In this document: piece after piece, positions 1 through 64,000 of the stretch
Layout of the letters: every line of letters begins with the position of its first letter
Position numbering within the stretch: position 1 is the stretch's first letter
DNA from: Paracoccus albicereus
Lineage (GTDB): Bacteria > Pseudomonadota > Alphaproteobacteria > Rhodobacterales > Rhodobacteraceae
Direction: 5' to 3'
Length of the DNA stretch: 64,000 nucleotides
Assembly (NCBI RefSeq): GCF_024359525.1
Contig: NZ_JAKZEU010000008.1
Span: 1-64,000, forward strand
Program-made: the position numbers and the translations under genes
The notes under the pieces: generated by a model
Database searches by the model: none
Told to the model about the DNA's origin: nothing
What the model saw: the letters and a program-made list of their open reading frames with translations, nothing else

Positions 1-1579
1 CGAGGACCGCCGAGAGCGTCTGCAGAAAGACCGTCTTCCCGTTTGCGCCGGTTCCGTGGAAGAAAAAGAACACCTGCTCGCGTGTCGATCCGGTCAGGCA
101 GTAGCCTGCCATGCGCTGCAGATAGGCTTGCAGGTCCCGATCACCGTCGGTGATCTGATCGAGAAAGTTCATCCAGAGCGGACAGTCGCCGCGGGGGGCT
201 GCGCCGGCGATCTGTGTCACCAACCGGGCCGGACCATGGGCCTGAAGTTCGCCAGTCTCGAGATCGACGAGGCCGGCGGTGGTATTGAGAGCCATCGGAA
301 TGGCGTCCCAGGCATCGACCGATGAGGAGATCGCGGGATCGGCTGCGGCGAGCCGCAGGGTTGCCGAGACGGTCCTGTCGCTGGCGATGCGGCGAGCCAT
401 GGCTGGGGAGTCGGTATCCTTGGCCACTGACCGGCAGACCTGGCGCATGAGCTCGCGCGTGATGTCGCGATCGTCGCGGCGCCAGTGGGTCCCGGTCCAA
501 CTCATCCATCCGCCCAGAGCGCTGCAATGACGCGCTTCTCCGGCATGCCGATCGACAAAACTTGCAGCGATCGCGTCCTCTCTGAAGGAGGGCGCGTCCC
601 GCGCTGCGTCGTCCGGCTTTCGCGTGGGCATCGGCCCATTCTCGCGAATGTCCTTTTGCAGAAGCGCTGTGAACTCACGCTCCAGGCCGGCATCGTCCCA
701 CGGTGGCATGATCAGCGCCGCGTTGTGCTCGATTACGGCCCTCCGGGCGTCATCGAGGCTGACGTGGCCAAGGCGCGCCTGGCGGATCCAGTGACCGATG
801 ACGCGCGACAGCGCTTCGAACCGGGTCAAGTCGTCGAGGCCCCCAGCCAGGACCTTGCGGCTCATGAGCCCCGAGACGGCGGGCTTGCGCTGTCGCGGCT
901 TCACCTCCGGAATGCCAGACAGCGGCGGCATTGCCGCGGCCCGCGCGAGGAGTTCATCAAGTGGGTAGCACCCATGGCCGCGTGCGAGCAAGCGGACCGC
1001 CGTGAGCTTTCCATTCTTGCCGTGGATGCTGCCCGGAACGCGGATCGGCTGGTGCAGGCTGCCGAACGACGCGTCGCCGCCCACCTTCAAGGCCACCATC
1101 TCGCGCAGCGACCGGATCCGCTCGAGATCATCGCCGCGCGCCGGCTCATGCAACCGCCAGTACAGGTGCAGCTTCGCCTCCCCAACGTCGGTCCGTCCGC
1201 CGGAAGCGACCTCGAGGCTCGGCTCGCCCAAGTGCCGACAGAGATAATCGCGGGCGAGCGATATGTCTCCGCTGTCGAGATCAACGAGCAGAACCTGCGT
1301 CGCGATGATGTCCCTGGCGCGCGCCGAGCCGGGCCTGCTGACGATGCCGGGAACGGCATAGATGCCGCGGACCGCTCTTGCCGCATGCTTGGCGATATCC
1401 GGCAACGCAGACGTCAGCTGTGTCACTTCGACAAATTTCGACTGCGGCTTCTGATCCGGGGTTCCGGTCTCCGCCAGCATGCGGATCGGAACGATCCCGG
1501 CCAGACCATCAAACACCACCTCCGTGAAGGCGGTCATCGCGCCGTGATCGATCTCGGATCGGAGGGCTTCCAGGGTCAT
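1..1579 (-). CDS. P4-family phage/plasmid primase-helicase, 3' part beyond window edge
   Basis: The minus strand is open from an ATG at 1579 to the window edge, giving at least 526 residues. The N-terminal half reads like a primase/polymerase region ('VLLVDLDSGD', 'KLHLYWRLHEP'). It is followed by a D5_N-like segment ('LNTTAGLVDLETGEL') and, at about residues 509-516, a Walker A motif GTGANGKT of an SF3 helicase. Proteins with this layout start replication of P4-like satellites, prophages and integrative elements. The start codon overlaps the stop of the AlpA-like gene (ATGA), so the two are translationally coupled. The SF3 Walker B and C-terminal domains must lie outside the window. Family assignment is firm; whether the protein is intact cannot be seen. 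Confidence 0.85.
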   Translation of the reverse strand, partial: MTLEALRSEIDHGAMTAFTEVVFDGLAGIVPIRMLAETGTPDQKPQSKFVEVTQLTSALPDIAKHAARAVRGIYAVPGIVSRPGSARARDIIATQVLLVDLDSGDISLARDYLCRHLGEPSLEVASGGRTDVGEAKLHLYWRLHEPARGDDLERIRSLREMVALKVGGDASFGSLHQPIRVPGSIHGKNGKLTAVRLLARGHGCYPLDELLARAAAMPPLSGIPEVKPRQRKPAVSGLMSRKVLAGGLDDLTRFEALSRVIGHWIRQARLGHVSLDDARRAVIEHNAALIMPPWDDAGLEREFTALLQKDIRENGPMPTRKPDDAARDAPSFREDAIAASFVDRHAGEARHCSALGGWMSWTGTHWRRDDRDITRELMRQVCRSVAKDTDSPAMARRIASDRTVSATLRLAAADPAISSSVDAWDAIPMALNTTAGLVDLETGELQAHGPARLVTQIAGAAPRGDCPLWMNFLDQITDGDRDLQAYLQRMAGYCLTGSTREQVFFFFHGTGANGKTVFLQTLSAVL

Positions 1580-1794
1580 GCCGTCGCCTCGGTCACGCGA
1601 CAGTCTTCCTCGAAGGCGAGAATATCCTCGAGACGGTAGCGGACACGGTCGCCGATCCGCAGCCAGGCGGGGCCGGTCCCCGCCGCCCGACGTCGCTGAA
1701 GGCTGCGCACGGATACGTGCCAACGGGCCGCGAGGGCGCGTTCGGTCAGGATGGGCTCAAGTTTATCGTTCGGCTTAGCGGCAGGGATCGCCAT
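1576..1794 (-). CDS. AlpA/excisionase-like helix-turn-helix protein
   Basis: 72 residues. The segment 'LTERALAARWHVSVRSLQRRRAAGTGPAWLRIGDRVRYRLEDILAFEE' region (residues about 18-63) is the short winged HTH of the MerR-like excisionase/AlpA family, which binds DNA to control excision or integrase expression in P4-like elements. A strong ribosome binding site AAGGAGG sits 7 nt upstream of the ATG. It is the first gene of a two-gene operon with the primase, overlapping it by 4 nt. About 200 bp of non-coding sequence separates it from the QueC-like gene upstream, so it probably has its own promoter there. Confidence 0.75.
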   Translation of the reverse strand: MAIPAAKPNDKLEPILTERALAARWHVSVRSLQRRRAAGTGPAWLRIGDRVRYRLEDILAFEEDCRVTEATA

Positions 1795-1996
1795 CGCGGG
1801 CCTCCTTGGTCATGCCCAAGAATGGCCCGGAAACGGCTCCTGTTCACGCCCGGGAGGCTGACACGGAGCCACCGACTCATCACAAATGGTCGGCTGATTT
1901 TGTAGTAATAACAAGCCGTCAAGGCCGCGTAGATGACAGAAGACGGCTATTCCCTGACAGCATCAGGCCAATGACGATTCGCCTAGGGTAAAGAGG

Positions 1997-3877
1997 TCAG
2001 GTCGCGTCCCGTTTGAGAACCCGGATATCCGGATCGATGCGATAGCCACGTCGCCCCTCGCTCTCGATCAAGAGGGGCCGAGCCGGCGGCCTGTCGAACA
2101 GCTGCTGATGGAACTGCGCAAGTTCCTTTCGACACCGGCGAACGTGCTGAGCGACGACCTCTTTGCTGACACTCGCTCGCGTTGCAAGTGTGCCGGTCGG
2201 CACGTAGCGGTGCTCCTCGCGGGAAAGCCCGCGATGACGATCCTCGTCAAATTCCGGCTTGATCATACAGGCAGTACGCGCCGCCGCACCTTCAATACGG
2301 CCGAGACCCCGGACACTGATCAGGAAGCGATCGTCTTCCTCCGAGAAGAAGACCTCAAGCGGGCGGTCCTCGTGAAGAATTAGATCCGGCGCATCGGACG
2401 AATTCTCCATAGGCTGCTGAGGAGCAGGCGCGGTCGCGCGCGGGTCGGGAGCAAGCGCCGTCGCCGCTGGGTCCTCTCCCGCGACCATAAGCCGGATCAG
2501 CGCCCCGTCCGGAAGTTCCTGGCGGGCAAGGTGTTCGGCATTGTCGCGGATGGCTTGTGCCAGCGCATCCCTGACCAGCCTGCCGTGGCGGCGCTGGAGC
2601 TCGAGGATGCGGCGCAAGACCTGCGTCCGACCCTGATCGGGATATCCGCTCGCGATCCGCGTCAGTTCCTGACCGAACGTGCTGAGGAACATGCGATCGT
2701 CGATCGCGGCCAGTCGAACGGCATGGCGGGTCCAGTCGAGCGCCAGGGTCCGCGACCGATCCTTTTCGCGCGACCCGGTCAGTACATCGGTGCCATACAT
2801 GTCGGCGGGATCCTCGTCCGCAAGGCCTGCGGCGAGCATCGCGAAGCGACGATCGAGGCATTGCGAACAGGCGCCGCAATGCGTGTGCAAGGTGTTCTGC
2901 TCGCGGATACTGGTGCAACTCACCGCCTCTCTGATCTGATCGGCGGCGCCATGGTCGGCGATCCGACGCACAACATCGGTCTTGGTCATCCATTCATATG
3001 GGTTCCGGATGGCCGCACCAGCCCCTTCACCGACCAGCATCATGAGATGCTCGAGCTTTCTCAAGGCAAGGGGATGCGTCGTCCGCGTCGCCATGGTGCC
3101 AACCACATGGGGCGAAATCGGGAGGTTATGTCCGATGATCCCGTTCTCGAAGAAACTCTGCCGATCGGCTCCGAACATGCGTGCGACGACCTGACCCAGC
3201 GCCGCGAAGAGAAAGGAGCGTGATCTCTGTGTTGCATCCCGCGCCTCCGTGCCAACCCGCTGTGCCATCACGTGGATCTGCAGCACGCGTCCGGGAAAGC
3301 GATGCTTGAGATACCGGCCGAGGTGTCCCTGACGTGTCGCAGCCTTTTGCGACGAGCGATGTGTGACCAGGACAATGCGGGCGTTCGACGTCGAGAGCGT
3401 CTCAAGCGCGCCGGCGAAGGAGTCGAGCCCGCCCGAGAACAGGATGACCTCGTCCGCCGCGAAGGCATCGCCCTCCGGCTCGAAGGGGAGGAAGGGCTCC
3501 TCCTGGTCAACGGTATCCTGCGCGTGGAACCGAAAACTGACGATGTCGCCTGTGAGAAACGTGATGGCGTCGGTCAGCGCAGCCGCCACCTCCGGGCGGT
3601 TCCAGAAGCCGGGATTACGGACCGGCAGATCGAAGTGGAACTGCCGATGCCAATCCTCTCCCATGTGCGGACGGGTAGGACCCCCTCGCTGCACCTCGCT
3701 ATCGGCTGCGAAGACATAGGCCGCGATGTCGAGCAGATCTTGCAGTCGTGGTTCGATGGGCCGGACAAGCGCCGCCGAAATGCGGTCGGCGCGTAGCCGA
3801 AACGTCGGGGCGGTCCCGTTCAGCCGGATGCGAAGCGGTCCGCGTGCGCGATCAGTTCCCACGACCCCCTCAGGCAT
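1997..3877 (-). CDS. QueC/QatC-like PP-loop protein with C-terminal winged-helix-like extension
   Basis: About 626 residues. Residues 40-70 carry a conserved 'LLDIAAYVFAADSEVQRGG' segment that I associate with QatC-type defence proteins. A PP-loop ATPase motif SGGLDS lies at about 148-153. A CX12CX2CX2C zinc motif at about 321-340 ends in 'HCGACSQCLDRR', as in QueC, the 7-cyano-7-deazaguanine synthase. Residues about 420-626 are extra relative to QueC and end in a winged-helix-like segment ('LATRASVSKEVVAQHVRRCR', then 'GRRGYRIDPDIRVL'). Two in-frame ATGs exist at 3883 and 3877. AAGAGGG touches the first and is 6 nt from the second, so 3877 is preferred. It overlaps the upstream 260-residue gene by a few bases. 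No other queuosine gene is near, so a housekeeping role is unlikely. A defence role is inference from family and island context. Confidence 0.75.
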   Translation of the reverse strand: MPEGVVGTDRARGPLRIRLNGTAPTFRLRADRISAALVRPIEPRLQDLLDIAAYVFAADSEVQRGGPTRPHMGEDWHRQFHFDLPVRNPGFWNRPEVAAALTDAITFLTGDIVSFRFHAQDTVDQEEPFLPFEPEGDAFAADEVILFSGGLDSFAGALETLSTSNARIVLVTHRSSQKAATRQGHLGRYLKHRFPGRVLQIHVMAQRVGTEARDATQRSRSFLFAALGQVVARMFGADRQSFFENGIIGHNLPISPHVVGTMATRTTHPLALRKLEHLMMLVGEGAGAAIRNPYEWMTKTDVVRRIADHGAADQIREAVSCTSIREQNTLHTHCGACSQCLDRRFAMLAAGLADEDPADMYGTDVLTGSREKDRSRTLALDWTRHAVRLAAIDDRMFLSTFGQELTRIASGYPDQGRTQVLRRILELQRRHGRLVRDALAQAIRDNAEHLARQELPDGALIRLMVAGEDPAATALAPDPRATAPAPQQPMENSSDAPDLILHEDRPLEVFFSEEDDRFLISVRGLGRIEGAAARTACMIKPEFDEDRHRGLSREEHRYVPTGTLATRASVSKEVVAQHVRRCRKELAQFHQQLFDRPPARPLLIESEGRRGYRIDPDIRVLKRDAT

Positions 3878-4652
3878 CGGCATCCCTCTTGCGCCGAAGC
3901 TCCTCGGTGATCTTCTTCATCGCTACGGCGGCGAAGGCCGCAGCCTGCGGCGATTCGATCCGCCCGTCCTCATAAAGACGCTTTCCGTACCACCCCGGAG
4001 CAAACTCCTGGATGATCCGTGTTGCCTCCTGGGTGTAGGTCTGCAGCGCGACGTCAAACGCACTGCGGGCGCCGACATCCGGAAGGCGCCGTCCGGTCCC
4101 GGTCTGCATGGCCAGGGTCCGATCGAGCCAGTACGAGAGCGAGTCCGAGAGCAGTCGCCCGAAGAACGCACGCGAGAGGGCCGCGATTCCGTTCGGACGG
4201 GAAAGCCGTTGTGCCTCGATCTGGACGTCTCGGTCGGTTGCCTCGAACAAGCCCGGCAGCGCCGCACCGATCTGGTCGTTGAGTGTGCCGATGAGCGCGC
4301 GTCCCGCGAGTTCTCCGAAGTCGGTTCGGCGGCTGGCGGCGCGCGCGATGTCATCAAGCCGTTCAGAAGCGCCAGCGCAGATCTCGAACAGGTCGGGCGT
4401 CGAGCCTACGGACAGATCGCAATCCCGCAACGCCAGACCGAAGTCATCGCTTCGGGCCGAGAACGGAATCATGAGCAGGAGCCGGACGGCCTCAACGAAC
4501 ACGGGATCATCTGCGGCGCGGGCGAGATCGCCCTCCGCGGCGATCGCGCTGGCGGCAAAGACTGTCTCGTTTGCAGCTTCGCTACCCAGAAGGTCGACCA
4601 CCTGCCGCCACTTCAGCGAACCGGGCAAAACCTGAAGATGGATATGGCCCAT
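3870..4652 (-). CDS. Unrecognised 260-residue partner of the QueC-like protein
   Basis: 260 residues, mostly predicted helical, with no motif I recognise. It contains no cysteine-rich or nuclease signature and no transmembrane segment. The start is secure: AGGAGG lies 7 nt before the ATG. The protein begins Met-Gly-His, so methionine removal would expose an N-terminal glycine. The C-terminal part holds 'EFAPGWYGKRLYEDGRIES' and a charged end 'EELRRKRDADA'. Its stop overlaps the start of the QueC-like gene, so they form one operon and probably act together. It does not look like the QatB sequences I remember, and QatA and QatD are absent nearby. Function unknown. Confidence 0.7.
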   Translation of the reverse strand: MGHIHLQVLPGSLKWRQVVDLLGSEAANETVFAASAIAAEGDLARAADDPVFVEAVRLLLMIPFSARSDDFGLALRDCDLSVGSTPDLFEICAGASERLDDIARAASRRTDFGELAGRALIGTLNDQIGAALPGLFEATDRDVQIEAQRLSRPNGIAALSRAFFGRLLSDSLSYWLDRTLAMQTGTGRRLPDVGARSAFDVALQTYTQEATRIIQEFAPGWYGKRLYEDGRIESPQAAAFAAVAMKKITEELRRKRDADA

Positions 4653-4722
4653 CCCAGGAACCTCCTCACTGCCGGATAGTCTGCGCGACCGAGGTCGGTC
4701 CCGTCAACCGCCGCCAGCAACC

Positions 4723-4832
4723 GGGACGGATCGGACAGATGGGACAGAAGATTCCATAAGCTGTCTCACGCGCGCGCGTGAGAAACTATCCAAAATTACC
4801 TGTCCTATCTGTCCTATCTGTCCCATCCGTCC
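4723..4832. repeat. Nested inverted-repeat control region, module 1
   Basis: Repeats of the GGACAGAT/GGGACAG type run at 4723-4747. Their inverted counterparts, TGTCCTATC repeated and ending TGTCCCATCCGTCC, run at 4801-4832. Between them, 4765-4782 is a perfect 18 bp palindrome, CTCACGCGCGCGCGTGAG. The module lies 70 bp upstream of the leftward 260-residue gene. Similar modules occur at 7410-7498 and 8672-8768. It could be a replication origin with iterons for the primase or an operator for divergent transcription; sequence alone does not decide. Confidence 0.6.
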
Positions 4833-4843
4833 TTCAATGCCTG

Positions 4844-5091
4844 GGCGCAGTCCGAAAGGCCGAAGAGACCCCCGGCACTAGGTGTCGCGAGTAGCGGCTG
4901 ACCTCGAGACGCAGGGCGTGGGCGATCTCGAGGGCCTAAGCGACGGGGTGGCTCCGGCCGACAGGGATCGCGACGGCAGTGGGACCAGCTCGGGCGAAAG
5001 CCGGGGCTGGCCGTCCTCGGCCTTCTGCTCAAGGGCTCACCAACCGACAGGGACCCTGGTAGAGTTGAGAGACACGCACAGGCGCGAGGCC
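4844..5091. repeat. 250 bp direct repeat, copy 1
   Basis: Starts with GGCGCAGTCCGAAAGGCCGA and ends around GGCGCGAGGCC. It matches 7794-8053 in the same orientation along its whole length, with scattered substitutions and small indels. On the minus strand copy 2 has an open frame ending 'RYLRHRTWCRGTRFGLSDCA', which is broken in copy 1 by a TAG, so copy 1 is the more decayed. The two copies flank the copper cassette that begins with csoR. Confidence 0.8.
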
Positions 5092-5126
5092 AGCGCGGTT
5101 GGAAAATTCGACCGCGCGCAGATTTC

Positions 5127-5399
5127 CTACCCGCGAGCCTTGTCCAGCAGGTCCAGCAGTTCGGTGAACTTCGCCCGTTGATCCGCGCGGTTACCGGACG
5201 CCAGCGCGTCCTCGATGCAATGGGCGGCGTGATCGTCGATCACCAGCTTCTCGACGCCCTTCAGCGCGGCGCGGACAGCCGCGATCTGCGTCAGAATGTC
5301 GACGCAGTAGCGATCTTCCTCGACCATCCGCGCTACGCCTCGAACCTGACCTTCCAAGCGCTTCAGCCGTCTTAATGCGTTTTCGCGGTTCTCATGCAT
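5127..5399 (-). CDS. csoR: CsoR-type copper-sensing repressor
   Basis: 90 residues, the usual length of the CsoR/RcnR/FrmR family. It forms a four-helix DNA-binding disc that releases DNA when Cu(I) binds. Cys32, His57 and Cys61 have the same spacing as the C-H-C copper ligands of CsoR. The segment 'RRLKRLEGQVRGVARMVEED' is typical of the first helix. It is divergent from a DUF305 gene, and a G-tract dyad typical of CsoR operators lies at 5477-5493 in the gap. The link to copper is strong from residues and neighbours, although FrmR/RcnR members look similar. Confidence 0.88.
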   Translation of the reverse strand: MHENRENALRRLKRLEGQVRGVARMVEEDRYCVDILTQIAAVRAALKGVEKLVIDDHAAHCIEDALASGNRADQRAKFTELLDLLDKARG

Positions 5400-5470
5400 G
5401 CTGCATCATAAGGAGATTGGGTGGTCGGTTGTCGAGATGAACGTCGCGATACGTTAATCGATCGCAGCAC

Positions 5471-5498
5471 TTGACGATACCCTAATGGGGTATATTTT
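5471..5498 (+). promoter_or_regulatory. CsoR-type operator overlapping a promoter
   Basis: A -35-like TTGACG (5471-5476) and a -10-like TATTTT (5493-5498) are spaced by 16 bp. Between and overlapping them is the dyad ATACCCTAATGGGGTAT (5477-5493), matching the TACCC/GGGTA style of CsoR operators. Repressor bound here would block the promoter of the rightward DUF305 gene. The predicted transcription start falls at or just before the ATG at 5506, so the message may be nearly leaderless. Confidence 0.65.
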
Positions 5499-5505
5499 TA
5501 GAGCG

Positions 5506-6030
5506 ATGAAGCACGATCCTCAATCCCCCGACCCCACCACTCATGGCTCCTATCGCCGTTTCGCCGCGATGATTGCGACGTCCACCGTCGTGATGTTTGG
5601 GCTGATGTATCTCAACACCTACGCGCTCGATCACGTCTACTTCTCGCAAACGCGGATGTGGATGGCGCTCTACATGGGCGCAGCGATGACCGTCATCATG
5701 CTGGCGTTCATGCTGGGCATGTACGGAAATCGGTATCTCAACCTGTCCATTTTTGCCGGCGCCGCGCTGGCCTTTGCAGGCTCGCTCTATCTGGTGCGCT
5801 CGCAGGACACGGTCGGCGACGTCGCATGGATGAAGGCGATGATACCGCATCACTCCATCGCCATTATGACGTCCGAGCGTGCCAACCTGTCCGACCCACG
5901 CGTGCGCGCGCTGGCCGACGCGATCATTGCGGCGCAAGAGGCGGAGATCGCAGAGATGAAGGAATACATCGCCGACATTCAGGCGAACGGCGACGCCCCC
6001 GCGGGAACCCCCCGCGACGAGAAATACTGA
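5506..6030 (+). CDS. Membrane-anchored DUF305 protein
   Basis: About 174 residues with three hydrophobic segments, then a soluble DUF305 domain containing 'WMKAMIPHHSIAIMTSERA'. The paired histidines and methionines of this family are thought to bind metal, and such genes are common in copper islands. An in-frame start at 5485 would place the operator inside the gene, so the ATG at 5506 is preferred. It is the first gene behind the CsoR-type promoter, followed 15 bp later by the glutaredoxin-MauE gene. It is a close paralogue of the gene at 23252-23737. Confidence 0.8.
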   Translation: MKHDPQSPDPTTHGSYRRFAAMIATSTVVMFGLMYLNTYALDHVYFSQTRMWMALYMGAAMTVIMLAFMLGMYGNRYLNLSIFAGAALAFAGSLYLVRSQDTVGDVAWMKAMIPHHSIAIMTSERANLSDPRVRALADAIIAAQEAEIAEMKEYIADIQANGDAPAGTPRDEKY

Positions 6031-6045
6031 TCCCCCGGAGGCCCC

Positions 6046-6846
6046 ATGCCCAAGGACATCCTTGCTGACACCCGCGACGTCGCTGACGTCACCACCGCCC
6101 CCGCCATTGCCGCGATCGGCAAGACCGCCGTTCTCTATCGCATGGCGCTGCCTGATCACCTGTGCCCCTCGGGCCAGAAGGCAAGCTGGCTGCTGAAGTC
6201 CAAGGGCTATCAGGTGGACGACCGCCTGTTCCGCACCCGCGCGGAAGTGGACGCCTTCAAGGCCGAGCACGGCGTCAAGACCACGCCGCAGGTCTGGATC
6301 GAGGGCGAGCGCGTGGGCGGCTACACCGACCTGCGTCAGCGCCTGACCGACTGGGATCCCGACGCCACGACCTACAAGCCGGTGATCTACCTGTTCGCGG
6401 TCGCTGCCGCGACGGCGCTCGCGCTGTCGATCGGTTTTATTGGCGCGATCACCTGGCAGACGCTGGGCTGGTTCATCTCGATCTCGATGATCCTGCTCGG
6501 GATGCAGAAGCTGCGCGACATCGAGAGCTTCTCGACGATGTTTCTGAACTACGACGTTCTTGCGCGCCGTCATGTGCCCTACGCCTATGTGTACCCCTGG
6601 GTCGAGACCGGCGCGGGCGTTCTGATGACCGGCATGCTGCTGCCATGGCTCGCCGCCCCTGCGGCCCTGGTCATCTCGACGATCGGCGCATGGAGCGTGT
6701 TCAAGGCCGTCTACATCGATAAGCGCGAACTGAAATGCGCCTGTGTGGGCGGCGGCTCGAACGTGCCCTTGGGCTTCGTCAGCCTGACCGAGAACCTCGC
6801 CATGATGGGTATGTCGATCGTGATGCTGGTGATATTGCTGACCTGA
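6046..6846 (+). CDS. Glutaredoxin-MauE/DoxX-like membrane fusion protein
   Basis: 266 residues. Residues about 25-105 form a glutaredoxin-like domain with a CPSG active site at Cys40 (monothiol; the second cysteine is Ser) and 'VKTTPQVWIEGERVGGY', the cis-proline/GSH-binding part. Residues about 115-266 form four membrane helices of the MauE/methylamine-utilisation type, with a Cys-Ala-Cys pair near residue 230 ('LKCACVGGG'). The fusion suggests transfer of electrons or thiols across the inner membrane. Lying between two DUF305 genes behind a CsoR operator, it probably acts in copper handling or periplasmic thiol redox. GGAGG precedes the start. Confidence 0.78.
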   Translation: MPKDILADTRDVADVTTAPAIAAIGKTAVLYRMALPDHLCPSGQKASWLLKSKGYQVDDRLFRTRAEVDAFKAEHGVKTTPQVWIEGERVGGYTDLRQRLTDWDPDATTYKPVIYLFAVAAATALALSIGFIGAITWQTLGWFISISMILLGMQKLRDIESFSTMFLNYDVLARRHVPYAYVYPWVETGAGVLMTGMLLPWLAAPAALVISTIGAWSVFKAVYIDKRELKCACVGGGSNVPLGFVSLTENLAMMGMSIVMLVILLT

Positions 6847-6961
6847 CAGGTCACTCCCGCAGTGCATAATCGTGACCCCCGAGGCTGGGGACCTTCGACG
6901 AGGTAGGCACGCTCGTCGGTTGAACCTAGCCTCATTGATCAACCAGACAGGAAGAGAACCT

Positions 6962-7354
6962 ATGACCGGATTGCGAAACTATGCCTTGCGGGCTACCGGC
7001 ATCGGAGTCGCAATGGCGATTTCCGCCGCGTCCGTTGCCGCCCAAAGCGCGTCCGATCACGGCGCAGGTCACGGCGAGATGGCGAGCCATGACACCGGTT
7101 CGGTCTATTCCGCGGCCATGGACACGATGATGCAGAGCATGGACGCGACTGAATTGACCGGCGATCGCGACGCTGACTTTCTGCTGCTGATGATCCCCCA
7201 CCATCAAAGTGCGATCGACATGGCTCAGGCCTTGTTGGAGGATTCCAATGACGCCGAGGTGGCAGCTCTGGCGCAGGCGGTGATCGACACCCAGCAGGCC
7301 GAGATCAAGGACATGAAGGGCATGCTAGCGCGACTAGGGCATCCTATCGACTAG
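6962..7354 (+). CDS. Secreted DUF305 protein
   Basis: 130 residues. A signal peptide (about residues 1-28, 'VAMAISAASVAAQ') is followed by a His/Met-rich linker and a DUF305 domain with 'LLLMIPHHQSAIDMAQALLE' and a second helix pair 'IDTQQAEIKDMKGML'. It is predicted to be a periplasmic metal-binding protein. The start is chosen because AGGAAGAG precedes it and the signal peptide begins there. It is the last gene of the copper cassette; the second inverted-repeat module begins 55 bp downstream. Confidence 0.8.
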   Translation: MTGLRNYALRATGIGVAMAISAASVAAQSASDHGAGHGEMASHDTGSVYSAAMDTMMQSMDATELTGDRDADFLLLMIPHHQSAIDMAQALLEDSNDAEVAALAQAVIDTQQAEIKDMKGMLARLGHPID

Positions 7355-7409
7355 CCTTGTCAGTCTGGCGCCTGGCATCGGTGGCGGTCAGACCGTGCAT
7401 CCCGGTCAC

Positions 7410-7498
7410 AGGGACACAAAGGGTCGATTTTCGAATTATTATCCGTATGGGGAGCGAAGAATTGCCATACGCTCGATAGCCTTTTTGTCCCTGCGGCT
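7410..7498. repeat. Nested inverted-repeat control region, module 2
   Basis: CAGGGACACAAAGGG on the left pairs with CTTTTTGTCCCTG on the right. Inside lies a second dyad CGTATGG...CCATACG (7 bp arms). The sequence is plainly related to module 3 (shared 'GAATTGCCATACG' and 'TTTTTGTCCCTGCGGCT') and more distantly to module 1. No gene reads from it now: the copper cassette lies to its left and a repeat to its right. Confidence 0.6.
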
Positions 7499-7624
7499 CG
7501 ATTGGCTGACGCCTCAGCCGAATTCAAACCCCACAGGTCGACCCCAGAGCCGCAAGCGCCAAAACCGTAGCAGCTTGCGCCAGGCTGTGGAGAAGTCACC
7601 GCGGGCCCGATGTCGGTTCCTGTC

Positions 7625-7680
7625 GTCCTGAGGTGGAAAATGACATTCTTACAATGACTTGTGGTCTGAGGCATCATAGG
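7625..7680 (+). promoter_or_regulatory. Decayed copy of the methyltransferase promoter
   Basis: This stretch resembles 8884-8940: both have TGAGG(T/C)GGAAA, then (A/T)CATTCTTACAA, then a GATCTGG/GTCTGAGG region. The -35-like TTACAA is kept at 7649-7654, but the -10 position reads CATCAT instead of TATGAT. No open reading frame follows, so it is probably a relic of a tandem duplication. Confidence 0.4.
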
Positions 7681-7793
7681 AGGGCCGCGGCATCGCCTCT
7701 TTGGTCAGCCCGCGGCCTGGTCCGCGCGGAGGGTTTTCAAGACCGTGGCGCCGGGAACCGGAAGGACAGACCACGGGGCGGGGACATCTGTCA

Positions 7794-8053
7794 GGCGCAG
7801 TCCGAAAGGCCGAAGCGCGTCCCCCGGCACCAGGTCCGGTGTCGCAAGTAGCGGCTGACCTCGAGACGCAGGGCATCAGCGGTCTTGAGGGCCAAAGCGA
7901 CGGGGCGGCTCCGGCCGACAGGGATCGCGACGGCAGCAGGGACCGGCTCTGGCAATCGCCGGGGCTGGTCGTCCTCTGCCTTCTGCTCAAGGGCTCACCA
8001 ACCGACAGGGACCCGGTAAGAGTAGAGAGTCACACGCACGCGCGAGGCGAGGC
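7794..8053. repeat. 250 bp direct repeat, copy 2
   Basis: Second copy of the repeat at 4844-5091, same orientation, about 2.95 kb away. It begins immediately after the stop codon of the leftward 160-residue gene. In copy 1 the csoR stop occupies the equivalent position 35 bp away. A minus-strand frame of about 65 codons is open here but lacks a convincing start, so I do not call a gene. Confidence 0.8.
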
Positions 8054-8057
8054 CGCC

Positions 8058-8540
8058 TCAATGATGTTGCGATGCTGATGTCAGACGGTGTGCCGCTTCG
8101 ATCGAGGGGCTTTCCCAGATCCGTGCGAAGCCAGAAACGATCATGCCGGCGGGATCGGTGAGGTCGGAGAATGCCTCGAGCATGGCGAATGCGATGAGGT
8201 CCAGGGACACTGCCGGGAGGTCATGCCGCATCTCGCAGTTGTGCGGATCAAGGATAACTTCAACATTACAGCCGGCGCAGACGATTGTGTTAGCTTCATC
8301 CAGCTGCGAGATGACCTGCCGCATCAGCGCGTTCTGCTCACGGTAAGAGGACAAGCTGCGGGTCACGTCGAAGACGGCGATCAGGAACGCTTCGATCTCG
8401 TCCGTGTCGCTCTGGGCGGTCAGCGTGAGCGTGACTGCTCCGTCCGATGACGAAAGGCGCTGCTGCAGATCAGTCGGATCAGCGAGCCGGGGTGGAAGTG
8501 AATCGTCACAGTCGTCCAAATGGATTTCCCCGCGAGTCAT
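8058..8540 (-). CDS. Hypothetical 160-residue protein with one CxxC motif
   Basis: 160 residues, not recognised. It has an acidic N-terminus, a central 'IVCAGCNVEVILDPHNC' region that could be a small metal site (Cys-X2-Cys plus a later Cys and His), and helical ends. No signal peptide or membrane segment is seen. It lies between direct repeat copy 2 and inverted-repeat module 3 and is read leftward from the module 3 side, the same placement as the 260-residue gene relative to module 1. It is probably island cargo. Confidence 0.55.
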   Translation of the reverse strand: MTRGEIHLDDCDDSLPPRLADPTDLQQRLSSSDGAVTLTLTAQSDTDEIEAFLIAVFDVTRSLSSYREQNALMRQVISQLDEANTIVCAGCNVEVILDPHNCEMRHDLPAVSLDLIAFAMLEAFSDLTDPAGMIVSGFARIWESPSIEAAHRLTSASQHH

Positions 8541-8671
8541 CGTTTATTGTAACGCACCTCTGTTCGTTAGTTGAGTCAAAGATAGACATCGTGCGGGAGG
8601 ACAGCATCGGTGCCTCGTCCCCGCTACCTGAACCCCATCCACGATACGTCTTACGGCACTCAGGCGCTGCA

Positions 8672-8768
8672 CAGGGACAAAAAGGGACAGTTTCCCATTA
8701 TCGCCCGTATAAGAAGCTCAGAATTGCCATACGCCCGATAGTCTGCAGTTTGTCCCTTTTTGTCCCTG
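8672..8768. repeat. Nested inverted-repeat control region, module 3
   Basis: A perfect 18 bp inverted repeat: CAGGGACAAAAAGGGACA at 8672-8689 and its complement at 8751-8768. Inside lies a smaller CGTAT/ATACG dyad. It is the best preserved of the three modules and sits between the leftward 160-residue gene and the rightward methyltransferase gene, so it could control both or act as an origin. The rest of 8541-8985 holds only this module and the promoter at 8910. Confidence 0.7.
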
Positions 8769-8909
8769 CGGCTGCTGGGGGGTCCTTTCAGCGCTTCGCC
8801 AAGGTACCTCGACGGCGCGTCAAAGCCGTCGTCGCTTGCGTGGAGCACTGACCGCAGCGCCGAGGCCCCAATGTCGCCGTCTGTCGCCGTGAGGCGGAAA
8901 GTGTCATTC

Positions 8910-8938
8910 TTACAAGCGGTTGCGTGATCTGGTATGAT
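8910..8938 (+). promoter_or_regulatory. Promoter candidate for the ParB-methyltransferase gene
   Basis: TTACAA (8910-8915) and TATGAT (8933-8938) are separated by 17 bp, a good -10 with a modest -35. The methyltransferase ATG lies 47 bp downstream. The same region is partly repeated at 7625-7680. Confidence 0.45.
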
Positions 8939-8985
8939 GGCGTTGAGCCCCGCTTCGTGGGCCCGGAAACGCGTCAGGGGGCATC

Positions 8986-10302
8986 ATGGCCGGACAGAAC
9001 ACCATAACCGACAACACCCGTCCCTTCGCAGGAGCCCGCGACCTGACACGCCGCGCGGTCGCCGACCTGATCCCCTACGCCAACAATGCCCGGACACACT
9101 CCGAGGCCCAGGTGGCGGGCCTCGCCGGTTCGATCCGGGAGTTCGGCTTCAACAACCCGGTGCTGGTCGATGGGGCGAACGGCATCATCGCGGGTCACGG
9201 CCGGGTGCTGGCGGCGCATAAGCTTGGACTGGCGGAGGTGCCGGTCATCGAGCTGGCGCATCTCAGCGAGACGCAGAAGCGGGCCTACATCCTGGCCGAC
9301 AATAAGCTGGCCGAACAGGCGGGCTGGGACGCACAGCTGCTGGCGCTGGAGCTCGGCGATCTCGCTGATCTCGACGTGGATCTGACCAGCCTCGGCTTCG
9401 AAGGCGCGGAACTCGACAAGCTGCTCGGTCACGACGCACCCGATCCTCGCGAGGAGGAAACACCGGAGCCGCCTGCCGATCCGGTCTCCCGCCCGGGCGA
9501 TCTTTGGACCCTCGGCTCGCACCGGCTGATCTGTGGAAGCTCGACCGATCGGGACACGGTGACGCGGGTGCTGAACGGCGTGACACCGCATCTCATGGCA
9601 ACCGATCCTCCGTTTGGCGTGAACTACGATCCGGCGTGGCGCAACGACGTGGGCGCCGCAAAGACCAGGCGCACCGGCAAGGTGTTGAACGATGACCGCG
9701 CCGACTGGCGCGAAGCCTGGGCGCTGTTTCCCGGCGAGGTGGCCTATGTCTGGCACGGCGCTCTCCACGCCACCACGGTGGCCGAGAGCCTCGAGGCGAC
9801 GGGCTTTTCGATCCGCTCCCAGATCATCTGGGCCAAGGAACGGCTGGTGCTCTCCCGCGGGCACTATCACTGGCAGCACGAGCCCTGCTGGTACGCGGTC
9901 CGCGGCACCGGGCACTGGTCGGGCGATCGCAAGCAATCGACGCTGTGGACGATCCCGAGCCGTGACCAGGACGCGAAAACGGTGCACGGCACGCAAAAGC
10001 CAGTGGAGTGCATGCGCCGGCCGATGCTGAACAACTCAAGCCCGGGGCAGGCGGTCTATGAGCCCTTCTGCGGATCGGGGTCGAGCATCATCGCCGCCGA
10101 GACCACGGGGCGGCATTGCTACGCGGTCGAGCTCGATCCGGCCTATGTCGATGTGATCGTGCTGCGCTGGCAGGTCTTCACCGGCAAGAAGGCGGTGCTG
10201 GAGGGCGACGGCCGCACCTTCGGGACGATCGCCGCCGAACGGCAGGGCACGCGCATCGAGCTGGCACCTTCCGAGGCCGCACCGCTCAAGGCAGCCTCAT
10301 GA
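8986..10302 (+). CDS. ParB-like/DNA methyltransferase fusion, phage type
   Basis: 438 residues. The N-terminal ParB/Srx-like domain (about 20-115) contains 'NARTHSEAQVAGLAGSIREF' and 'GHGRVLAAHKLG'. The C-terminal half is a DNA N6-adenine/N4-cytosine methyltransferase with catalytic DPPF near residue 206 and the SAM-binding FCGSGSS near 361, the beta-class order. Such fusions are common in Rhodobacteraceae prophages just ahead of the packaging genes and have no cognate nuclease, so self-protection or regulation is more likely than restriction. The stop overlaps the next start (ATGA). Confidence 0.88.
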   Translation: MAGQNTITDNTRPFAGARDLTRRAVADLIPYANNARTHSEAQVAGLAGSIREFGFNNPVLVDGANGIIAGHGRVLAAHKLGLAEVPVIELAHLSETQKRAYILADNKLAEQAGWDAQLLALELGDLADLDVDLTSLGFEGAELDKLLGHDAPDPREEETPEPPADPVSRPGDLWTLGSHRLICGSSTDRDTVTRVLNGVTPHLMATDPPFGVNYDPAWRNDVGAAKTRRTGKVLNDDRADWREAWALFPGEVAYVWHGALHATTVAESLEATGFSIRSQIIWAKERLVLSRGHYHWQHEPCWYAVRGTGHWSGDRKQSTLWTIPSRDQDAKTVHGTQKPVECMRRPMLNNSSPGQAVYEPFCGSGSSIIAAETTGRHCYAVELDPAYVDVIVLRWQVFTGKKAVLEGDGRTFGTIAAERQGTRIELAPSEAAPLKAAS

Positions 10303-10511
10303 GCCAGTCCCGCGCCATGTCGCTGATCGAGGCGGTCACCAATGTCACCGTGGGGTTCGGTCTAGCCCTCACCGTTCAGGCGGTGCTGTTCCGAGCCACG
10401 GGTATTCAGGCAAGCGTGCGCGAACAGGTTGGACTGTGCGTCGCCTTCACGGTCATGTCGCTCGCGCGCAGCTATGTTCTGCGCCGCCTGTTCACGAGGC
10501 TGGGAAGGTGA
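10299..10511 (+). CDS. Small phage membrane protein (DUF7220-like)
   Basis: 70 residues with two hydrophobic helices (about 15-32 and 42-58) and a basic C-terminus 'LRRLFTRLGR'. The start overlaps the methyltransferase stop by 4 nt, so it is translationally coupled. I recall proteins of this kind following phage methylases in alphaproteobacterial prophages. The role is unknown. The 260 bp that follow hold no gene I can support. Confidence 0.7.
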   Translation: MSQSRAMSLIEAVTNVTVGFGLALTVQAVLFRATGIQASVREQVGLCVAFTVMSLARSYVLRRLFTRLGR

Positions 10512-10773
10512 GCCGCTGTCGCGCTGACCTCGCCCGCGCGGTGCCGCGGGGGGCGGTCAAAAGTCAGGGAGCCTTTGCCACGGGACCGGCGGCCTCGGCA
10601 CGCGCACGCGACCGCGAAATTGCCGACCGGGTATCCTCAAGACCTTGCATGCAAATCGCCCGCAATTATGGGTCGGATGCGGCCTTGGGCAGCTTTGATG
10701 AGGTCCCGATGACTCGACCAACACCGCAGACGAACCCGCGACTGGTTGACCGTGGAGAAGCGAGGAGCGGGAC

Positions 10774-11238
10774 ATGAGAGGCCGCAAGCCGACACCGACC
10801 CGCCTTAAGCTCGTCGCAGGCAACCCCGGCAAGCGGCCGATCAATGGCGCCGAGCCAGAGCCCGCCGCGGATCTGCCGACCTGTCCGGCTCATCTCAACC
10901 CCTCTGCCAAGGCCGAGTGGAAGCGGCTGGCTCGCGATCTGAACCGCATCGGTCTCCTGACCATGGTCGACCGCGCGGCGCTCGCGGCCTACTGCCAGTC
11001 CTACGGCCGCTGGGTCGAGGCGGAACGGAAGCTGAAGGAGACGCCGGTTCTCTTGAAGATGCCCTCGGGCTACATCCAGCATTCCCCTTGGCTCACCATT
11101 GCCAACAAGGAACGCGAGCTGATGGCGCGCTACATGGCCGAACTCGGCTTGACCCCATCTTCAAGATCGCGGTTGGCGGTCGACGTCTCGGCCACCGATC
11201 CCGCGGTCGCGGCCGTCTGGGCGCAGTTCGACATGTGA
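10774..11238 (+). CDS. P27-family phage terminase small subunit
   Basis: 154 residues starting 'MRGRKPTPTRLKLVAGNPGK', the standard opening of P27-type small terminases. It is followed by 'CPAHLNPSAKAEWKRLARDL' and 'SGYIQHSPWLTIANKERELM'. These proteins recognise phage DNA and recruit the large terminase for packaging. GAGGAG precedes the ATG by about 10 nt. A paralogue follows after 7 bp. No large terminase is found in the window. Confidence 0.88.
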   Translation: MRGRKPTPTRLKLVAGNPGKRPINGAEPEPAADLPTCPAHLNPSAKAEWKRLARDLNRIGLLTMVDRAALAAYCQSYGRWVEAERKLKETPVLLKMPSGYIQHSPWLTIANKERELMARYMAELGLTPSSRSRLAVDVSATDPAVAAVWAQFDM

Positions 11239-11245
11239 GGCCACG

Positions 11246-11773
11246 ATGAGAACCGGACGCAAACCCATCCCTCGCAAGCCGACCCTGACGAAGACCCGGC
11301 TGAACGCGCTGCCGCGCTGCCCAAGCCATCTTTCCCATGTGGCTCAGAAGGAATGGCGCCGGTTGGCCACGCCGCTGCATGAAGCGGGGATCCTGACACT
11401 GGCCGACCGCTCTGCACTCGCGGCCTATTGTCAGGCTTACGGTCGTTGGGCGGAGGCCGAAACCAAGCTCGCCGAGACGCCCGCGCTGCTGAAAACGCCG
11501 AGCGGCTACGTCCAGCAATCGCCGTGGCTCTCGGTTGCCAACAAGCAGATGGAGCTGATGGGTCGCTTCATGGCGGAGTTGGGTCTGACACCGGTTGCCC
11601 GGGCCCGGCTCTCGATCGAGTTGCCGGAGACCGTGACGTTCCCGACGATGATCCAGCTCGTGCCTTACGAGGGCAAGACCCGCACCGAGGCGAAGGACGA
11701 GGGCCCTCGGGACCGTTCAGGCGAAGGCGACACAAAGCCCGACAGGATATCGGGCAACCGGCCGATCAATTGA
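11246..11773 (+). CDS. Second P27-family terminase small subunit
   Basis: 175 residues, clearly a paralogue of the preceding gene: it shares 'LADRSALAAYCQAYGRWAEAE' and 'SGYVQQSPWLSVANKQMELM'. It has a longer hydrophilic C-terminal tail ending 'RISGNRPIN'. Tandem small terminases are unusual; one may be for a different packaging partner or be a decaying duplicate. Downstream, where the large terminase should be, a recombinase gene begins. Confidence 0.82.
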   Translation: MRTGRKPIPRKPTLTKTRLNALPRCPSHLSHVAQKEWRRLATPLHEAGILTLADRSALAAYCQAYGRWAEAETKLAETPALLKTPSGYVQQSPWLSVANKQMELMGRFMAELGLTPVARARLSIELPETVTFPTMIQLVPYEGKTRTEAKDEGPRDRSGEGDTKPDRISGNRPIN

Positions 11774-11845
11774 CTACGTGATCGGGCTCGAGCCGATGTA
11801 CAGAACTGCGCAACCACCGTTACGCAGGTTTGTACGAGGTCAGCC

Positions 11846-12544
11846 ATGGCAGGATCAGGACAACGCTACATCGCCTACGAGCGGGTCTCGACCGCGCGGC
11901 AGGGACGGTCCGGGCTCGGGCTCGAGGCGCAGCGCCGTGCGATCGACGAGTTCCTCCAGTCACGCAGTGCCACCCTCTCAGGCCGCTTCACCGAGGTCGA
12001 AAGCGGCAGGCGCAACGACCGACCTGAACTGGCAGCGGCTTTGACCCAGGCACGCCTGACCGGCGCGACGCTGCTCATCGCCAAGCTCGACAGGCTGTCA
12101 CGCAACGCGGCTTTCCTTCTGCAGCTCCGCGACAGCGGTGTTCGCTTCCTGGCCTGCGACATGCCAGAGGCGAATGACCTGACCATCGGGATCATGGCGC
12201 TGGTGGCCCAGCAGGAGCGCGAGGCGATCTCCCGGCGCACGAAGGAGGCGCTGGCAGCCGCAAAGGCGCGTGGGGTGAGGCTCGGCAATCCCAACGGCGC
12301 TACGGCGCTCAGGCGCGGCGGTGATGACGGACGGGCGCTCCGCGCCGCAGTCTCGCGCAATGCCGACGCACATGCGGCTTCGCTGGAGACTGTCCTCGCC
12401 GATCTGGAGGCGACAGGCATCCGCAGCCTCCGTGAGATCGCCGCAGCGTTGAATGCGCGCGGCATCCTGACGCGGCGCGGGGGTCGCTGGCATGTGTCGA
12501 CGGTCCGGAACCTGAAAGGCAAGTTGGCGGAGCAAAAGGTCTAG
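11846..12544 (+). CDS. Serine recombinase (resolvase/invertase family)
   Basis: 232 residues. The catalytic domain has 'YIAYERVSTARQG' with the nucleophilic serine at about residue 15, 'LLIAKLDRLSRN', and the dimer/E-helix region 'VAQQEREAISRRTKEALAAA'. The C-terminal part ends in a recombinase HTH ('SLREIAAALNARGILTRRGG'). It would catalyse site-specific inversion, resolution or integration. A frameshifted C-terminal relic of a similar gene lies at 14640-14864, so the segment between could be cargo moved by such enzymes. Confidence 0.88.
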   Translation: MAGSGQRYIAYERVSTARQGRSGLGLEAQRRAIDEFLQSRSATLSGRFTEVESGRRNDRPELAAALTQARLTGATLLIAKLDRLSRNAAFLLQLRDSGVRFLACDMPEANDLTIGIMALVAQQEREAISRRTKEALAAAKARGVRLGNPNGATALRRGGDDGRALRAAVSRNADAHAASLETVLADLEATGIRSLREIAAALNARGILTRRGGRWHVSTVRNLKGKLAEQKV

Positions 12545-12684
12545 CAGAGACTGGCAAGCAACCTTTACCGGCAGATCGCGTTTGACTGTGCGGCCATGCA
12601 CCGCTGTCCGCAAAGCAGCGCTGTTCCACTTATTAGCACGACGAGACCTCATTTTACCCAAGGCTTCTTTTTAAGGAGTAACCC

Positions 12685-13035
12685 ATGGATGACGAACGCG
12701 TCTGGAAATTCGAGCAAAGCCTTTGGCAGGCAACAGACGAAGCCTACCATGAGCGCGTCGATCCAGAGTGCATCATGGCGCTCAGTCATGCGCCGCATCT
12801 GTTCACAGGGACGGCTGCGACCGAGGCAGTCAGCGGAACGCCTGATTGGGATGAGGTGACGTTCTCGAACAAGTCCGTGTCCCGGCCCGAAGAAGGGTTG
12901 ATCGTCGTTGGCTATAAAGTCGAGGCGATCAAGGGCGAGAGCCGGTTCTCGGCGGCCTGCACGTCCGTTTATCGTCGCAAGGGGCATGACGACTGGTCGG
13001 TCGTTCAACACGCTCAGGTCGCGGCCCATACTTGA
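12685..13035 (+). CDS. NTF2/SnoaL-like small protein
   Basis: 116 residues resembling DUF4440/NTF2-fold proteins: an N-terminal helix 'EQSLWQATDEAYHERVDPEC', then strands ending 'SVYRRKGHDDWSVVQHAQV'. It is cytoplasmic, with no signal peptide. A good ribosome binding site (AAGGAG) precedes it. It lies in the cargo segment after the recombinase with stress genes. A specific function cannot be given. Confidence 0.65.
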   Translation: MDDERVWKFEQSLWQATDEAYHERVDPECIMALSHAPHLFTGTAATEAVSGTPDWDEVTFSNKSVSRPEEGLIVVGYKVEAIKGESRFSAACTSVYRRKGHDDWSVVQHAQVAAHT

Positions 13036-13103
13036 TCTGGGCTGAGGTCGCCGCTCCTCTGATGAAGATGCTCGTTTCTGCTGCTGTGTAATAGGAGCAA
13101 CCG

Positions 13104-13466
13104 ATGAATGAAGAAGAGTTTGAGGGCCGATTGCTTGCTCACCGGCGCATGCTGCAATTGATCGTCACCGCGCTCGCGAACACGCCCTCCGGCGAGCGAG
13201 TGCAATCTCTTCTCCGAGAGCGCACGATGTTCCAGGACGGGCAAGAGGATCCTGGAGCAGTTGAGGCCGCCGGCGCCGGTGTAGAATTGGCGTTAGCGGA
13301 TGAATTTAGGCTGACCGTTGATGGCATCACCGGTCTTGCTGCCGACGAGCCTCCCGTTCGTTCCGCCGGCCCAGAAGCTATGCAGAACCCGCCTGCGGAG
13401 TGGGACCGCGTCGACGAAGCATCGGATGAATCGTTCCCGGCCAGCGATCCGCCGCCACATCGCTGA
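13104..13466 (+). CDS. Hypothetical protein with a C-terminal 'ESFPASDPP' motif
   Basis: 120 residues. The N-terminal half is helical, then an acidic linker and a C-terminus 'DEASDESFPASDPPPHR', a short motif seen in many small uncharacterised proteobacterial proteins linked with stress genes. AGGAGC precedes the start by 7 nt. It follows the NTF2-like gene at 68 bp and is convergent with the Mn-catalase gene. Function unknown. Confidence 0.6.
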   Translation: MNEEEFEGRLLAHRRMLQLIVTALANTPSGERVQSLLRERTMFQDGQEDPGAVEAAGAGVELALADEFRLTVDGITGLAADEPPVRSAGPEAMQNPPAEWDRVDEASDESFPASDPPPHR

Positions 13467-13548
13467 GGGTGTGGACACCTTTCCGCGTGCCTAATGCCCG
13501 ACCTGTATCCGACAGGCGGCATCGTCGCCCGATGCCGCCAGCGCTAGT

Positions 13549-14373
13549 TTACTGCTGCTCCGTTTGGGCTCCGGAGTTGGGGCGCGCCTTCCCGAGATCC
13601 GGCTTCTGGCCGAGGGGTTCGACCTTCTCACGAACGGAAAACTCGCTGCGTCCATCCAACGACGGCCCTGATGTCCAGCGACCCTCGGGTGTCGGTTCAT
13701 CAAGGGACGTGTTGAGGAAGTAATACGAGTGTTCGGTCGCCTCGTGTGCTTCCGGCGTCGAGTTCGGGATCGGCAAAGCATTCTGCATGCCACCCAACTC
13801 TTCGATCACGGCGAGCCACTGTTGCTGATGCATGGTGTCGCGCGCAATCAGGAACGAAAGCATGTCCTTCATTCCCGCATCGTCAGTCATGTTATAAAGG
13901 CGCGAGGCCAGAACGCGACCCCCGGCCTCTGCCGTGACATTGGCAAGCATGTCCGCACCGATGTTACCGGTCGCGTAAACATGGCTCATGTCGAAGGGGA
14001 CACCGTTCGCATTGACCGGCATCGCCGAGAGACCCGATGACAGGATGTGCCGGGGGTTGGCGCCGCCCATGATGGCGTGGACGACCGGATCCTGTGCGGC
14101 CTCTTCTTGTGCTGTTAGTGGCGCATTCTCAAGGTTGAGAGCCACCGCATGGCCCAAGAACTCGATGTGGCTCAACTCCTCGGTCGCGGTCATCATGAGC
14201 ATGTCGCGATATTTGCTGTCACCGCGCGCGCCCATGGCTTGGAAGAAATACTGCATGGCTACGCGAATTTCACCCTCGATACCGCCAATAGCCTGCTGCA
14301 AGTACTTGGCGAATTGGGGGTCGGGGCGATCAACACGAACTTTGTACTGAAGTTTGCTGGAATGATGGAACAT
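13549..14373 (-). CDS. Manganese catalase
   Basis: 274 residues, the family's usual size. The dimanganese ligands of the known enzymes are all in place: Glu35, Glu66, His69 ('ATEELSHIEF'), Glu149 and His182 ('DTMHQQQW'). It breaks down hydrogen peroxide in the cytoplasm without heme. The C-terminal tail is hydrophilic and variable. A ribosome binding site AGGAGA lies upstream. It is read against its neighbours and is probably a single transcription unit. Confidence 0.93.
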   Translation of the reverse strand: MFHHSSKLQYKVRVDRPDPQFAKYLQQAIGGIEGEIRVAMQYFFQAMGARGDSKYRDMLMMTATEELSHIEFLGHAVALNLENAPLTAQEEAAQDPVVHAIMGGANPRHILSSGLSAMPVNANGVPFDMSHVYATGNIGADMLANVTAEAGGRVLASRLYNMTDDAGMKDMLSFLIARDTMHQQQWLAVIEELGGMQNALPIPNSTPEAHEATEHSYYFLNTSLDEPTPEGRWTSGPSLDGRSEFSVREKVEPLGQKPDLGKARPNSGAQTEQQ

Positions 14374-14639
14374 GATGGCTCTCCTTTATTCCTTGGGCCG
14401 GCAGCCCAATGGCCGTCCGCAAACCCTGAAGCCGGGATGCGCTGTCATTGTTCCTTTCCGTCGGCCACATCTAACTAATCTTAATAAGCACTCTGAGAGG
14501 CTGGGACGGTCCTTCGATTACCATCCAGCTCGAGCACTAACGCGCGCCCTCTTACCGAGCAGTCGCTCAGGACTTTGGTTTTGCCGTCGTTGTGGCTCGT
14601 CGGACGGAAGGAGTGGGTTTACACTGCCCGAGCGTCTAC

Positions 14640-14864
14640 CCACGGCTGGCCGATGCAGCGCGAGATGCCTGATGCCCTAACGCTTCGGAAAACGGACCTG
14701 CGGGATCTGGACGACCAGGCGGGCCTGGAGATGCCCCGCGTCCGCAGTCTACGCATGATCGCGGGAGCGTTGAACGCGAGCGGCATCCTGACACGACGTG
14801 GGGGTCGTTGGCAGGGTCGACGGTCAAGAACCTGCTGGCGCGGCTGCACGGGAGAGCGAAAGTG
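14640..14864 (+). pseudogene. Serine recombinase C-terminal relic, frameshifted
   Basis: The reading frame gives 'RSLRMIAGALNASGILTRRGGRWQ', closely matching the C-terminal HTH of the recombinase at 11846-12544. Just after the Trp the frame shifts: the expected 'STVKNLLARLHGRAK' continues in the neighbouring frame. The catalytic domain is absent. It is non-functional, but it marks where a second recombinase once lay. The 266 bp before it (14374-14639) hold no gene I can support. Confidence 0.75.
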
Positions 14865-14926
14865 ACGCATGCAATACATTAATCTCGGGGACCACGCCAA
14901 CAACGCGGTCGTTTGGAGCGCTGACG

Positions 14927-15346
14927 TCAGCCAGTCACGTGCTCGAAGTCGATCGGAAACGCAGGACTGAGTGAATTAGCGATTGTGCTCCCGGATCGGG
15001 CCGCCTCGAAGATTCGAGCGAGCGTCTGTCGGTCGCTCCCTGACAAGCAGGCAGCGATCCGCGCGCGAACCACCCGGAGCGGCTCGCCCGCTAGGTCAAC
15101 CTTCACATCCACCCTCTCGACCCGGAAGTCGGACGCGGAAGCGGACTCAGCCGCGTAGTGCAGGTCATTCCAGAAGCAGCCGCCGAGCGATGCGGCCAGC
15201 AGTTCGCCGCCGTTGAAGCCCAGGCCTGATCCGGAGGCCTTTCCAGCCGGTCGATCCGCGAGGAGCGTGTGGCCATCGGCGCTTTGCGCCAAGCCGGCGC
15301 CTGTTCCACCGACAGGAGAGAAGACAAGCTTGATGGACTTGCTCAC
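14927..15346 (-). CDS. OsmC/Ohr-family peroxide protein
   Basis: 139 residues. The family signature 'FNGGELLAASLGGCFWNDL' carries Cys57 and the second conserved cysteine is at about residue 100 ('IAACLSGSD'), the redox pair used to reduce organic peroxides. It sits among other oxidative-stress cargo (Mn-catalase). The protein is of normal length with no sign of damage. Confidence 0.85.
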   Translation of the reverse strand: MSKSIKLVFSPVGGTGAGLAQSADGHTLLADRPAGKASGSGLGFNGGELLAASLGGCFWNDLHYAAESASASDFRVERVDVKVDLAGEPLRVVRARIAACLSGSDRQTLARIFEAARSGSTIANSLSPAFPIDFEHVTG

Positions 15347-15519
15347 TCAGGCGTCTCCCTGGGCTCCCGTCGCCCCTGCAGTGACCAGCTTAGATTACTT
15401 CAAGTCAGCGTTTGTAAAAAGCGCAACGATTTGCCGGCGATATTATACGAGCCACGATTATACGAGCCTCGCTATTCGCGGCTTAGCCACATAAGCTCTG
15501 TCGCCAGACCTGGTTAGGT

Positions 15520-15890
15520 CTCGCTATCCCCCAGCCGCAGGGGGCGGTCGAGCAATGGCCGCTGCATGGGAGTTGCCTCGACACCTTCGAATCAGGCGTT
15601 ACACTCCTCGGGCTTAAGCAGAATGACGGGCATTGTGTTTGGTTGGATCGCTTCGACCTCCGCATTCGGGGGACAGGCATAGAGATCATCGTCGTCTCGC
15701 CCTCCTTGACCTTTCGGACTGACGTCCAGCCCCGAACCTTGATGCCCGCAAAGAACAGTGTCCGACCTTCTTCGGCAGGTGCGAACCACTGATTACCCTG
15801 GCCCTTGCCGAGCGGCTCGGCAAACTCGGTCAGCGGGACAAGGCAGCGGTTCTCTTTTCCGAGCGAGCGTCGCTAGTGCGAACTGGCGAG
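15520..15890 (-). pseudogene. SRAP/YedK-type SOS peptidase fragment, frameshifted
   Basis: On the minus strand one frame gives 'LGKENRCLVPLTEFAEPLGK' then 'NQWFAPAEEGRTLFFAGIKV'. After 'KVKEGETT' the match moves to another frame, 'PPNAEVEAIQPNTMPVILLK', before a stop. This is the C-terminal half of a SRAP (HMCES/YedK) protein, which crosslinks to abasic sites. The N-terminal catalytic Cys2 region is missing, so the gene is dead. Confidence 0.75.
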
Positions 15891-15929
15891 GTTGCGGATG
15901 TTGGTTTCGCCTCGATCGGTTTTCGGACG

Positions 15930-16451
15930 TCATGAAATTGGCTGATCGGACTTCGTCCTGCTCGACAAAAGCCAGCCGGCAATCAGCATCGCGCCCCCCC
16001 AGGCAAGGAATGCGAGATCCCAATAGATCCACTGGCCGCGAGGAACCGTTTCGTTGACATGGTGAATGCCGAGCAAATGGTGATCGATCAGGCCTTCGAC
16101 AACATTGAAAATACCAAAGCCCATCAGGAGTGAGGCGCTCAGGCGTCGCGAGGACCAGCGCATATGCGTTTTGCGCGCCGAGCGCCAAAGCACAACCAGT
16201 CCGGCAAGGACAAAGATATAGGTCGCTGCATGAAAAAGACCGTCCAGCACTGTATTCAGCTTGAGGTTCCTCAATGCTTCCGATGCCGAGGACGCGCCGT
16301 CCACCGGCAGCCAGACGCTGGTCGCCATGTGGTGCCACTGAAGAATCTGATGGAGAACTATCCCATCGAAAAATCCGCCGACACCCAGACCTAATAGGAT
16401 ACCCGCCGAGAGCGGAAAGCGCTTTGGTCGCATGTCGTTGTCATCCGTCAT
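15930..16451 (-). CDS. DUF2243 membrane protein
   Basis: 173 residues with four or five hydrophobic helices and the family signature 'GGFFDGIVLHQILQWHHM' near residues 25-45, rich in histidines. A second conserved stretch is 'VEGLIDHHLLGIHHVNE'. It is an inner-membrane protein of unknown function. The histidines suggest metal or heme binding, which is inference. Confidence 0.82.
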   Translation of the reverse strand: MTDDNDMRPKRFPLSAGILLGLGVGGFFDGIVLHQILQWHHMATSVWLPVDGASSASEALRNLKLNTVLDGLFHAATYIFVLAGLVVLWRSARKTHMRWSSRRLSASLLMGFGIFNVVEGLIDHHLLGIHHVNETVPRGQWIYWDLAFLAWGGAMLIAGWLLSSRTKSDQPIS

Positions 16452-16651
16452 GCCTGCACTCGTGAGACTGAAGCTTGTAGTGAGTGGCTAAGATTGGCGG
16501 AACGCTGAGAGCGCATTAAAGGAACTGCGTCTGCAAACTTCCCGGCACCGAATTTGTTCCCTCTGCGATCGGGCCCGTGACATGGGCGACCCACTCTGAA
16601 AGCCTGGATCTGAGCGGGGGGCGAGTGATAGCTTCCGATAGGCACTACTCG

Positions 16652-17131
16652 TCACCTGTCACCCATCCGTGGTTCGATATCTTCTCGCAACTGCAGCACC
16701 TGCAAACCGTCCTCGGTCAGCACCGCGTTCAGGCGAATGTCGTGCGGCTGCGGATAGATCGTGGTCAGCTCGGCCGCCTGCAGACCGATGCCGATCAAAA
16801 AGGGACGAGGCGCGAGGGCGGCGAGTGTGCGGTCGAAATATCCGCCGCCGTAGCCCAGCCGATAGCCCTCCCGGTCCCAGCCCACCAGCGGGGCGAGCGC
16901 CACATCCGGGGTCACGATCGGCGCATCCGGGGGCGGCACAGGGATATTCCAGTCACCGCGCACCATCCGCGTCTCGGGGGTCCAGCGGCGGAAGACGAGC
17001 GGGGCCTGCTTGACCTCGACCAGGGGAAGCGCGACCCGAACTCCAGCTTCGTGCAGGTCGCTCAGCAGGGGACGCAGGTCGAGCTCCCCCTTGATCGGCC
17101 AGTAGCCGGAAAGGACGTGCTTTTTCCGACC
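16652..17131 (-). pseudogene. 5-formyltetrahydrofolate cyclo-ligase, 5' end missing
   Basis: The frame reads 'SGYWPIKGELDLRPLLSDLH', then 'VGWDREGYRLGYGGGYFDRT', and ends near 'DIRLNAVLTEDGLQ'. It aligns closely with the fuller copy at 63467-64000 and lacks roughly the first 30-60 residues. Homology stops at about 17110-17130, exactly where a rightward phage tail gene begins, so a rearrangement removed the start. It is probably non-functional, although the catalytic GYGGGYFDR loop remains. Confidence 0.75.
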
Positions 17132-17644
17132 ATGGCCACCCTCGTTCTCGGCGCCGCTGGCGCGGCCATTGGCGGCAGCATCGGCGGCGCGATCCTCGGT
17201 GTCAGCGCCGCCACCATCGGCGGCTTCATCGGCTCGACCATCGGCTCGGTCGTCGACAGCTGGATCATCTCATCGCTGGCGCCGACGCAGCGCATCGAGG
17301 GCGCGCGGCTCGACACGCTGCGCATCACCTCGGCCACTGAGGGCGCGGTCATTCCTCGCCTCTACGGCCGGATGCGGATGGGCGGCAACATCATCTGGGC
17401 GACGGATTTCCGCGAGGAGACCAAAAACCACCACCCAAGGCGGCGGCAAGGGCGGCGGGGGCGGCAAGGTCAAGACCACCGAGTATCTCTACTACGCCAG
17501 CTTCGCGGTCGCGCTCTGCGAGGGCCCGATCACCGGGATCGGGCGCATCTGGGCCGACGGCAAGCCGATGGACCTCTCCGGCGTCACCTGGCGCTGCTCG
17601 CGGGCATCGCCATCAAGCTCAAGATCTTCGGCGGCGGCCCGTAG
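17132..17644 (+). pseudogene. Phage/GTA-type tail tip protein, 5' fragment with frameshift
   Basis: The start 'MATLVLGAAGAAIGGSIGGA' with a glycine-rich hydrophobic N-terminus, then 'IEGARLDTLRITSATEGAVI' and 'RLYGRMRMGGNIIWATDF', is typical of GTA gp15/host-specificity tail proteins. Near 17425 the frame breaks: the natural continuation 'VKTTEYLYYASFAVALCEGP' is in another frame. The protein should be over 1000 residues, so only the first tenth or so survives. Confidence 0.75.
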
Positions 17645-17677
17645 CCGCACCCCGTCCCCATTTATCAGCCCAACAGC

Positions 17678-17702
17678 ACCCGCCCTCGAGGCGGGTTTTT
17701 TC
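17678..17702 (+). terminator. Rho-independent terminator
   Basis: The 7 bp stem ACCCGCC/GGCGGGT with a CTCGA loop is followed directly by a T-run. It ends the phage tail transcript and lies 16 bp before the endolysin start. Confidence 0.85.
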
Positions 17703-17718
17703 GTTTCGGAGGACCCTC

Positions 17719-18387
17719 ATGAACACAACCTTCCACCGCCATTGGCGTGATGTACCGGAAAGCACCTGGCGCTGGCCGAATTTCAGCCCCCCCGAAATCG
17801 CCTGCCGCGGCACCGGCAAGCTGCTGATCAACGAACTGGCGCTCGACAAACTGCAGGCGCTGCGCGACCGGATGGGCAAGCCGCTGATCGTGCGCTCAGC
17901 CTATCGCAGCCCCGAGCACAATCGCGCCGTCGGCGGCGCGACCCGCTCGAAACACATGAAGGGCGCCGCCTTCGACATCGCCATGGCGAACCACGACCCG
18001 GTGGCCTTCGAGGCCGCGGCGCGCGAGGTCGGGTTCCTCGGCTTCGGCTACTATCCCCGCTCGGGCTTCATGCACATCGATCTCGGTCCCGCTCGGCAAT
18101 GGGGCGAGCGGTTCCCGGTACGTGCGACCGCGTTCGCAGCCGAAACGCCGCCCGCGCGCGAGCTGCTGGCCGACAGCCGCACCATGAAGGGGGCCGGCGG
18201 GGTGGCTACGCTGGGCGCAGCCGGCGTCGAGGTCGCGCAGAGCCTCCTCGCCGAGACCCAGTCCGCAATCCTGCCCCTTGTGCCGTACCTCGATACGCTG
18301 CGCTGGGTGTTCATCGCCGTCGCGCTCGGAGGCATCGCGGTCACGATCTACGCTCGGCTCGACGACTGGAAGCGGGGGCGGCGGTGA
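17719..18387 (+). CDS. Phage endolysin, M15 peptidase with C-terminal membrane segment
   Basis: 222 residues. Residues about 15-130 form a peptidase M15 (D-Ala-D-Ala carboxypeptidase-like) domain with 'VRSAYRSPEHNRAVGGATRS', 'HMKGAAFDIAM' and 'FMHIDLGPARQWG', containing the His/Asp/His zinc ligands. A hydrophobic helix near residues 192-212 is followed by a basic tail. It would cleave peptidoglycan at phage lysis. It is followed without a gap (GTGA overlap) by spanin genes. Confidence 0.85.
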   Translation: MNTTFHRHWRDVPESTWRWPNFSPPEIACRGTGKLLINELALDKLQALRDRMGKPLIVRSAYRSPEHNRAVGGATRSKHMKGAAFDIAMANHDPVAFEAAAREVGFLGFGYYPRSGFMHIDLGPARQWGERFPVRATAFAAETPPARELLADSRTMKGAGGVATLGAAGVEVAQSLLAETQSAILPLVPYLDTLRWVFIAVALGGIAVTIYARLDDWKRGRR

Positions 18388-18641
18388 TTGCCGATTTGCT
18401 CACTGGGTTCGCTGCCAGCTCGAGGGTGCGGTCGGCGCTTCGCTACGGCGCCATTGTCCTCGCCGTGCTCCTGCTCCTGCTGTTGCTTCGGCGTTCTGGC
18501 GAGCGAGCGGGACGCCTCGCCGAACGCCTTGAAACCACGGAGAAGACCAATGAAATCCAACGCCGGATGCTGGAGGCTGCGGCTCGCCGTCCTCGGGATC
18601 GCAACGAGCTTGCTGAGCGGCTGCGCGATGGTCGGTTCTGA
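18384..18641 (+). CDS. Inner-membrane spanin (Rz-like)
   Basis: 85 residues from a GTG that overlaps the endolysin stop. A single strong hydrophobic helix ('AIVLAVLLLLLLL') near residues 23-37 is followed by a charged helical region that could form a coiled coil. Size, position and the embedded lipoprotein gene in another frame fit a phage Rz. The assignment is by architecture, since spanins share little sequence. Confidence 0.65.
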   Translation: MIADLLTGFAASSRVRSALRYGAIVLAVLLLLLLLRRSGERAGRLAERLETTEKTNEIQRRMLEAAARRPRDRNELAERLRDGRF

Positions 18642-18807
18642 AGCTGGCGGGATCAGGACCTGCCCGCCTGTCGTTGAGTACAGCCCCGCGCTCCAGGCGC
18701 GCGCTGCCGAAGAACTGCACCTGCTGCCGGACGGATCAGCGATCGAGGGGATCCTGAGCGACTACGCGGTGATGCGGGAGCAGGCGCGCCTGTGCTCTTC
18801 TTTCTGA
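18550..18807 (+). CDS. Outer-membrane spanin lipoprotein (Rz1-like), overlapping Rz
   Basis: 85 residues. A lipoprotein signal ends in the lipobox LLSGC (Cys about residue 25), followed by a short periplasmic part. The first 92 bp overlap the Rz-like gene in a different frame, the classic Rz/Rz1 arrangement. Together the two would fuse inner and outer membranes at lysis. Confidence 0.7.
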   Translation: MKSNAGCWRLRLAVLGIATSLLSGCAMVGSEAGGIRTCPPVVEYSPALQARAAEELHLLPDGSAIEGILSDYAVMREQARLCSSF

Positions 18808-18833
18808 TCAGAAGCTGACTCGCAGCTTGGTGG

Positions 18834-19313
18834 TCAGGCGGCAGCGTAGCGTGTGAACACCTCGGTCGATCCGTCGCGCCGGATCAACAACACCTCGTAG
18901 GCTTCGCGTTCGCTTTCCGGACCCATGCCGGGCGATCCGTAGGGCATGCCGGGCACTGCAAGGCCGACCGCCTCGGGGCGCTCCTCCAGGAGACGGCGAA
19001 TGTCGGCAACAGGTACGTGCCCCTCGATCATGTAGCCTTCGATGCTACCCGTATGGCAGGAGGCCATTTCCTGCGGGATGCCGTTCTCCAGCTTGTAGCG
19101 CATCAGAAGCGTCCCGAGGCTGCGCTCGGTCGTGACGGCGAAACCGTCGTTCTCGAGGATCTCGATCCAAGCCGAGCAGCAGCCGCAGTTGGGGTCCTTC
19201 ATCACGTGGATCGCCGGTCCGGCGCCTTGCGCGAGCGCCTTCAGTGGCGATGCCGTCAACATGGCGGTCCCGCCGATCAGGATCATGCGGCGCGAAAGTT
19301 TATCTTCGGTCAT
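18834..19313 (-). CDS. DUF411 periplasmic metal-binding protein
   Basis: 159 residues. An N-terminal twin-arginine-like signal ('LSRRMILIGG') is followed by a thioredoxin-like DUF411 domain with 'KDPNCGCCSAWIEILENDGF', whose CxCC can bind copper, and 'SCHTGSIEGYMIEGHVPVAD'. It is the last gene of the copper operon and stops 26 bp from the spanin gene, so the metal island joins the phage remnant here. Confidence 0.85.
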   Translation of the reverse strand: MTEDKLSRRMILIGGTAMLTASPLKALAQGAGPAIHVMKDPNCGCCSAWIEILENDGFAVTTERSLGTLLMRYKLENGIPQEMASCHTGSIEGYMIEGHVPVADIRRLLEERPEAVGLAVPGMPYGSPGMGPESEREAYEVLLIRRDGSTEVFTRYAAA

Positions 19314-19352
19314 CTGGTTTTCCTCTTTCTGATTGGAAATTTTTCTGTGGGG

Positions 19353-21686
<2,334 letters not shown>

Positions 21687-21754
21687 GTTTTGCCAACTTT
21701 CATCTGATTTGTTTCAACCTGAGGTTTCCTCCCGCTGGAGGCTCAAGCTATTTC

Positions 21755-23065
21755 TTAATGGTGAGTGTGTTTCCCCGTTTTGATCGGGTTACGCGCCAGG
21801 AAGACCCGGACAAACAGGAACACCAGTGCCATGCCGACGATGCCGATCACGACAATCAGCGGATCGGATTGCCATTTCATCGCGGCGAAGGCCGCCAGCA
21901 CCACGACATCGAGCACGATGGCAGTCAGCAGCACCCAGCCCTGCGCGCCGATCTTCTCGCGCAGATGCCGGAACACACCGAAGTGGATGATGATGTCCAT
22001 CACCAGGTAGAAGAAGGCGCCAAGCGAGGCGATCCGGCTGAGATCGAAGAAGACCGTCAGGAAGCCAGCGATTACGACCGTGTAGACGAGCGTATGGTCC
22101 TTGATCCTTCCCGGCATCCCGAAATGGCTATGCGGGATCATCTTCATGTCGGTCAGCTTCGCCAGCATCCGCGAGACCGCGAATACGCTGGCGATCAGAC
22201 CCGACGCCGTGGCGACCAGCGCCAGCGCCACCGTCAGGTAGAAGCCGGTCTGTCCGAGGGCGGGCCGGGCTGCCTCGGCCAGTGCATAATCCTTCGCGGC
22301 GACGATGCGGTCGAGCGGCAGGCTGGAGCCGACGGCGAAGGCGACAAGCAGATAGACGACGACGCAGATCGCGATGGACAGAATGATGGCCCGACCGACG
22401 TTGCGGTGCGGGTCGGTGACCTCTGCGCCGCTGTTCGTGATTGTCGTGAAGCCCTTGAAGGCCAGGATCGACAGCGCGACCGACGCCACGAAGCCGGTGG
22501 CGCTCGCGTCTCCGCCCGTCGCCTCGAACGACAGACCGCTGGCCCAAAGCGCGGAAACACCGAACAGCGCGATGCCGCCCACCTTCAGCACGGCCATGAC
22601 AATGGAGAACAGCCCGACTGACCGGTTGCCCGAGACGTTCACGAGATAGGCGAAAACGATCAGCCCAACGCCAAGAATCGGGACGAGAACGCTCTCCGGG
22701 TCGCCGCCGCATGCCCGTAGCGTATAGGTGCCGAAGGTCCGCGCGACGAGGCTTTCGTTGATGACCATCGACAGCGCCATCAGGAGCGAGGCGCCTGCCG
22801 CCACTGTCGTCGGGCCATAGGCCTTTTCCAGGATCATCGCGATGCCGCCCGCCGACGGATAGGCGTTCGACATCTTGATATACGTGTAAGCGCTGAATGC
22901 GGTCACGATGGCGCCGACGACGAACGAGAGCGGGAAGAGCGGCCCGGCAAGCTCGGCGATCTGGCCGGTCAGCGCGAAGATGCCCGCGCCGATCATCACA
23001 CCGGTCCCCATGGCGATGGCGCCGAGGAGGGTGATGCTGTTCTTCTCGTAATCGCTTTTTGTCAT
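21755..23065 (-). CDS. APC-family amino acid/cation permease
   Basis: 436 residues, about 12 membrane helices. The opening 'LLGAIAMGTGVMIGAGIFAL' is the APC superfamily TM1 motif, and 'SILAFKGFTTITNSGAEVTD' matches TM6. The C-terminus ends in a His-rich 'GKHTHH'. It transports an amino acid or amine; the substrate is unknown. It lies in a copper operon between DUF305 and the Cu-ATPase genes, which hints at transport of a copper-binding amino acid, but that is inference. Confidence 0.83.
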   Translation of the reverse strand: MTKSDYEKNSITLLGAIAMGTGVMIGAGIFALTGQIAELAGPLFPLSFVVGAIVTAFSAYTYIKMSNAYPSAGGIAMILEKAYGPTTVAAGASLLMALSMVINESLVARTFGTYTLRACGGDPESVLVPILGVGLIVFAYLVNVSGNRSVGLFSIVMAVLKVGGIALFGVSALWASGLSFEATGGDASATGFVASVALSILAFKGFTTITNSGAEVTDPHRNVGRAIILSIAICVVVYLLVAFAVGSSLPLDRIVAAKDYALAEAARPALGQTGFYLTVALALVATASGLIASVFAVSRMLAKLTDMKMIPHSHFGMPGRIKDHTLVYTVVIAGFLTVFFDLSRIASLGAFFYLVMDIIIHFGVFRHLREKIGAQGWVLLTAIVLDVVVLAAFAAMKWQSDPLIVVIGIVGMALVFLFVRVFLARNPIKTGKHTHH

Positions 23066-23251
23066 CGATTTTCCTTTTCAGGCCCTCTCCGCATTGCCAC
23101 CCAAAGCAGCGGCAACCCCGTGACGAGCCCGAGGGCGAGCACAGCCCACGTGGCGCGGCCTAGGTCTCCGCTGGCGTCTCACCGCGGAAATGCGCAAGCC
23201 GGAAGCCGGTTGATCGTGTCGGCTACTGACGTTCCTTTCGGTTCATGGGCG

Positions 23252-23737
23252 TCATTCAAGTTCGGCTCGGGGTGTGCCCGCGGGTGCCTCGCCGTTCGCC
23301 TCGATGTCTGCGATGTAACTCTTCATCTCGGCAATTTCGCTTCGCTGCGCTTCGATGATTGCATCTGCCAGTGCCCTGACCCTCGGGTCCGAGATATCGG
23401 CCCGCTCGCTGGTCAGGATGGCAATGGAATGGTGCGGGATCATCGCCCGCATCCAGGCGAGGTCGTCGACAGTCTCCTGGCTTCGGACAAGCCAGAGCGA
23501 CAGGGCGAAGGTTACAGCAGCTCCGGCGAAGATCGCGAGATTGAGCCGCTTATTGGAATACATGCCCAGCATGAAAGCGAGCATGATGATCGCCATCACC
23601 GCACCCATATAGATCGCCATCCACATGCGCGTCTGCGAGAAGAATATATGGTCGAGTGCGTAGGTGTTGAGATACATCAATCCAAACATCACGACCGTCG
23701 AAGTCGCGATCATTGCAAGGAAACGTCCGTAGTTCAT
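23252..23737 (-). CDS. Membrane-anchored DUF305 protein, paralogue
   Basis: About 161 residues. AGGAG lies 7 nt before the ATG at 23737, so the longer frame starting at 23755 is not used. Three hydrophobic helices ('MIATSTVVMFGLMYLNTYAL') precede a DUF305 domain with 'MRAMIPHHSIAILTSERADI'. It is very similar to the protein at 5506-6030 through most of its length, so one gene family is shared by the two copper modules. Confidence 0.85.
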   Translation of the reverse strand: MNYGRFLAMIATSTVVMFGLMYLNTYALDHIFFSQTRMWMAIYMGAVMAIIMLAFMLGMYSNKRLNLAIFAGAAVTFALSLWLVRSQETVDDLAWMRAMIPHHSIAILTSERADISDPRVRALADAIIEAQRSEIAEMKSYIADIEANGEAPAGTPRAELE

Positions 23738-23814
23738 ATTCCAGCTCCTGATCAAATATTATTGCCGTTTTGACACCCCGAGCAGAGTGATCCCAAGAAT
23801 CGCAAAGGCTCATC

Positions 23815-24204
23815 TCAGATCGCCTCGACCGCCTTCGCCAGAAGGTCTCGGACCTCGCCCGCCACGGCGGTCAGTTCGGCGTTCTCGATCGCCTGCATCG
23901 AGGCCACGGGGTCGACCGCGCTGACCTCCACGCCGCCGCCATTGACTTGGCGTAGGATGACGTTGCAGGGCAGCATCGCGCCCACCCGAGGTTCGATCCC
24001 GATCGCCCGATGCGCCATCTTCGGATTGCAGGCTCCGAGGATGCGATAGGGCGACATCTCGACATCGAGCTTCTTTTTCATCGTCGCCTTGACGTCGATC
24101 TCGGTCAGCACGCCGAAGCCATGATCTGCGAGCGCCTTGCGCGTTCGCGCATCGACATCGTCGATCCCGGTGCCCGGAACCATGCGATTGATTGTGTAAG
24201 CCAT
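23815..24204 (-). CDS. DUF302 protein
   Basis: 129 residues of the DUF302 fold, with 'GFGVLTEIDVKATMKKKLDV' and 'YRILGACNPKMAHRAIGIEP' signatures and 'GAMLPCNVILRQ'. The two cysteines may bind metal or heme. It has no signal peptide, so it is cytoplasmic. It is common beside copper and redox genes and lies in the leftward copper operon. Confidence 0.85.
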   Translation of the reverse strand: MAYTINRMVPGTGIDDVDARTRKALADHGFGVLTEIDVKATMKKKLDVEMSPYRILGACNPKMAHRAIGIEPRVGAMLPCNVILRQVNGGGVEVSAVDPVASMQAIENAELTAVAGEVRDLLAKAVEAI

Positions 24205-24220
24205 TGAAAAGTCCTTTCCT

Positions 24221-24349
24221 TCATTTCCGGAGGTATTTGATCAGCGCCGCTATTGCCAAAACCAGCAGCACGAGGATCAGCAGGCCGAAAAGCCAGCCTA
24301 ACCCCATTCTGAAACCCATTCCGGGGCCCATGTCGTTCCAGTTCATCAT
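24221..24349 (-). CDS. 42-residue membrane peptide in copper operon
   Basis: Starts at an ATG placed 5 nt after AGGAGG (a longer in-frame start at 24406 lacks a site). The peptide has a Met/Gly-rich N-terminus ('MMNWNDMGPGMGFRMG') and one hydrophobic helix ('LFGLLILVLLVLAIAALIKY'). The Met-rich, one-helix layout suits a small copper-site or accessory peptide. It lies between the multicopper oxidase and DUF302 genes. Confidence 0.65.
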   Translation of the reverse strand: MMNWNDMGPGMGFRMGLGWLFGLLILVLLVLAIAALIKYLRK

Positions 24350-24471
24350 CTCATCCTCCTGGTTTTCCTGCTGCAAGGTGCACCGTGTGATCTGCTCTTG
24401 CGGCATCGGCCGTCAGCCCGGCACGGTTTGGGGCCGCTATGGGGGCGCCCTATCCGAACGCCCCGGCCGGA

Positions 24472-26019
24472 TCAGACGGACGCCGTGACCGCGAACTCGG
24501 TCATCATCCCGCTTGCGAGGTGCGGCATGTGGTGACAGTGCAGCATCCAGTGGGCGGCCTCGCCGGCATCGAGGGCGACATCGACCATCGACATCGGTGG
24601 CACGTGGACCGTGTCGCGCAAGGCACCGGCGACACGCCTCCCGTTCAGGCCGACGACCTGGAACACATGCCCGTGCAGATGCATCGGGTGGGCCATCATC
24701 GACATGTTGTGAAACGACAGCACGACCCGCTCGCCGCTGCGTGCGGTGATCGGCTGGTGCTGGCCCCAGATGGCGCCGTTGATCGTCCAGACATAGGGCT
24801 GCATCGCGCCGCCCAGCATCAGCATCTGGCTGCGATCCACCGGCCGGTCCGGCAGGGCGTTCAGAGCGACAAGGCGTGCCTCCTGTGCCAGATCGGTGTC
24901 GAAAGCGGGCGCTTCTGACTCCGCAAGGGGATCGAGACGCCGAACCTCGGCACCCTGCGTGGCGAGGATCAGGCCGGTGCGCTCCCGCGCGCCTTCGCGC
25001 AACGCGAGGATCGGCCAGGCGCCGCCTTCCTTCGGCAGGTCGATCTCGATGTCCAGACGCTGGCCCATCGCCAGCCCGAACCGGTTGCCCGCGATAGGCT
25101 GGACGGCGTGGCCGTCCACCGCAACGAGGCGTGCCTCGGCCGCCCCGCTGTCGATCCAGAACACCGTCGCCGCGGCGGCGTTGATCACGCGTAGCCGGAT
25201 GCGCCCGCCACGCTCGACCTGCACGACCTCGGGGTCCGACAGGGTCCGGTCGTTGGCGAGATAGGCGTCCCAGTCATGGTCGTTCAGGTCCATGGCCATG
25301 CCGCCCATCTGGCCGCCCATGCCCATCATCCCGCCCATTTCAGGCATATTGCCCATCGCCATGCCGCCCATGGCGCCGTGCCCCATACCGCCATGCCCCA
25401 TGCCCGGCATCCCGCCCAGCCCCTCCATGGGCACGCCCTGTCTGGGGCTCGCTTCGGCGGCGGCGGCATGACCTGCGCCGTGCCCGCCGCTGATCTCCGC
25501 CAGAACCTCCTCCGGGGTCTTGAAGGAGAAATCATGCAGGAACATCACGACTTCCTGCCTGTCGGCAGCGATATCCTCCTGCGAGCGCACGATCAGCGGC
25601 GCGGCGAGCAGCCGCATCTCCTGGATCGGCACATGGCTGTGCATCCAGTGGGTGCCCGGCCGCGCCTCGAAATCGTATGACCGGGTCTCTCCCGGGGCGA
25701 GCAGCGGCATCGGCATGTCCGGCACGCCGTCCTGCACATTGGGCGGGATCTGGCCATGCCAGTGGATGATGGTGCCCACATCGAGATCGTTGGTCAGATC
25801 GACCCGGAACCTCTGGCCGGGGTCGAGCACCAGGCCCTGACCGCCGGGACCGGCAAGGCCAAAGACAGTGGCCGCGCGTCCGTCGATGTCGAGCGTCCGT
25901 GTGGCGGCCGAGAGGCTGATCGCCGCCCCGGTCTGGGCAAACGCAAGGCGGGGCATCTGAGCTGCGGCAATGGCTGCCGCACTGGCGGCGAGAAAGCCGC
26001 GTCGTGAAAGGGTATTCAT
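24472..26019 (-). CDS. Tat-exported multicopper oxidase (CopA/CueO type)
   Basis: 515 residues. The twin-arginine signal is 'LSRRGFLAASAAAIAAAQ'. Copper-site motifs are HWHG (near 85), HWMHSH (near 128), HPMHLHGHVFQ (near 445) and HCHHMPHLASGM at the C-terminus. Residues about 200-245 are a long Met/Gly/His-rich insertion ('MPGMGHGGMGHGAMGGMAMG') likely to bind Cu(I). The enzyme oxidises Cu(I) to Cu(II) in the periplasm. It is in the copper operon, preceded by a palindrome at 26031. Confidence 0.92.
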   Translation of the reverse strand: MNTLSRRGFLAASAAAIAAAQMPRLAFAQTGAAISLSAATRTLDIDGRAATVFGLAGPGGQGLVLDPGQRFRVDLTNDLDVGTIIHWHGQIPPNVQDGVPDMPMPLLAPGETRSYDFEARPGTHWMHSHVPIQEMRLLAAPLIVRSQEDIAADRQEVVMFLHDFSFKTPEEVLAEISGGHGAGHAAAAEASPRQGVPMEGLGGMPGMGHGGMGHGAMGGMAMGNMPEMGGMMGMGGQMGGMAMDLNDHDWDAYLANDRTLSDPEVVQVERGGRIRLRVINAAAATVFWIDSGAAEARLVAVDGHAVQPIAGNRFGLAMGQRLDIEIDLPKEGGAWPILALREGARERTGLILATQGAEVRRLDPLAESEAPAFDTDLAQEARLVALNALPDRPVDRSQMLMLGGAMQPYVWTINGAIWGQHQPITARSGERVVLSFHNMSMMAHPMHLHGHVFQVVGLNGRRVAGALRDTVHVPPMSMVDVALDAGEAAHWMLHCHHMPHLASGMMTEFAVTASV

Positions 26020-26030
26020 GGTCGTCTCCT

Positions 26031-26047
26031 CGGGACCTTAGGTCCCG
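26031..26047. promoter_or_regulatory. Perfect palindrome ahead of the multicopper oxidase gene
   Basis: CGGGACCTTAGGTCCCG, 7 bp arms and a 3 bp centre, lies in the 73 bp gap between the secreted-protein gene and the oxidase start. It has no T-run. It may be an operator or an mRNA hairpin; nothing further can be said. Confidence 0.4.
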
Positions 26048-26092
26048 TTCATCAAAACCGATGGGACGCCACGGGCACCGGCCCGGGCGCGC

Positions 26093-26449
26093 TCAGAGGA
26101 GACGGAGCTTGGGAGGTCGTTCGTTCAGCCCCGGCGCGCGGCTGACGGGACTTGCCTCGGACGGAAGGTCATGCCGGGCAGGACCGTGGGCCCGTCCGGA
26201 TTCGCCGGTTGGCGATATCAGGAAGGCCGAAAGACCCGCACAGACGAACTCGCACATCCCGGCATCGGCCGCGCCACAGTGCTGTCCGGCGTCACAGGTG
26301 CGTTCCGCAATGTCCGACGAATGCACCATGCCTGCGACATGCGATTCACGATCCACGCCAGAACTCATGCGCGCAGCATGCGCAGAGGCGAGGCTCGTCA
26401 CCACGGTGATCGCGAGTATGGCAAGCAAGGTGGCGAGACGGCGGATCAT
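26093..26449 (-). CDS. Small secreted protein, first gene of the copper operon
   Basis: About 118 residues from the ATG at 26449 (a longer start at 26485 is possible). A signal peptide 'MIRRLATLLAILAITVVTSL' ending SAHA precedes a mature part with 'CDAGQHCGAADAGMCEFVCA', a cysteine cluster that may hold metal. I do not recognise the family. It lies 74 bp upstream of the multicopper oxidase and is divergent from a cytochrome c gene. Confidence 0.6.
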   Translation of the reverse strand: MIRRLATLLAILAITVVTSLASAHAARMSSGVDRESHVAGMVHSSDIAERTCDAGQHCGAADAGMCEFVCAGLSAFLISPTGESGRAHGPARHDLPSEASPVSRAPGLNERPPKLRLL

Positions 26450-26566
26450 GCTGGCAAAATAGGTACTGCTCACGAGAATGTCCATTGTCGCCGAAGGCAG
26501 GCGTCTGGCAAACCTGCACCTCTACGTGAGGCCAATGACCTTCTGTCGTGATCGGGGCCCGAAATC

Positions 26567-27028
26567 TTGAGATATGGCGTTCGAAATATTGTGGTGGTGG
26601 GATTGCTCGTCGGAGGTCTGATCGTCGCTCTTTTTAGCGATCGACTCTTTCCCGGCACTGCATCCGATGCCGTCGTGTCGGCGGAGGTGATCGCGCAGGG
26701 GCGGCAGGTCTATGCAGATCAGTGCGCCGCCTGCCATGGTGCGGATCTGGAGGGCCAGCCCGACTGGCGCTCGCCGCTACCGTCCGGCCGGTTGCCGGCG
26801 CCACCGCATGACGCCAGCGGCCACACCTGGCACCATCCCGACGACATGCTGTTCCGCATCGTCAAGAAAGGTACGGCCGCCATCGTCGGTGGCGGGTATG
26901 AGAGCGACATGCCAGCCTTCGCAGACGTGCTGGGTGATCCGGAGATCCGGGCCGTCCTCGCTTACATCAAGAGCAGCTGGCCGGAGCGAGAGCGCGGATA
27001 CCAACAGGCGGTAACGAGGGGCGAGTGA
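26567..27028 (+). CDS. Membrane-anchored cytochrome c
   Basis: 153 residues from a TTG. An N-terminal membrane anchor ('IVVVGLLVGGLIVALF') is followed by one heme c motif, CAACH, and a distal Met ('ESDMPAFADVL'). It is a periplasmic electron carrier resembling those linked to copper islands. The TTG start has no strong ribosome binding site, so GTG codons a few residues inside are alternatives. Confidence 0.82.
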   Translation: MRYGVRNIVVVGLLVGGLIVALFSDRLFPGTASDAVVSAEVIAQGRQVYADQCAACHGADLEGQPDWRSPLPSGRLPAPPHDASGHTWHHPDDMLFRIVKKGTAAIVGGGYESDMPAFADVLGDPEIRAVLAYIKSSWPERERGYQQAVTRGE

Positions 27029-27055
27029 ACACCGCAGCGAAGGGGTGAAAGCGTC

Positions 27056-29287
27056 TCACATCTCGCGATCCGGGTTGAAGGCAAGGAGCCGCAACGCGTT
27101 GAGCGTCACCAGCACCGTCGCCCCGGTGTCGGCGAGGATCGCGATCCAGAGTCCGGTGATCCCGAGGACGGTGGTCACGAGGAAGACCGCTTTCAGACCA
27201 AGCGCGATCGCCACGTTCTGGTGGATATTCGTCATGGTGGCGCGGGCGAGCCTGATCTTGCCGGCAACGTCCGTGACCCGGTTGCGCAGGATCGCGGCGT
27301 CGGCGGTCTCGAGTGCCACATCGGTTCCGGATCCCATGGCCACGCCGACATGCGCTGAGGCCAGGGCCGGGGCGTCGTTGATGCCGTCGCCGACCATGAG
27401 GACCCGACCATTCGCCACCATCTCGCGGATTGCGGCGACCTTGTCCTCGGGCATCAGTTCGGCGCGGTGCTCGATTCTCACATGGCCTGCGATCGCGGCG
27501 GCGGTACGGGCATTGTCGCCGGTGAGCATGACCGAGCGGATACCGAGCGTGCGAAGCTGACGCACCGCCTCCGCCGCATCCTCGCGCGGCTCGTCGCGAA
27601 GAGCGATCAGCCCGATCAGTCGGCCCGGTCGGAAGACTGCCACGACGGTCTTGCCCTCTTCTTCGAGACGGGCCGCAATATGGCTGACCTCATCGTTCAT
27701 GACGCCGCTGGTTCCAGCGAACCGTGGCGAGGCTACCCATGCAGGTTCGCCACCGATCACCGCCTCCGCTCCCTTTCCGGGCAGCGCCCTGGCTGCGGAA
27801 GCCGGCAGCGACGGGGCGCCGTCAGCCTGTGCGCGCGCAAGGATCGCCGCCGCCAGCGGGTGGCTCGACCCGGATTCGACTGCGGCGGCCAGCGACAGAA
27901 CCTCAGTCTCCGTCCCGCCGAGGGGGACCACGTCCGTCACCCGGGGACGACCGAGGGTCAGCGTGCCCGTCTTGTCGAACGCAACATCCGTGATCCGGGC
28001 CGCCGCCTCGATGACCGCGCCACCCTTCATCAGCAGACCACGGCGCGAGCCCGAGGAGAGCGCCGAGGCGATGGAGGCCGGCACCGAGATCACGAGGGCG
28101 CAGGGACAGCCGATGAGGAGCAGTGCGAGCGCGCGGTAGATCCAGACATCCCAGGCCTGCGCGAAAGCGAGCGGCGGGACGATGGCGACCAGCAGCGCGA
28201 CCCCGACCACGGCAGGCATGTAGACGCGGCTGAAGCGGTCGATGAAACGCTCGGTCGGTGCGCGGGCACTCTCGGCTTCCTCGACCAGACGGATGATGCG
28301 GGAGATCGTGTTGTCCTCGGCCGCCTTCGTGACCTGCACGCGCAGCGCGGCCTCGGTGTTGATCGAACCTGCGAACACCGCGTCGCCCGGCTCCTTCGGT
28401 TTCGGCACGCTCTCGCCCGTGACCGGGCTCTCGTCCACGCCTGAGATACCGTCGATCACCTCTCCATCTGCAGGGATACGAGCACCAGGACGCACGAGCA
28501 CGATCTGCCCGATCGCAAGCGCCTCGGCGGGCACTTCGCGGGTTCTCCCATCCACTTCCAGCAGCGCCGTCTTCGGCACGAGACTGGCGAGGCTTCGAAT
28601 CCCGTCGCGGGCCTTGTTCGCAGCGACACCTTCAAGCACCTCGCCCATGGCAAAGAGGAACACGACCAGCGCGGCCTCTTCGTCGGCATTGATGAACAGC
28701 GCTCCGGTCGCGGCGATGGTCATCAGCATTTCGATGGTGAAGGGCATGCCCGCATGGGCAGCGCTGAAAGCCCTCCGCGCGATGGGCGCAACCCCGATCA
28801 GCGTCGCGAGGACGAATGCCCAGCGCGCGACTTCGTCCGACGCCAGAAGGTTCACAGCCCAGGCGACGACGAGCAGCAGCCCGGTGCCAATGACAAGACG
28901 CCCCTTCCTAGTCCGATGCCATGGCAGCGAACGCGCGATGGAGCCGCCGGCTACGATGCCTTCGGGAGCGCGCGCGGGCTGGTCTTCGAAGGCGGCACCG
29001 CTGCCGGTGGCAGGACGTCCGCTTTCGGGCAGTACGAAGCCCTTGCGCGCGGGTACAGTCCCTTTCGGAGCGATGCCGTCTCCGACTGACCGGACCACCG
29101 CCTCGACGCGCTCGCGCGTGGTCTGCCCCTCATCTAGCGTGACGCGCAGCCGCTCCGTCATCAGGGCAACCTCGACCTGGCTTACACCCGGCAGACGCTC
29201 GACCGCAGTCCGGACCTTGCCCGCGCAAGCCCCGCAATCCATGCCGGTGACCGTCCACTCGCAACTTGCTCCATCGCTCGTCGTCAT
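27056..29287 (-). CDS. zntA: Zn/Cd/Pb-exporting P1B-type ATPase
   Basis: 743 residues. An N-terminal HMA domain has 'GMDCGACAGK', followed by eight membrane helices, actuator TGES ('SPVTGESVPKPKEPG'), CPC in 'IGCPCALVISVP' (the ZntA-type context), DKTGTLT, and GDGINDAPAL. It exports zinc, cadmium or lead from the cytoplasm. It is divergent from a MerR regulator gene with a dyad operator between them, a normal ZntR-zntA layout. Confidence 0.9.
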   Translation of the reverse strand: MTTSDGASCEWTVTGMDCGACAGKVRTAVERLPGVSQVEVALMTERLRVTLDEGQTTRERVEAVVRSVGDGIAPKGTVPARKGFVLPESGRPATGSGAAFEDQPARAPEGIVAGGSIARSLPWHRTRKGRLVIGTGLLLVVAWAVNLLASDEVARWAFVLATLIGVAPIARRAFSAAHAGMPFTIEMLMTIAATGALFINADEEAALVVFLFAMGEVLEGVAANKARDGIRSLASLVPKTALLEVDGRTREVPAEALAIGQIVLVRPGARIPADGEVIDGISGVDESPVTGESVPKPKEPGDAVFAGSINTEAALRVQVTKAAEDNTISRIIRLVEEAESARAPTERFIDRFSRVYMPAVVGVALLVAIVPPLAFAQAWDVWIYRALALLLIGCPCALVISVPASIASALSSGSRRGLLMKGGAVIEAAARITDVAFDKTGTLTLGRPRVTDVVPLGGTETEVLSLAAAVESGSSHPLAAAILARAQADGAPSLPASAARALPGKGAEAVIGGEPAWVASPRFAGTSGVMNDEVSHIAARLEEEGKTVVAVFRPGRLIGLIALRDEPREDAAEAVRQLRTLGIRSVMLTGDNARTAAAIAGHVRIEHRAELMPEDKVAAIREMVANGRVLMVGDGINDAPALASAHVGVAMGSGTDVALETADAAILRNRVTDVAGKIRLARATMTNIHQNVAIALGLKAVFLVTTVLGITGLWIAILADTGATVLVTLNALRLLAFNPDREM

Positions 29288-29345
29288 CTTGTCCTTCCAC
29301 TCGCAGCACGCGGCTCTTGTTATTCTCGCATCGGAAACCTGAAGT

Positions 29346-29360
29346 CTCTAGCAGCTAGAG
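29346..29360. promoter_or_regulatory. MerR/ZntR-type operator dyad
   Basis: CTCTAGCAGCTAGAG is a 15 bp near-perfect dyad in the 89 bp between the divergent ATPase and MerR genes. MerR-family metal regulators bind such dyads in a long-spaced promoter. Its position suggests control of the ATPase gene and autoregulation. Confidence 0.65.
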
Positions 29361-29376
29361 GTTCAAGAGGCATCTG

Positions 29377-29811
29377 ATGCTCACCATTGGAAAATTGGGC
29401 GACGCGGCCGGGGTGAAGGTGCCGACGATCCGCTACTATGAGCAGATCGGGCTCCTGCCGGAGCCCGAGCGGAGCGCCGGGAACCAGCGGCTCTACGGGA
29501 AGTCCGCGCTGGAACGGCTGGCCTTCATTCGCCACTCCCGCGAGCTAGGGTTTCCGTTGGAGGCGATCCGCGACCTCCTGAGCCTTTCCGACCGACCGGA
29601 CCAGTCGTGTGCAGCCGCCGACATCATTGCGAAGGACCAGCTTGCCGCGGTGGAGGCGCGCATCGCGCGTCTGACGGCGCTGAAGGCGGAGCTGGAGCGG
29701 ATGATTACCCAGTGTGCGCAGGGGACCATCGCCGACTGCCGGATCATCGAGGTGATCGGCGACCATTCACACTGCGCGCAGGACCACAGGACTTCCGAGG
29801 CAGTTGGGTGA
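29377..29811 (+). CDS. MerR-family metal regulator (ZntR/CadR-like)
   Basis: 144 residues. The N-terminal winged HTH starts 'MLTIGKLGDAAGVKVPTIRY', then a dimerisation helix. Cysteines at about residue 77 and in the C-terminal 'CAQGTIADCR' and 'HSHCAQDH' segments are placed like metal ligands of ZntR/CadR proteins. It is divergent from the ATPase and would switch it on with Zn, Cd or Pb. Confidence 0.87.
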   Translation: MLTIGKLGDAAGVKVPTIRYYEQIGLLPEPERSAGNQRLYGKSALERLAFIRHSRELGFPLEAIRDLLSLSDRPDQSCAAADIIAKDQLAAVEARIARLTALKAELERMITQCAQGTIADCRIIEVIGDHSHCAQDHRTSEAVG

Positions 29812-30070
29812 GAGCATTGTCGACTATGGCAATCTATGCCGCCGCGGCTTTGGCCGAACCTGCGGGCTTTTCGACTGATGCTGCAATCGGCTTGTTGGCA
29901 GCTCAGGCGGATCAACAATATCAATGACTTGAAGTGGAGAAGGTTGGAGGTCAGGCCCATTCCCTCCGCCATTCTTCCTTCGTATCGGCCTAATGTTTAA
30001 TATCTTTTCTCCGGCCAGAATTTCTGCGGTAGCAGATGGGTAGCATTTGGCCTGATGAGATAGGGTGATC

Positions 30071-30298
30071 CTACCCTGCGTGACAATATAGGGCGGAGCG
30101 TCTGGCCATTGTAGGGCCTCCTAAAAAAATCCCGACCGTGCCCGACACGGTCGCAAGCTCATTCGACCGATCAGCGGGACCGGCGAGAAGACAGTCGCGC
30201 AGCTGCACCTCCTTCTTGCCGAGCCCTCGCTGGCGCATGTCTTCCAAGACGAGAGCCGCATCATGCGCGTGGAGACTCATCTCGAACTTGACAGTCAT
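30071..30298 (-). CDS. Small hypothetical protein coupled to AlpA-like gene
   Basis: 75 residues; the start overlaps the stop of the AlpA-like gene (TGATG), so they are coupled. The segment 'FEMSLHAHDAALVLEDMRQR' is helical. No family is recognised. It could be the worn end of a phage-type gene; nothing phage-like is left to its left. Confidence 0.45.
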   Translation of the reverse strand: MTVKFEMSLHAHDAALVLEDMRQRGLGKKEVQLRDCLLAGPADRSNELATVSGTVGIFLGGPTMARRSALYCHAG

Positions 30299-30546
30299 CA
30301 ACCGAGATCCGGCGAGAAGGCGTGATCCTCGTATTCCACCTTTGCGAGCTGTTCGATAAAGCCGATCACTTCGCCTTGCACCCAGCGGATCGAGCCAGGC
30401 CCAAGTCGGCGGGGCTGAGGGAAGCTCGGATCAGAGCGCAGCCAGCGGTCGACAGATGCCTCGCTCGCTGCGAGCATCTTGCAGAGTTCATTCTTGTTGA
30501 TAAGGCGCAGGTCTTCACCCGCGACGCGATTGTCTTTCCTCATCAT
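30298..30546 (-). CDS. AlpA-family phage/island regulatory protein
   Basis: 82 residues from the ATG at 30546, with AGAGG just upstream; a much longer in-frame start at 30693 is unlikely. 'LRLINKNELCKMLAASEASV' and 'RWLRSDPSFPQPRRLGPGSI' form the AlpA HTH with a 'RW..GEVIGFIEQ' end. Such regulators turn on integrase or excision genes in P4-like islands. No integrase is found beside it, so this may be a remnant of a second element. Confidence 0.75.
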   Translation of the reverse strand: MMRKDNRVAGEDLRLINKNELCKMLAASEASVDRWLRSDPSFPQPRRLGPGSIRWVQGEVIGFIEQLAKVEYEDHAFSPDLG

Positions 30547-31146
30547 TCCATCCTCTTTCGCCCGACCCAATGCGGGTCGAATACCGGTTGACTCAATCGC
30601 CGTCCGGACGCAGAGAAAGAGGTGTCGAGACTCTCGCTTGTGCGGCTGCCGAAGCGGCGGCTGCGCAGGCGTCTTCCTTCGCAGCACGGACAATATAGCG
30701 ATCAGGGCGTAGAGGCTGAAACGGGAACTGCAGTCTTGCTGTTATGTTCTTGTGGATATCGCTTCCGAGGCCAGCGAACGCTGGTCAAGAAAGAGGCGTC
30801 GGCGAGGGCAGGCTTCACTTGCGCACCGAATAGCAGCACGCCTTGCAGCTTCTTCTCGGACGAGAGCAGAAAGGTAGTCGGATTTCGGTTAAAGAAGCGG
30901 CCCGGCATAAAGCGGGTCCGCTATTGCATCTAACCTGCTGGCCATGTGCGAGCCACCTTGAGCAAAACCCATGCGGTTGCGTTTGGTGATCTCTGGAACG
31001 ACTAGAGACTGATTCGCAATCTTAATTCCAGCTCGGAAAGTGCCGCGTGCCGACATGATCCCTATCGACTCTGGTTTGACTGCACAGAGACGATTTAAGT
31101 CGTGACGTTACCGAAAATACCGGAATTCCGGTTGCCTCGATAATGC
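30547..31146. other. 600 bp with no supported gene; likely island edge
   Basis: AT content is higher than around it and no convincing gene is seen. A minus-strand frame at 30702-30908 is short and unrecognised. A 14 bp palindrome ACCGGAATTCCGGT lies at 31119-31132, just before the truncated aldehyde dehydrogenase, so the accessory DNA probably ends here. Confidence 0.5.
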
Positions 31147-31533
31147 CGGTTCGGCGAGCGGATCGGCAACAACGGCAATTTCTTCGCGCCGACGGTGCTG
31201 GCCGACGTCCCGCTGTCCGCGCGGATCATGCACGAAGAGCCCTTCGGACCGATCGCCGTCGTTAACCGGTTCGGGACGCTCGACGATGCCATCGAGGAAG
31301 CGAACCGGCTGCCCTTCGGTCTTGCATCCTATGCCTTCACCCGCTCTGCCGAAACGATGCAGCGACTGGCGCAAGAGGTCGAGGCGGGCATGATGACGAT
31401 CAACCATATCGGCCTTGCGCTGCCGGAAGTGCCCTTTGGCGGCATCCGCGATTCCGGTTACGGGACCGAGGGCGGGTCCGAGGCGATCGACGCATATATG
31501 GTGACGAAGTTCGTCACGCAGATGGCGGTGTGA
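31147..31533 (+). pseudogene. Aldehyde dehydrogenase, C-terminal fragment
   Basis: The frame reads '[20 protein letters not shown]', '[20 protein letters not shown]' and '[20 protein letters not shown]', the last quarter of an NAD(P)-aldehyde dehydrogenase such as succinate-semialdehyde dehydrogenase. The Rossmann domain and catalytic Cys are missing; homology begins abruptly at about 31147. It appears to be a chromosomal gene cut by the island. Confidence 0.85.
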
Positions 31534-31718
31534 GGGGCGTTTCCTGATAGGCTGCGGTGTGGGCCAATCGGCCCCGCCGCCTCGACCCAGTTTCGCGCTG
31601 ACGTGAGCACGATCAGGGGTGGCGTTGTATCCAACCTGTCGTGCGCAGGCATCGGCGCGCGTTTCGCGGCTTCAGCCTCGTCTTGCGCCATGCGCAGCGC
31701 CAGACACCAAGGTCAGGC

Positions 31719-31850
31719 TTACTTCAGCCCGGACGGCGCGTACCCGTTTTCCCATTCCACCAGCGTGCTGATGCAGCCCTGGGCGCAGGGTCCGGCTTCT
31801 TTGGTGCAAGCTGCCAGAAGGACGACGAGACACAGAGAAAATCGTAACAT
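31719..31850 (-). CDS. Very small lipoprotein
   Basis: 43 residues: a signal 'MLRFSLCLVVLLAAC' with lipobox LAAC, then a short mature part with two more cysteines ('GPCAQGC') and an end at TAA. The lipobox is good but the ribosome binding site is weak. It resembles entericidin-sized lipoproteins in length only. Nothing else is seen between 31534 and 31961. Confidence 0.55.
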   Translation of the reverse strand: MLRFSLCLVVLLAACTKEAGPCAQGCISTLVEWENGYAPSGLK

Positions 31851-31961
31851 GAGACTCAACCTTAAACACTATCCGAGACCTAAGACCTTCGACGCGATCA
31901 GAGAAGCTGTCCTTTTCGGCAACAAATAAGACAAAAGACCAGCGCGGGTCCGGATCAACCT

Positions 31962-32501
31962 TCAGCGGCGCGCCGCATAGACGGCAGCCCAATAAACGGT
32001 CTTTCCATCGGATCCGACCGCGCTGCCGACACCGAAATCGCGCATCTGCGGAATGAGGATATTCTGCAAATGCCCGCTCGATCCATTCCACGCCGCGAAA
32101 GCCTGTGCGGCGCTATATGGTCCCGCGGCGATATTTTCCGCGGTCACCCGCGGAGCGTAGCCAAGCTTTTTGACACGTGCCGACGGTCCCGAGGTGGAAC
32201 TGCCGGTATGGGTCATGATGCCCCGCTCGGCCATGTCGCAGGCATGGGCGGCCGCGGCGCGCGCCAGGGCGCCATCTGCCTTGACCGAGGGAAGGCCGGC
32301 GCTGGACCGTGCCCGGTTCGTGGCCTGAACGCCCATTGCCTGTTCGGCCGAATTCGGACCGAAACATTGCGCTTTGCCGGGGGGCGACGCCTTGACGTCG
32401 TGCGGGCCGGTATCCCGATTAGGCGTCACCGTCGATGAACAACTGGCTGCAACTGAAAGGAATGCGCAGGCAGTAAATGCCCTGAAAATGCCTTGATTCA
32501 T
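31962..32501 (-). CDS. CAP-domain (SCP/PR-1) lipoprotein
   Basis: About 179 residues from the ATG at 32501, with AAGGAGAG upstream. A lipoprotein signal ends in AASC. The CAP domain has 'NRARSSAGLPSVKADGALAR', 'AAAAHACDMAERGIMTHTGS' and 'GHLQNILIPQMRDFGVGSAV', including the conserved His/Glu pocket. It is an extracytoplasmic protein of uncertain function. Confidence 0.82.
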   Translation of the reverse strand: MNQGIFRAFTACAFLSVAASCSSTVTPNRDTGPHDVKASPPGKAQCFGPNSAEQAMGVQATNRARSSAGLPSVKADGALARAAAAHACDMAERGIMTHTGSSTSGPSARVKKLGYAPRVTAENIAAGPYSAAQAFAAWNGSSGHLQNILIPQMRDFGVGSAVGSDGKTVYWAAVYAARR

Positions 32502-32643
32502 TAAACCGCTCTCCTTGATACCATTAATCATGGAGCAGCATTCAAGCTGACACAACCAAAGATTGTGCCGGGTCGCCGTTGATAAATCGCATGTCAGCGT
32601 GTGTCGGTGGCTTCAGCGCGCCCGACGGGGGCGCACCGCAGGC

Positions 32644-34140
32644 TTACTCCTTGACCGCTTCCCGCGCGCCCCGCCGGTTCTGCATCACCGCGACGACGAC
32701 CGATAGGACAGCCAGAGCCAGCAGCGTGGCCGAGATCGGGCGCGTCACGAATGTCAGCCAACTGTCGTCCAGTTCAAGCGCACGGAACAACTGAGCCTCG
32801 AAGTTTTCGCCAAGCACGACACCCAGGATCAGCGGCGTCAGCGGCACACCGGCCTTCCACAGCAGGTAGCCGACGACGCCGAACCCGAAGAGCACCCAGA
32901 CATCGAAGAGGTTGTTGTTCAGCGCAAAGGAACCGACCGCGCAGAGAACCAGGACGACGGGTGCAAGGATCCGCTGCGGGATCAGCGAGATCTTTGCGAA
33001 CCAGCGCACAAGTGCGAAGTTGGCAAGGACCATGACCACCGCCGCGACCAGCAGGCTGACATAGATCGAGCCGACGAGCACCGCGTTCTCCTCGAACATC
33101 AGCGGGCCGGGATTGATGCCGTGCAGGATCAGGACACCCATCATGATTGCCATCGGCAGGTCGCCGGGGATCCCAAGCGCCAGTGTCGGGATGAACGCCC
33201 CGCCCGCAACAGCGCTGTTCGAGGCCTCGGACGCGACGATGCCGCCGGGGATGCCGGTTCCGAATTCCTCCGGCCGGCGGGCCATCTTCTTGGCCTGATC
33301 GTAGCTGACGAAATTCGCGACCGTCCCGCCGGTGCCGGGCAGGGCGCCGACAAGGGCGCCGATCAGCGAAGAGCGCAGGATGTTGAACTTCTGCCCCGCC
33401 ATGTCGCGCAAGATCAGACCATAAGGAATGCTGACGCTTCGGTTCACCGGGTCGTTTGCGGGTCCCGACGGCTTTTCCTCGAGGTTGCCCAAAAGCTGCG
33501 AGAAGGCGAACACGCCGACCAGAACGGGCAGGACCTGAAGGCCGGATTCGAGGCTGGTGAAGCCGAAATCGAAGCGCAGGTTGCTGTTGCGGTCGTAGCC
33601 GACGGTGGTGACCAGCAGGCCCAGGCCGGCCGCGATCAGGCCCTTCAGCATGGCACCGGCGGACAGGCTTGCCACAAGGGTCAGGGCAAAGACGATCAGG
33701 GCGGTGATCTCCCACGGGCGGAAGTTCATGCTGAACTGCGCGATGAGCGGCCCCAGAACGACAAGCAGCGCGACGCTGATGATCGTGCCGAAGAACGATG
33801 CGAGAATGCCGATGCCCAAGGCACGTCCCGGCTCGCCCTTCTGCGCCATGGGGTAGCCGTCATAGACCGTGGTGATGGAGGAGGGCGTCCCCGGAATGCC
33901 AAGCATGACCCCGCTGACAAGACCGCCGGAATAGCCGCCGACGAAGACGCCCACCATCAGCGAAACGCCGGCGACCGGGTCCATCGCGAAGGTGAAGGGA
34001 AAGACCACAAGGATGGCCATCGTGACGGTGAAGCCGGGGATCGATCCCCCGATGATGCCAAGCACGACGCCCAGTGCGATCAACCCGATCACATGAAGCG
34101 ACATGACCTGACCAAAGGCTTCGAGGAAGAATTGGGGCAT
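32644..34140 (-). CDS. tctA: TTT transporter large membrane subunit (TctA), set 1
   Basis: 498 residues, about 11-12 membrane helices, with the TctA signatures 'IGGSIPGFTVTMAILVVFPF' and 'GMLKGL/LPGTGGTVANFVSY'-type loops. It forms the carboxylate/Na+ or H+ symport channel with TctB, fed by the periplasmic binding protein TctC. It is the last gene of a leftward operon C-B-A. The substrate is unknown. Confidence 0.93.
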   Translation of the reverse strand: MPQFFLEAFGQVMSLHVIGLIALGVVLGIIGGSIPGFTVTMAILVVFPFTFAMDPVAGVSLMVGVFVGGYSGGLVSGVMLGIPGTPSSITTVYDGYPMAQKGEPGRALGIGILASFFGTIISVALLVVLGPLIAQFSMNFRPWEITALIVFALTLVASLSAGAMLKGLIAAGLGLLVTTVGYDRNSNLRFDFGFTSLESGLQVLPVLVGVFAFSQLLGNLEEKPSGPANDPVNRSVSIPYGLILRDMAGQKFNILRSSLIGALVGALPGTGGTVANFVSYDQAKKMARRPEEFGTGIPGGIVASEASNSAVAGGAFIPTLALGIPGDLPMAIMMGVLILHGINPGPLMFEENAVLVGSIYVSLLVAAVVMVLANFALVRWFAKISLIPQRILAPVVLVLCAVGSFALNNNLFDVWVLFGFGVVGYLLWKAGVPLTPLILGVVLGENFEAQLFRALELDDSWLTFVTRPISATLLALAVLSVVVAVMQNRRGAREAVKE

Positions 34141-34177
34141 GGTTGGATCGCCTCCGCGCGGATTGACTGGCGCGCCC

Positions 34178-34648
34178 TCAGGGCAGCCGGATGGACAGGA
34201 TGTTTTCGAAGACGAAGAAGACGATCAGCGGCACCGCGATGACCAGGATCAGGCTCACCAGGGCGATGCGCCTGCTGGAAAATCCGGACAGCAGCAGGAA
34301 GGACAGGATCAGAAAGCCCATCGTCGCCAGCAGATAGCCGGTGACCGGCATCATCGCGACATAGGCCGCGAACACCAGGAAAAGCGCCGGCACCCGCGGG
34401 TTGGTTCTGACGAACGCGACAAGGGCGGGGATCATCGCCGTCTGCACCGGGGCGGACGGAAGAAAGCTACGGATCAGAAGCAGAACGGCAAGCAGGCCGA
34501 CGACGCCCAGCAGAAGGCGCGGATAGAACGCCGAGCCGTAGGGTTGCCAGCTTGTGGCAGGGCGAATGTCGAGCGACGCGACATACATCGTCGCCACCAG
34601 CGCCAGAACCGCCAATGCGAAGGCGCGGTCTTTGGTCAGGGTGAACAT
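34178..34648 (-). CDS. tctB: TTT transporter small membrane subunit (TctB), set 1
   Basis: 156 residues with four hydrophobic helices, the normal TctB plan. It starts 'MFTLTKDRAFALAVLALVAT'. It lies between tctC and tctA of the same operon, 37 bp ahead of tctA. Confidence 0.87.
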   Translation of the reverse strand: MFTLTKDRAFALAVLALVATMYVASLDIRPATSWQPYGSAFYPRLLLGVVGLLAVLLLIRSFLPSAPVQTAMIPALVAFVRTNPRVPALFLVFAAYVAMMPVTGYLLATMGFLILSFLLLSGFSSRRIALVSLILVIAVPLIVFFVFENILSIRLP

Positions 34649-34678
34649 CGGCAGCTTTCCGTTTTCAGAACAGGGTCA

Positions 34679-34703
34679 GGTGGGGCGGTCGGACCGCCCC
34701 ACC
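34679..34703 (-). other. GC-rich hairpin between tctC and tctB, set 1
   Basis: GGTGGGGCGGTC and GACCGCCCCACC form a perfect 12 bp inverted repeat with a 1 bp centre, 8 bp after the tctC stop. No T-run. It can stabilise the tctC message or limit reading into tctB. Hairpins at the same place are found in the other two TTT operons. Confidence 0.7.
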
Positions 34704-34710
34704 AACGTCA

Positions 34711-35688
34711 TCAGTTTTCGAACTCGATGCCCTCGGCCGCAGCCGCCAGCGCCGTCTCGTTCTCGTCGAGGAAGGCTTCGTAATCGTCGCCCGCAAGGAA
34801 GCGGACATTCGTGCCGAATTCGTTTTCGATGCGGCTGCGAAGCTCTTCGTTTTCCAGCGCCTTTTCAAAGGCGGCGGCGATCGCGTCGATATGTTCCTGC
34901 GGCGTGCCTTTCGGTGCGAAGATGCCGCGGCTTGTCGCGTGGTCGAATTCCAGACCCATCTCGCGCAGCGTCGGCGTCTCGCTTAGTGCCGCAAGCCGCT
35001 CGTCATTGGCGACGCCCAACGGTTTCAGCGCACCGGATTCGAAATGCGAACCGGCGGAAGGCAGGTTGAACATGCCGAAATCGACCTCTTGCGCCAGCAG
35101 GCCCGACACCTGTTCGCCCGTATCGGGATAGCCGACCAGCCGAACATCGGCCATGTCGATCCCCGCCTCGTCGAAGAACTGCGCCCAGAAGAAGTGATCC
35201 GTCGAACTCGGGATGATGCTGAACCGCACGTCACCCGGATTCTCGGCGACATAGGCCGCGATCTCATCGGCGCTGTTGACCGGATGCTCTGCATTGGCGG
35301 TCGGAATGTTGATCGTCTGCGTCAGCAGCGCGACCTGCTCGAAATCGTCATAGGAATAATCGACCATTCCCGCCAGGCTGGACAGCGCGATCGTGTCATG
35401 GCTGCCAAGGATCGTGTAGCCGTCCGGCTCTGCCTCCAGGACATGACGTGACCCCCGCGTTGCGCCCGCACCGGCCATGTTGACCGGCACGATCGTCGTC
35501 CCGAGATGCTGTTCGGCTTCCGCCGCGATCAGCCGGAAGATGATGTCGGTCGCGCCGCCTGGCCCGAACGGGATGATCAGCTGGATTTCCTGTTCCGGAA
35601 AGGATTGCGCGCGCGCCTCGCTGGCCGGCCCGCCTGCCAATCCCACCGCGATCATCGCCGCGGCGGCGAAAGGGGTTCCCTTAAGCAT
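34711..35688 (-). CDS. tctC: TTT periplasmic binding protein (TctC), set 1
   Basis: 325 residues from the ATG at 35688, chosen for AAGGAGAG 7 nt upstream. A signal peptide ends 'ASEARAQ'. The Bug/TctC fold is shown by 'IQLIIPFGPGGATDIIFRLI' and 'AGAGATRGSRHVLEAEPDGY'. It captures a carboxylate in the periplasm and delivers it to TctAB. Confidence 0.9.
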   Translation of the reverse strand: MLKGTPFAAAAMIAVGLAGGPASEARAQSFPEQEIQLIIPFGPGGATDIIFRLIAAEAEQHLGTTIVPVNMAGAGATRGSRHVLEAEPDGYTILGSHDTIALSSLAGMVDYSYDDFEQVALLTQTINIPTANAEHPVNSADEIAAYVAENPGDVRFSIIPSSTDHFFWAQFFDEAGIDMADVRLVGYPDTGEQVSGLLAQEVDFGMFNLPSAGSHFESGALKPLGVANDERLAALSETPTLREMGLEFDHATSRGIFAPKGTPQEHIDAIAAAFEKALENEELRSRIENEFGTNVRFLAGDDYEAFLDENETALAAAAEGIEFEN

Positions 35689-35748
35689 GTCGTGTCTCTC
35701 CTTGTTGGTTTGCTCCGCGCTCATTGGCTGTGCGACTGTCGCGGACGA

Positions 35749-37329
35749 TTAGTAGGCAAGTGCGCAGCCATCCTTGCGCGGGTCCGATCCCGCGCTCAAA
35801 ACGCCGCTTTCGCGGTCGATGAAGATCCCCTGGCTTCCGCCATGCGGTGTCGGTGCGACAGAGACCTGATGTCCGAGTTCGGCCAGTCGCGCAGCGACAT
35901 CGGGCGCAATCCCCCGTTCGAGCGTGACCTCTCCGGCATATCCGAAGGCCCGGGCCAGATCCTGAGCTTCCTGAATGTCCATGCCATGGTCAAGCATGTT
36001 CGAAAGCATCCAGCTTTGACCGAAGGGCTGGAAATGGGCGCCCATCACGCCGAACGGCACGACCGCGGCGCCGTCCTTGATCAGCATTGCCGGAATGATC
36101 GTATGCAGCGGCCGCTTTTTGGGTGCCAGCGTGTTGGCATGATCGGGATCCAGCCGGAAGCTGAAGCCGCGATTGTGGAACATGACCCCCGAGGACGGCG
36201 CCATCAGGCCACTGCCGAAATTCTCGAAGATCGAATTGATGAAGCTGACGGCGTTTCCATCGCGGTCGACGACGCACAGATAGATCGTGTCCTCGCTTGC
36301 CGGCATGCTCGACGGCGGGGTGGGACCCGCCTTCTCGCGATCGATGCTGCGGCGCAGCTGGTCGGCATGGTCTGCCGAAAGCAGGGTTTCGACGGGCACA
36401 TCGCTCATCCGGGGATCGGCGATGCGCGAGTCGCGTTCGCCATAGGCCAGCTTGGCGGCTTCGATGAACAGGTGAATCCGCTCTGCACCCAGCGGGTCAA
36501 GCGATCCCAGATCGTAGTCGGAGAGGATGTTAAGCATGATCAGCGGAACCAGACCCTGACCGTTCGGCGGGCATTCCAGAAGCTCATGACCACGATAAGT
36601 GGTCGAGATCGGCTCGACCCACTCGCCTTCGGCTTCGGCGAAGTCGTCCAGCGTGTGGCTGCCGCCGAGCTCCTTCAGCCGGTTGACCATGTCCTCTGCG
36701 ACAGAGCCAAGATAGAACGCGTCGCGTCCCTCGCGGCCGATACGCTCAAGCGTTGCAGCAAGCGCGGGCTGCCGGTGGACCGATCCTGCCCGGGGCGCAG
36801 TCCCGCCCGGCAGCATGACCGCCGCCGCATGCGGGTCGCGCCCGAGCTTTTCGACCTGCGCGGTCCAGTCGAAGGCGACGCGCTGGTGCATGGCGTACCC
36901 GTCGCGGGCGAAGGCCACCGCAGGCGCCATCAGGCGATCAAGCGGAAGGCGGCCATAGGTCTCGTGAAGGCGGCACCAGGCCTCGACGGCGCCGGGAATG
37001 GTGATCGAATGCGCGCTGTAACGGGGCATCGTGCGATGCGCCGCGCGCACCGCTTCGGCGTCCAGACCCGCGGGTGCGCGACCCGAGCCGTTATAGGCGC
37101 GCACCGGGCCGCCCGCTTCCGCGACGATCGTGAAATTGTCGCCGCCGATCCCTGTCATGCCGGGTTCGACCACCGTCAGAACCGCGGATGCGGCAATTGC
37201 GGCGTCCATGGCATGTCCGCCAGCCTTCAGCATCTCAAGGGCGACCGCGCTGGCCAGAGGGTGCGACGTCGCGACCGCTCCGTTCAATCCCAGGACGGGG
37301 GATCTGCCTGGAAGTTGAAAATCTCTCAT
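35749..37329 (-). CDS. Gamma-glutamyltransferase family protein
   Basis: 526 residues from the ATG at 37329 (AGAGGAG upstream). It is an Ntn-hydrolase: a large N-terminal part ('AVATSHPLASAVALEMLKAG', 'GMTGIGGDNFTIVAEAGG') and a small subunit that starts at a threonine near residue 348 in 'EDTIYLCVVDRDGNAVSFIN'. Autocleavage before that Thr makes it the nucleophile. The usual T-T-H after Asp is T-I-Y here. No signal peptide is seen. It lies between two TTT sets in one operon, so it may act on an imported gamma-glutamyl or amide-linked compound. Confidence 0.87.
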   Translation of the reverse strand: MRDFQLPGRSPVLGLNGAVATSHPLASAVALEMLKAGGHAMDAAIAASAVLTVVEPGMTGIGGDNFTIVAEAGGPVRAYNGSGRAPAGLDAEAVRAAHRTMPRYSAHSITIPGAVEAWCRLHETYGRLPLDRLMAPAVAFARDGYAMHQRVAFDWTAQVEKLGRDPHAAAVMLPGGTAPRAGSVHRQPALAATLERIGREGRDAFYLGSVAEDMVNRLKELGGSHTLDDFAEAEGEWVEPISTTYRGHELLECPPNGQGLVPLIMLNILSDYDLGSLDPLGAERIHLFIEAAKLAYGERDSRIADPRMSDVPVETLLSADHADQLRRSIDREKAGPTPPSSMPASEDTIYLCVVDRDGNAVSFINSIFENFGSGLMAPSSGVMFHNRGFSFRLDPDHANTLAPKKRPLHTIIPAMLIKDGAAVVPFGVMGAHFQPFGQSWMLSNMLDHGMDIQEAQDLARAFGYAGEVTLERGIAPDVAARLAELGHQVSVAPTPHGGSQGIFIDRESGVLSAGSDPRKDGCALAY

Positions 37330-37561
37330 AGATACTCCTCTTGCGGCCTGACTGACCATGAAAAGACGATGTGCAGCCGGCAAGGCGTGCCGTCCCCGTC
37401 TGTTGTCTCGCCTTTGGCGATCGTTGAATGCGCGGCAAGCCGCGCCTGCAGATGCGTCACGCCGGTGCGATTGTCACCCTCCGCATCCAGCGTCCTGCAA
37501 CCGTGATCACAAGCAGGGCCCGCATCGACGAGCCCCGTCCAAGAGCCGGGCCACGCGCGAT

Positions 37562-39085
37562 CTATTCGTGATGCGCGGCCACGTCACGTCTCTGTAACCC
37601 GCGGCGCAGGCGTTCGACCACCCACGGCAGGAACAGCGACAGCACTAGCAGAAGGAAAAGGCCAAGCGTAATCGGCCGGGACCAGACATAGTCGAAATTT
37701 CCCCCGCTGATCTGATAAGAGCGCAAAAGTTCACCTTCTGCCATCCGTCCGAGCAGCAGTCCGATGACCGCTGCCGCGACCGAATACTCGTATTTTCGCA
37801 GCAGCCACCCGATCAGGGCGAAGACAAGCAGCGTGATCGGCCCGGCCAGCGTTCCGGTCAGCCCGAAGGCGCCGAAGGTGGCCAGGACCAGGACCGACGG
37901 GATCAGGATGCGCAGCGGGACCTTCACCACCGAACTCATCAAATGCATCAAGAAGATGCCGACGAAGAGCAGAAGGAAAGCCTGCACGATGTTGGCCAGG
38001 ATCACCGCATAGACCACATCGGCCTGCTCGCTGAGAAAGCGCGGCCCGCCGGTGATGTTGTGCATCGAGAAGGCGGCGAGAAGGACAGCGGTCCCGGCCC
38101 CGCCGGGGATGCCGAGGGCGAACAGGGCAACCATGCCGCCGCCTTCGGAACTGCTGTTGGCCGATTCCGATGCGGCGATCCCGCGCGCATCGCCCTTGCC
38201 GAAACTGTCGGGATTACCCGCGCGACGACGTGCGTCGCCATACGAGACGAGATTGGCCACCGAAGAGCCGACCCCGGGGATGGCGCCGATCAAAACGCCG
38301 TAGATGCTTCCGCGCAAAAGCGTCATCGGCATCCGCAACGCCTCGCTGATGCCAGCCATGATACGCTTGAGGCTTATCTTTTTCTTGTCTTCGCTATCCA
38401 CCAGATAGCCGCTGCCGGCGATGCTGAACAATTCCGACGCGGCGAACATGCCGATCATCGCCGGAATTACCGGAACGCCGTCCAGCAGGAACGGGCTGCC
38501 CAAAGTGCCGCGAATGACGCCGTTCGGGCTCATCCCGATGGTTCCGATCAGCAGCCCGATCGTGCCGGCAAGGATGCTGCGTGCCATGAACTTGCCGCGC
38601 AGAGCCGCGATGAGCGTCAGGCCCCAAAGGATGACGACGAACATCTCGGTCGGACCCAGCTTCAGCACCACGGATGTCAGCGGCTGGATCAGAAGCAACA
38701 GCGCGATATAGCCGAAAGCTGTGCCGATCGTCGACGCGCCAAGCGCGATACCCAATGCCTCGCTCGGCTTGCCGGACCGCGCCATCGGAAAGCCGTCGAA
38801 GGTTGTCGCGACCGCCGAAGAGGTGCCGGGAATGTTCATCAGGATTGCCGAGACGCCGCCGCCGAACATGCCGCCGGTGAAGATCGCGGTCAGAAACAGC
38901 ATCGCCGAAAGGAAATCCATGCCCAGCGTCGCCGGCAGGAACACGGCCATCGCCATGCTGGTCTGAAGTCCGGGAACAGAGCCGAACAGCAATCCGATGA
39001 TCAGGCCGGGGACGACCACCATCCAGGGCTGGAATGACCCGAAGAGCAGACTGAAAGCATCGCCGAGCGCACCCAGATCGATCAT
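37562..39085 (-). CDS. tctA: TTT transporter large membrane subunit (TctA), set 2
   Basis: 507 residues, about 12 membrane helices, with 'LIIGLLFGSVPGLQTSMAMA' and 'IGAIPGVGSSVANLVSYGDA'. It differs clearly from the set 1 protein, so the two sets are not a recent duplication. It follows tctB by 7 bp and lies 230 bp upstream of the gamma-glutamyltransferase gene. Confidence 0.93.
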   Translation of the reverse strand: MIDLGALGDAFSLLFGSFQPWMVVVPGLIIGLLFGSVPGLQTSMAMAVFLPATLGMDFLSAMLFLTAIFTGGMFGGGVSAILMNIPGTSSAVATTFDGFPMARSGKPSEALGIALGASTIGTAFGYIALLLLIQPLTSVVLKLGPTEMFVVILWGLTLIAALRGKFMARSILAGTIGLLIGTIGMSPNGVIRGTLGSPFLLDGVPVIPAMIGMFAASELFSIAGSGYLVDSEDKKKISLKRIMAGISEALRMPMTLLRGSIYGVLIGAIPGVGSSVANLVSYGDARRRAGNPDSFGKGDARGIAASESANSSSEGGGMVALFALGIPGGAGTAVLLAAFSMHNITGGPRFLSEQADVVYAVILANIVQAFLLLFVGIFLMHLMSSVVKVPLRILIPSVLVLATFGAFGLTGTLAGPITLLVFALIGWLLRKYEYSVAAAVIGLLLGRMAEGELLRSYQISGGNFDYVWSRPITLGLFLLLVLSLFLPWVVERLRRGLQRRDVAAHHE

Positions 39086-39092
39086 GTCATCC

Positions 39093-39560
39093 TCACAGGA
39101 TCAGCGTCGTCATCGGATACGGCAGCAGCCAGCGGAACAGCATCGTGCAAACGGCGGCGAAGGCGACTGGATAGATGGCCAGAAACAGCGGTCGCCGCTC
39201 ACCGTCCACCATCAGCGCGATCAATACGAAGAGTGCCGAGCCGACATCGAAACCGGTCACCGGCAGGGTCAGGATGTAGAGCCCGAAGATCGCCATCAGG
39301 ATCAGCGGATACAGTTTCTCGCGGGTTGTGCTGTCTTCCGTCGCTTCTGCCTCGTCGACGCCCCGCACCAGGACGCCGATTGCAATCGCCGCAGCGAGGA
39401 CCAGGGACAGGATACTGGCCGGCAGGACGAGGATCAGGTTTCGAACCCTCGCCGAGGCGCTCCACGCGTCGTGGAGATACCAGACGACGATACCCGCAAG
39501 GACGACGAGAAGGGCGAGATGCCCCCAGTCGATCCTGCGTTTCGCGCTTTGGACGATCAT
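39093..39560 (-). CDS. tctB: TTT transporter small membrane subunit (TctB), set 2
   Basis: 155 residues, four hydrophobic helices, beginning 'MIVQSAKRRIDWGHLALLVV'. The order tctC-tctB-tctA is the standard one. A UUCG-loop hairpin precedes it. Confidence 0.87.
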   Translation of the reverse strand: MIVQSAKRRIDWGHLALLVVLAGIVVWYLHDAWSASARVRNLILVLPASILSLVLAAAIAIGVLVRGVDEAEATEDSTTREKLYPLILMAIFGLYILTLPVTGFDVGSALFVLIALMVDGERRPLFLAIYPVAFAAVCTMLFRWLLPYPMTTLIL

Positions 39561-39589
39561 TCCCTTACCCTTTGGGCTGGCGACAAGAG

Positions 39590-39607
39590 CGGGGGCCGAA
39601 GCCCCCG
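39590..39607 (-). other. Hairpin with UUCG loop between tctC and tctB, set 2
   Basis: On the minus strand CGGGGGC-TTCG-GCCCCCG: a 7 bp GC stem capped by the very stable UUCG tetraloop, 7 bp after the tctC stop. It is the counterpart of the hairpins at 34679 and 58546. Confidence 0.75.
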
Positions 39608-39614
39608 TTCCGTG

Positions 39615-40628
39615 TCACTGCATCAGGTGTCCGTACTTTTCGAGGATCTCGAAATTGCTTTCGATCCGTGCGGTCGTCTTCTCTGGCCCAAGCCATTCCG
39701 CGCCGATCTCGTTGGCTTCCAGATGCGCGATGAAATCCGGGTTCTGCATCGTGCGCTCATAGGCTGAGACGAGCTTTTCCCAGCGGTCGGGATGCTGCTC
39801 CCTGAACTCGGCCGATGCGGCAAGCCCGCGGATCGAGCCGCTGACGACCGGGATTTCCAAGTCTGCTTCGGCCAGTGCCTCGTTGACCAGCGGCACGCCG
39901 TCCCAGCCTTCCAGAGGCTCCTCGGCCACGACCGCGAGCGGGGTGATCATGTCGCGGATCGCATCGCTGCCCTCGGCTCCCAGGATGGTGAAGTCGACCT
40001 GGCCGCCGGCTGCGGCCGATCGTGCGGCGCCGCCGCTTTCATAGGTCACGATGTTGAGGTCGTCCGCAGGAATGCCGGCTGCGTCCAGAAGGATGTAGGT
40101 CGAAAGTTCACCTGCCGATCCCGTCACCACGCTGACGCTGTGCTCGCCGGGTGCCTCCTTGATGGCAGTGATCATCTCTGCCATCGACGAGATGCCCGAC
40201 TCGGCGCTTGCCGCGATCAGGTCATGATCCGACCATTGTCCGTTGATGAACGCGAAATCATCGAGCGTGTAGTCGGCGCCGGTGTTCAGGATCGAATTCG
40301 CGAGATACGGCGACAACGACGTCGCAAGAAGCGTGTATCCGTCCGCGGGTTGCGCCAGAACGTAGGCCGCTGCCAATTGGCCACCGGCGCCCTCGCGGTT
40401 GACGACCGAAATCGGTTGTCCGATTTCATCGGTCATGAACTGGGCGAGCGCCCGCGCGGTGCGATCCGCACTTCCGCCGACGCCGAAGCCCACGACGAAC
40501 GTGATCGGACGTTCGGGCCATTCGGTTTCCTGCGCTGCGAGTTGCAGGGGCGTGGCCACCCCCATCGCTGTCGCGAGCGTCATGGCGGTGGCGGCGCGGC
40601 GTGTAATCTGCCGATGTTTTTGTGTCAT
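39615..40628 (-). CDS. tctC: TTT periplasmic binding protein (TctC), set 2
   Basis: 337 residues from the ATG at 40628, with GAGGAGGAG just upstream; the longer frame to 40724 is not used. A twin-arginine-like signal ('QITRRAATAMTLATAMGVAT') is followed by a Bug-type binding fold ('ITFVVGFGVGGSADRTARAL'). It is the first gene of the leftward seven-gene operon, divergent from the GntR gene. Confidence 0.9.
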   Translation of the reverse strand: MTQKHRQITRRAATAMTLATAMGVATPLQLAAQETEWPERPITFVVGFGVGGSADRTARALAQFMTDEIGQPISVVNREGAGGQLAAAYVLAQPADGYTLLATSLSPYLANSILNTGADYTLDDFAFINGQWSDHDLIAASAESGISSMAEMITAIKEAPGEHSVSVVTGSAGELSTYILLDAAGIPADDLNIVTYESGGAARSAAAGGQVDFTILGAEGSDAIRDMITPLAVVAEEPLEGWDGVPLVNEALAEADLEIPVVSGSIRGLAASAEFREQHPDRWEKLVSAYERTMQNPDFIAHLEANEIGAEWLGPEKTTARIESNFEILEKYGHLMQ

Positions 40629-40673
40629 TGAATCTCCTCCTCCTCTGCTGCGCTGACATGCGTTCCCCCACGT

Positions 40674-40814
40674 AATGTCAACATTTTTATCATTCGCTAG
40701 CGGGCAGGCTATGTCAACCGTCAACGATCCTTGTCGTAAATACCGATTTTTGCGGGCAGTATTGACCTGTCGATAGATCGAAGCCTACAAATCACAAGGA
40801 TCATTGTTGACATT
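40674..40814. promoter_or_regulatory. Putative GntR operators in divergent promoter region
   Basis: Three related sites, AATGTCAACATT (40674-40685), TATGTCAACC (40710-40719) and ATTGTTGACATT (40803-40814), occur within 140 bp between tctC and the GntR gene. GTCAACGATCCTT (40720) and AAGGATCATTGTTGAC (40796) also form a large inverted repeat. FCD-type GntR proteins bind short T-GT-N-AC-A dyads, so these are good operator candidates for both directions. Confidence 0.55.
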
Positions 40815-40829
40815 CAGGTCACTTCGAAC

Positions 40830-41552
40830 GTGGATACGACCAACACGAAAAGCGAAACCCTGGCGGATCAAGCCTACGACGCGTTGGCGAAAAGCATCGT
40901 TTCGGGCGAGCTAGCGCCCGGCGCCCGCATTCTCGAGGTCGAGCTGGCCGAGCGTTTCGGAATGAGCCGTGGTCCCTTGCGCGAGGCGATGCGCCGGCTG
41001 GAAGAGCGTCGTCTGGTCGAGCGTGTTTCGCAACGTGGCGTCCGCGTGGTGCGTCTGACCGGGCCAAAGCTGCATGGGATCTACAAGGTGCGTGAGGCAC
41101 TGGAAGGCATGGCGGCACGGCTTTCCGCCCAGAACATGGCGGATGACGAGATCGCCGAGCTTCGCGAGATGCTGGAAGCGCACGAACGCTATGTCCGCCA
41201 AAGCGATGATTACAGCCAGAACCAGCAGGACTGGGACTTCCACGACCGCATCGCCCGCGGGTCCAAGAACGAGATGCTCGTCTCGCTGCTGAGTGACGAT
41301 CTATACCAACTGCTCAAGATCTTCCGCAATCAGCACAAATCGAAGCGGGGGCGGGCGCGTCGCGCGGTAGAGGAACACTGGCGCATCCTTGCAGCGATCG
41401 AAGACCGCGATCCCGAGATGGCCGAACTGATGATGCGGCGGCACATCAGCGCCGCGCTTGCCGTGTTCGAGCCGTCATGGGCAGAGGACGCGGCTCAGCG
41501 CGACCAAGCGGACACGGCCGATTGGCCTGACCTGAAACCAGAAGGAGACTGA
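40830..41552 (+). CDS. GntR/FCD-family transcription regulator
   Basis: 240 residues from a GTG. A winged HTH at about 10-75 ('ILEVELAERFGMSRGPLREA') and an all-helical FCD ligand domain with the conserved metal-binding Asp/His pattern ('WDFHDRIARGSKN', 'HWRILAAIEDRDP'). Such regulators sense small carboxylates. It is the first gene of the rightward operon and 2 bp ahead of the lyase gene. Confidence 0.88.
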   Translation: MDTTNTKSETLADQAYDALAKSIVSGELAPGARILEVELAERFGMSRGPLREAMRRLEERRLVERVSQRGVRVVRLTGPKLHGIYKVREALEGMAARLSAQNMADDEIAELREMLEAHERYVRQSDDYSQNQQDWDFHDRIARGSKNEMLVSLLSDDLYQLLKIFRNQHKSKRGRARRAVEEHWRILAAIEDRDPEMAELMMRRHISAALAVFEPSWAEDAAQRDQADTADWPDLKPEGD

Positions 41553-41554
41553 CG

Positions 41555-42415
41555 ATGACTGCATCCAAGCGACTGCGCCAGCTGATGGCCGAGGGCGGCC
41601 CCGTCGTGGCGCCCGGCGGTTATGACGGCATCTCCGCCCGGATGATCAAACGCGCCGGGTTTCCTGCGGTCTATGCCAGCGGCGGCGCCATCGCCCGCAG
41701 CACCGGCATCCCCGACCTGGGCCTGATGAGCATGGCCGAGATCACCGACCGGCTTGCGACGATGGTCGACGCGGTCGACATCCCCGTCATTGCCGACGCC
41801 GACACGGGTTACGGCAATGCGCTGAATGTACAGCACATGGTCCGCGCCTTCGAGCGGGCGGGTGTCGCGGGCTTCCATCTTGAGGATCAGCAGTTCCCCA
41901 AGCGCTGCGGGCACTACGACGACAAGTCGATCGTGCCGACGCGCGAGATGGAACAGAAGATCAAGGCGGTGAAGGATGCCGCGACGGACGAGGAACTGGT
42001 CCTGATCGCCCGCACAGATGGACTTGCCGTCGAAGGGTTCGACGCCACGATCGATCGCGCGCATGCCTATATGGCAGCCGGTGCCGACGTGATCTTCGTC
42101 GAGGCGCCGACCAGCGTCGAACAGATCGAGCGTATCGCCGAGATGCTGCCTTACCCCAAGCTGATCAACATGTTCGCGGGCGGCAAGACACCCCTGATGC
42201 CGGCAGAGCGTCTGGGAGAGCTGGGCTACTCGCTGGTCATCATCCCCAGCGATTTGCAGCGTGCAGCGCTTTACGCGATGGAACGGACGCTGACCGCCAT
42301 CCGGACCGACGGTTCCTCGGCGTCGTTTCAGGACAGCATGATCTCGTTCAGCGATCGCGAAGAGATCATCGGCACGAAGGACTGGCTCGCCCGCGACAAG
42401 GCATATGCGGTCTGA
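41555..42415 (+). CDS. Methylisocitrate lyase/PEP mutase superfamily protein
   Basis: 286 residues. The TIM-barrel family signatures are present: 'VIADADTGYGNALNV', the catalytic KRCGH loop near residue 128, and 'VEAPTSVEQIERIAEMLPYP'. Lyases of this group split 2-methylisocitrate, isocitrate or 2,3-dimethylmalate into pyruvate (or glyoxylate) and a dicarboxylate or propionate. The KRCGH loop favours a C-C lyase over a mutase. The exact substrate is uncertain. GGAGA precedes the ATG. Confidence 0.85.
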   Translation: MTASKRLRQLMAEGGPVVAPGGYDGISARMIKRAGFPAVYASGGAIARSTGIPDLGLMSMAEITDRLATMVDAVDIPVIADADTGYGNALNVQHMVRAFERAGVAGFHLEDQQFPKRCGHYDDKSIVPTREMEQKIKAVKDAATDEELVLIARTDGLAVEGFDATIDRAHAYMAAGADVIFVEAPTSVEQIERIAEMLPYPKLINMFAGGKTPLMPAERLGELGYSLVIIPSDLQRAALYAMERTLTAIRTDGSSASFQDSMISFSDREEIIGTKDWLARDKAYAV

Positions 42416-42530
42416 AGTGGAGGCAACGGCTTTCCACCAAAGGGGCTGGCAGTAGGGCGGAGGGTATGTGCCGGTGACCCCCGCACATGACCCCCGCACA
42501 TGACGCCCGAAACGACAGGGAGGAGATGCG

Positions 42531-45212
42531 ATGGGACGCAGCCTGGACAGCCTTGGCACCAAACGGACGATGGATGTCCGCGGCCAGACCTTCGCCTATT
42601 ACAGCCTCGATGCGGCCGAAGAGGCCGGGGCCGGTCCCGTCACCCGGATGCCCCGTTCCCTCAAGGTCCTCTACGAGAATCTTCTTCGGAACGAGGATGG
42701 CGACGCGGTCAGCAAGGATCATCTTGTCGAATTCGCTAGCGCCGCGGCCAAGCCCGATCAGGAGATGGAGATCTTCTTTCATCCGACCCGGATCCTCATG
42801 AACGATTCGGCCGGCATTCCGCTGGTCGCGGACCTTGCAGCGCTTCGGGCGGCGGCGGTGCGAAACGGGGGCGACCCGGCCTTGGTGAACCCGAAAATTC
42901 CGGCTGACATGGTGGTCGATCATTCGGTCATGGTCGATGCCCATGGATCGGCGGGGGCGTTCAGCGCCAATCTCGACAAGGAATTCGAGCGCAACGAAGA
43001 ACGCTACCGCTTTCTGCGCTGGGCGCAGGGCGCCTTTGACAATTTCCGCGTGGTGCCGCCAGGCACGGGCATCTGTCATCAGGTCAACCTCGAATATCTG
43101 TCACGGGCTGTCTGGTCGACGACGGATGGCAATTCCGCGATCGCCCATCCCGAAACCCTTCTGGGGACCGATAGCCACACCCCGATGATCAACGGGATCG
43201 GTGTCCTTGGCTGGGGCGTCGGCGGCGTCGAGGGTGGCACCGCCCTGCTGGGCCAGCCCGTGACGATGATCGTCCCGCGCGTCGTGGGCTGCGAGCTGAA
43301 AGGACGCCTTCCGGCCGGGACGACCGCGACGGATCTTGTCATCACGATCACCGAACGCCTGCGCGCGCATGGCGTGGTCGGCAGCTTCGTCGAATTCTTC
43401 GGCGACGGACTGAAATCACTGTCCCTGTCGGATCGCGCGACTTTGGCCAACATGGCGCCCGAATATGGCGCGACCATGGGCTTCTTTCCGATCGACGAAG
43501 AGGTCCTGCGCTATCTCGACGCGACAGCACGTGGCGGCGATCACCTCGCCTTGGTGGAAACCTACTGCCGGGCGCAGGGATTATGGCACGATCCCGATGA
43601 ACCCCAGCCGGACTATGCCGAAACCATCCGGGTGGAGCTGGACCGGGTAGAGCCCAGCATCGCCGGACCCAGGCGGCCGCAGGATCGCATCCGCCTGGCC
43701 GATGCTTCGGGACGGTTCAGCGAATTGGCTGAAGGCTATGATCCGCTGCCAGGCGGTGGGGCACCTGTCGCCGGCAAGGACTGGACGCTGGACCACGGGG
43801 ATGTCGTGATTGCCAGCATCACCAGTTGTACCAACACTTCGAACCCCTCGGTCATGCTCGCGGCAGGCATGTTGGCGCGAAACGCCGTCTCAAAGGGGCT
43901 GTCGGTGAAGCCTTGGGTCAAGACGTCCCTCGCACCTGGATCTCGTGTCGTGGCGGAGTATCTGGCCCGGATGGGCCTTCAGGATCCGCTCGATCAGCTT
44001 GGATTCCAGCTCGTCGGTTTCGGCTGTATGACCTGTATGGGCAATTCCGGTCCACTGGATCCGGCCATCGCCGCTGCAATCGACGACCACGGCGTCGCGG
44101 CCAGCGCGGTCCTGTCCGGGAATCGCAATTTCGAGGGCCGGATCCACCCCCATGTCCGGTCGAACTTCATCTGCTCCCCGCCGCTCGTCGTGGCCTACGC
44201 TCTCGCCGGCAGCATGCGCGCCGACATCATGCGCGAACCGCTTGGAACCGGGTCGGACGGACAAGCGGTCTATCTGCAAGACATCTGGCCCACGGCAGAG
44301 GAGCTGGCCGAGGCAGTCGATCGGGCGCTGGACCCGCAGGTGTTCAGGGACCGCTATGCCGACGTCTTCGAAGGCGAGGCGCGGTGGAAGGCGGTCGAAG
44401 TCCCTGACACCGGAACCTTCGAATGGGATGCCGGCAGCCTTTACATGAAAGAGCCGCCCTTCTTCAGCGATATCGGCCCCGACGTACGCCCCGTCGAGGA
44501 CATTCGCGGCGCCCGGGTCCTTGCCATGTTCGGCGACAGCATCACGACGGACCATATCTCGCCCGTCGGCACCATCACGCCAAGTTCGGCGGCCGGGCAA
44601 TACCTGCAGGAACTTGGCGTGCCACCCGCCGAGTTCAATTCCTTCGCGGCGCGACGGGTCAACCATGACGTGATGATCCGCGGTGCCTTCGCCAATATCC
44701 GCATCCGCAACGAGATGGCGGGCGGGCGTGAAGGCGGTTGGACCCGGGACCCGGAGACCGGTGACATCATTCCCATCCATCTTGCCGCCGAACGTTGTCG
44801 CAAGGCGGGTGTTCCGCTGGTCGTGATCGCCGGCAAGGATTACGGCGTCGGCTCGTCGCGGGACTGGGCGGCAAAGGGGACGAAGCTGCTTGGCGTTTGC
44901 GCGATCATCGCGGAAGGGTTCGAACGCATCCATCGTTCGAACCTGATCGGCTTTGGCGTCATGCCATTGCAGTTCACACAAGGGGTGGCGCGCGAGACCC
45001 TCGGTCTTGACGGAACCGAGACGTTCGACATCCAGGGCATCGCAGACGGATTGAAGCCGAAGGGCCGCCTGCCGTGCCGCATCACGGCGTCCGATGGTGC
45101 CGTGACCGATATCGAACTGATCTGCCGGCTCGATACCGGGGTGGAACTGGACTATTACCGCAACGGAGGCAGCCTGCATTACGTGCTGCGCAGCGCGATG
45201 GGGACTGCATGA
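42531..45212 (+). CDS. acnD: Aconitase-family hydratase (AcnA/AcnD type)
   Basis: 893 residues, the size of AcnA/AcnD. The 4Fe-4S cluster cysteines are in 'SITSCTNTSNPSVM' and 'GFGCMTCMGNSGPL', and the substrate-binding region 'GTDSHTPMINGIGVLGWGVG' is intact. Next to prpF it most likely is AcnD, which hydrates 2-methylaconitate (or aconitate). A tandem 13 bp repeat lies in the 115 bp upstream; GGAGGAG precedes the start. The stop overlaps the prpF start. Confidence 0.82.
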   Translation: MGRSLDSLGTKRTMDVRGQTFAYYSLDAAEEAGAGPVTRMPRSLKVLYENLLRNEDGDAVSKDHLVEFASAAAKPDQEMEIFFHPTRILMNDSAGIPLVADLAALRAAAVRNGGDPALVNPKIPADMVVDHSVMVDAHGSAGAFSANLDKEFERNEERYRFLRWAQGAFDNFRVVPPGTGICHQVNLEYLSRAVWSTTDGNSAIAHPETLLGTDSHTPMINGIGVLGWGVGGVEGGTALLGQPVTMIVPRVVGCELKGRLPAGTTATDLVITITERLRAHGVVGSFVEFFGDGLKSLSLSDRATLANMAPEYGATMGFFPIDEEVLRYLDATARGGDHLALVETYCRAQGLWHDPDEPQPDYAETIRVELDRVEPSIAGPRRPQDRIRLADASGRFSELAEGYDPLPGGGAPVAGKDWTLDHGDVVIASITSCTNTSNPSVMLAAGMLARNAVSKGLSVKPWVKTSLAPGSRVVAEYLARMGLQDPLDQLGFQLVGFGCMTCMGNSGPLDPAIAAAIDDHGVAASAVLSGNRNFEGRIHPHVRSNFICSPPLVVAYALAGSMRADIMREPLGTGSDGQAVYLQDIWPTAEELAEAVDRALDPQVFRDRYADVFEGEARWKAVEVPDTGTFEWDAGSLYMKEPPFFSDIGPDVRPVEDIRGARVLAMFGDSITTDHISPVGTITPSSAAGQYLQELGVPPAEFNSFAARRVNHDVMIRGAFANIRIRNEMAGGREGGWTRDPETGDIIPIHLAAERCRKAGVPLVVIAGKDYGVGSSRDWAAKGTKLLGVCAIIAEGFERIHRSNLIGFGVMPLQFTQGVARETLGLDGTETFDIQGIADGLKPKGRLPCRITASDGAVTDIELICRLDTGVELDYYRNGGSLHYVLRSAMGTA

Positions 45213-46381
45213 CCACAGGATCGGCCCGACAGCTTCGCATTCCCGCCGTGTTCATGCGCGGCGGCACCAGCAATGCGATCATCTTTCACGCTGACGACCT
45301 GCCGGCCGACATGGACGAACGTCACCGCATCTTCCTGCGCGCGATCGGCAGCCCGGACCCGGGGCGTCGTCAGCTTGACGGGCTGGGCGGCGGCGTTTCC
45401 TCGCTGTCGAAGATCTGCGTGATCGCACCGTCGACCCGACCGGATGCCGACGTCGACTACACCTTCGTCCAGATCCCGGTGACGACGGATCGTCCTGACT
45501 ACAGCGCGAATTGCGGGAACATGTCATCGGCCATCGGACCCTTCGCGGTCGAGGAAGGTCTGGTTCAGACAGCGGACGGCGAAGCTGTCGTGCGCATCCA
45601 CAACACCAACACCTCCAAGATCATCGAAAGCCGGTTTCAGGTCCGTGACGGAGTGCCGCTCGTCGAAGGCGATTTCGTCAATCCCGGCGTGGCTGGCACC
45701 GGGTCGGCGATCCAGCTCGATTTTCTTTCCCCGGGTGGGGCCGCGACGGGACGGCTTTTGCCGACGGGACGCGAACTGGACCGGTTGGAGGACGCCTCGC
45801 TCGATGGTGTGATCGAAGCGTCGCTGGTAGACGCGACCAACGCCGTAGTCTTCATCCCGGCAAGGACGGTGGGTCTGACCGGCTACGAGACGCCTGATGA
45901 GATCGAAGCCCGCGGTGATCTGATGCAGCGGCTGGAGGCGATCCGCAGGGTGGCAAGCGTCAGGATGGGGCTGGCGGCCGATACGGATGCGGCGGCCCGG
46001 CTGGCAGGAAGTCCAAAGATCGCGATGATTGCCGCGCCACAGGATTACGTCAGCACAGCCGGCGAGACGATCGGTGCCGCCGATTTCGACATCGCCGTCC
46101 GGATGATCTCAATGGGGCAGGCGCATCGCGCGGTTACCCTGACTGGCGCAATGTGCACCGCGGTTGCGTCGGGCATCGCGGGCAGTTGCGTTGCCGAAAC
46201 GGTTCGCGCGAATGCCGATGGAATGGTGCGGATCGGCCATTCGTCTGGCGTGATGCCCGTCAAGGCCAGTGTGTCGCGCGCCGACGCCGGCTGGAAGGTC
46301 GAGCGCGCGACGGTGTTCCGGACAGCGCGCCGCCTGATGGAGGGGTCTGTTCTGGTGCCGGTGCCGACGAAGAACGACTGA
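45209..46381 (+). CDS. prpF: PrpF-family aconitate/methylaconitate isomerase
   Basis: 390 residues. The start overlaps the aconitase stop (ATGA); an upstream in-frame start at 45074 is not used. Family signatures: 'IPAVFMRGGTSNAIIFHADD', 'YSANCGNMSSAIGPFAVEEG' with the catalytic cysteine, and 'RMISMGQAHRAVTLTGAMCT'. PrpF moves the double bond between cis/trans or methylaconitate forms so that AcnD can act. It is the last gene of the operon. Confidence 0.87.
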   Translation: MTTGSARQLRIPAVFMRGGTSNAIIFHADDLPADMDERHRIFLRAIGSPDPGRRQLDGLGGGVSSLSKICVIAPSTRPDADVDYTFVQIPVTTDRPDYSANCGNMSSAIGPFAVEEGLVQTADGEAVVRIHNTNTSKIIESRFQVRDGVPLVEGDFVNPGVAGTGSAIQLDFLSPGGAATGRLLPTGRELDRLEDASLDGVIEASLVDATNAVVFIPARTVGLTGYETPDEIEARGDLMQRLEAIRRVASVRMGLAADTDAAARLAGSPKIAMIAAPQDYVSTAGETIGAADFDIAVRMISMGQAHRAVTLTGAMCTAVASGIAGSCVAETVRANADGMVRIGHSSGVMPVKASVSRADAGWKVERATVFRTARRLMEGSVLVPVPTKND

Positions 46382-46401
46382 CATCGCGTGGCCTTGCCGC
46401 C

Positions 46402-46415
46402 TTGATGCAGATCAA
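46402..46415 (+). promoter_or_regulatory. FNR box upstream of fnrL
   Basis: TTGATGCAGATCAA matches the FNR consensus TTGAT-N4-ATCAA perfectly. It lies 21 bp before the fnrL start and so probably gives autoregulation. Confidence 0.8.
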
Positions 46416-46436
46416 GGCGCGAAATACACATTCGGG

Positions 46437-47174
46437 ATGAACCTGCGGCTTGCCAGAACGTCCTGCATCGAATGCCCGATCCGCCATCGCGCGGTCTGTG
46501 CCGAATGCGATGACACCGAGCTTGCCGTGCTGGAAGGCATCAAGAGCTATGTGACCGTCCCGAAAGGCGGCCGCATCGCGGAAGCGGGAGAGTCGCTGGA
46601 CCATCTGTCCTCTGTCGTTTCGGGATGCGCGACGGTCTCGAAGACGCTGGCCGATGGCCGCCGGCAGATGGTCGGGCTGTTGCTGCCGTCCGATTTCATC
46701 GGCCGTCCAGGCCGTGCCACCCTGTCCTTCGACATCGAGGCGGCGACCGACGTGACCTTGTGCCGCTTTCAGCGCCGCGCGTTCGAGGCGATCATCAGGT
46801 CGTCGCCCAATGTCGCGCGTCGCCTGCTGACGATGACGCTGGATGAACTGGACGTGGCGCGGGACTGGCAGGTGCTGCTCGGGCGGCTCACTGCGCGGGA
46901 AAGGGTGATCCATTTCCTGCTCAGTCTGGTTCGCCGCGAAGCGACGGAGACGGGTGCGGCGCATCGATCCGGTCCGGTCCGCCTGGAACTGCCCCTGTCG
47001 CGCGAAATGATCGCCGATTATCTCGGCCTGACGATCGAGACCACGAGCAGGCAGTTCACGGCGCTGAGGAAGGACGGCCTGATCAAAACGCCGACGGCGC
47101 GGACAATCGTCGTGCCCGACCTCGTGGACCTTATGCCGGAAGCGATGGACGAAGACGGCGCGCCCTCCGCCTGA
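46437..47174 (+). CDS. fnrL: FNR-type oxygen-sensing regulator
   Basis: 245 residues of the Crp/Fnr family. Cysteines at 10, 13, 21 (or 24) and 109 can hold the 4Fe-4S cluster that senses oxygen. The C-terminal HTH has 'LPLSREMIADYLGLTIETTS', the usual FNR recognition helix. It stands directly ahead of the cbb3 oxidase operon and would activate it when oxygen is low. Confidence 0.9.
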   Translation: MNLRLARTSCIECPIRHRAVCAECDDTELAVLEGIKSYVTVPKGGRIAEAGESLDHLSSVVSGCATVSKTLADGRRQMVGLLLPSDFIGRPGRATLSFDIEAATDVTLCRFQRRAFEAIIRSSPNVARRLLTMTLDELDVARDWQVLLGRLTARERVIHFLLSLVRREATETGAAHRSGPVRLELPLSREMIADYLGLTIETTSRQFTALRKDGLIKTPTARTIVVPDLVDLMPEAMDEDGAPSA

Positions 47175-47271
47175 GCGTTCCGGGTCTGATCCTGCCGGCG
47201 CATCGGTCCCGCTGGAAAAGCGCTCCTTCGTCCTTCTGCGAGTGACCGGACATGATCAAGCCGTCACCCTA

Positions 47272-47285
47272 TTGATCCAGGTCAA
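47272..47285 (+). promoter_or_regulatory. FNR box upstream of ccoN
   Basis: TTGATCCAGGTCAA matches the FNR consensus with one change. It is 83 bp before ccoN, a distance that suits activation. Confidence 0.75.
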
Positions 47286-47368
47286 GGCGACCCGCGACGC
47301 TGCATGGCAGTGAACGGTCGACAAGCGCGCCCGTCGTCCTGCGGTGCGAGCATTCGACCGAGGGCCTG

Positions 47369-48976
47369 ATGGCAATATTCAGACAGATTTCTTTGGCGCT
47401 GATCGCGCTGATCGCGGCGTTTGCGGCGAACAGGGGCCGCGATCCGGCCTTCGCGTTCCACGCGCTTCTGGTGATGGCCATCGCGGCCACTCTGCTTCTG
47501 TGGGAGGTCAAGCGCTTCGGGGACGCGATCGAAGGCAAACAGAGACCGGCTGTTCAGACCGGCTACATGGACGGACCGATCCGCGCGGGCGTCATCGCGA
47601 CGGCCTTCTGGGGCCTGGCTGGCTTTCTGGTCGGAACCTTCATCGCCTTCCAGCTCGCCTTTCCCGAGCTTAATTTCGACTGGTCCGAGGGCTACGCGAA
47701 TTTCGGTCGCCTGCGTCCGCTTCATACCAGCGCGGTGATCTTTGCCTTCGGCGGCAACGCGTTGATCGCCACGTCTTTCTACGTGGTGCAGCGCACCTGC
47801 GCGGCAAGGTTGTGGGGCGGCAACCTCGCGTGGTTCGTGTTCTGGGGCTACCAGCTTTTCATCGTGCTGGCCGCGACCGGCTACCTGCTGGGCGCGACCC
47901 AGTCCAAGGAATACGCAGAGCCGGAATGGTATGTCGACATCTGGCTGACCATCGTCTGGCTGGCTTATCTGGCGATCTATCTGGGCACGCTGGTCAAGCG
48001 CCGCGAGCCGCATATCTACGTCGCGAACTGGTTCTATCTCGCATTCATCGTGACCGTCGCGATGCTGCACGTGGTCAACAACCTGTCGCTTCCCGTCTCG
48101 ATCCTCGGCTCGAAGTCGGTGCAGGTCTTCGCGGGCGTGCAGGACGCGATGACGCAATGGTGGTATGGCCACAATGCCGTCGGCTTCTTCCTGACCGCGG
48201 GCTTCTTGGGCATGATGTATTTTTTCGTGCCCAAGCAGGCCGATCGTCCGATCTACAGCTACAAGCTTTCGATCATCCATTTCTGGGCGCTGATCTTTCT
48301 CTACATCTGGGCGGGACCGCATCACCTGCACTACACCGCGCTGCCCGACTGGGCCTCGACCCTGGGCATGGTGTTCTCGATCATGCTGTGGATGCCGTCC
48401 TGGGGCGGCATGATCAACGGGCTGATGACGCTGGAAGGCGCCTGGGACAAGATCCGCACCGATCCCATCATCCGCATGTTCGTGGCCTCGCTCGCCTTCT
48501 ACGGGATGAGCACCTTCGAAGGCCCGATGATGTCGATCCGCGCGGTCAACTCGCTCAGCCACTACACCGACTGGACCATCGGTCACGTTCATTCCGGCGC
48601 GCTCGGCTGGAACGGGCTGATCACCTTCGGCTGCCTTTATTTCCTGACACCGAGACTGTGGGGCCGCGAGCGGATGCATTCGACGGCGGCGATCAACTGG
48701 CATTTCTGGCTCGCGACGATCGGTATCGTGCTCTACGCCGCGTCGATGTGGGTGTCGGGCATCATGGAAGGCCTGATGTGGCGCGAGGTCGATGACCAGG
48801 GCTTCCTTGTCAATTCCTTCGCCGACACCGTCGCAGCCAAGTTTCCGATGTACCTGGTCCGCGCGACGGGCGGTGTCTTCTACCTCGCCGGCGCGGTGCT
48901 GATGGTCTGGAACATGTGGATGACGATCCGCGGTCCGCAGGCGCGCGCGGTGATCGTTCCAGTCCCTGCGGAGTAA
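47369..48976 (+). CDS. ccoN: cbb3 cytochrome oxidase catalytic subunit I
   Basis: 535 residues, about 12-14 membrane helices. The heme b and CuB ligands are visible: '[17 protein letters not shown]', '[16 protein letters not shown]', and '[16 protein letters not shown]'. It reduces oxygen to water at high affinity and pumps protons. First gene of ccoNOQP. Confidence 0.96.
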
Positions 48977-48980
48977 GCCG

Positions 48981-49802
48981 ATGACCAAGCACAACGACAG
49001 CGTTCCCGATCCGCAGGACGACCCCCAAGTCGTGCAGCCCGGCGATGGCGGCGTTCCAAACGAATTGCCGCATCACACGGCCCTCATCGACAGGCATGGC
49101 ATCCTCGAGCGTAACGCGACGCTGCTACTGGTGTTCTCGTTCCTCGTCGTGACCATCGGTGGCATCGTCGAGATCGCACCCCTGTTCTGGCTGGAGAACA
49201 CCATTGAAGAGGTCGAGGGCGTGCGGCCCTACAGCCCGCTCGAACTGACCGGACGCGACATCTACGTTCGCGAGGGTTGCTATGTCTGCCACAGCCAGAT
49301 GATCCGCCCGATGCGCGATGAGGTGGAACGCTATGGTCATTACAGCCTCGCCGCCGAGTCGATGTACGACCACCCCTTCCAGTGGGGGTCAAAGCGGACC
49401 GGACCGGATCTGGCGCGAGTCGGCGGGCGCTATTCGGACGAATGGCATGTCGATCACTTCAGCGATCCGCAAAGCGTCGTGCCTGAAAGCATCATGCCGA
49501 AATACGACTATCTGCTGCGCACCCCGGTTACGCCTGATCATATTCATGACCTGCTGGCGACCCACGCCATCGTCGGCGTGCCCTACACCGACGAGATGAT
49601 CGAGGCGGCCGCCGCGGATTTTCGCGTCCAGGTCGATCCGTTCGGCGATTACGAGGGATTGCTGGAACGCTATCCCGGCGCGCAGGTGCGCAATTTCGAT
49701 GCGCAGCCCCAGCTGACCGAAATGGATGCGCTGATCGCCTATCTCCAGATGCTCGGCACGACGGTCGATTTCTCGACCTTCACCGCCGATGCCAGCCGAT
49801 GA
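48981..49802 (+). CDS. ccoO: cbb3 oxidase monoheme cytochrome c subunit
   Basis: 273 residues, an N-terminal membrane helix ('[20 protein letters not shown]') and one heme c motif, CYVCH, in '[20 protein letters not shown]'. It passes electrons from CcoP to CcoN. The gene begins 4 bp after ccoN. Confidence 0.96.
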
Positions 49803-49814
49803 CGGGGACGCGAC

Positions 49815-50057
49815 ATGCATGACACCTACACCCTGATGCGCCAATTCGCCGACAGCTGGGCCCTGCTGACGCTGGTGGGCTTTTTCGTCGGCGCCTTCCT
49901 GTGGGTCTGGCGACCGGGCAGCCGACCGCTCCACGACGACGCGGCGCGCTCGATCTTTCGTGAGGGCGTCGAGCCGCCACGAGCGCTGGCAGGCGCATGC
50001 GACAGGCAATGTGCCACCTGCGCTTGCAGCAAGAAGGGGGCGGCCGATGACCGATAA
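49815..50057 (+). CDS. ccoQ: cbb3 oxidase small subunit
   Basis: 80 residues with one membrane helix ('LLTLVGFFVGAFLWVWRPGS'), the CcoQ/FixQ plan, but with a longer C-terminus that ends in a cysteine cluster ('CDRQCATCACSKKG'). It overlaps the start of ccoP by 11 nt. It stabilises the complex. Confidence 0.88.
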   Translation: MHDTYTLMRQFADSWALLTLVGFFVGAFLWVWRPGSRPLHDDAARSIFREGVEPPRALAGACDRQCATCACSKKGAADDR

Positions 50058-51033
50058 GAAAGAGATCAAGCCCAAGGTCGAGACGACCGGTCACAGCTGG
50101 GACGGGATCAAGGAATACAACAATCCGCTGCCGCGATGGTGGCTGTGGACGTTCTACGCCACGATTGCCTGGGCGCTGATCTACACGATCCTCTATCCCG
50201 CCTGGCCTTTGGTGAACGGCGCCACGGGGGGCGTCCTTGGCTGGTCGCAGCGGGCAGAGGTTGCGTCCGAGATCGAGGCCGTGACGGCGAGCCAGTCCCA
50301 GTTGCGCGACGCACTGGTCGAAACCGATCTTGGTGTGCTGGCAAGGAACGAGGAACTGCACCGATACGCCGTTCAGGCGGGTGGCGCCCTTTACCGCACG
50401 AATTGTTCGCAATGCCACGGCTCGGGTGCGGCCGGCGCGGTTGGCTATCCGAACCTGCTGGATGACGACTGGCTTTGGGGCGGTCGTATCGAGGATATCG
50501 CCCTGACGATCCGGCACGGCATCCGTAACGAAGATGATCCGGACGCGCGCTTCAGCCAGATGCCCGCCTTCGGCGACATGCTCGACCGCGACCAGATCGC
50601 GACGCTTGTGGACCACGTGCAGTCGCTGCCGAACGGGGCCGATCCCCTGGGCGGTGCGGGCGGCGCGCTATTTGCCGAGAACTGCGCTTCATGCCACGGC
50701 GACGATGCACGCGGCGATCGCGAGATCGGGGCCACGAACCTGACGGATGCGATCTGGCTTTATTCGCCGGACGACGAAATCCTCACCAGCCTGATCTCGC
50801 AGGGACCATACGGCGTGATGCCGGCATGGGGCGATCGTCTTGGGGAATATGGGGTCCGCGCCGTCGCGGCCTATGTCCATCAGCTTGGCGGCGGCGAGGG
50901 CGATGCCGAGACGCAGATCGGCGACGCGCAAGCGGCGGATGCCCCCATCGCGACCGGGGCTGACCCATCGAACCCTGCTGACGTCCCATTTCCCGAAAAG
51001 GGTGACGGCGGCGCGGCATCCCGATCCGAGTAG
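50047..51033 (+). CDS. ccoP: cbb3 oxidase diheme cytochrome c subunit
   Basis: 328 residues from the ATG at 50047; an upstream in-frame start at 49960 would overlap ccoQ much more. One membrane helix, then two heme c motifs, CSQCH near residue 121 and CASCH near 218. It receives electrons from cytochrome c. The C-terminal tail is acidic. Confidence 0.95.
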   Translation: MTDKKEIKPKVETTGHSWDGIKEYNNPLPRWWLWTFYATIAWALIYTILYPAWPLVNGATGGVLGWSQRAEVASEIEAVTASQSQLRDALVETDLGVLARNEELHRYAVQAGGALYRTNCSQCHGSGAAGAVGYPNLLDDDWLWGGRIEDIALTIRHGIRNEDDPDARFSQMPAFGDMLDRDQIATLVDHVQSLPNGADPLGGAGGALFAENCASCHGDDARGDREIGATNLTDAIWLYSPDDEILTSLISQGPYGVMPAWGDRLGEYGVRAVAAYVHQLGGGEGDAETQIGDAQAADAPIATGADPSNPADVPFPEKGDGGAASRSE

Positions 51034-51124
51034 CGACACGCGCATCCTGTTCGCAACGATTGCGCGTGGCGTTACCGCGGGCGGCGGTTCCTGGGTCGCC
51101 GCCCGCACCTTTTGTTCGCCGCAC

Positions 51125-51138
51125 TTGATTCAGGTCAA
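51125..51138 (+). promoter_or_regulatory. FNR box upstream of ccoG
   Basis: TTGATTCAGGTCAA, one change from the consensus, 54 bp before ccoG. It gives the assembly genes their own oxygen-controlled promoter. Confidence 0.75.
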
Positions 51139-51192
51139 CGCGGGTCACGCCACGCGGGCGCATAGCGATCTGGCGAACAGGATATCATCTGC

Positions 51193-52728
51193 ATGAGCGA
51201 TCATTCGACCTCACTCTACGCCGCGCGCGAACCGATCTTCCCCCGGCGCGTATCAGGCGCCTTCCGTCGCCTGAAGTGGCAGATCATGGCGATCACGCTG
51301 GGCATCTACTACGTCACGCCATGGCTGCGTTGGGATCGCGGGCCGGCTTTGCCGGATCAGGCGGTTCTCGTCGATCTGGCGCATCGCCGCTTCTATTTCT
51401 TCTGGATCGAGATCTGGCCGCACGAATTCTACTTTGTCGCGGGCCTGCTGATCATGGCGGGGCTGGGACTGTTCCTGTTCACCGCCGCGCTTGGACGGGT
51501 CTGGTGCGGCTATGCCTGTCCCCAGACCGTCTGGACCGACCTGTTCCTTGGCGTCGAACGCTGGGTCGAGGGCGACCGGAACGCCCGCCTTCGGCTGCAC
51601 AAGGCGCCTTGGACTGCGCGCAAGTGGCGGCTGCGGCTGACGAAATGGGCGATCTGGCTTGCCATCTCGCTCGCCACCGGCGGGGCCTGGGTCTTCTACT
51701 TCGCCGATGCGCCGACCCTACTCAGCGATCTGCTGACCTTTCGCGCCCCACCTGTCGCGTGGACATCCATCGCGATCCTGACCGCGACCACATTCGTCTT
51801 CGGCGGGTTCATGCGCGAGCAGGTCTGCATCTACATGTGCCCGTGGCCCCGCATCCAGGGCGCCATGATGGACGATGGCACGCTGACGGTGGCCTACCGC
51901 GAATGGCGGGGTGAACCCCGCGCCCGGGGATTGAAGCGTCACGGCGCCGACATGGCGATGACGCGCGCCGCCGGTCCGCAGATCGGCGGACGCTCCCCGC
52001 TGGTTCCGATGCAGTTTCGCGACATGAAGGGCGTGATCCGATCCGAGCCATCCGCGCAGGATCAGGGGGCCGGTGACTGCATCGATTGCAATGCCTGCGT
52101 CAATGTCTGCCCGATGGGGATCGACATCCGCGAGGGTCAGCAGCTGGCCTGCATCACCTGCGCGCTGTGCATCGACGCCTGTGACGAGGTGATGGAAAAG
52201 GTGGGTCGCCCACGCGGTCTGATCGACTATCTCGCGCTGTCCGACGCGCCGCGCGAAAGGGCGGGCGGCGCGCCGCAATCCCTGTGGCGACACGTCCTGC
52301 GGCCGCGCAACCTGATCTATTTCGGTCTCTGGTCGGCGATCGGGATCGTGCTTCTGGTCGCGCTGTTCATGCGACCCATGCTGGAACTGACCGTCTCGCC
52401 CGTGCGCAACCCGACCTTCGTCACGCTATCCGACGGCAGCATCCGCAATGCCTATGACGTGCGGGTCCGCAACCGGCTGGGCGCGGTGCAGGACGTGGCG
52501 CTGAGCCTGGATGGATCGCAGGATCTGATGCTGGAGGTCGAGGGAGAGCAAGCGGGCGCCGTTTCCGTTCAGGCCGACACCCAGCGTCTGATCCGCGTCT
52601 ACGTCACCGCCCCCGCCGATGCGGTCGAGGCGCGCATCGACCGCTCACAGATCAGCCTTGTCGTCGCGGATAGGGCGACCGGGGAAACCGCATCGGTCGA
52701 AACGACATTCAACGGAGACGCGTCATGA
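51193..52728 (+). CDS. ccoG: cbb3 assembly ferredoxin-like protein CcoG/FixG
   Basis: 511 residues with about five membrane helices and two 4Fe-4S ferredoxin motifs, 'CIDCNACVNVCPMGIDI' and 'CITCALCIDACDEVM'. It reduces copper for delivery to CcoN. The stop overlaps the ccoH start (ATGA). Confidence 0.94.
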   Translation: MSDHSTSLYAAREPIFPRRVSGAFRRLKWQIMAITLGIYYVTPWLRWDRGPALPDQAVLVDLAHRRFYFFWIEIWPHEFYFVAGLLIMAGLGLFLFTAALGRVWCGYACPQTVWTDLFLGVERWVEGDRNARLRLHKAPWTARKWRLRLTKWAIWLAISLATGGAWVFYFADAPTLLSDLLTFRAPPVAWTSIAILTATTFVFGGFMREQVCIYMCPWPRIQGAMMDDGTLTVAYREWRGEPRARGLKRHGADMAMTRAAGPQIGGRSPLVPMQFRDMKGVIRSEPSAQDQGAGDCIDCNACVNVCPMGIDIREGQQLACITCALCIDACDEVMEKVGRPRGLIDYLALSDAPRERAGGAPQSLWRHVLRPRNLIYFGLWSAIGIVLLVALFMRPMLELTVSPVRNPTFVTLSDGSIRNAYDVRVRNRLGAVQDVALSLDGSQDLMLEVEGEQAGAVSVQADTQRLIRVYVTAPADAVEARIDRSQISLVVADRATGETASVETTFNGDAS

Positions 52729-53171
52729 TCGGCAGCCCGCTTAATGGACGACACGTGCTGGCGATGTTTGCGGCCGGCTTCGGCCTGATCATCGCGGTCA
52801 ACGTGACGCTCGCCGTCCAGGCCGTGCGGACCTTTCCGGGACTGGAGGTCGCCAATTCATATGTCGAAAGCCAGAGCTTTCAGGCACGCCGAGCCGCGCA
52901 AGAGGCGCTCGGCTGGAGAACGGATGTAACCTACGCCGCCGGGACGCTGCGGCTCAGCGTCAGGGCGCAGAATGGCAAGCGGATCGATCCGGCGCACTTC
53001 ACCGCGACGATCGGACGACCGACCACACGAAGCGATGACGCGACGCTGATGTTCGATGCCGAAGGCGACGCACACATTGATCTTGAACCGGGGCGATGGC
53101 GTCTGGATCTTCGAAGTTCGGACGATCATGCGCCGTTCATGCATGCGGTGCTTCTGGACATCGCCCGATGA
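52725..53171 (+). CDS. ccoH: cbb3 assembly protein CcoH/FixH
   Basis: 148 residues, one N-terminal membrane helix ('LAMFAAGFGLIIAVNVTLAV') and a periplasmic beta domain ('GLEVANSYVESQSFQ'). It is needed for oxidase assembly. Its start and stop overlap its neighbours by 4 nt. Confidence 0.9.
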   Translation: MIGSPLNGRHVLAMFAAGFGLIIAVNVTLAVQAVRTFPGLEVANSYVESQSFQARRAAQEALGWRTDVTYAAGTLRLSVRAQNGKRIDPAHFTATIGRPTTRSDDATLMFDAEGDAHIDLEPGRWRLDLRSSDDHAPFMHAVLLDIAR

Positions 53172-55321
53172 CCGGCTTCTGCCCCGCCTGCGTCGGAGCC
53201 GCCGACTTTGCCGCCGACAGGGCGACCGCCGGCAGCGCGGCCGCGTCCGAGCGCATCCTGCTGCATCTGCCGGATATCCGCTGCGCCGCTTGCATCGCGT
53301 CTGTGGAAACGACCCTGTCGGCAATGCCCGGCGTCCAGGAAGCCCGCGTCAACCTGTCCCGCAAGCAGGCTGTCGTCAGTGGATGGGGGCTCGACCCTGC
53401 GCCGCTGATCGACGCCTTGGCCAAGGCGGGACATCGCGCGCAGACTCTGGATGAAGGCATGCTTGCAGGCCAAAGCGATGAGATGCGCGGCCTTCTGCTG
53501 CGCACCGGCATCGCCGGCTTTGCCATGATGAATGTGATGCTGCTGTCGGTGGCTGTCTGGTCGGGCGCCGCGGACACGACCCAGCGGATGTTCCATCTGA
53601 TATCGGCCGCGATCGCGCTGCCCGCCGTCGCCTATTCCGGCCGGCCCTTCTTCGCCTCGGCCTTCGGTGCGCTGAGGAACGGGCGTCTCAACATGGACGT
53701 ACCGATCAGCCTTGCCATCCTTCTCTCGGCCGTCGTCTCGCTGATCGGCGCGGTCCAGGGGGCGGATCGTCACAGCTGGTTCGACGCCTCGCTTGCGCTG
53801 ACCTTCTTCCTGTTGATCGGCCGAACTCTGGACCATGCCGGACGCAGCGCGGCGCGGTCGGCCGCTGCCGAGCTTTCCGCCCTGACCGTTCCGCAAGCCG
53901 TCCTGCTGACGCCAGAGGGTGAGCGTGTGGTCCGGGCAGAAGATCTGCGCGCCGGAGACAGGATCCGCGTTCGTCCCGGTGATCGTCTTCCGGCTGATGG
54001 CACCGTCGAGCACGGTCTGAGCGATGTCGACCGATCGGCGCTGACGGGTGAATCCGCGACCTGTCCCGTCGCTATCGGCGCGCCCGTGTCGGCGGGTGAG
54101 GTGAACCTGTCGGGACCGCTCACGATCCGGGTGCTGAGGGCCGGGAAGGACACGGCGTTAAGCAGGCTGGCCGAACTGGTCGCGACCGCAGAGATGCAGC
54201 GGTCCCGCTTCACCGGCATCGCGGACAGGGCCGCACGGGCCTATGCGCCGCTGGTCCATATCCTCGGCCTCGTCGCTTTCGTCGCCTGGTGGCACCTGAC
54301 GGGCGATGCCTGGCGGGCCATCGACGTGGCGATCGCGGTTCTCGTCATCACATGCCCCTGCGCCTTGGGACTTGCCGTCCCGGCCGTTTCCGTCGTCGCG
54401 ACCGGGCGGCTTTTCCGCAAGGGTCTGCTGGTCAAGTCCCCGACGGCGCTTGAGCGACTGGCCGAAATCGACGTCGTGGCCTTCGACAAGACCGGGACGC
54501 TGACGACAGGCGAGGCGCGGTTGCAGGGCGCACCGCGAGATGCGGAGCTGGCTCTGGCCGCGGCACTCGCGTCCGGATCGACCCATCCCTATTCTCGCGC
54601 GCTGATCGCCGCGACGAAGGCGCGCGGGATCGTGCCGGGCGCGGTCGAAAAGGTCGTGGAGCGACCGGGTCTTGGGATCGACGCCATCGTCGAGGGGCGG
54701 ACGGTCAGGCTGGGACGACCGTCGTGGATCGGAACAACCGGCGACGGCGTCGCGCTGGATGATGGGTCGGGTGAGCCGATCCTGTTCACGTTCGGCGAAG
54801 ACGTCCGCGCCGACGCGGGGGAGCTCATCGCGCGGCTGCGCGGGGCCGGTCTTTCGGTGGCCATGCTGTCGGGTGACAGCAGGACACCGTGTCGCCGGGT
54901 GGCGGACAGTCTTGGCCTCGATGACGTGCAATGCGCGATGACCCCCGACGACAAGGCGGAGTGGATCCGCGCCAAGCATCGCGCAGGACACCGGGTGCTG
55001 ATGGTCGGCGACGGGCTGAACGACACCGGCGCGCTGTCGCTGGCCCATGCTTCGGCTGCCCTGGGTTCGGGTCTCGACGCGGCACGTGCGGCCTCTGACG
55101 TGGTGGTGCTGTCAGGCTCTCTGGCGGGTCTTGCAGATCTGGTCACGGTCAGCCGTGCGGGTGTGCGGCGGATGCGTCAGAACATCCTGCTGTCCGCGGG
55201 TTACAACGTCGTTGCGGTTCCGCTGGCGCTGGCCGGTCTCGCGACACCGTTTCTGGCGGCGATCGCGATGTCGCTGTCTTCGGTCACGGTGTCGCTCAAC
55301 GCGCTGAGAAAACTGCGATGA
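53168..55321 (+). CDS. ccoI: cbb3 assembly copper P-type ATPase CcoI/FixI
   Basis: 717 residues from the ATG overlapping the ccoH stop. An N-terminal CPAC site and an HMA domain ('IRCAACIASVETTLSAMPGV') precede eight helices, TGES ('SALTGESATCPV'), CPC ('[12 protein letters not shown]'), DKTGTL and GDGLNDTGAL. Unlike CopA it supplies copper to the cbb3 oxidase in the periplasm. Confidence 0.94.
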   Translation: MTGFCPACVGAADFAADRATAGSAAASERILLHLPDIRCAACIASVETTLSAMPGVQEARVNLSRKQAVVSGWGLDPAPLIDALAKAGHRAQTLDEGMLAGQSDEMRGLLLRTGIAGFAMMNVMLLSVAVWSGAADTTQRMFHLISAAIALPAVAYSGRPFFASAFGALRNGRLNMDVPISLAILLSAVVSLIGAVQGADRHSWFDASLALTFFLLIGRTLDHAGRSAARSAAAELSALTVPQAVLLTPEGERVVRAEDLRAGDRIRVRPGDRLPADGTVEHGLSDVDRSALTGESATCPVAIGAPVSAGEVNLSGPLTIRVLRAGKDTALSRLAELVATAEMQRSRFTGIADRAARAYAPLVHILGLVAFVAWWHLTGDAWRAIDVAIAVLVITCPCALGLAVPAVSVVATGRLFRKGLLVKSPTALERLAEIDVVAFDKTGTLTTGEARLQGAPRDAELALAAALASGSTHPYSRALIAATKARGIVPGAVEKVVERPGLGIDAIVEGRTVRLGRPSWIGTTGDGVALDDGSGEPILFTFGEDVRADAGELIARLRGAGLSVAMLSGDSRTPCRRVADSLGLDDVQCAMTPDDKAEWIRAKHRAGHRVLMVGDGLNDTGALSLAHASAALGSGLDAARAASDVVVLSGSLAGLADLVTVSRAGVRRMRQNILLSAGYNVVAVPLALAGLATPFLAAIAMSLSSVTVSLNALRKLR

Positions 55322-55476
55322 ACGTCCTCGCGATCCTGATCCCGGTGTCGGTCTGTCTGGGACTGCTTGGGCTGGCAGCTTTCTTCTGGACGATGCGGGC
55401 ATCGCAGTACGACGACACCGAAGGCGACCGACACCGGATCCTGGACAACCGCTGGGACGCCGCGCCGAAGGATTAG
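55318..55476 (+). CDS. ccoS: cbb3 assembly small protein CcoS/FixS
   Basis: 52 residues: a membrane helix ('ILIPVSVCLGLLGLAAFFWT'), then 'SQYDDTEGDRHRILD', the CcoS signature. The start overlaps the ccoI stop (ATGA), which confirms it. It is required for heme and copper insertion in CcoN. Confidence 0.93.
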   Translation: MNVLAILIPVSVCLGLLGLAAFFWTMRASQYDDTEGDRHRILDNRWDAAPKD

Positions 55477-55521
55477 AGATCGTCACTCGGGATCCGGACA
55501 TCTCTACGCGACGCCTCGGCC

Positions 55522-56322
55522 TCACCTGTTAAGCAGCGCCAGCGTGGCCTCGCGCAGTCGCGTCAGCGTCTTGACCGGGTCCGCGATCATCCGGGACCTC
55601 GAGACAGGCACCTCCAGCCCCAGAGGAATGTCGGCAGGCAAGGCGGCAAGCAGATCCTTCAGCGGGATGTCCCCTTCGCCGGGAAACAACCGATCCTCAC
55701 GTGCCGTGCGCAGAAGCTCGTCGCGGCTATAGGGCGGTGCGACCGGCGCGTCGCAGAGATGCGCAAAGGGCAGGCGCGTCATCGGGATCGTGGCCAGATC
55801 ATCCAGGGAGGAGCCTGAGCGGTTGAAATGCAGGCTGTCCACAAGGATCCCGATATCCGGGTCTGCGGCTTCGACGACGGACCTGCAGGTGGCGAGATCG
55901 GGAACAGCGGTCCACGGAAAGAATTCCAGCACGGCCGTCAGGCCCCGTGACCGCGCAGCGGCCTGTATCGCGGCAAGCCGATCGGATAGGCGCGAAAGAT
56001 CGTCGTCATAGGGCGCAGTGATGATGTGGCGAGCGCACAGTTCGGCCCCCGCATCGAGCACGGGTTCCAGGGCATCCAGATCGATGTCCGGGGTGATCTT
56101 CACGAACTCGATGTCGTCGACCGCCAGTCCTGTGGATGCGAGCGTCGCCTTGGTTTCGCGAAGCATCCTCGCATCGTGCATCAGCGGGTATCCGGGCGTG
56201 GTCGGCGTCACGGCGATCAGCCTGAGACCCACCGCGTCGAACCCCGCCGCGGCCGCAGCCTCGATCAACGCGGGCGGCGGCAGCTGAAGGGCGGTCAGAT
56301 GCGCGACCGACAGTCGTCTCAA
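55522..56322 (-). CDS. TIM-barrel sugar phosphate isomerase/epimerase family protein
   Basis: About 266 residues from a TTG with AGGAG 9 nt upstream (another TTG at 56340 is possible). The AP-endonuclease-2/xylose-isomerase-like fold shows 'LTALQLPPPALIEAAAAAGF', metal-site Glu/His in 'TAVLEFFPWTAV', 'GILVDSLHFNRSG', and 'FPGEGDIPLKDLLAALPADI'. It is divergent from the LysR gene of the shikimate-type operon, so it may be a second 3-dehydroshikimate dehydratase-like or epimerase enzyme. Confidence 0.78.
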   Translation of the reverse strand: MRRLSVAHLTALQLPPPALIEAAAAAGFDAVGLRLIAVTPTTPGYPLMHDARMLRETKATLASTGLAVDDIEFVKITPDIDLDALEPVLDAGAELCARHIITAPYDDDLSRLSDRLAAIQAAARSRGLTAVLEFFPWTAVPDLATCRSVVEAADPDIGILVDSLHFNRSGSSLDDLATIPMTRLPFAHLCDAPVAPPYSRDELLRTAREDRLFPGEGDIPLKDLLAALPADIPLGLEVPVSRSRMIADPVKTLTRLREATLALLNR

Positions 56323-56472
56323 GGTTCTCGCTCTCCTCAATGCGGCATCGCGATCACGGCGAGGTCCTCAAGCGGTGTGTGCAGCATCGCGCGATGTCAG
56401 GCTACCGGATGGTGGATCGACGTCAAATACGATGGTAACCGTAATCCTGACATCGCGTTAATCGAGGATGCC

Positions 56473-57402
56473 TTGCGCGAGATCACGCTTCGCCAGATCG
56501 AGGTTATCCGAGCCGTGATGCTGCGCGGAACGATCGCCGGCGCGGCCGAGCATCTGGGCGTCTCTGCGCCGGGCATCAGCCGTCTTATCAAGCATACCGA
56601 GGAAAGCCTTGGCCTGAAGCTGTTCGAGCGGAAGGCGGGACTGTTCGTGCCGACGGTCGAGGCGGGAAAGGTCTTCGATCAGGTTCGCGAAGTCTACAAG
56701 GGCGTCGAAAATCTTCAGACCGCGCTCGCCTCGTTGCAGAAGGGGCAGGACGTACGGCTGGCCTTCGCCTCCGCGCCCTCGGTCGCGCAATTCGTCGCGG
56801 CGCGCGCGATCAGGCAGATCCGCGCCCGGTATCCGGACCTTTATATCGATCTCAACATCCTCAAGATCGAGGAGACGGTCGATTACCTTCTGCTCGAACG
56901 CGGAGAGTTCGTCATCATGAGCTCTCCGGTCCATAATCCGGGACTCGACAACGAAGAGATCGCGCACGGAAAGGTCGTGGCGATCATGCCGGACGGTCAC
57001 CCGCTGGGTCAGCTTGAACGTGTATCAGTCCATGACCTTGCCCGCGAACCGCTGGTCGGGATCGACCCGACCGATCCTTACGGCCGCCTCATCGCACGAC
57101 CGTTTCACGACGCCGGGATCGATCCGACGCATTCGATGCGGGGACGGTTCGCCCAGACCGTCGTCAGTCTGGTCCGCCACGGGCTGGGCGTTGCCCTGAT
57201 CGACGAATTCTCGGTGGCCGAGGTCTATCTTCCCGGCGTCGTGCGCCGACCGCTGGTCGAGGACGGAACAATCACGATCTACGCCGTCAGAAAGAAGGGG
57301 CGCAGCCTGTCGACCTTCGCCGATTACGCCATCCGGCAGTTCTGCCGTGAATTGCGTGACGCGCGTCGATGGAGCAATCCGAAGGCGGCTGATCCGTCGT
57401 AA
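56473..57402 (+). CDS. LysR-family regulator
   Basis: 309 residues from a TTG with GAGG just upstream; no in-frame ATG fits the family start. The HTH is 'EVIRAVMLRGTIAGAAEHLG' and 'SAPGISRLIKHTEESLGLKL'. A type 2 periplasmic-binding-like effector domain follows. It stands ahead of the TTT-shikimate operon and most likely controls it in response to an aromatic precursor. Confidence 0.85.
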   Translation: MREITLRQIEVIRAVMLRGTIAGAAEHLGVSAPGISRLIKHTEESLGLKLFERKAGLFVPTVEAGKVFDQVREVYKGVENLQTALASLQKGQDVRLAFASAPSVAQFVAARAIRQIRARYPDLYIDLNILKIEETVDYLLLERGEFVIMSSPVHNPGLDNEEIAHGKVVAIMPDGHPLGQLERVSVHDLAREPLVGIDPTDPYGRLIARPFHDAGIDPTHSMRGRFAQTVVSLVRHGLGVALIDEFSVAEVYLPGVVRRPLVEDGTITIYAVRKKGRSLSTFADYAIRQFCRELRDARRWSNPKAADPS

Positions 57403-57517
57403 AGTTAACGTCGTGTTACGATGGGCGCAAATTTGGTATTTGCGGTTATCTTGTCGTGGGGTCAATATCCGATCCATCGACGCAGGGGAGGTACCGCGTC
57501 ACCAATGGGAGGATACC

Positions 57518-58522
57518 ATGAAACACGTCATTCTTGGCGCCGTCTCGGCGCTGGCCCTCAGCTCTGCAGCGACCTTCGCGCAGGACTATCCGACCAAGGA
57601 AATCCAGGGGATCATCCAGTGGGGTGCCGGCGGTTCGACTGACACGGTGATGCGGGCGGTGACGCCCCATGCCGAAGAGGTGCTGGGCGGCACCATCGTG
57701 ATGCAGAACGTGACCGGCGGCGTCGGCGCCATCGCGCTGAACCAGGTCGAGGCCGGACAGGCTGACGGCTACACGCTGCTGATGGGCGCCGAAAACCCGC
57801 TTCTCTACAAGGTCATGGGGTTGGGTCAGAAGGATTACAGCGACTTCACCCCCGTCGATATCCTGGCGCGCGGGACCCCGGTCCTTGTCGCACGTGCCGA
57901 TGCGCCCTTCGATGATTACGCCGGCATGTTGGCCTATATCGCCGAAAATCCGGGCGAAGTCCGCTTCGGTTCGACCGGGCCGGGCGGTCTGCCGTCGGTC
58001 GTCACCGCGATGATCAACGCGGTCGAGGGCGAACAGGACGTGATCTCTGTCCCCTATGACGGCGACGGTCCGGCGCTGACCGCGCTGCAGGGTGGTGCGA
58101 TCGACGTGATGCCCGCCGTGTTGGGTGCCGCGATCGAAGGCATCCGTGCCGGTGCGATGAAGCCGCTTCTGGTGTTCGAGACCGAAGCCGTGGATGCGCT
58201 GCCGGACGTGCCGGTCGCGACTGCCGCCAACGAGGGTTACAACAAGTACCTGCCCTGGGGCCCGTTCTTCGGCATCTTCGTGAAGAAGGGCACGCCGGAC
58301 GACGTGGTCGAGAAACTGTCGGCCGCCTATACCGAAGCCGCTGAGCAGCCTGACTTCACTGAGTTGATGGACAATCGCGGCTTCACGCTGCTGAACCTGA
58401 CCGGCGAAGAGGCACAATCCTTCCTTGAGGACTGGCAGTCCACGACCGCCTGGCTGATGCAGGACGCGGGCCAGACGAAAGCGTCGCCCGAAGAATTCGG
58501 AATCGCCAAGCCGGCGGAATGA
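57518..58522 (+). CDS. tctC: TTT periplasmic binding protein (TctC), set 3
   Basis: 334 residues from the ATG at 57518 (GGGAGG 5 nt upstream). A signal peptide ends 'SSAATFAQ', followed by 'GIIQWGAGGSTDTVMRAVTP' and 'TGGVGAIALNQVEAGQADGY'. It is the first gene of an operon that ends with shikimate-type enzymes, so the ligand may be quinate, shikimate or a related acid. Confidence 0.9.
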   Translation: MKHVILGAVSALALSSAATFAQDYPTKEIQGIIQWGAGGSTDTVMRAVTPHAEEVLGGTIVMQNVTGGVGAIALNQVEAGQADGYTLLMGAENPLLYKVMGLGQKDYSDFTPVDILARGTPVLVARADAPFDDYAGMLAYIAENPGEVRFGSTGPGGLPSVVTAMINAVEGEQDVISVPYDGDGPALTALQGGAIDVMPAVLGAAIEGIRAGAMKPLLVFETEAVDALPDVPVATAANEGYNKYLPWGPFFGIFVKKGTPDDVVEKLSAAYTEAAEQPDFTELMDNRGFTLLNLTGEEAQSFLEDWQSTTAWLMQDAGQTKASPEEFGIAKPAE

Positions 58523-58545
58523 TCCGCACGGGCTGACATCCGGGC

Positions 58546-58563
58546 GGGGCGCGGTCGCGCCCC
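58546..58563 (+). other. GC-rich hairpin between tctC and tctB, set 3
   Basis: GGGGCGCG-GT-CGCGCCCC, an 8 bp stem 23 bp after the tctC stop, without a T-run. It is the third example of a hairpin after a tctC gene in this window. Confidence 0.65.
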
Positions 58564-58634
58564 GTCCCACCGACCTTCACGGCGCGTAGACGCGGCGAAG
58601 GCACCCTTCACATGATCCTCTGACGGAGCGTGCG

Positions 58635-59204
58635 ATGACCCCCGACAATCATGACATCGAAGCGCTGCAGGACGAAGTCGACGACCTGCACGAGCATCCC
58701 CGCGACACGCGACGGCCGGGCGAAGCCGCCTTCACCCTGCTTCTGGTCGCCTTCAGCCTGTTCCTGGTGTGGAGCGCGTTCGGCATCTCGGGGTTCGAGG
58801 CGCTTTCGGCGCCGGGCACCGTGCCGATGGCCACGACGCTGATCATGGTCATCACCGGCGGGATCATCGCCTGGCGCACCGTGCGGCTGCCGCAATCCGT
58901 GGGCGAGGCATTCGGTCGCGACATCCTGCCACCCCTGTTGATCGTGATGGCCCTGTTGCTGTTGGGGTACGCGCTTCTTCTGCGACCGCTGGGTTTCCTG
59001 CCGACCTCGGCGCTGTTCCTGATCCTGGCGATCAAGCTGCTGTGGCGTCAGGGCTGGATGCGCACGCTGCTGGTTTCGCTGGGCGCGCTGGTCCTGATCT
59101 ATTTCGTCTTCCGTATCGTTTTCACCGTGCTGATGCCCGCCGGCATCGTCCCCGAGGGCGAGATGCTGCAATGGGTCCGCAACCTGATCCCCGGAGGCAA
59201 CTAG
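58635..59204 (+). CDS. tctB: TTT transporter small membrane subunit (TctB), set 3
   Basis: 189 residues, with an acidic N-terminal extension ('IEALQDEVDDLHEHP') and four hydrophobic helices. It lies 112 bp after tctC, and its stop is 1 bp from the tctA start. Confidence 0.87.
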   Translation: MTPDNHDIEALQDEVDDLHEHPRDTRRPGEAAFTLLLVAFSLFLVWSAFGISGFEALSAPGTVPMATTLIMVITGGIIAWRTVRLPQSVGEAFGRDILPPLLIVMALLLLGYALLLRPLGFLPTSALFLILAIKLLWRQGWMRTLLVSLGALVLIYFVFRIVFTVLMPAGIVPEGEMLQWVRNLIPGGN

Positions 59205-59205
59205 G

Positions 59206-60726
59206 ATGGACGCGCTTTCCGCCTTCTTCACGGTCTTCGCAAATCCCGAACTGCTGGCGCTGGTCGCGGTCGGAACCTTCGCCGGGGTCTACATCGGCGC
59301 GATCCCCGGCCTGTCCGTCACCATGGCCGTGTCGATCCTGATCTCGTTTACCTTCTCCTGGGACGTCTATCCGGCCATCGCGCTGATGATCGGCATCTTC
59401 ATGGGCGGCGTCTATGGCGGTTCGCGGACCGCGATCCTGCTGAACATCCCCGGCGCGCCCTCCGCGATCGCGACGGCGATGGACGGCTATCCGATGGCGC
59501 AGCGCGGCGAGGCTGGCGAGGCGATCGGGATCACCACCGTCATGTCCTTCTTCGGCGGCTTCATCGGCATCGCCGTCTTGGCGCTGGCCGCGCCGACCGT
59601 GTCGGACTTTGCGCTTGGCTTCCAGCCGCGCGACTACATGCTGCTGGCCGTTCTCGGCATTCTGTTGGTCGGCTCGCTGTCGGGTGAAAGCCTGGTCAAG
59701 GGCATCTTCTCGGGCGCGCTGGGCATCCTGATCGGCCTGGTCGGAATGGACCCGCTGACCTTCACCGGGCGCTTCACCTACGACCTGCCGCTGCTGCAAT
59801 CGGGCATTTCGTTCATCGCGGTGATGATCGGCATGTTCGGTGTCTCCGAGGCGCTGGCGCAGATCCATCACCTTGATACGCCCGCGATCAAGCAGAAGAT
59901 CAACCGCATCGTCCCGAGCTTCGGCACCATCCGCAAGCATCTGCCGCTGTCGCTGCAGACCTCGACGATCGGGGTCATCATCGGCGCACTTCCGGGCACC
60001 GGCGGCGATATCGCGGCGCTGATGGCTTACGATCACGCCAAGCGCGTGACCCGCAAGCCCGAACGGCCCTTCGGCAAGGGCGCGATCGAGGGGTTGGTGG
60101 CGCCCGAAACCGCCAACAACGCCGCCGTCGGCGGGGCGTTCATTCCGATGATGACGCTGGGTATTCCCGGCGACGCGGTGACCGCGATCATGATCGGCGC
60201 GCTGTTCATCCACGGCCTGAACCCCGGCCCGATGCTGATGATCGACCAGCCCGACATGTTCTGGTTCATCGTCGGCGCGCTGGTGGTCGCGAACTTCTTC
60301 ATGCTGATCTTCGGCCTGACCGGCATCAAGCTTTTCACCAAGATCGTTGAGATGCCTCGCGCGGTTCTGATCCCGCTGATCATGCTGCTCTCGATCGTCG
60401 GCGCCTATGCCGTCAACAACTCGATCACCGACGTCTACTGGATGCTGGCCTTCGGGGTGCTGGGTTATTTCATGCGGCTTTACGGCTACCCGTTGGGTCC
60501 GATCATCCTGGGCGTGATCCTGTCGCGGCTGCTGGACGACAATTGGCGGCGCGCGATCATATCGGAACGCGAGGATCTGGGCCGCTTCTTCTGGGGTATC
60601 GTGACAAGCCCGCTGTCGCTGACCCTGTTCATCGCGGTCATCCTGATCTTCGTGTCGCAGACGCCGCTCTGGACCCGGATCAAGGCCCGCCATGCCGCCC
60701 GCAAGGAAAAGGCGACGGATCAATGA
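59206..60726 (+). CDS. tctA: TTT transporter large membrane subunit (TctA), set 3
   Basis: 506 residues, about 12 helices, with 'GVYIGAIPGLSVTMAVSILI' and 'IIGALPGTGGDIAALMAYDH'. The stop overlaps the start of the shikimate dehydrogenase-family gene (ATGA), which ties the transporter to that pathway. Confidence 0.93.
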   Translation: MDALSAFFTVFANPELLALVAVGTFAGVYIGAIPGLSVTMAVSILISFTFSWDVYPAIALMIGIFMGGVYGGSRTAILLNIPGAPSAIATAMDGYPMAQRGEAGEAIGITTVMSFFGGFIGIAVLALAAPTVSDFALGFQPRDYMLLAVLGILLVGSLSGESLVKGIFSGALGILIGLVGMDPLTFTGRFTYDLPLLQSGISFIAVMIGMFGVSEALAQIHHLDTPAIKQKINRIVPSFGTIRKHLPLSLQTSTIGVIIGALPGTGGDIAALMAYDHAKRVTRKPERPFGKGAIEGLVAPETANNAAVGGAFIPMMTLGIPGDAVTAIMIGALFIHGLNPGPMLMIDQPDMFWFIVGALVVANFFMLIFGLTGIKLFTKIVEMPRAVLIPLIMLLSIVGAYAVNNSITDVYWMLAFGVLGYFMRLYGYPLGPIILGVILSRLLDDNWRRAIISEREDLGRFFWGIVTSPLSLTLFIAVILIFVSQTPLWTRIKARHAARKEKATDQ

Positions 60727-61574
60727 GCGTCAATCGGAAGCTCCTTCTCGGCCTCATCGGCGACAACATCACGCGGTCGCAGTCGCCGCGACTGCACCGC
60801 CTCGCCGGGCGTCAGAACGGGGTCGAGGTGCGCTATGACCGGCTGGTGCCACCCGACATGGGCAAAAGCTTCGAAGAGGTGTTCGCCGGTGCAAGATCGG
60901 GCGGGTATCGTGGGCTCAACATCACCTATCCCTACAAGGAACGGGTCGCCCCGATGGTTCGGATCGACGACCCGCTGGTCAGGGCGATGGGATCGGTCAA
61001 CACGGTGATTTTCGAAGAGGGTGGTCCGGTCGGAACCTCGACGGATTACACCGGCTTCGTGGCGGCCTATCGCGCCGCTCGTCCGGACACGTCACCGGGT
61101 TCAGTCCTGATGATCGGCACAGGCGGGGTCGGACGCGCGGTGGCCTTCGGGTTGGTGGCCCTGGGCGTCAGCGAATTGCGGCTTGTCGATCGCGACATCG
61201 CCAAGGCCGACCATCTGGCCGGGGCGATCCGCGCAATCGCACCAGCAGTCAAGGTCGGCACCGGGACATCGGCCGAAGCGGCGGCGGAAGACGCGGACGG
61301 GCTGATCAACTGCACGCCGGTCGGCATGGACGGCTATCCCGGAACGCCGCTGGCGGCCGAGGCAATGGCGGGTGCTGCCTGGGCCTTCGATGCGGTCTAT
61401 ACCCCCGCCGACACGACCTTTCTGACGGACGCCGCATCGGCGGGGCTGGCCGTCATCTCGGGCTGGGAGCTGTTTTTCTGGCAGGGCGTCCATGCATGGA
61501 AGCATTTCGCGGACCTGCCGCTCGACAGAGAGACGCTTCGCAACGACCTGAGGACAGAGGACGTGACGGCATGA
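60723..61574 (+). CDS. Shikimate/quinate dehydrogenase family protein
   Basis: 283 residues from the ATG overlapping tctA. The N-terminal substrate domain has 'LIGDNITRSQSPRLHRLAGR' and the catalytic Lys in 'NITYPYKERV'; the catalytic Asp is in 'TSTDYTGF', a variant of the usual NTD. The Rossmann domain has 'MIGTGGVGRAVAFGLVALGV'. The end 'FWQGVHAWKHF' resembles YdiB/quinate-type members more than biosynthetic AroE. It would oxidise quinate or shikimate in the catabolic direction. Confidence 0.83.
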   Translation: MSVNRKLLLGLIGDNITRSQSPRLHRLAGRQNGVEVRYDRLVPPDMGKSFEEVFAGARSGGYRGLNITYPYKERVAPMVRIDDPLVRAMGSVNTVIFEEGGPVGTSTDYTGFVAAYRAARPDTSPGSVLMIGTGGVGRAVAFGLVALGVSELRLVDRDIAKADHLAGAIRAIAPAVKVGTGTSAEAAAEDADGLINCTPVGMDGYPGTPLAAEAMAGAAWAFDAVYTPADTTFLTDAASAGLAVISGWELFFWQGVHAWKHFADLPLDRETLRNDLRTEDVTA

Positions 61575-63454
61575 AGACCTCGATCGCCACGGTATCGCTT
61601 TCGGGCAATCTGCAGGAAAAGTGCGAGGCGATCGCCGCGGCACGCTTTGACGGGATAGAGATATTCGAACAGGATTTCATTGCCTACGACGGCAGTCCCG
61701 CCGATGTGGGCCGGATGGTGCGCGACCACGGGCTCGAGATCACGCTGTTCCAGCCGTTCCGCGATTTCGAGGGTCTGCCTGAGCCGCTGAGGGCGAAAGC
61801 GTTTGACCGGGCAGAGCGCAAGTTCGACCTGATGCAGGAACTGGGGACGGACCTGATCCTGGTCTGCTCGAGCGTGCATCCCGAAAGCCTGGGCGGGATC
61901 GACCGGGCCGCGGCAGACTTTCATGAACTGGGTGAGCGGGCGGCGGCACGCGGGCTACGCATCGGGTACGAGGCGCTGGCCTGGGGCCGGCATGTCGATG
62001 ATCACCGCGACGCATGGGAAATCGTCCGGCGCGCGGGCCATGACAGCGTCGGGCTGGTCCTCGACAGTTTCCACACGCTGGCGCGCAAGATCGATCCCGA
62101 CACGATCCGGCGGATTCCCGGCGACCGGATCTTCTTCGTCCAGCTGGCCGATGCGCCTGCGATCGAGATGGACCTGCTGTACTGGTCGCGCCATTTCCGC
62201 TGCATGCCGGGCGAGGGTGATCTGCCCGTGCCCGAATTTCTGCAGGCGGTGATGGCAACGGGCTATGGCGGACCGGTCAGCCTGGAGATTTTCAACGATC
62301 AGTTTCGCGGGGGCTCGACACGGCAGGTCGCCCGCGATGGGTACCGCTCGCTCGTCGCGGTGATGGATGACGTGCGCCGGGCGGAACCGGCCCTGCAGCT
62401 TGATCTGCCACCCATCCCCCCGCGGCAGAAACCGGAGGGCGTGGCCTTCGTCGAATTCGCAAGCCGCGATGAGGATGCCCGTGCGCTCGAAGCGCTTCTG
62501 GGAACCCTCGGGTTCGAACGGACCGGCCAGCATCGCAACAAGAAGGTCGCCCTGTTCCAGCAGGGCGATATCCGGATCGTCCTGAACGAAGAGACGACCG
62601 GCCATGCCGCCAGCGCCTGGATTTCACGCGGCACGACCGTCTGTGATATCGGGCTTGCGGTCGGCGACGCGCAGGCCGTTCTGGACCGCGCCGGCGCATT
62701 GGGCACCGAGCCGTTCGCGCAACCGCTGGGGCCGGGGGAGGTGGACATCCCGGCCGTGCGCGGGCTGTCAGGATCGGTGCTGCATTTCATCGATCCGGGG
62801 GCGGATCTGGCCCAGGTCTGGGCGCAGGAATTCGGCGTCGGCTCGGCACCGTCGGGTGCGGGCCTCACACGGGTCGATCACATCGCCCAGACCATGAGCT
62901 ATGAGGACATGCTGTCGTGGACCCTGTTCTACAGCGCGCTTTTCGAGACGAGAAAGTCGTCGATGGTCGATGTGTTCGATCCGGACGGGCTGGTGCGCAG
63001 CCAGGTGATCGCCAGCACCGATGGCCGCATGCGGATCACGCTGAACGGCGCCGACAGTCACCGGACCCTGGCGGGAAGCTTTCTGGCAGAGACCTTCGGC
63101 GCCTCGGTCCAGCACCTTGCGCTGGCGACCGACGACATCTTCGCGACGCTTGAGGCGTTGGCGAAACGGGGGTTCACGCCCTTGCCAATGCCGCAGAACT
63201 ATTATGATGATCTGGCTGCCCGCTTCGATCTTCCCGAAGGGCTTCTGGACAAGATGCGGGACCGCTGCATCCTTTACGACCGCGATGCGGATGGCGAGTT
63301 CTTCCAATGCTATTCGCGCGCCTTCGCCGGCGGCTTCTTCTTCGAACTGGTCCAGCGCGGTCCGGGTTATCAGGGCTACGGCGCGCCGAACGCCCCGTTC
63401 CGCATCGCCGCCCAGAAGCGCCAGATGCGCGGCAAGGGCGTTCCCAGCCGGTGA
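61571..63454 (+). CDS. quiC: 3-dehydroshikimate dehydratase, two-domain QuiC type
   Basis: 627 residues, the size of bacterial QuiC1. Residues 1-280 are a TIM barrel ('IATVSLSGNLQEKCEAIAAA', 'EIFEQDFIAYDGSPADV', 'LEIFNDQFRGGSTRQVARDG') that turns 3-dehydroshikimate into protocatechuate. Residues about 300-627 are two vicinal-oxygen-chelate (HPPD-like) modules ('VDHIAQTMSYEDMLSWTLFY', 'FFELVQRGPGYQGYGAPNAP'). The start overlaps the previous stop (ATGA). It completes the operon. Confidence 0.9.
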   Translation: MKTSIATVSLSGNLQEKCEAIAAARFDGIEIFEQDFIAYDGSPADVGRMVRDHGLEITLFQPFRDFEGLPEPLRAKAFDRAERKFDLMQELGTDLILVCSSVHPESLGGIDRAAADFHELGERAAARGLRIGYEALAWGRHVDDHRDAWEIVRRAGHDSVGLVLDSFHTLARKIDPDTIRRIPGDRIFFVQLADAPAIEMDLLYWSRHFRCMPGEGDLPVPEFLQAVMATGYGGPVSLEIFNDQFRGGSTRQVARDGYRSLVAVMDDVRRAEPALQLDLPPIPPRQKPEGVAFVEFASRDEDARALEALLGTLGFERTGQHRNKKVALFQQGDIRIVLNEETTGHAASAWISRGTTVCDIGLAVGDAQAVLDRAGALGTEPFAQPLGPGEVDIPAVRGLSGSVLHFIDPGADLAQVWAQEFGVGSAPSGAGLTRVDHIAQTMSYEDMLSWTLFYSALFETRKSSMVDVFDPDGLVRSQVIASTDGRMRITLNGADSHRTLAGSFLAETFGASVQHLALATDDIFATLEALAKRGFTPLPMPQNYYDDLAARFDLPEGLLDKMRDRCILYDRDADGEFFQCYSRAFAGGFFFELVQRGPGYQGYGAPNAPFRIAAQKRQMRGKGVPSR

Positions 63455-63466
63455 TCCGGCGTCGGG

Positions 63467-64000
63467 TCAGATCGCGGCCCTACGTACGACTTGCACCCCT
63501 TCCTCGGCGAGGATCGCATCAAGACGGATGTCATGAGTCTGGGGGTGGATCGTCGCGATTTCCGCTGCCTGCAGGCCGATGCCGATGGCAAAGGGGCGCG
63601 GCGTCAGGGCGGCCAGCGTGCGGTCGAAATAGCCGCCGCCATAGCCGAGACGATAGCCATCACGGTCCCAACCGACAAGCGGGGCAAGGGTCACCTCGGG
63701 TGTCAGCACCTCTGCTTCCGGGGGCGGAACGGGAATGTTCCAGTCACCGCGGACCATGCGCGTGTCGGGCGTCCAGCGACGAAAGACCAGCGGGGCCTGC
63801 TTCACCTCGACCAGCGGAAGCGCGACCGTGACGCCCGCATCGTGCAGGTCGCGCATCAACGGACGCAGGTCTGGCTCGCCCTTGATGGGCCAGTAGGCTG
63901 AAAACACACGGCCGCGCATCGCGCCGCAGGAACGCTCAAGAAAGCTGTGGAGCTGATCTGCCAGAGCGTGCGCCGCGGCCTTTCGCGACTCGACGCTCAT
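63467..64000 (-). CDS. 5-formyltetrahydrofolate cyclo-ligase
   Basis: At least 177 residues; an ATG lies exactly at the window edge, so the true start may be outside. 'VFSAYWPIKGEPDLRPLMRD', 'MVRGDWNIPVPPPEAEVLTP', 'VGWDRDGYRLGYGGGYFDRT' and 'HDIRLDAILAEEGVQ' are family motifs. It converts 5-formyl-THF to methenyl-THF with ATP. A truncated relative is at 16652-17131. It converges with quiC, 12 bp apart. Confidence 0.87.
   Translation of the reverse strand: MSVESRKAAAHALADQLHSFLERSCGAMRGRVFSAYWPIKGEPDLRPLMRDLHDAGVTVALPLVEVKQAPLVFRRWTPDTRMVRGDWNIPVPPPEAEVLTPEVTLAPLVGWDRDGYRLGYGGGYFDRTLAALTPRPFAIGIGLQAAEIATIHPQTHDIRLDAILAEEGVQVVRRAAI

Follow-up and report, generated by a model that had tools for sequence, protein, structure and literature searches.

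What does a QueC-like enzyme do when its gene travels on a mobile element with that of a partner protein, in hosts that mostly seem unable to make the substrate of a related enzyme? The question is raised by two genes near the start of the window, which is the whole 64,000-nucleotide stretch of Paracoccus albicereus contig NZ_JAKZEU010000008.1 that was analyzed. Both lie on the reverse strand, with the partner upstream (260 amino acids; positions 3870 to 4652) and the enzyme downstream (628 amino acids as listed; 1997 to 3883). The listed open reading frames share 14 bp. Another copy of the pair in the same genome, split across contigs C2 and C8, and many homologues favor the second ATG of the enzyme, at position 3877, which gives a protein of 626 amino acids and an 8-bp overlap (positions 426 to 433 of the second copy, locus L072). 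A Shine-Dalgarno-like AGGAGG, read directly from the reverse strand at 4661 to 4666, stands 8 bases ahead of the partner ATG. Comparison of the two copies within this genome gave a pN/pS of about 0.12 for the partner and for the enzyme (0.119 for the N-terminal part of the enzyme). Because about 100 related loci hold both genes and pN/pS is near 0.12, the pair is not a chance arrangement.

The enzyme matched the QueC profile PF06508 in Pfam (28.3 bits), the NCBIfam QatC model NF041925 (207.4 bits over residues 47 to 363, short of the curated cutoff of 280), and the PADLOC QatC model (187 bits). The canonical QueC model TIGR00364 gave 22.3 bits against a cutoff of 150.3, and the matches in the PDB were the QatC structures 9vlk and 9zee. 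PF06508 returned four matches in this genome, two of which look unrelated in our reading (L003, MnmA-like; L004, PAPS-reductase type).

By alignment, the SGGLDS ATP pyrophosphate loop (residues 150 to 155; positions 3419 to 3436, reverse strand) is the counterpart of S156, D160, and S161 of PaQatC in the numbering of PMC13279940, and S150 is nearly invariant among relatives in a 30-row enzyme alignment. The four zinc cysteines (C323, C336, C339, and C342, as CX12CX2CX2C; 2858 to 2917, reverse strand), also placed by alignment, are invariant in the same rows. The TRTTHP stretch (residues 266 to 271; 3071 to 3088, reverse strand) corresponds to QatC T278 and T280, a TxT that stands where QueC has Tyr/Asp (YxD) (PMC13279940). 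Counterparts of QatC R233 and F237 are also retained, the enzyme carries the full QatC signature (SGGxDS, T278/T280, and the four cysteines), and the loop that contacts QatB in 9zee aligns to it without a gap (N253 to H270). A sequence-only reading of this DNA had called the enzyme QatC-like, with its loop and zinc site intact, and both calls were borne out. In a midpoint-rooted 43-row tree, enzymes of this branch formed their own clade (support 99/97), which adjoins but is not nested in the ten QatC rows of qatABCD loci (Qat clade, 85/99); a third branch had support of 100/100.

Past the QueC core, the enzyme has an extension (2000 to 2758, reverse strand) that ends in a winged-helix-like GYR(I/L)xP stretch with weak HTH matches under their cutoffs. 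QatC open reading frames of Qat loci are mostly 421 to 449 amino acids long (range, 358 to 514), so that the window enzyme is longer than most, while enzymes of its branch mostly have about 600 to 720. Their C-terminal domain varies by lineage, from winged-helix-like to the DpnII-MboI restriction endonuclease domain that replaces the usual C terminus in an enzyme on a Leptospira plasmid.

The partner had been left unplaced, and QatB had been called absent. Both statements held for family models. The window partner had no match in Pfam or PADLOC, and NCBIfam gave only DidA (16.8 bits against a cutoff of 100), which we dismissed as chance. NF041924 (QatB) matched neither the window partner nor the Leptospira partner. 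Among the matches listed, none of 120 partner relatives carried a precomputed Pfam domain, while 119 of 120 QatB relatives carried PF28083. Both statements failed on profile-profile comparison, in which partner residues 60 to 256 aligned with QatB residues 119 to 284 (hhalign scores of 43.6 and 42.0, the latter over 166 columns). The partner profile that scored 42.0 (Bd) includes sequences from the viral and genome scans, and decoy families scored at most 21.2 in that comparison (n = 29). Column shuffles gave at most 19.7 (n = 60) and reversed profiles 15.7 and 17.5. Block-shuffled profiles reached 38.3, the QatB profile itself scored 30.1 against one decoy, and a narrower alignment (A1) gave a weak match with an hhalign probability of 6. 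The match exceeds all nulls yet is not overwhelming, and the partner core is probably a remote relative of QatB.

The partner is extremely constrained at its start. Relatives at an E value of ≤1e-3 numbered 334, and 116 of 120 among the matches listed were 258 to 261 amino acids long. The motif MGH..L...P....W spans residues 1 to 15 (4608 to 4652, reverse strand) and is our proposed substrate tail. In 49 representatives, G2, H3, L6, and P10 were each present in all, M1 in 48, and W15 in 47. An MGH start was found in 134 of 136 partner sequences. These conservation counts exclude loci from the viral and genome scans, since the MGH motif was the search pattern in the former and one of three patterns in the latter. 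Such extreme constraint is to be expected if the N-terminal glycine is modified; chemical tagging of this end by the enzyme is the probable reason that these residues so rarely vary. This agrees with the earlier suggestion, made from the Met-Gly start, that the partner could be the modified substrate.

The two genes are almost always found together. Downstream of the partner came the enzyme in 23/23 genome loci and in 80/80 viral-contig loci, with a few copies broken or cut. The sequence-only reading had described the two genes as coupled, and this was borne out. The 80 viral loci represent 70 distinct partner proteins. Loci L055, L056, and L111 repeat L041, L052, and L034, respectively, and the partner proteins of L129, L130, and L131 are the same as those of L045, L034, and L039. 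The enzyme open reading frame of locus L180 had 756 amino acids (426.6 bits). Across the family, the partner was patchy (19 of 295 genomes). In 15 of these 19, the enzyme was a same-strand neighbor of the partner, including copies at contig ends (G007 and one of G000), a broken enzyme (G035), and a pair with both genes broken (G246). In the other four, the enzyme was displaced and inverted relative to the partner (G191), kept only as a remnant beside it (G093), or absent next to a partner truncated to 209 amino acids (G064 and G293). Within this branch, we did not find the enzyme settled in core genomes without its partner; QatC-type enzymes that are more distantly related can lack this partner and are then accompanied by QatB or a different one. 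A tblastn search with the window partner matched 0 of 72,556 plasmid records, and one with a viral relative matched a single plasmid record, from Leptospira. A phage collection searched with the enzyme returned only two distant Listeria records.

The setting is mobile. A D5/P4-type primase gene (2 to 1723, reverse strand), cut by the start of the window and contig, matched D5_N (98 bits) and scored 93.7 bits with TIGR01613 against a cutoff of 108.7, in keeping with the P4-type primase noted earlier. Its family (F2) was present in 20 of 44 genome-locus files, two of them repeats. Profile matches also placed a small HTH_17 regulator (1576 to 1794, reverse strand) and, on the forward strand, a ParB-N/N6-N4 methylase gene (8986 to 10302; ParB_N under its cutoff), two Terminase_4 small-subunit genes (10774 to 11238 and 11246 to 11773), and a serine recombinase/resolvase (11846 to 12544). 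The merged methylase and terminase small-subunit family (F4) was found in 19 of the 44 files. The pair often lies near recombinases, and its place by a primase and a large serine recombinase recurs, the recombinase family being present in 52/80 viral loci. Other settings were tyrosine-integrase mini-islands (L058 to L061 and L070) and the Leptospira plasmid. QatA and QatD, already reported missing, had no profile match in the 124 locus files (44 genome loci and 80 viral), L031 to L073 and L128 to L207 among them, nor in the window's opening 16 kb, with profiles built here whose positive controls were largely the same sequences that made them.

The proposed chemistry depends on a substrate. The earlier reading had noted that other queuosine genes were absent. 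In this genome, there was no QueC over the cutoff and no QueD or QueE match; TGT was present. Among 35 partner-carrying genomes, 29 had no QueC over the cutoff and no convincing QueD or QueE (weak matches only), which mirrors the family background. TGT was found in 37/37 genomes, 35 of these with the partner. Most sampled hosts thus seem unable to make CDG, the substrate of a related enzyme. The deazaguanine step meets difficulty for this reason, and the acid joined to the glycine is probably not host-made CDG.

We favor, at a probability of roughly 0.6, a compact two-gene QatBC branch on mobile elements in which the enzyme modifies the N-terminal glycine of its partner and the pair blocks competitors. 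The carriers would be satellite- or prophage-like elements. The partner, as a diverged QatB, would bind the QatC-like enzyme and, after removal of Met, place Gly2 in the active site, where the enzyme with ATP would activate a carboxylic acid and join it to the Gly2 amine. The modified pair would then block competing phages or other elements, and the C terminus of the enzyme, a variable domain that is winged-helix-like in the window, would act as sensor or effector.

The same mobile setting could mean that the pair works for the element itself instead of in general defense, by regulating excision, controlling replication, or excluding superinfection by similar elements. The recurrent place beside the primase and large serine recombinase fits this, as does the HTH-like C terminus of the enzyme, which would bind element DNA. 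However, the tyrosine-integrase mini-islands, the Leptospira plasmid enzyme with its nuclease C terminus, and genome G093, which keeps element genes from families F4 and F8 beside the pair with only an enzyme remnant, make it unlikely. Two overlapping genes in an operon on mobile elements also resemble a toxin-antitoxin or addiction pair, in which the partner or the enzyme is toxic and its neighbor restrains it; in the 19 family genomes, partners lacking an adjacent enzyme were truncated or sat beside an enzyme remnant or a displaced enzyme. Yet the enzyme is large and conserves the QatC active site, the partner is a remote relative of QatB, and to our knowledge QatBC has not been described as an addiction pair. 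We regard this as highly improbable.

The remaining alternatives concern the acid. The enzyme could deazaguanylate its partner with CDG, as Cap9 does, with CDG salvaged or drawn from an unrecognized route. The fold and ATP loop are the same, the partner has an N-terminal glycine as in CBASS (PMC11996544; PMC13279940), and TGT in all 37 genomes suggests that salvaged deazaguanines may be used. We nevertheless find this doubtful, given TRT in place of the CDG-reading Tyr/Asp, the joint lack of QueC, QueD, and QueE in most carriers, and the report that no CDG could be seen in QatBC crystals grown with it (PMC13279940). We think it improbable that the substrate is an alarm, with the DNA-modification chemistry of the phage triggering defense, or, in a milder form, that the acid is a different and ubiquitous one. 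In hosts unable to make CDG, the enzyme may idle until infection by a phage with queD, queE, and queC, which may flood the cell with deazaguanine precursor so that the partner glycine is tagged and defense switched on; roseophages R26L, R5C, and Pan1 carry these three genes (PMC11806900). If the milder form were true, QatC-type enzymes would perform a new N-terminal protein modification.

Returning to the favored QatBC reading, its two-gene form is less surprising than the sequence-only reading held because the smallest published Qat unit is QatB plus QatC (PMC13279940). QatBC alone protects Escherichia coli against some phages, a G2D mutation in QatB abolishes defense, and the activity of QatC on QatB could not be reconstituted (PMC13279940). 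The branch described here is a smaller natural two-gene version, with many hosts apparently lacking the suspected substrate, which makes the QatC substrate question testable by genetics. Roughly two thirds of QatC-cluster genes have no qatA or qatD neighbors (PMC13329287), and this branch may account for part of them.

Among known systems, canonical QueC (TIGR00364) shares the PP-loop and zinc site with the window enzyme, in a genome that has no QueD or QueE match. Cap9 of type IV CBASS (PMC11996544) is a QueC-fold enzyme whose CD-NTase partner has an N-terminal glycine as the likely acceptor. However, Cap9 is far shorter, has a deazaguanine-reading Tyr/Asp (Y115/D117) where the window enzyme has TRT, and the window partner matches no CD-NTase model. 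MSDGP-type QueC-like systems (L078, L112 to L114, L125, and L126) also combine a QueC-like enzyme with a short upstream partner that has a conserved N terminus. Their partners have Trp at position 15 in 6/6 and LP at positions 9 and 10 in three, with weak N-terminal profile similarity to the window partner (28.7). They differ in having Ser2 rather than Gly2, and their enzymes form a separate clade (100/100) with SDGxDS in 5/6 and YxDYR where the window enzyme has TRTTHP.

The closest likeness is to QatB-QatC of qatABCD (PDB 9vlk/9vll and 9zee/9zef; PMC13279940). The window pair differs in that neither the QatA ATPase nor the QatD TatD nuclease was found near it, in the separate clade and sub-cutoff NF041925 score of its longer enzyme, and in a partner probably without the long disordered tail of QatB (30 to 90 residues). 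The N termini are of like design, with MGH, Pro10, and Trp15 in the partner and MGTS, Pro16, and Trp18 in QatB. Taken together, the two systems share the active-site residues, the zinc site, the gap-free QatB-contacting loop, the partner-then-enzyme order, a Met-Gly start followed by conserved Pro and Trp in the upstream partner, and, probably, a remotely homologous partner core.

The partner gene lies on the minus strand at positions 3870-4652 and encodes 260 residues, with an AGGAGG read in the sequence 8 bases ahead of its ATG. Downstream of it and overlapping it is the gene for the QueC-like enzyme (1997-3883, minus strand, 628 residues). The second ATG, at 3877, is the likelier enzyme start over the listed first ATG, because the genome's second copy of the pair begins there with an 8-bp overlap, as do many homologues. 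The window opens contig C19 of this 3.66-Mb genome, and the second copy (loci L072 and L073) is split across the ends of contigs C2 (G000:C2:1-1208) and C8 (G000:C8:1-1451); L073 also encodes a primase of the same family as that in the window. The two copies are 93% identical in the partner protein and 96% in the enzyme. The pN/pS between them was 0.12 for each gene, and both genes are therefore under purifying selection.

The sequence-only reading had coupled the two genes and proposed a neighborhood survey, which bore the coupling out. Among genome contigs, the enzyme was directly downstream of the partner in 23/23 loci, with one or both genes broken or incomplete at L035, L037, L050, and L053. 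Of 92 partner relatives found on viral contigs we kept 80, representing 70 distinct partner proteins (3 shared with the genome set), and all 80 had a same-strand enzyme open reading frame immediately 3′. The viral enzyme was short at L193 (377 amino acids), cut by contig ends at L153 and L165, and intact at L180; at L187 the partner frame was without its N-terminal part. Record titles for the pair include Rhodobacteraceae, a betaproteobacterium, a Desulfatitalea metagenome-assembled genome (MAG), and Planctomycetota and Phycisphaerales MAGs, and a Leptospira plasmid copy was found via the enzyme search. Within the Rhodobacteraceae, 19/295 genomes carried the partner and 22/295 had an enzyme-profile match. 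The six genomes with an enzyme match but no partner had either Qat-like loci (G076, G189, G255, and G294) or a second, unnamed QueC-like system, the MSDGP type (G036 and G272).

The partner had been described as unplaceable. This held for family models, with no match in Pfam or PADLOC and only a below-cut-off match in NCBIfam, but not for profile comparison, in which the partner and QatB scored 43.6 and 42.0, the deeper comparison spanning 166 columns up to the C terminus. With a narrower partner alignment the score was 26.5. Sixty column shuffles scored at most 19.7, reversals scored 15.7 and 17.5, and 29 neighbor families used as decoys reached no more than 21.2 against the partner; 60 block shuffles retaining 15-column pieces went as high as 38.3, and QatB against the same 29 families as high as 30.1. 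We found 334 partner relatives at an E value of ≤1e-3, and 116 of the 120 listed are 258 to 261 residues long. Gly2, His3, Leu6, Pro10, Arg178, and Lys247 are invariant in 49 representatives (<65% identity), and among 136 N termini, 134 read MGH, one MGP, and one LGH. QatB is built similarly at its N terminus, where MGTS is followed by an invariant proline, and PMC13279940 gives its Gly2 and tail residues 16 to 22 as essential. We take the partner to be a remote relative of QatB.

The enzyme scored 28 bits with the QueC model, 207 bits with NCBIfam QatC (cut-off, 280), and 187 bits with PADLOC QatC, and it also matched the solved QatC chains 9vlk and 9zee. The residues that PMC13279940 names carry the numbers they have in 9zee, and on alignment to that chain S150, D154, S155, R222, F226, T266, T268, and C323/C336/C339/C342 fall on published QatC residues. 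According to that source, the two threonines stand in QatC where QueC and Cap9 have the deazaguanine-reading Tyr/Asp, and mutating them abolishes defense. Past the core, the window's enzyme ends in a GYRxxP stretch resembling winged-helix regulators, for which the matches were weak (HTH_11 under cut-off; PhoB, TcpP, and other PDB entries at E values of 0.04 to 1). The C termini of the Planctomycetota and Desulfatitalea enzymes are unlike it, and the Leptospira noguchii plasmid enzyme (L076, 4848-6713) ends in a DpnII-MboI restriction endonuclease domain (E value, 1.5e-10). We infer that the C terminus is a modular sensor or effector.

QatBC-like action is the best reading of the pair: the enzyme would bind the partner and spend ATP joining an acid to its N-terminal glycine. 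That acid is probably not host CDG, the deazaguanine substrate of QueC and Cap9, because the reading site holds TRT in place of QueC's YxD and most sampled hosts have no recognizable CDG route. QueC exceeded its cut-off in 6 of 35 partner genomes (G647, G683, G684, G687, G688, and G690), and only those six combined QueD of at least 75 bits with a QueE-model match. The G647 QueE match is just 20.5 bits but adjoins its QueC and QueD; G687 alone passed the QueE cut-off, in a model built for one subfamily though matching Escherichia coli and Bacillus subtilis too. Weak matches were QueD-like in G004, G017, and G106 (31 to 41 bits) and to the QueE model in G064. QueC-like proteins under cut-off (91 to 105 bits) occur in G208, itself a partner genome, and also in G010, G034, and G051, all four lacking a QueD match at the thresholds applied; the 105-bit protein of G208 (G208:C22:475388-475966) had no QueE match in its genome either. 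QueC is found in 6 of the 26 genomes in which the pair looks intact and is missing from the other 20. TGT was present in 37/37 genomes searched. Among 198 genomes of the Rhodobacteraceae, QueC exceeded the cut-off in 19 and QueD was present in 13 (16 at an E value of ≤1e-15); the scarcity of the CDG route among partner genomes mirrors this family background and is not a special association. Relatives in three hosts without a known CDG route (G000, G677, and G686) gave pN/pS values of 0.12 to 0.41, and selection apparently maintains the pair in such genomes. Phage-supplied CDG is a possible source of the acid, since roseophages are reported to carry folE, queD, queE, queC, and queF (PMC11806900; PMC11981692).

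The setting had been called a P4-like island, a label that suits the primase yet is too narrow when applied to the elements. Across 44 locus files (the window's first 16 kb and 43 genome loci, 2 repeats counted), the D5/P4-type primase family and a large serine recombinase each occurred in 20, and one merged family of ParB-N/methylase and Terminase_4 genes in 19; two Terminase_4 genes and one resolvase lie in the window itself. The large-serine-recombinase family, one member of which was checked by Pfam, lay near the pair in 52/80 viral loci. The second setting, seen at L058 to L061 and L070, is a tyrosine-integrase mini-island, and an HTH_17 gene is present in 4/5 of these loci. Neighbor family F14, which by sequence resembles a MiaB/MtaB-type gene, is represented near the pair or its remnants at L058, L061, L064, and L068, and family F25, which resembles dapF, at all of these except L068; this suggests a common insertion site. 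In eight viral contigs (L131, L146, L162, L164, L170, L172, L173, and L176) the viral sequence stops at the enzyme stop codon, so that the pair forms the called provirus edge, which may reflect provirus trimming. The stretch at 5127-7354, which separates the pair from the window's phage-like genes, encodes a metal-sensitive repressor, two DUF305 proteins, and a MauE-domain protein; a manganese catalase gene is at 13549-14373.

QatA and QatD had been judged absent, and ten-protein profiles of each agreed, with no match in the 44 locus files or in any of the 80 viral loci, over the flanking sequence that was fetched. Among 22 other loci used as a control, each profile matched in 11, mostly loci whose proteins built it. 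PMC13329287, which repeats the carboxydeazaguanylation proposal, places qatA and qatD near only about one third of its QatC cluster. QueC is present in seven of the nine canonical Qat genomes that were sampled, and the two lacking it are both Rhodobacteraceae. Among the open-access titles and abstract openings listed, no paper dealt with an MGH partner or this two-gene branch. The MSDGP type (L078, 4285-7988; L112, L113, L114, L125, and L126) combines a ~190-residue partner, which begins MSDGP(H/F/Y) and has Trp15 in 6/6, with a QueC-like enzyme of ~458 residues that has SDGxDS in 5/6; an XRE/IrrE-peptidase gene (Pfam) lies downstream at L078, and L113 and L125 have 400-residue genes in the corresponding position. 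Judged from its genes, the pair is not a Qat operon. A tree of 43 enzyme cores, with hand-picked rows labeled by partner and a long Leptospira branch, gave three groups: this branch (support, 99/97), Qat (85/99), and MSDGP (100/100).
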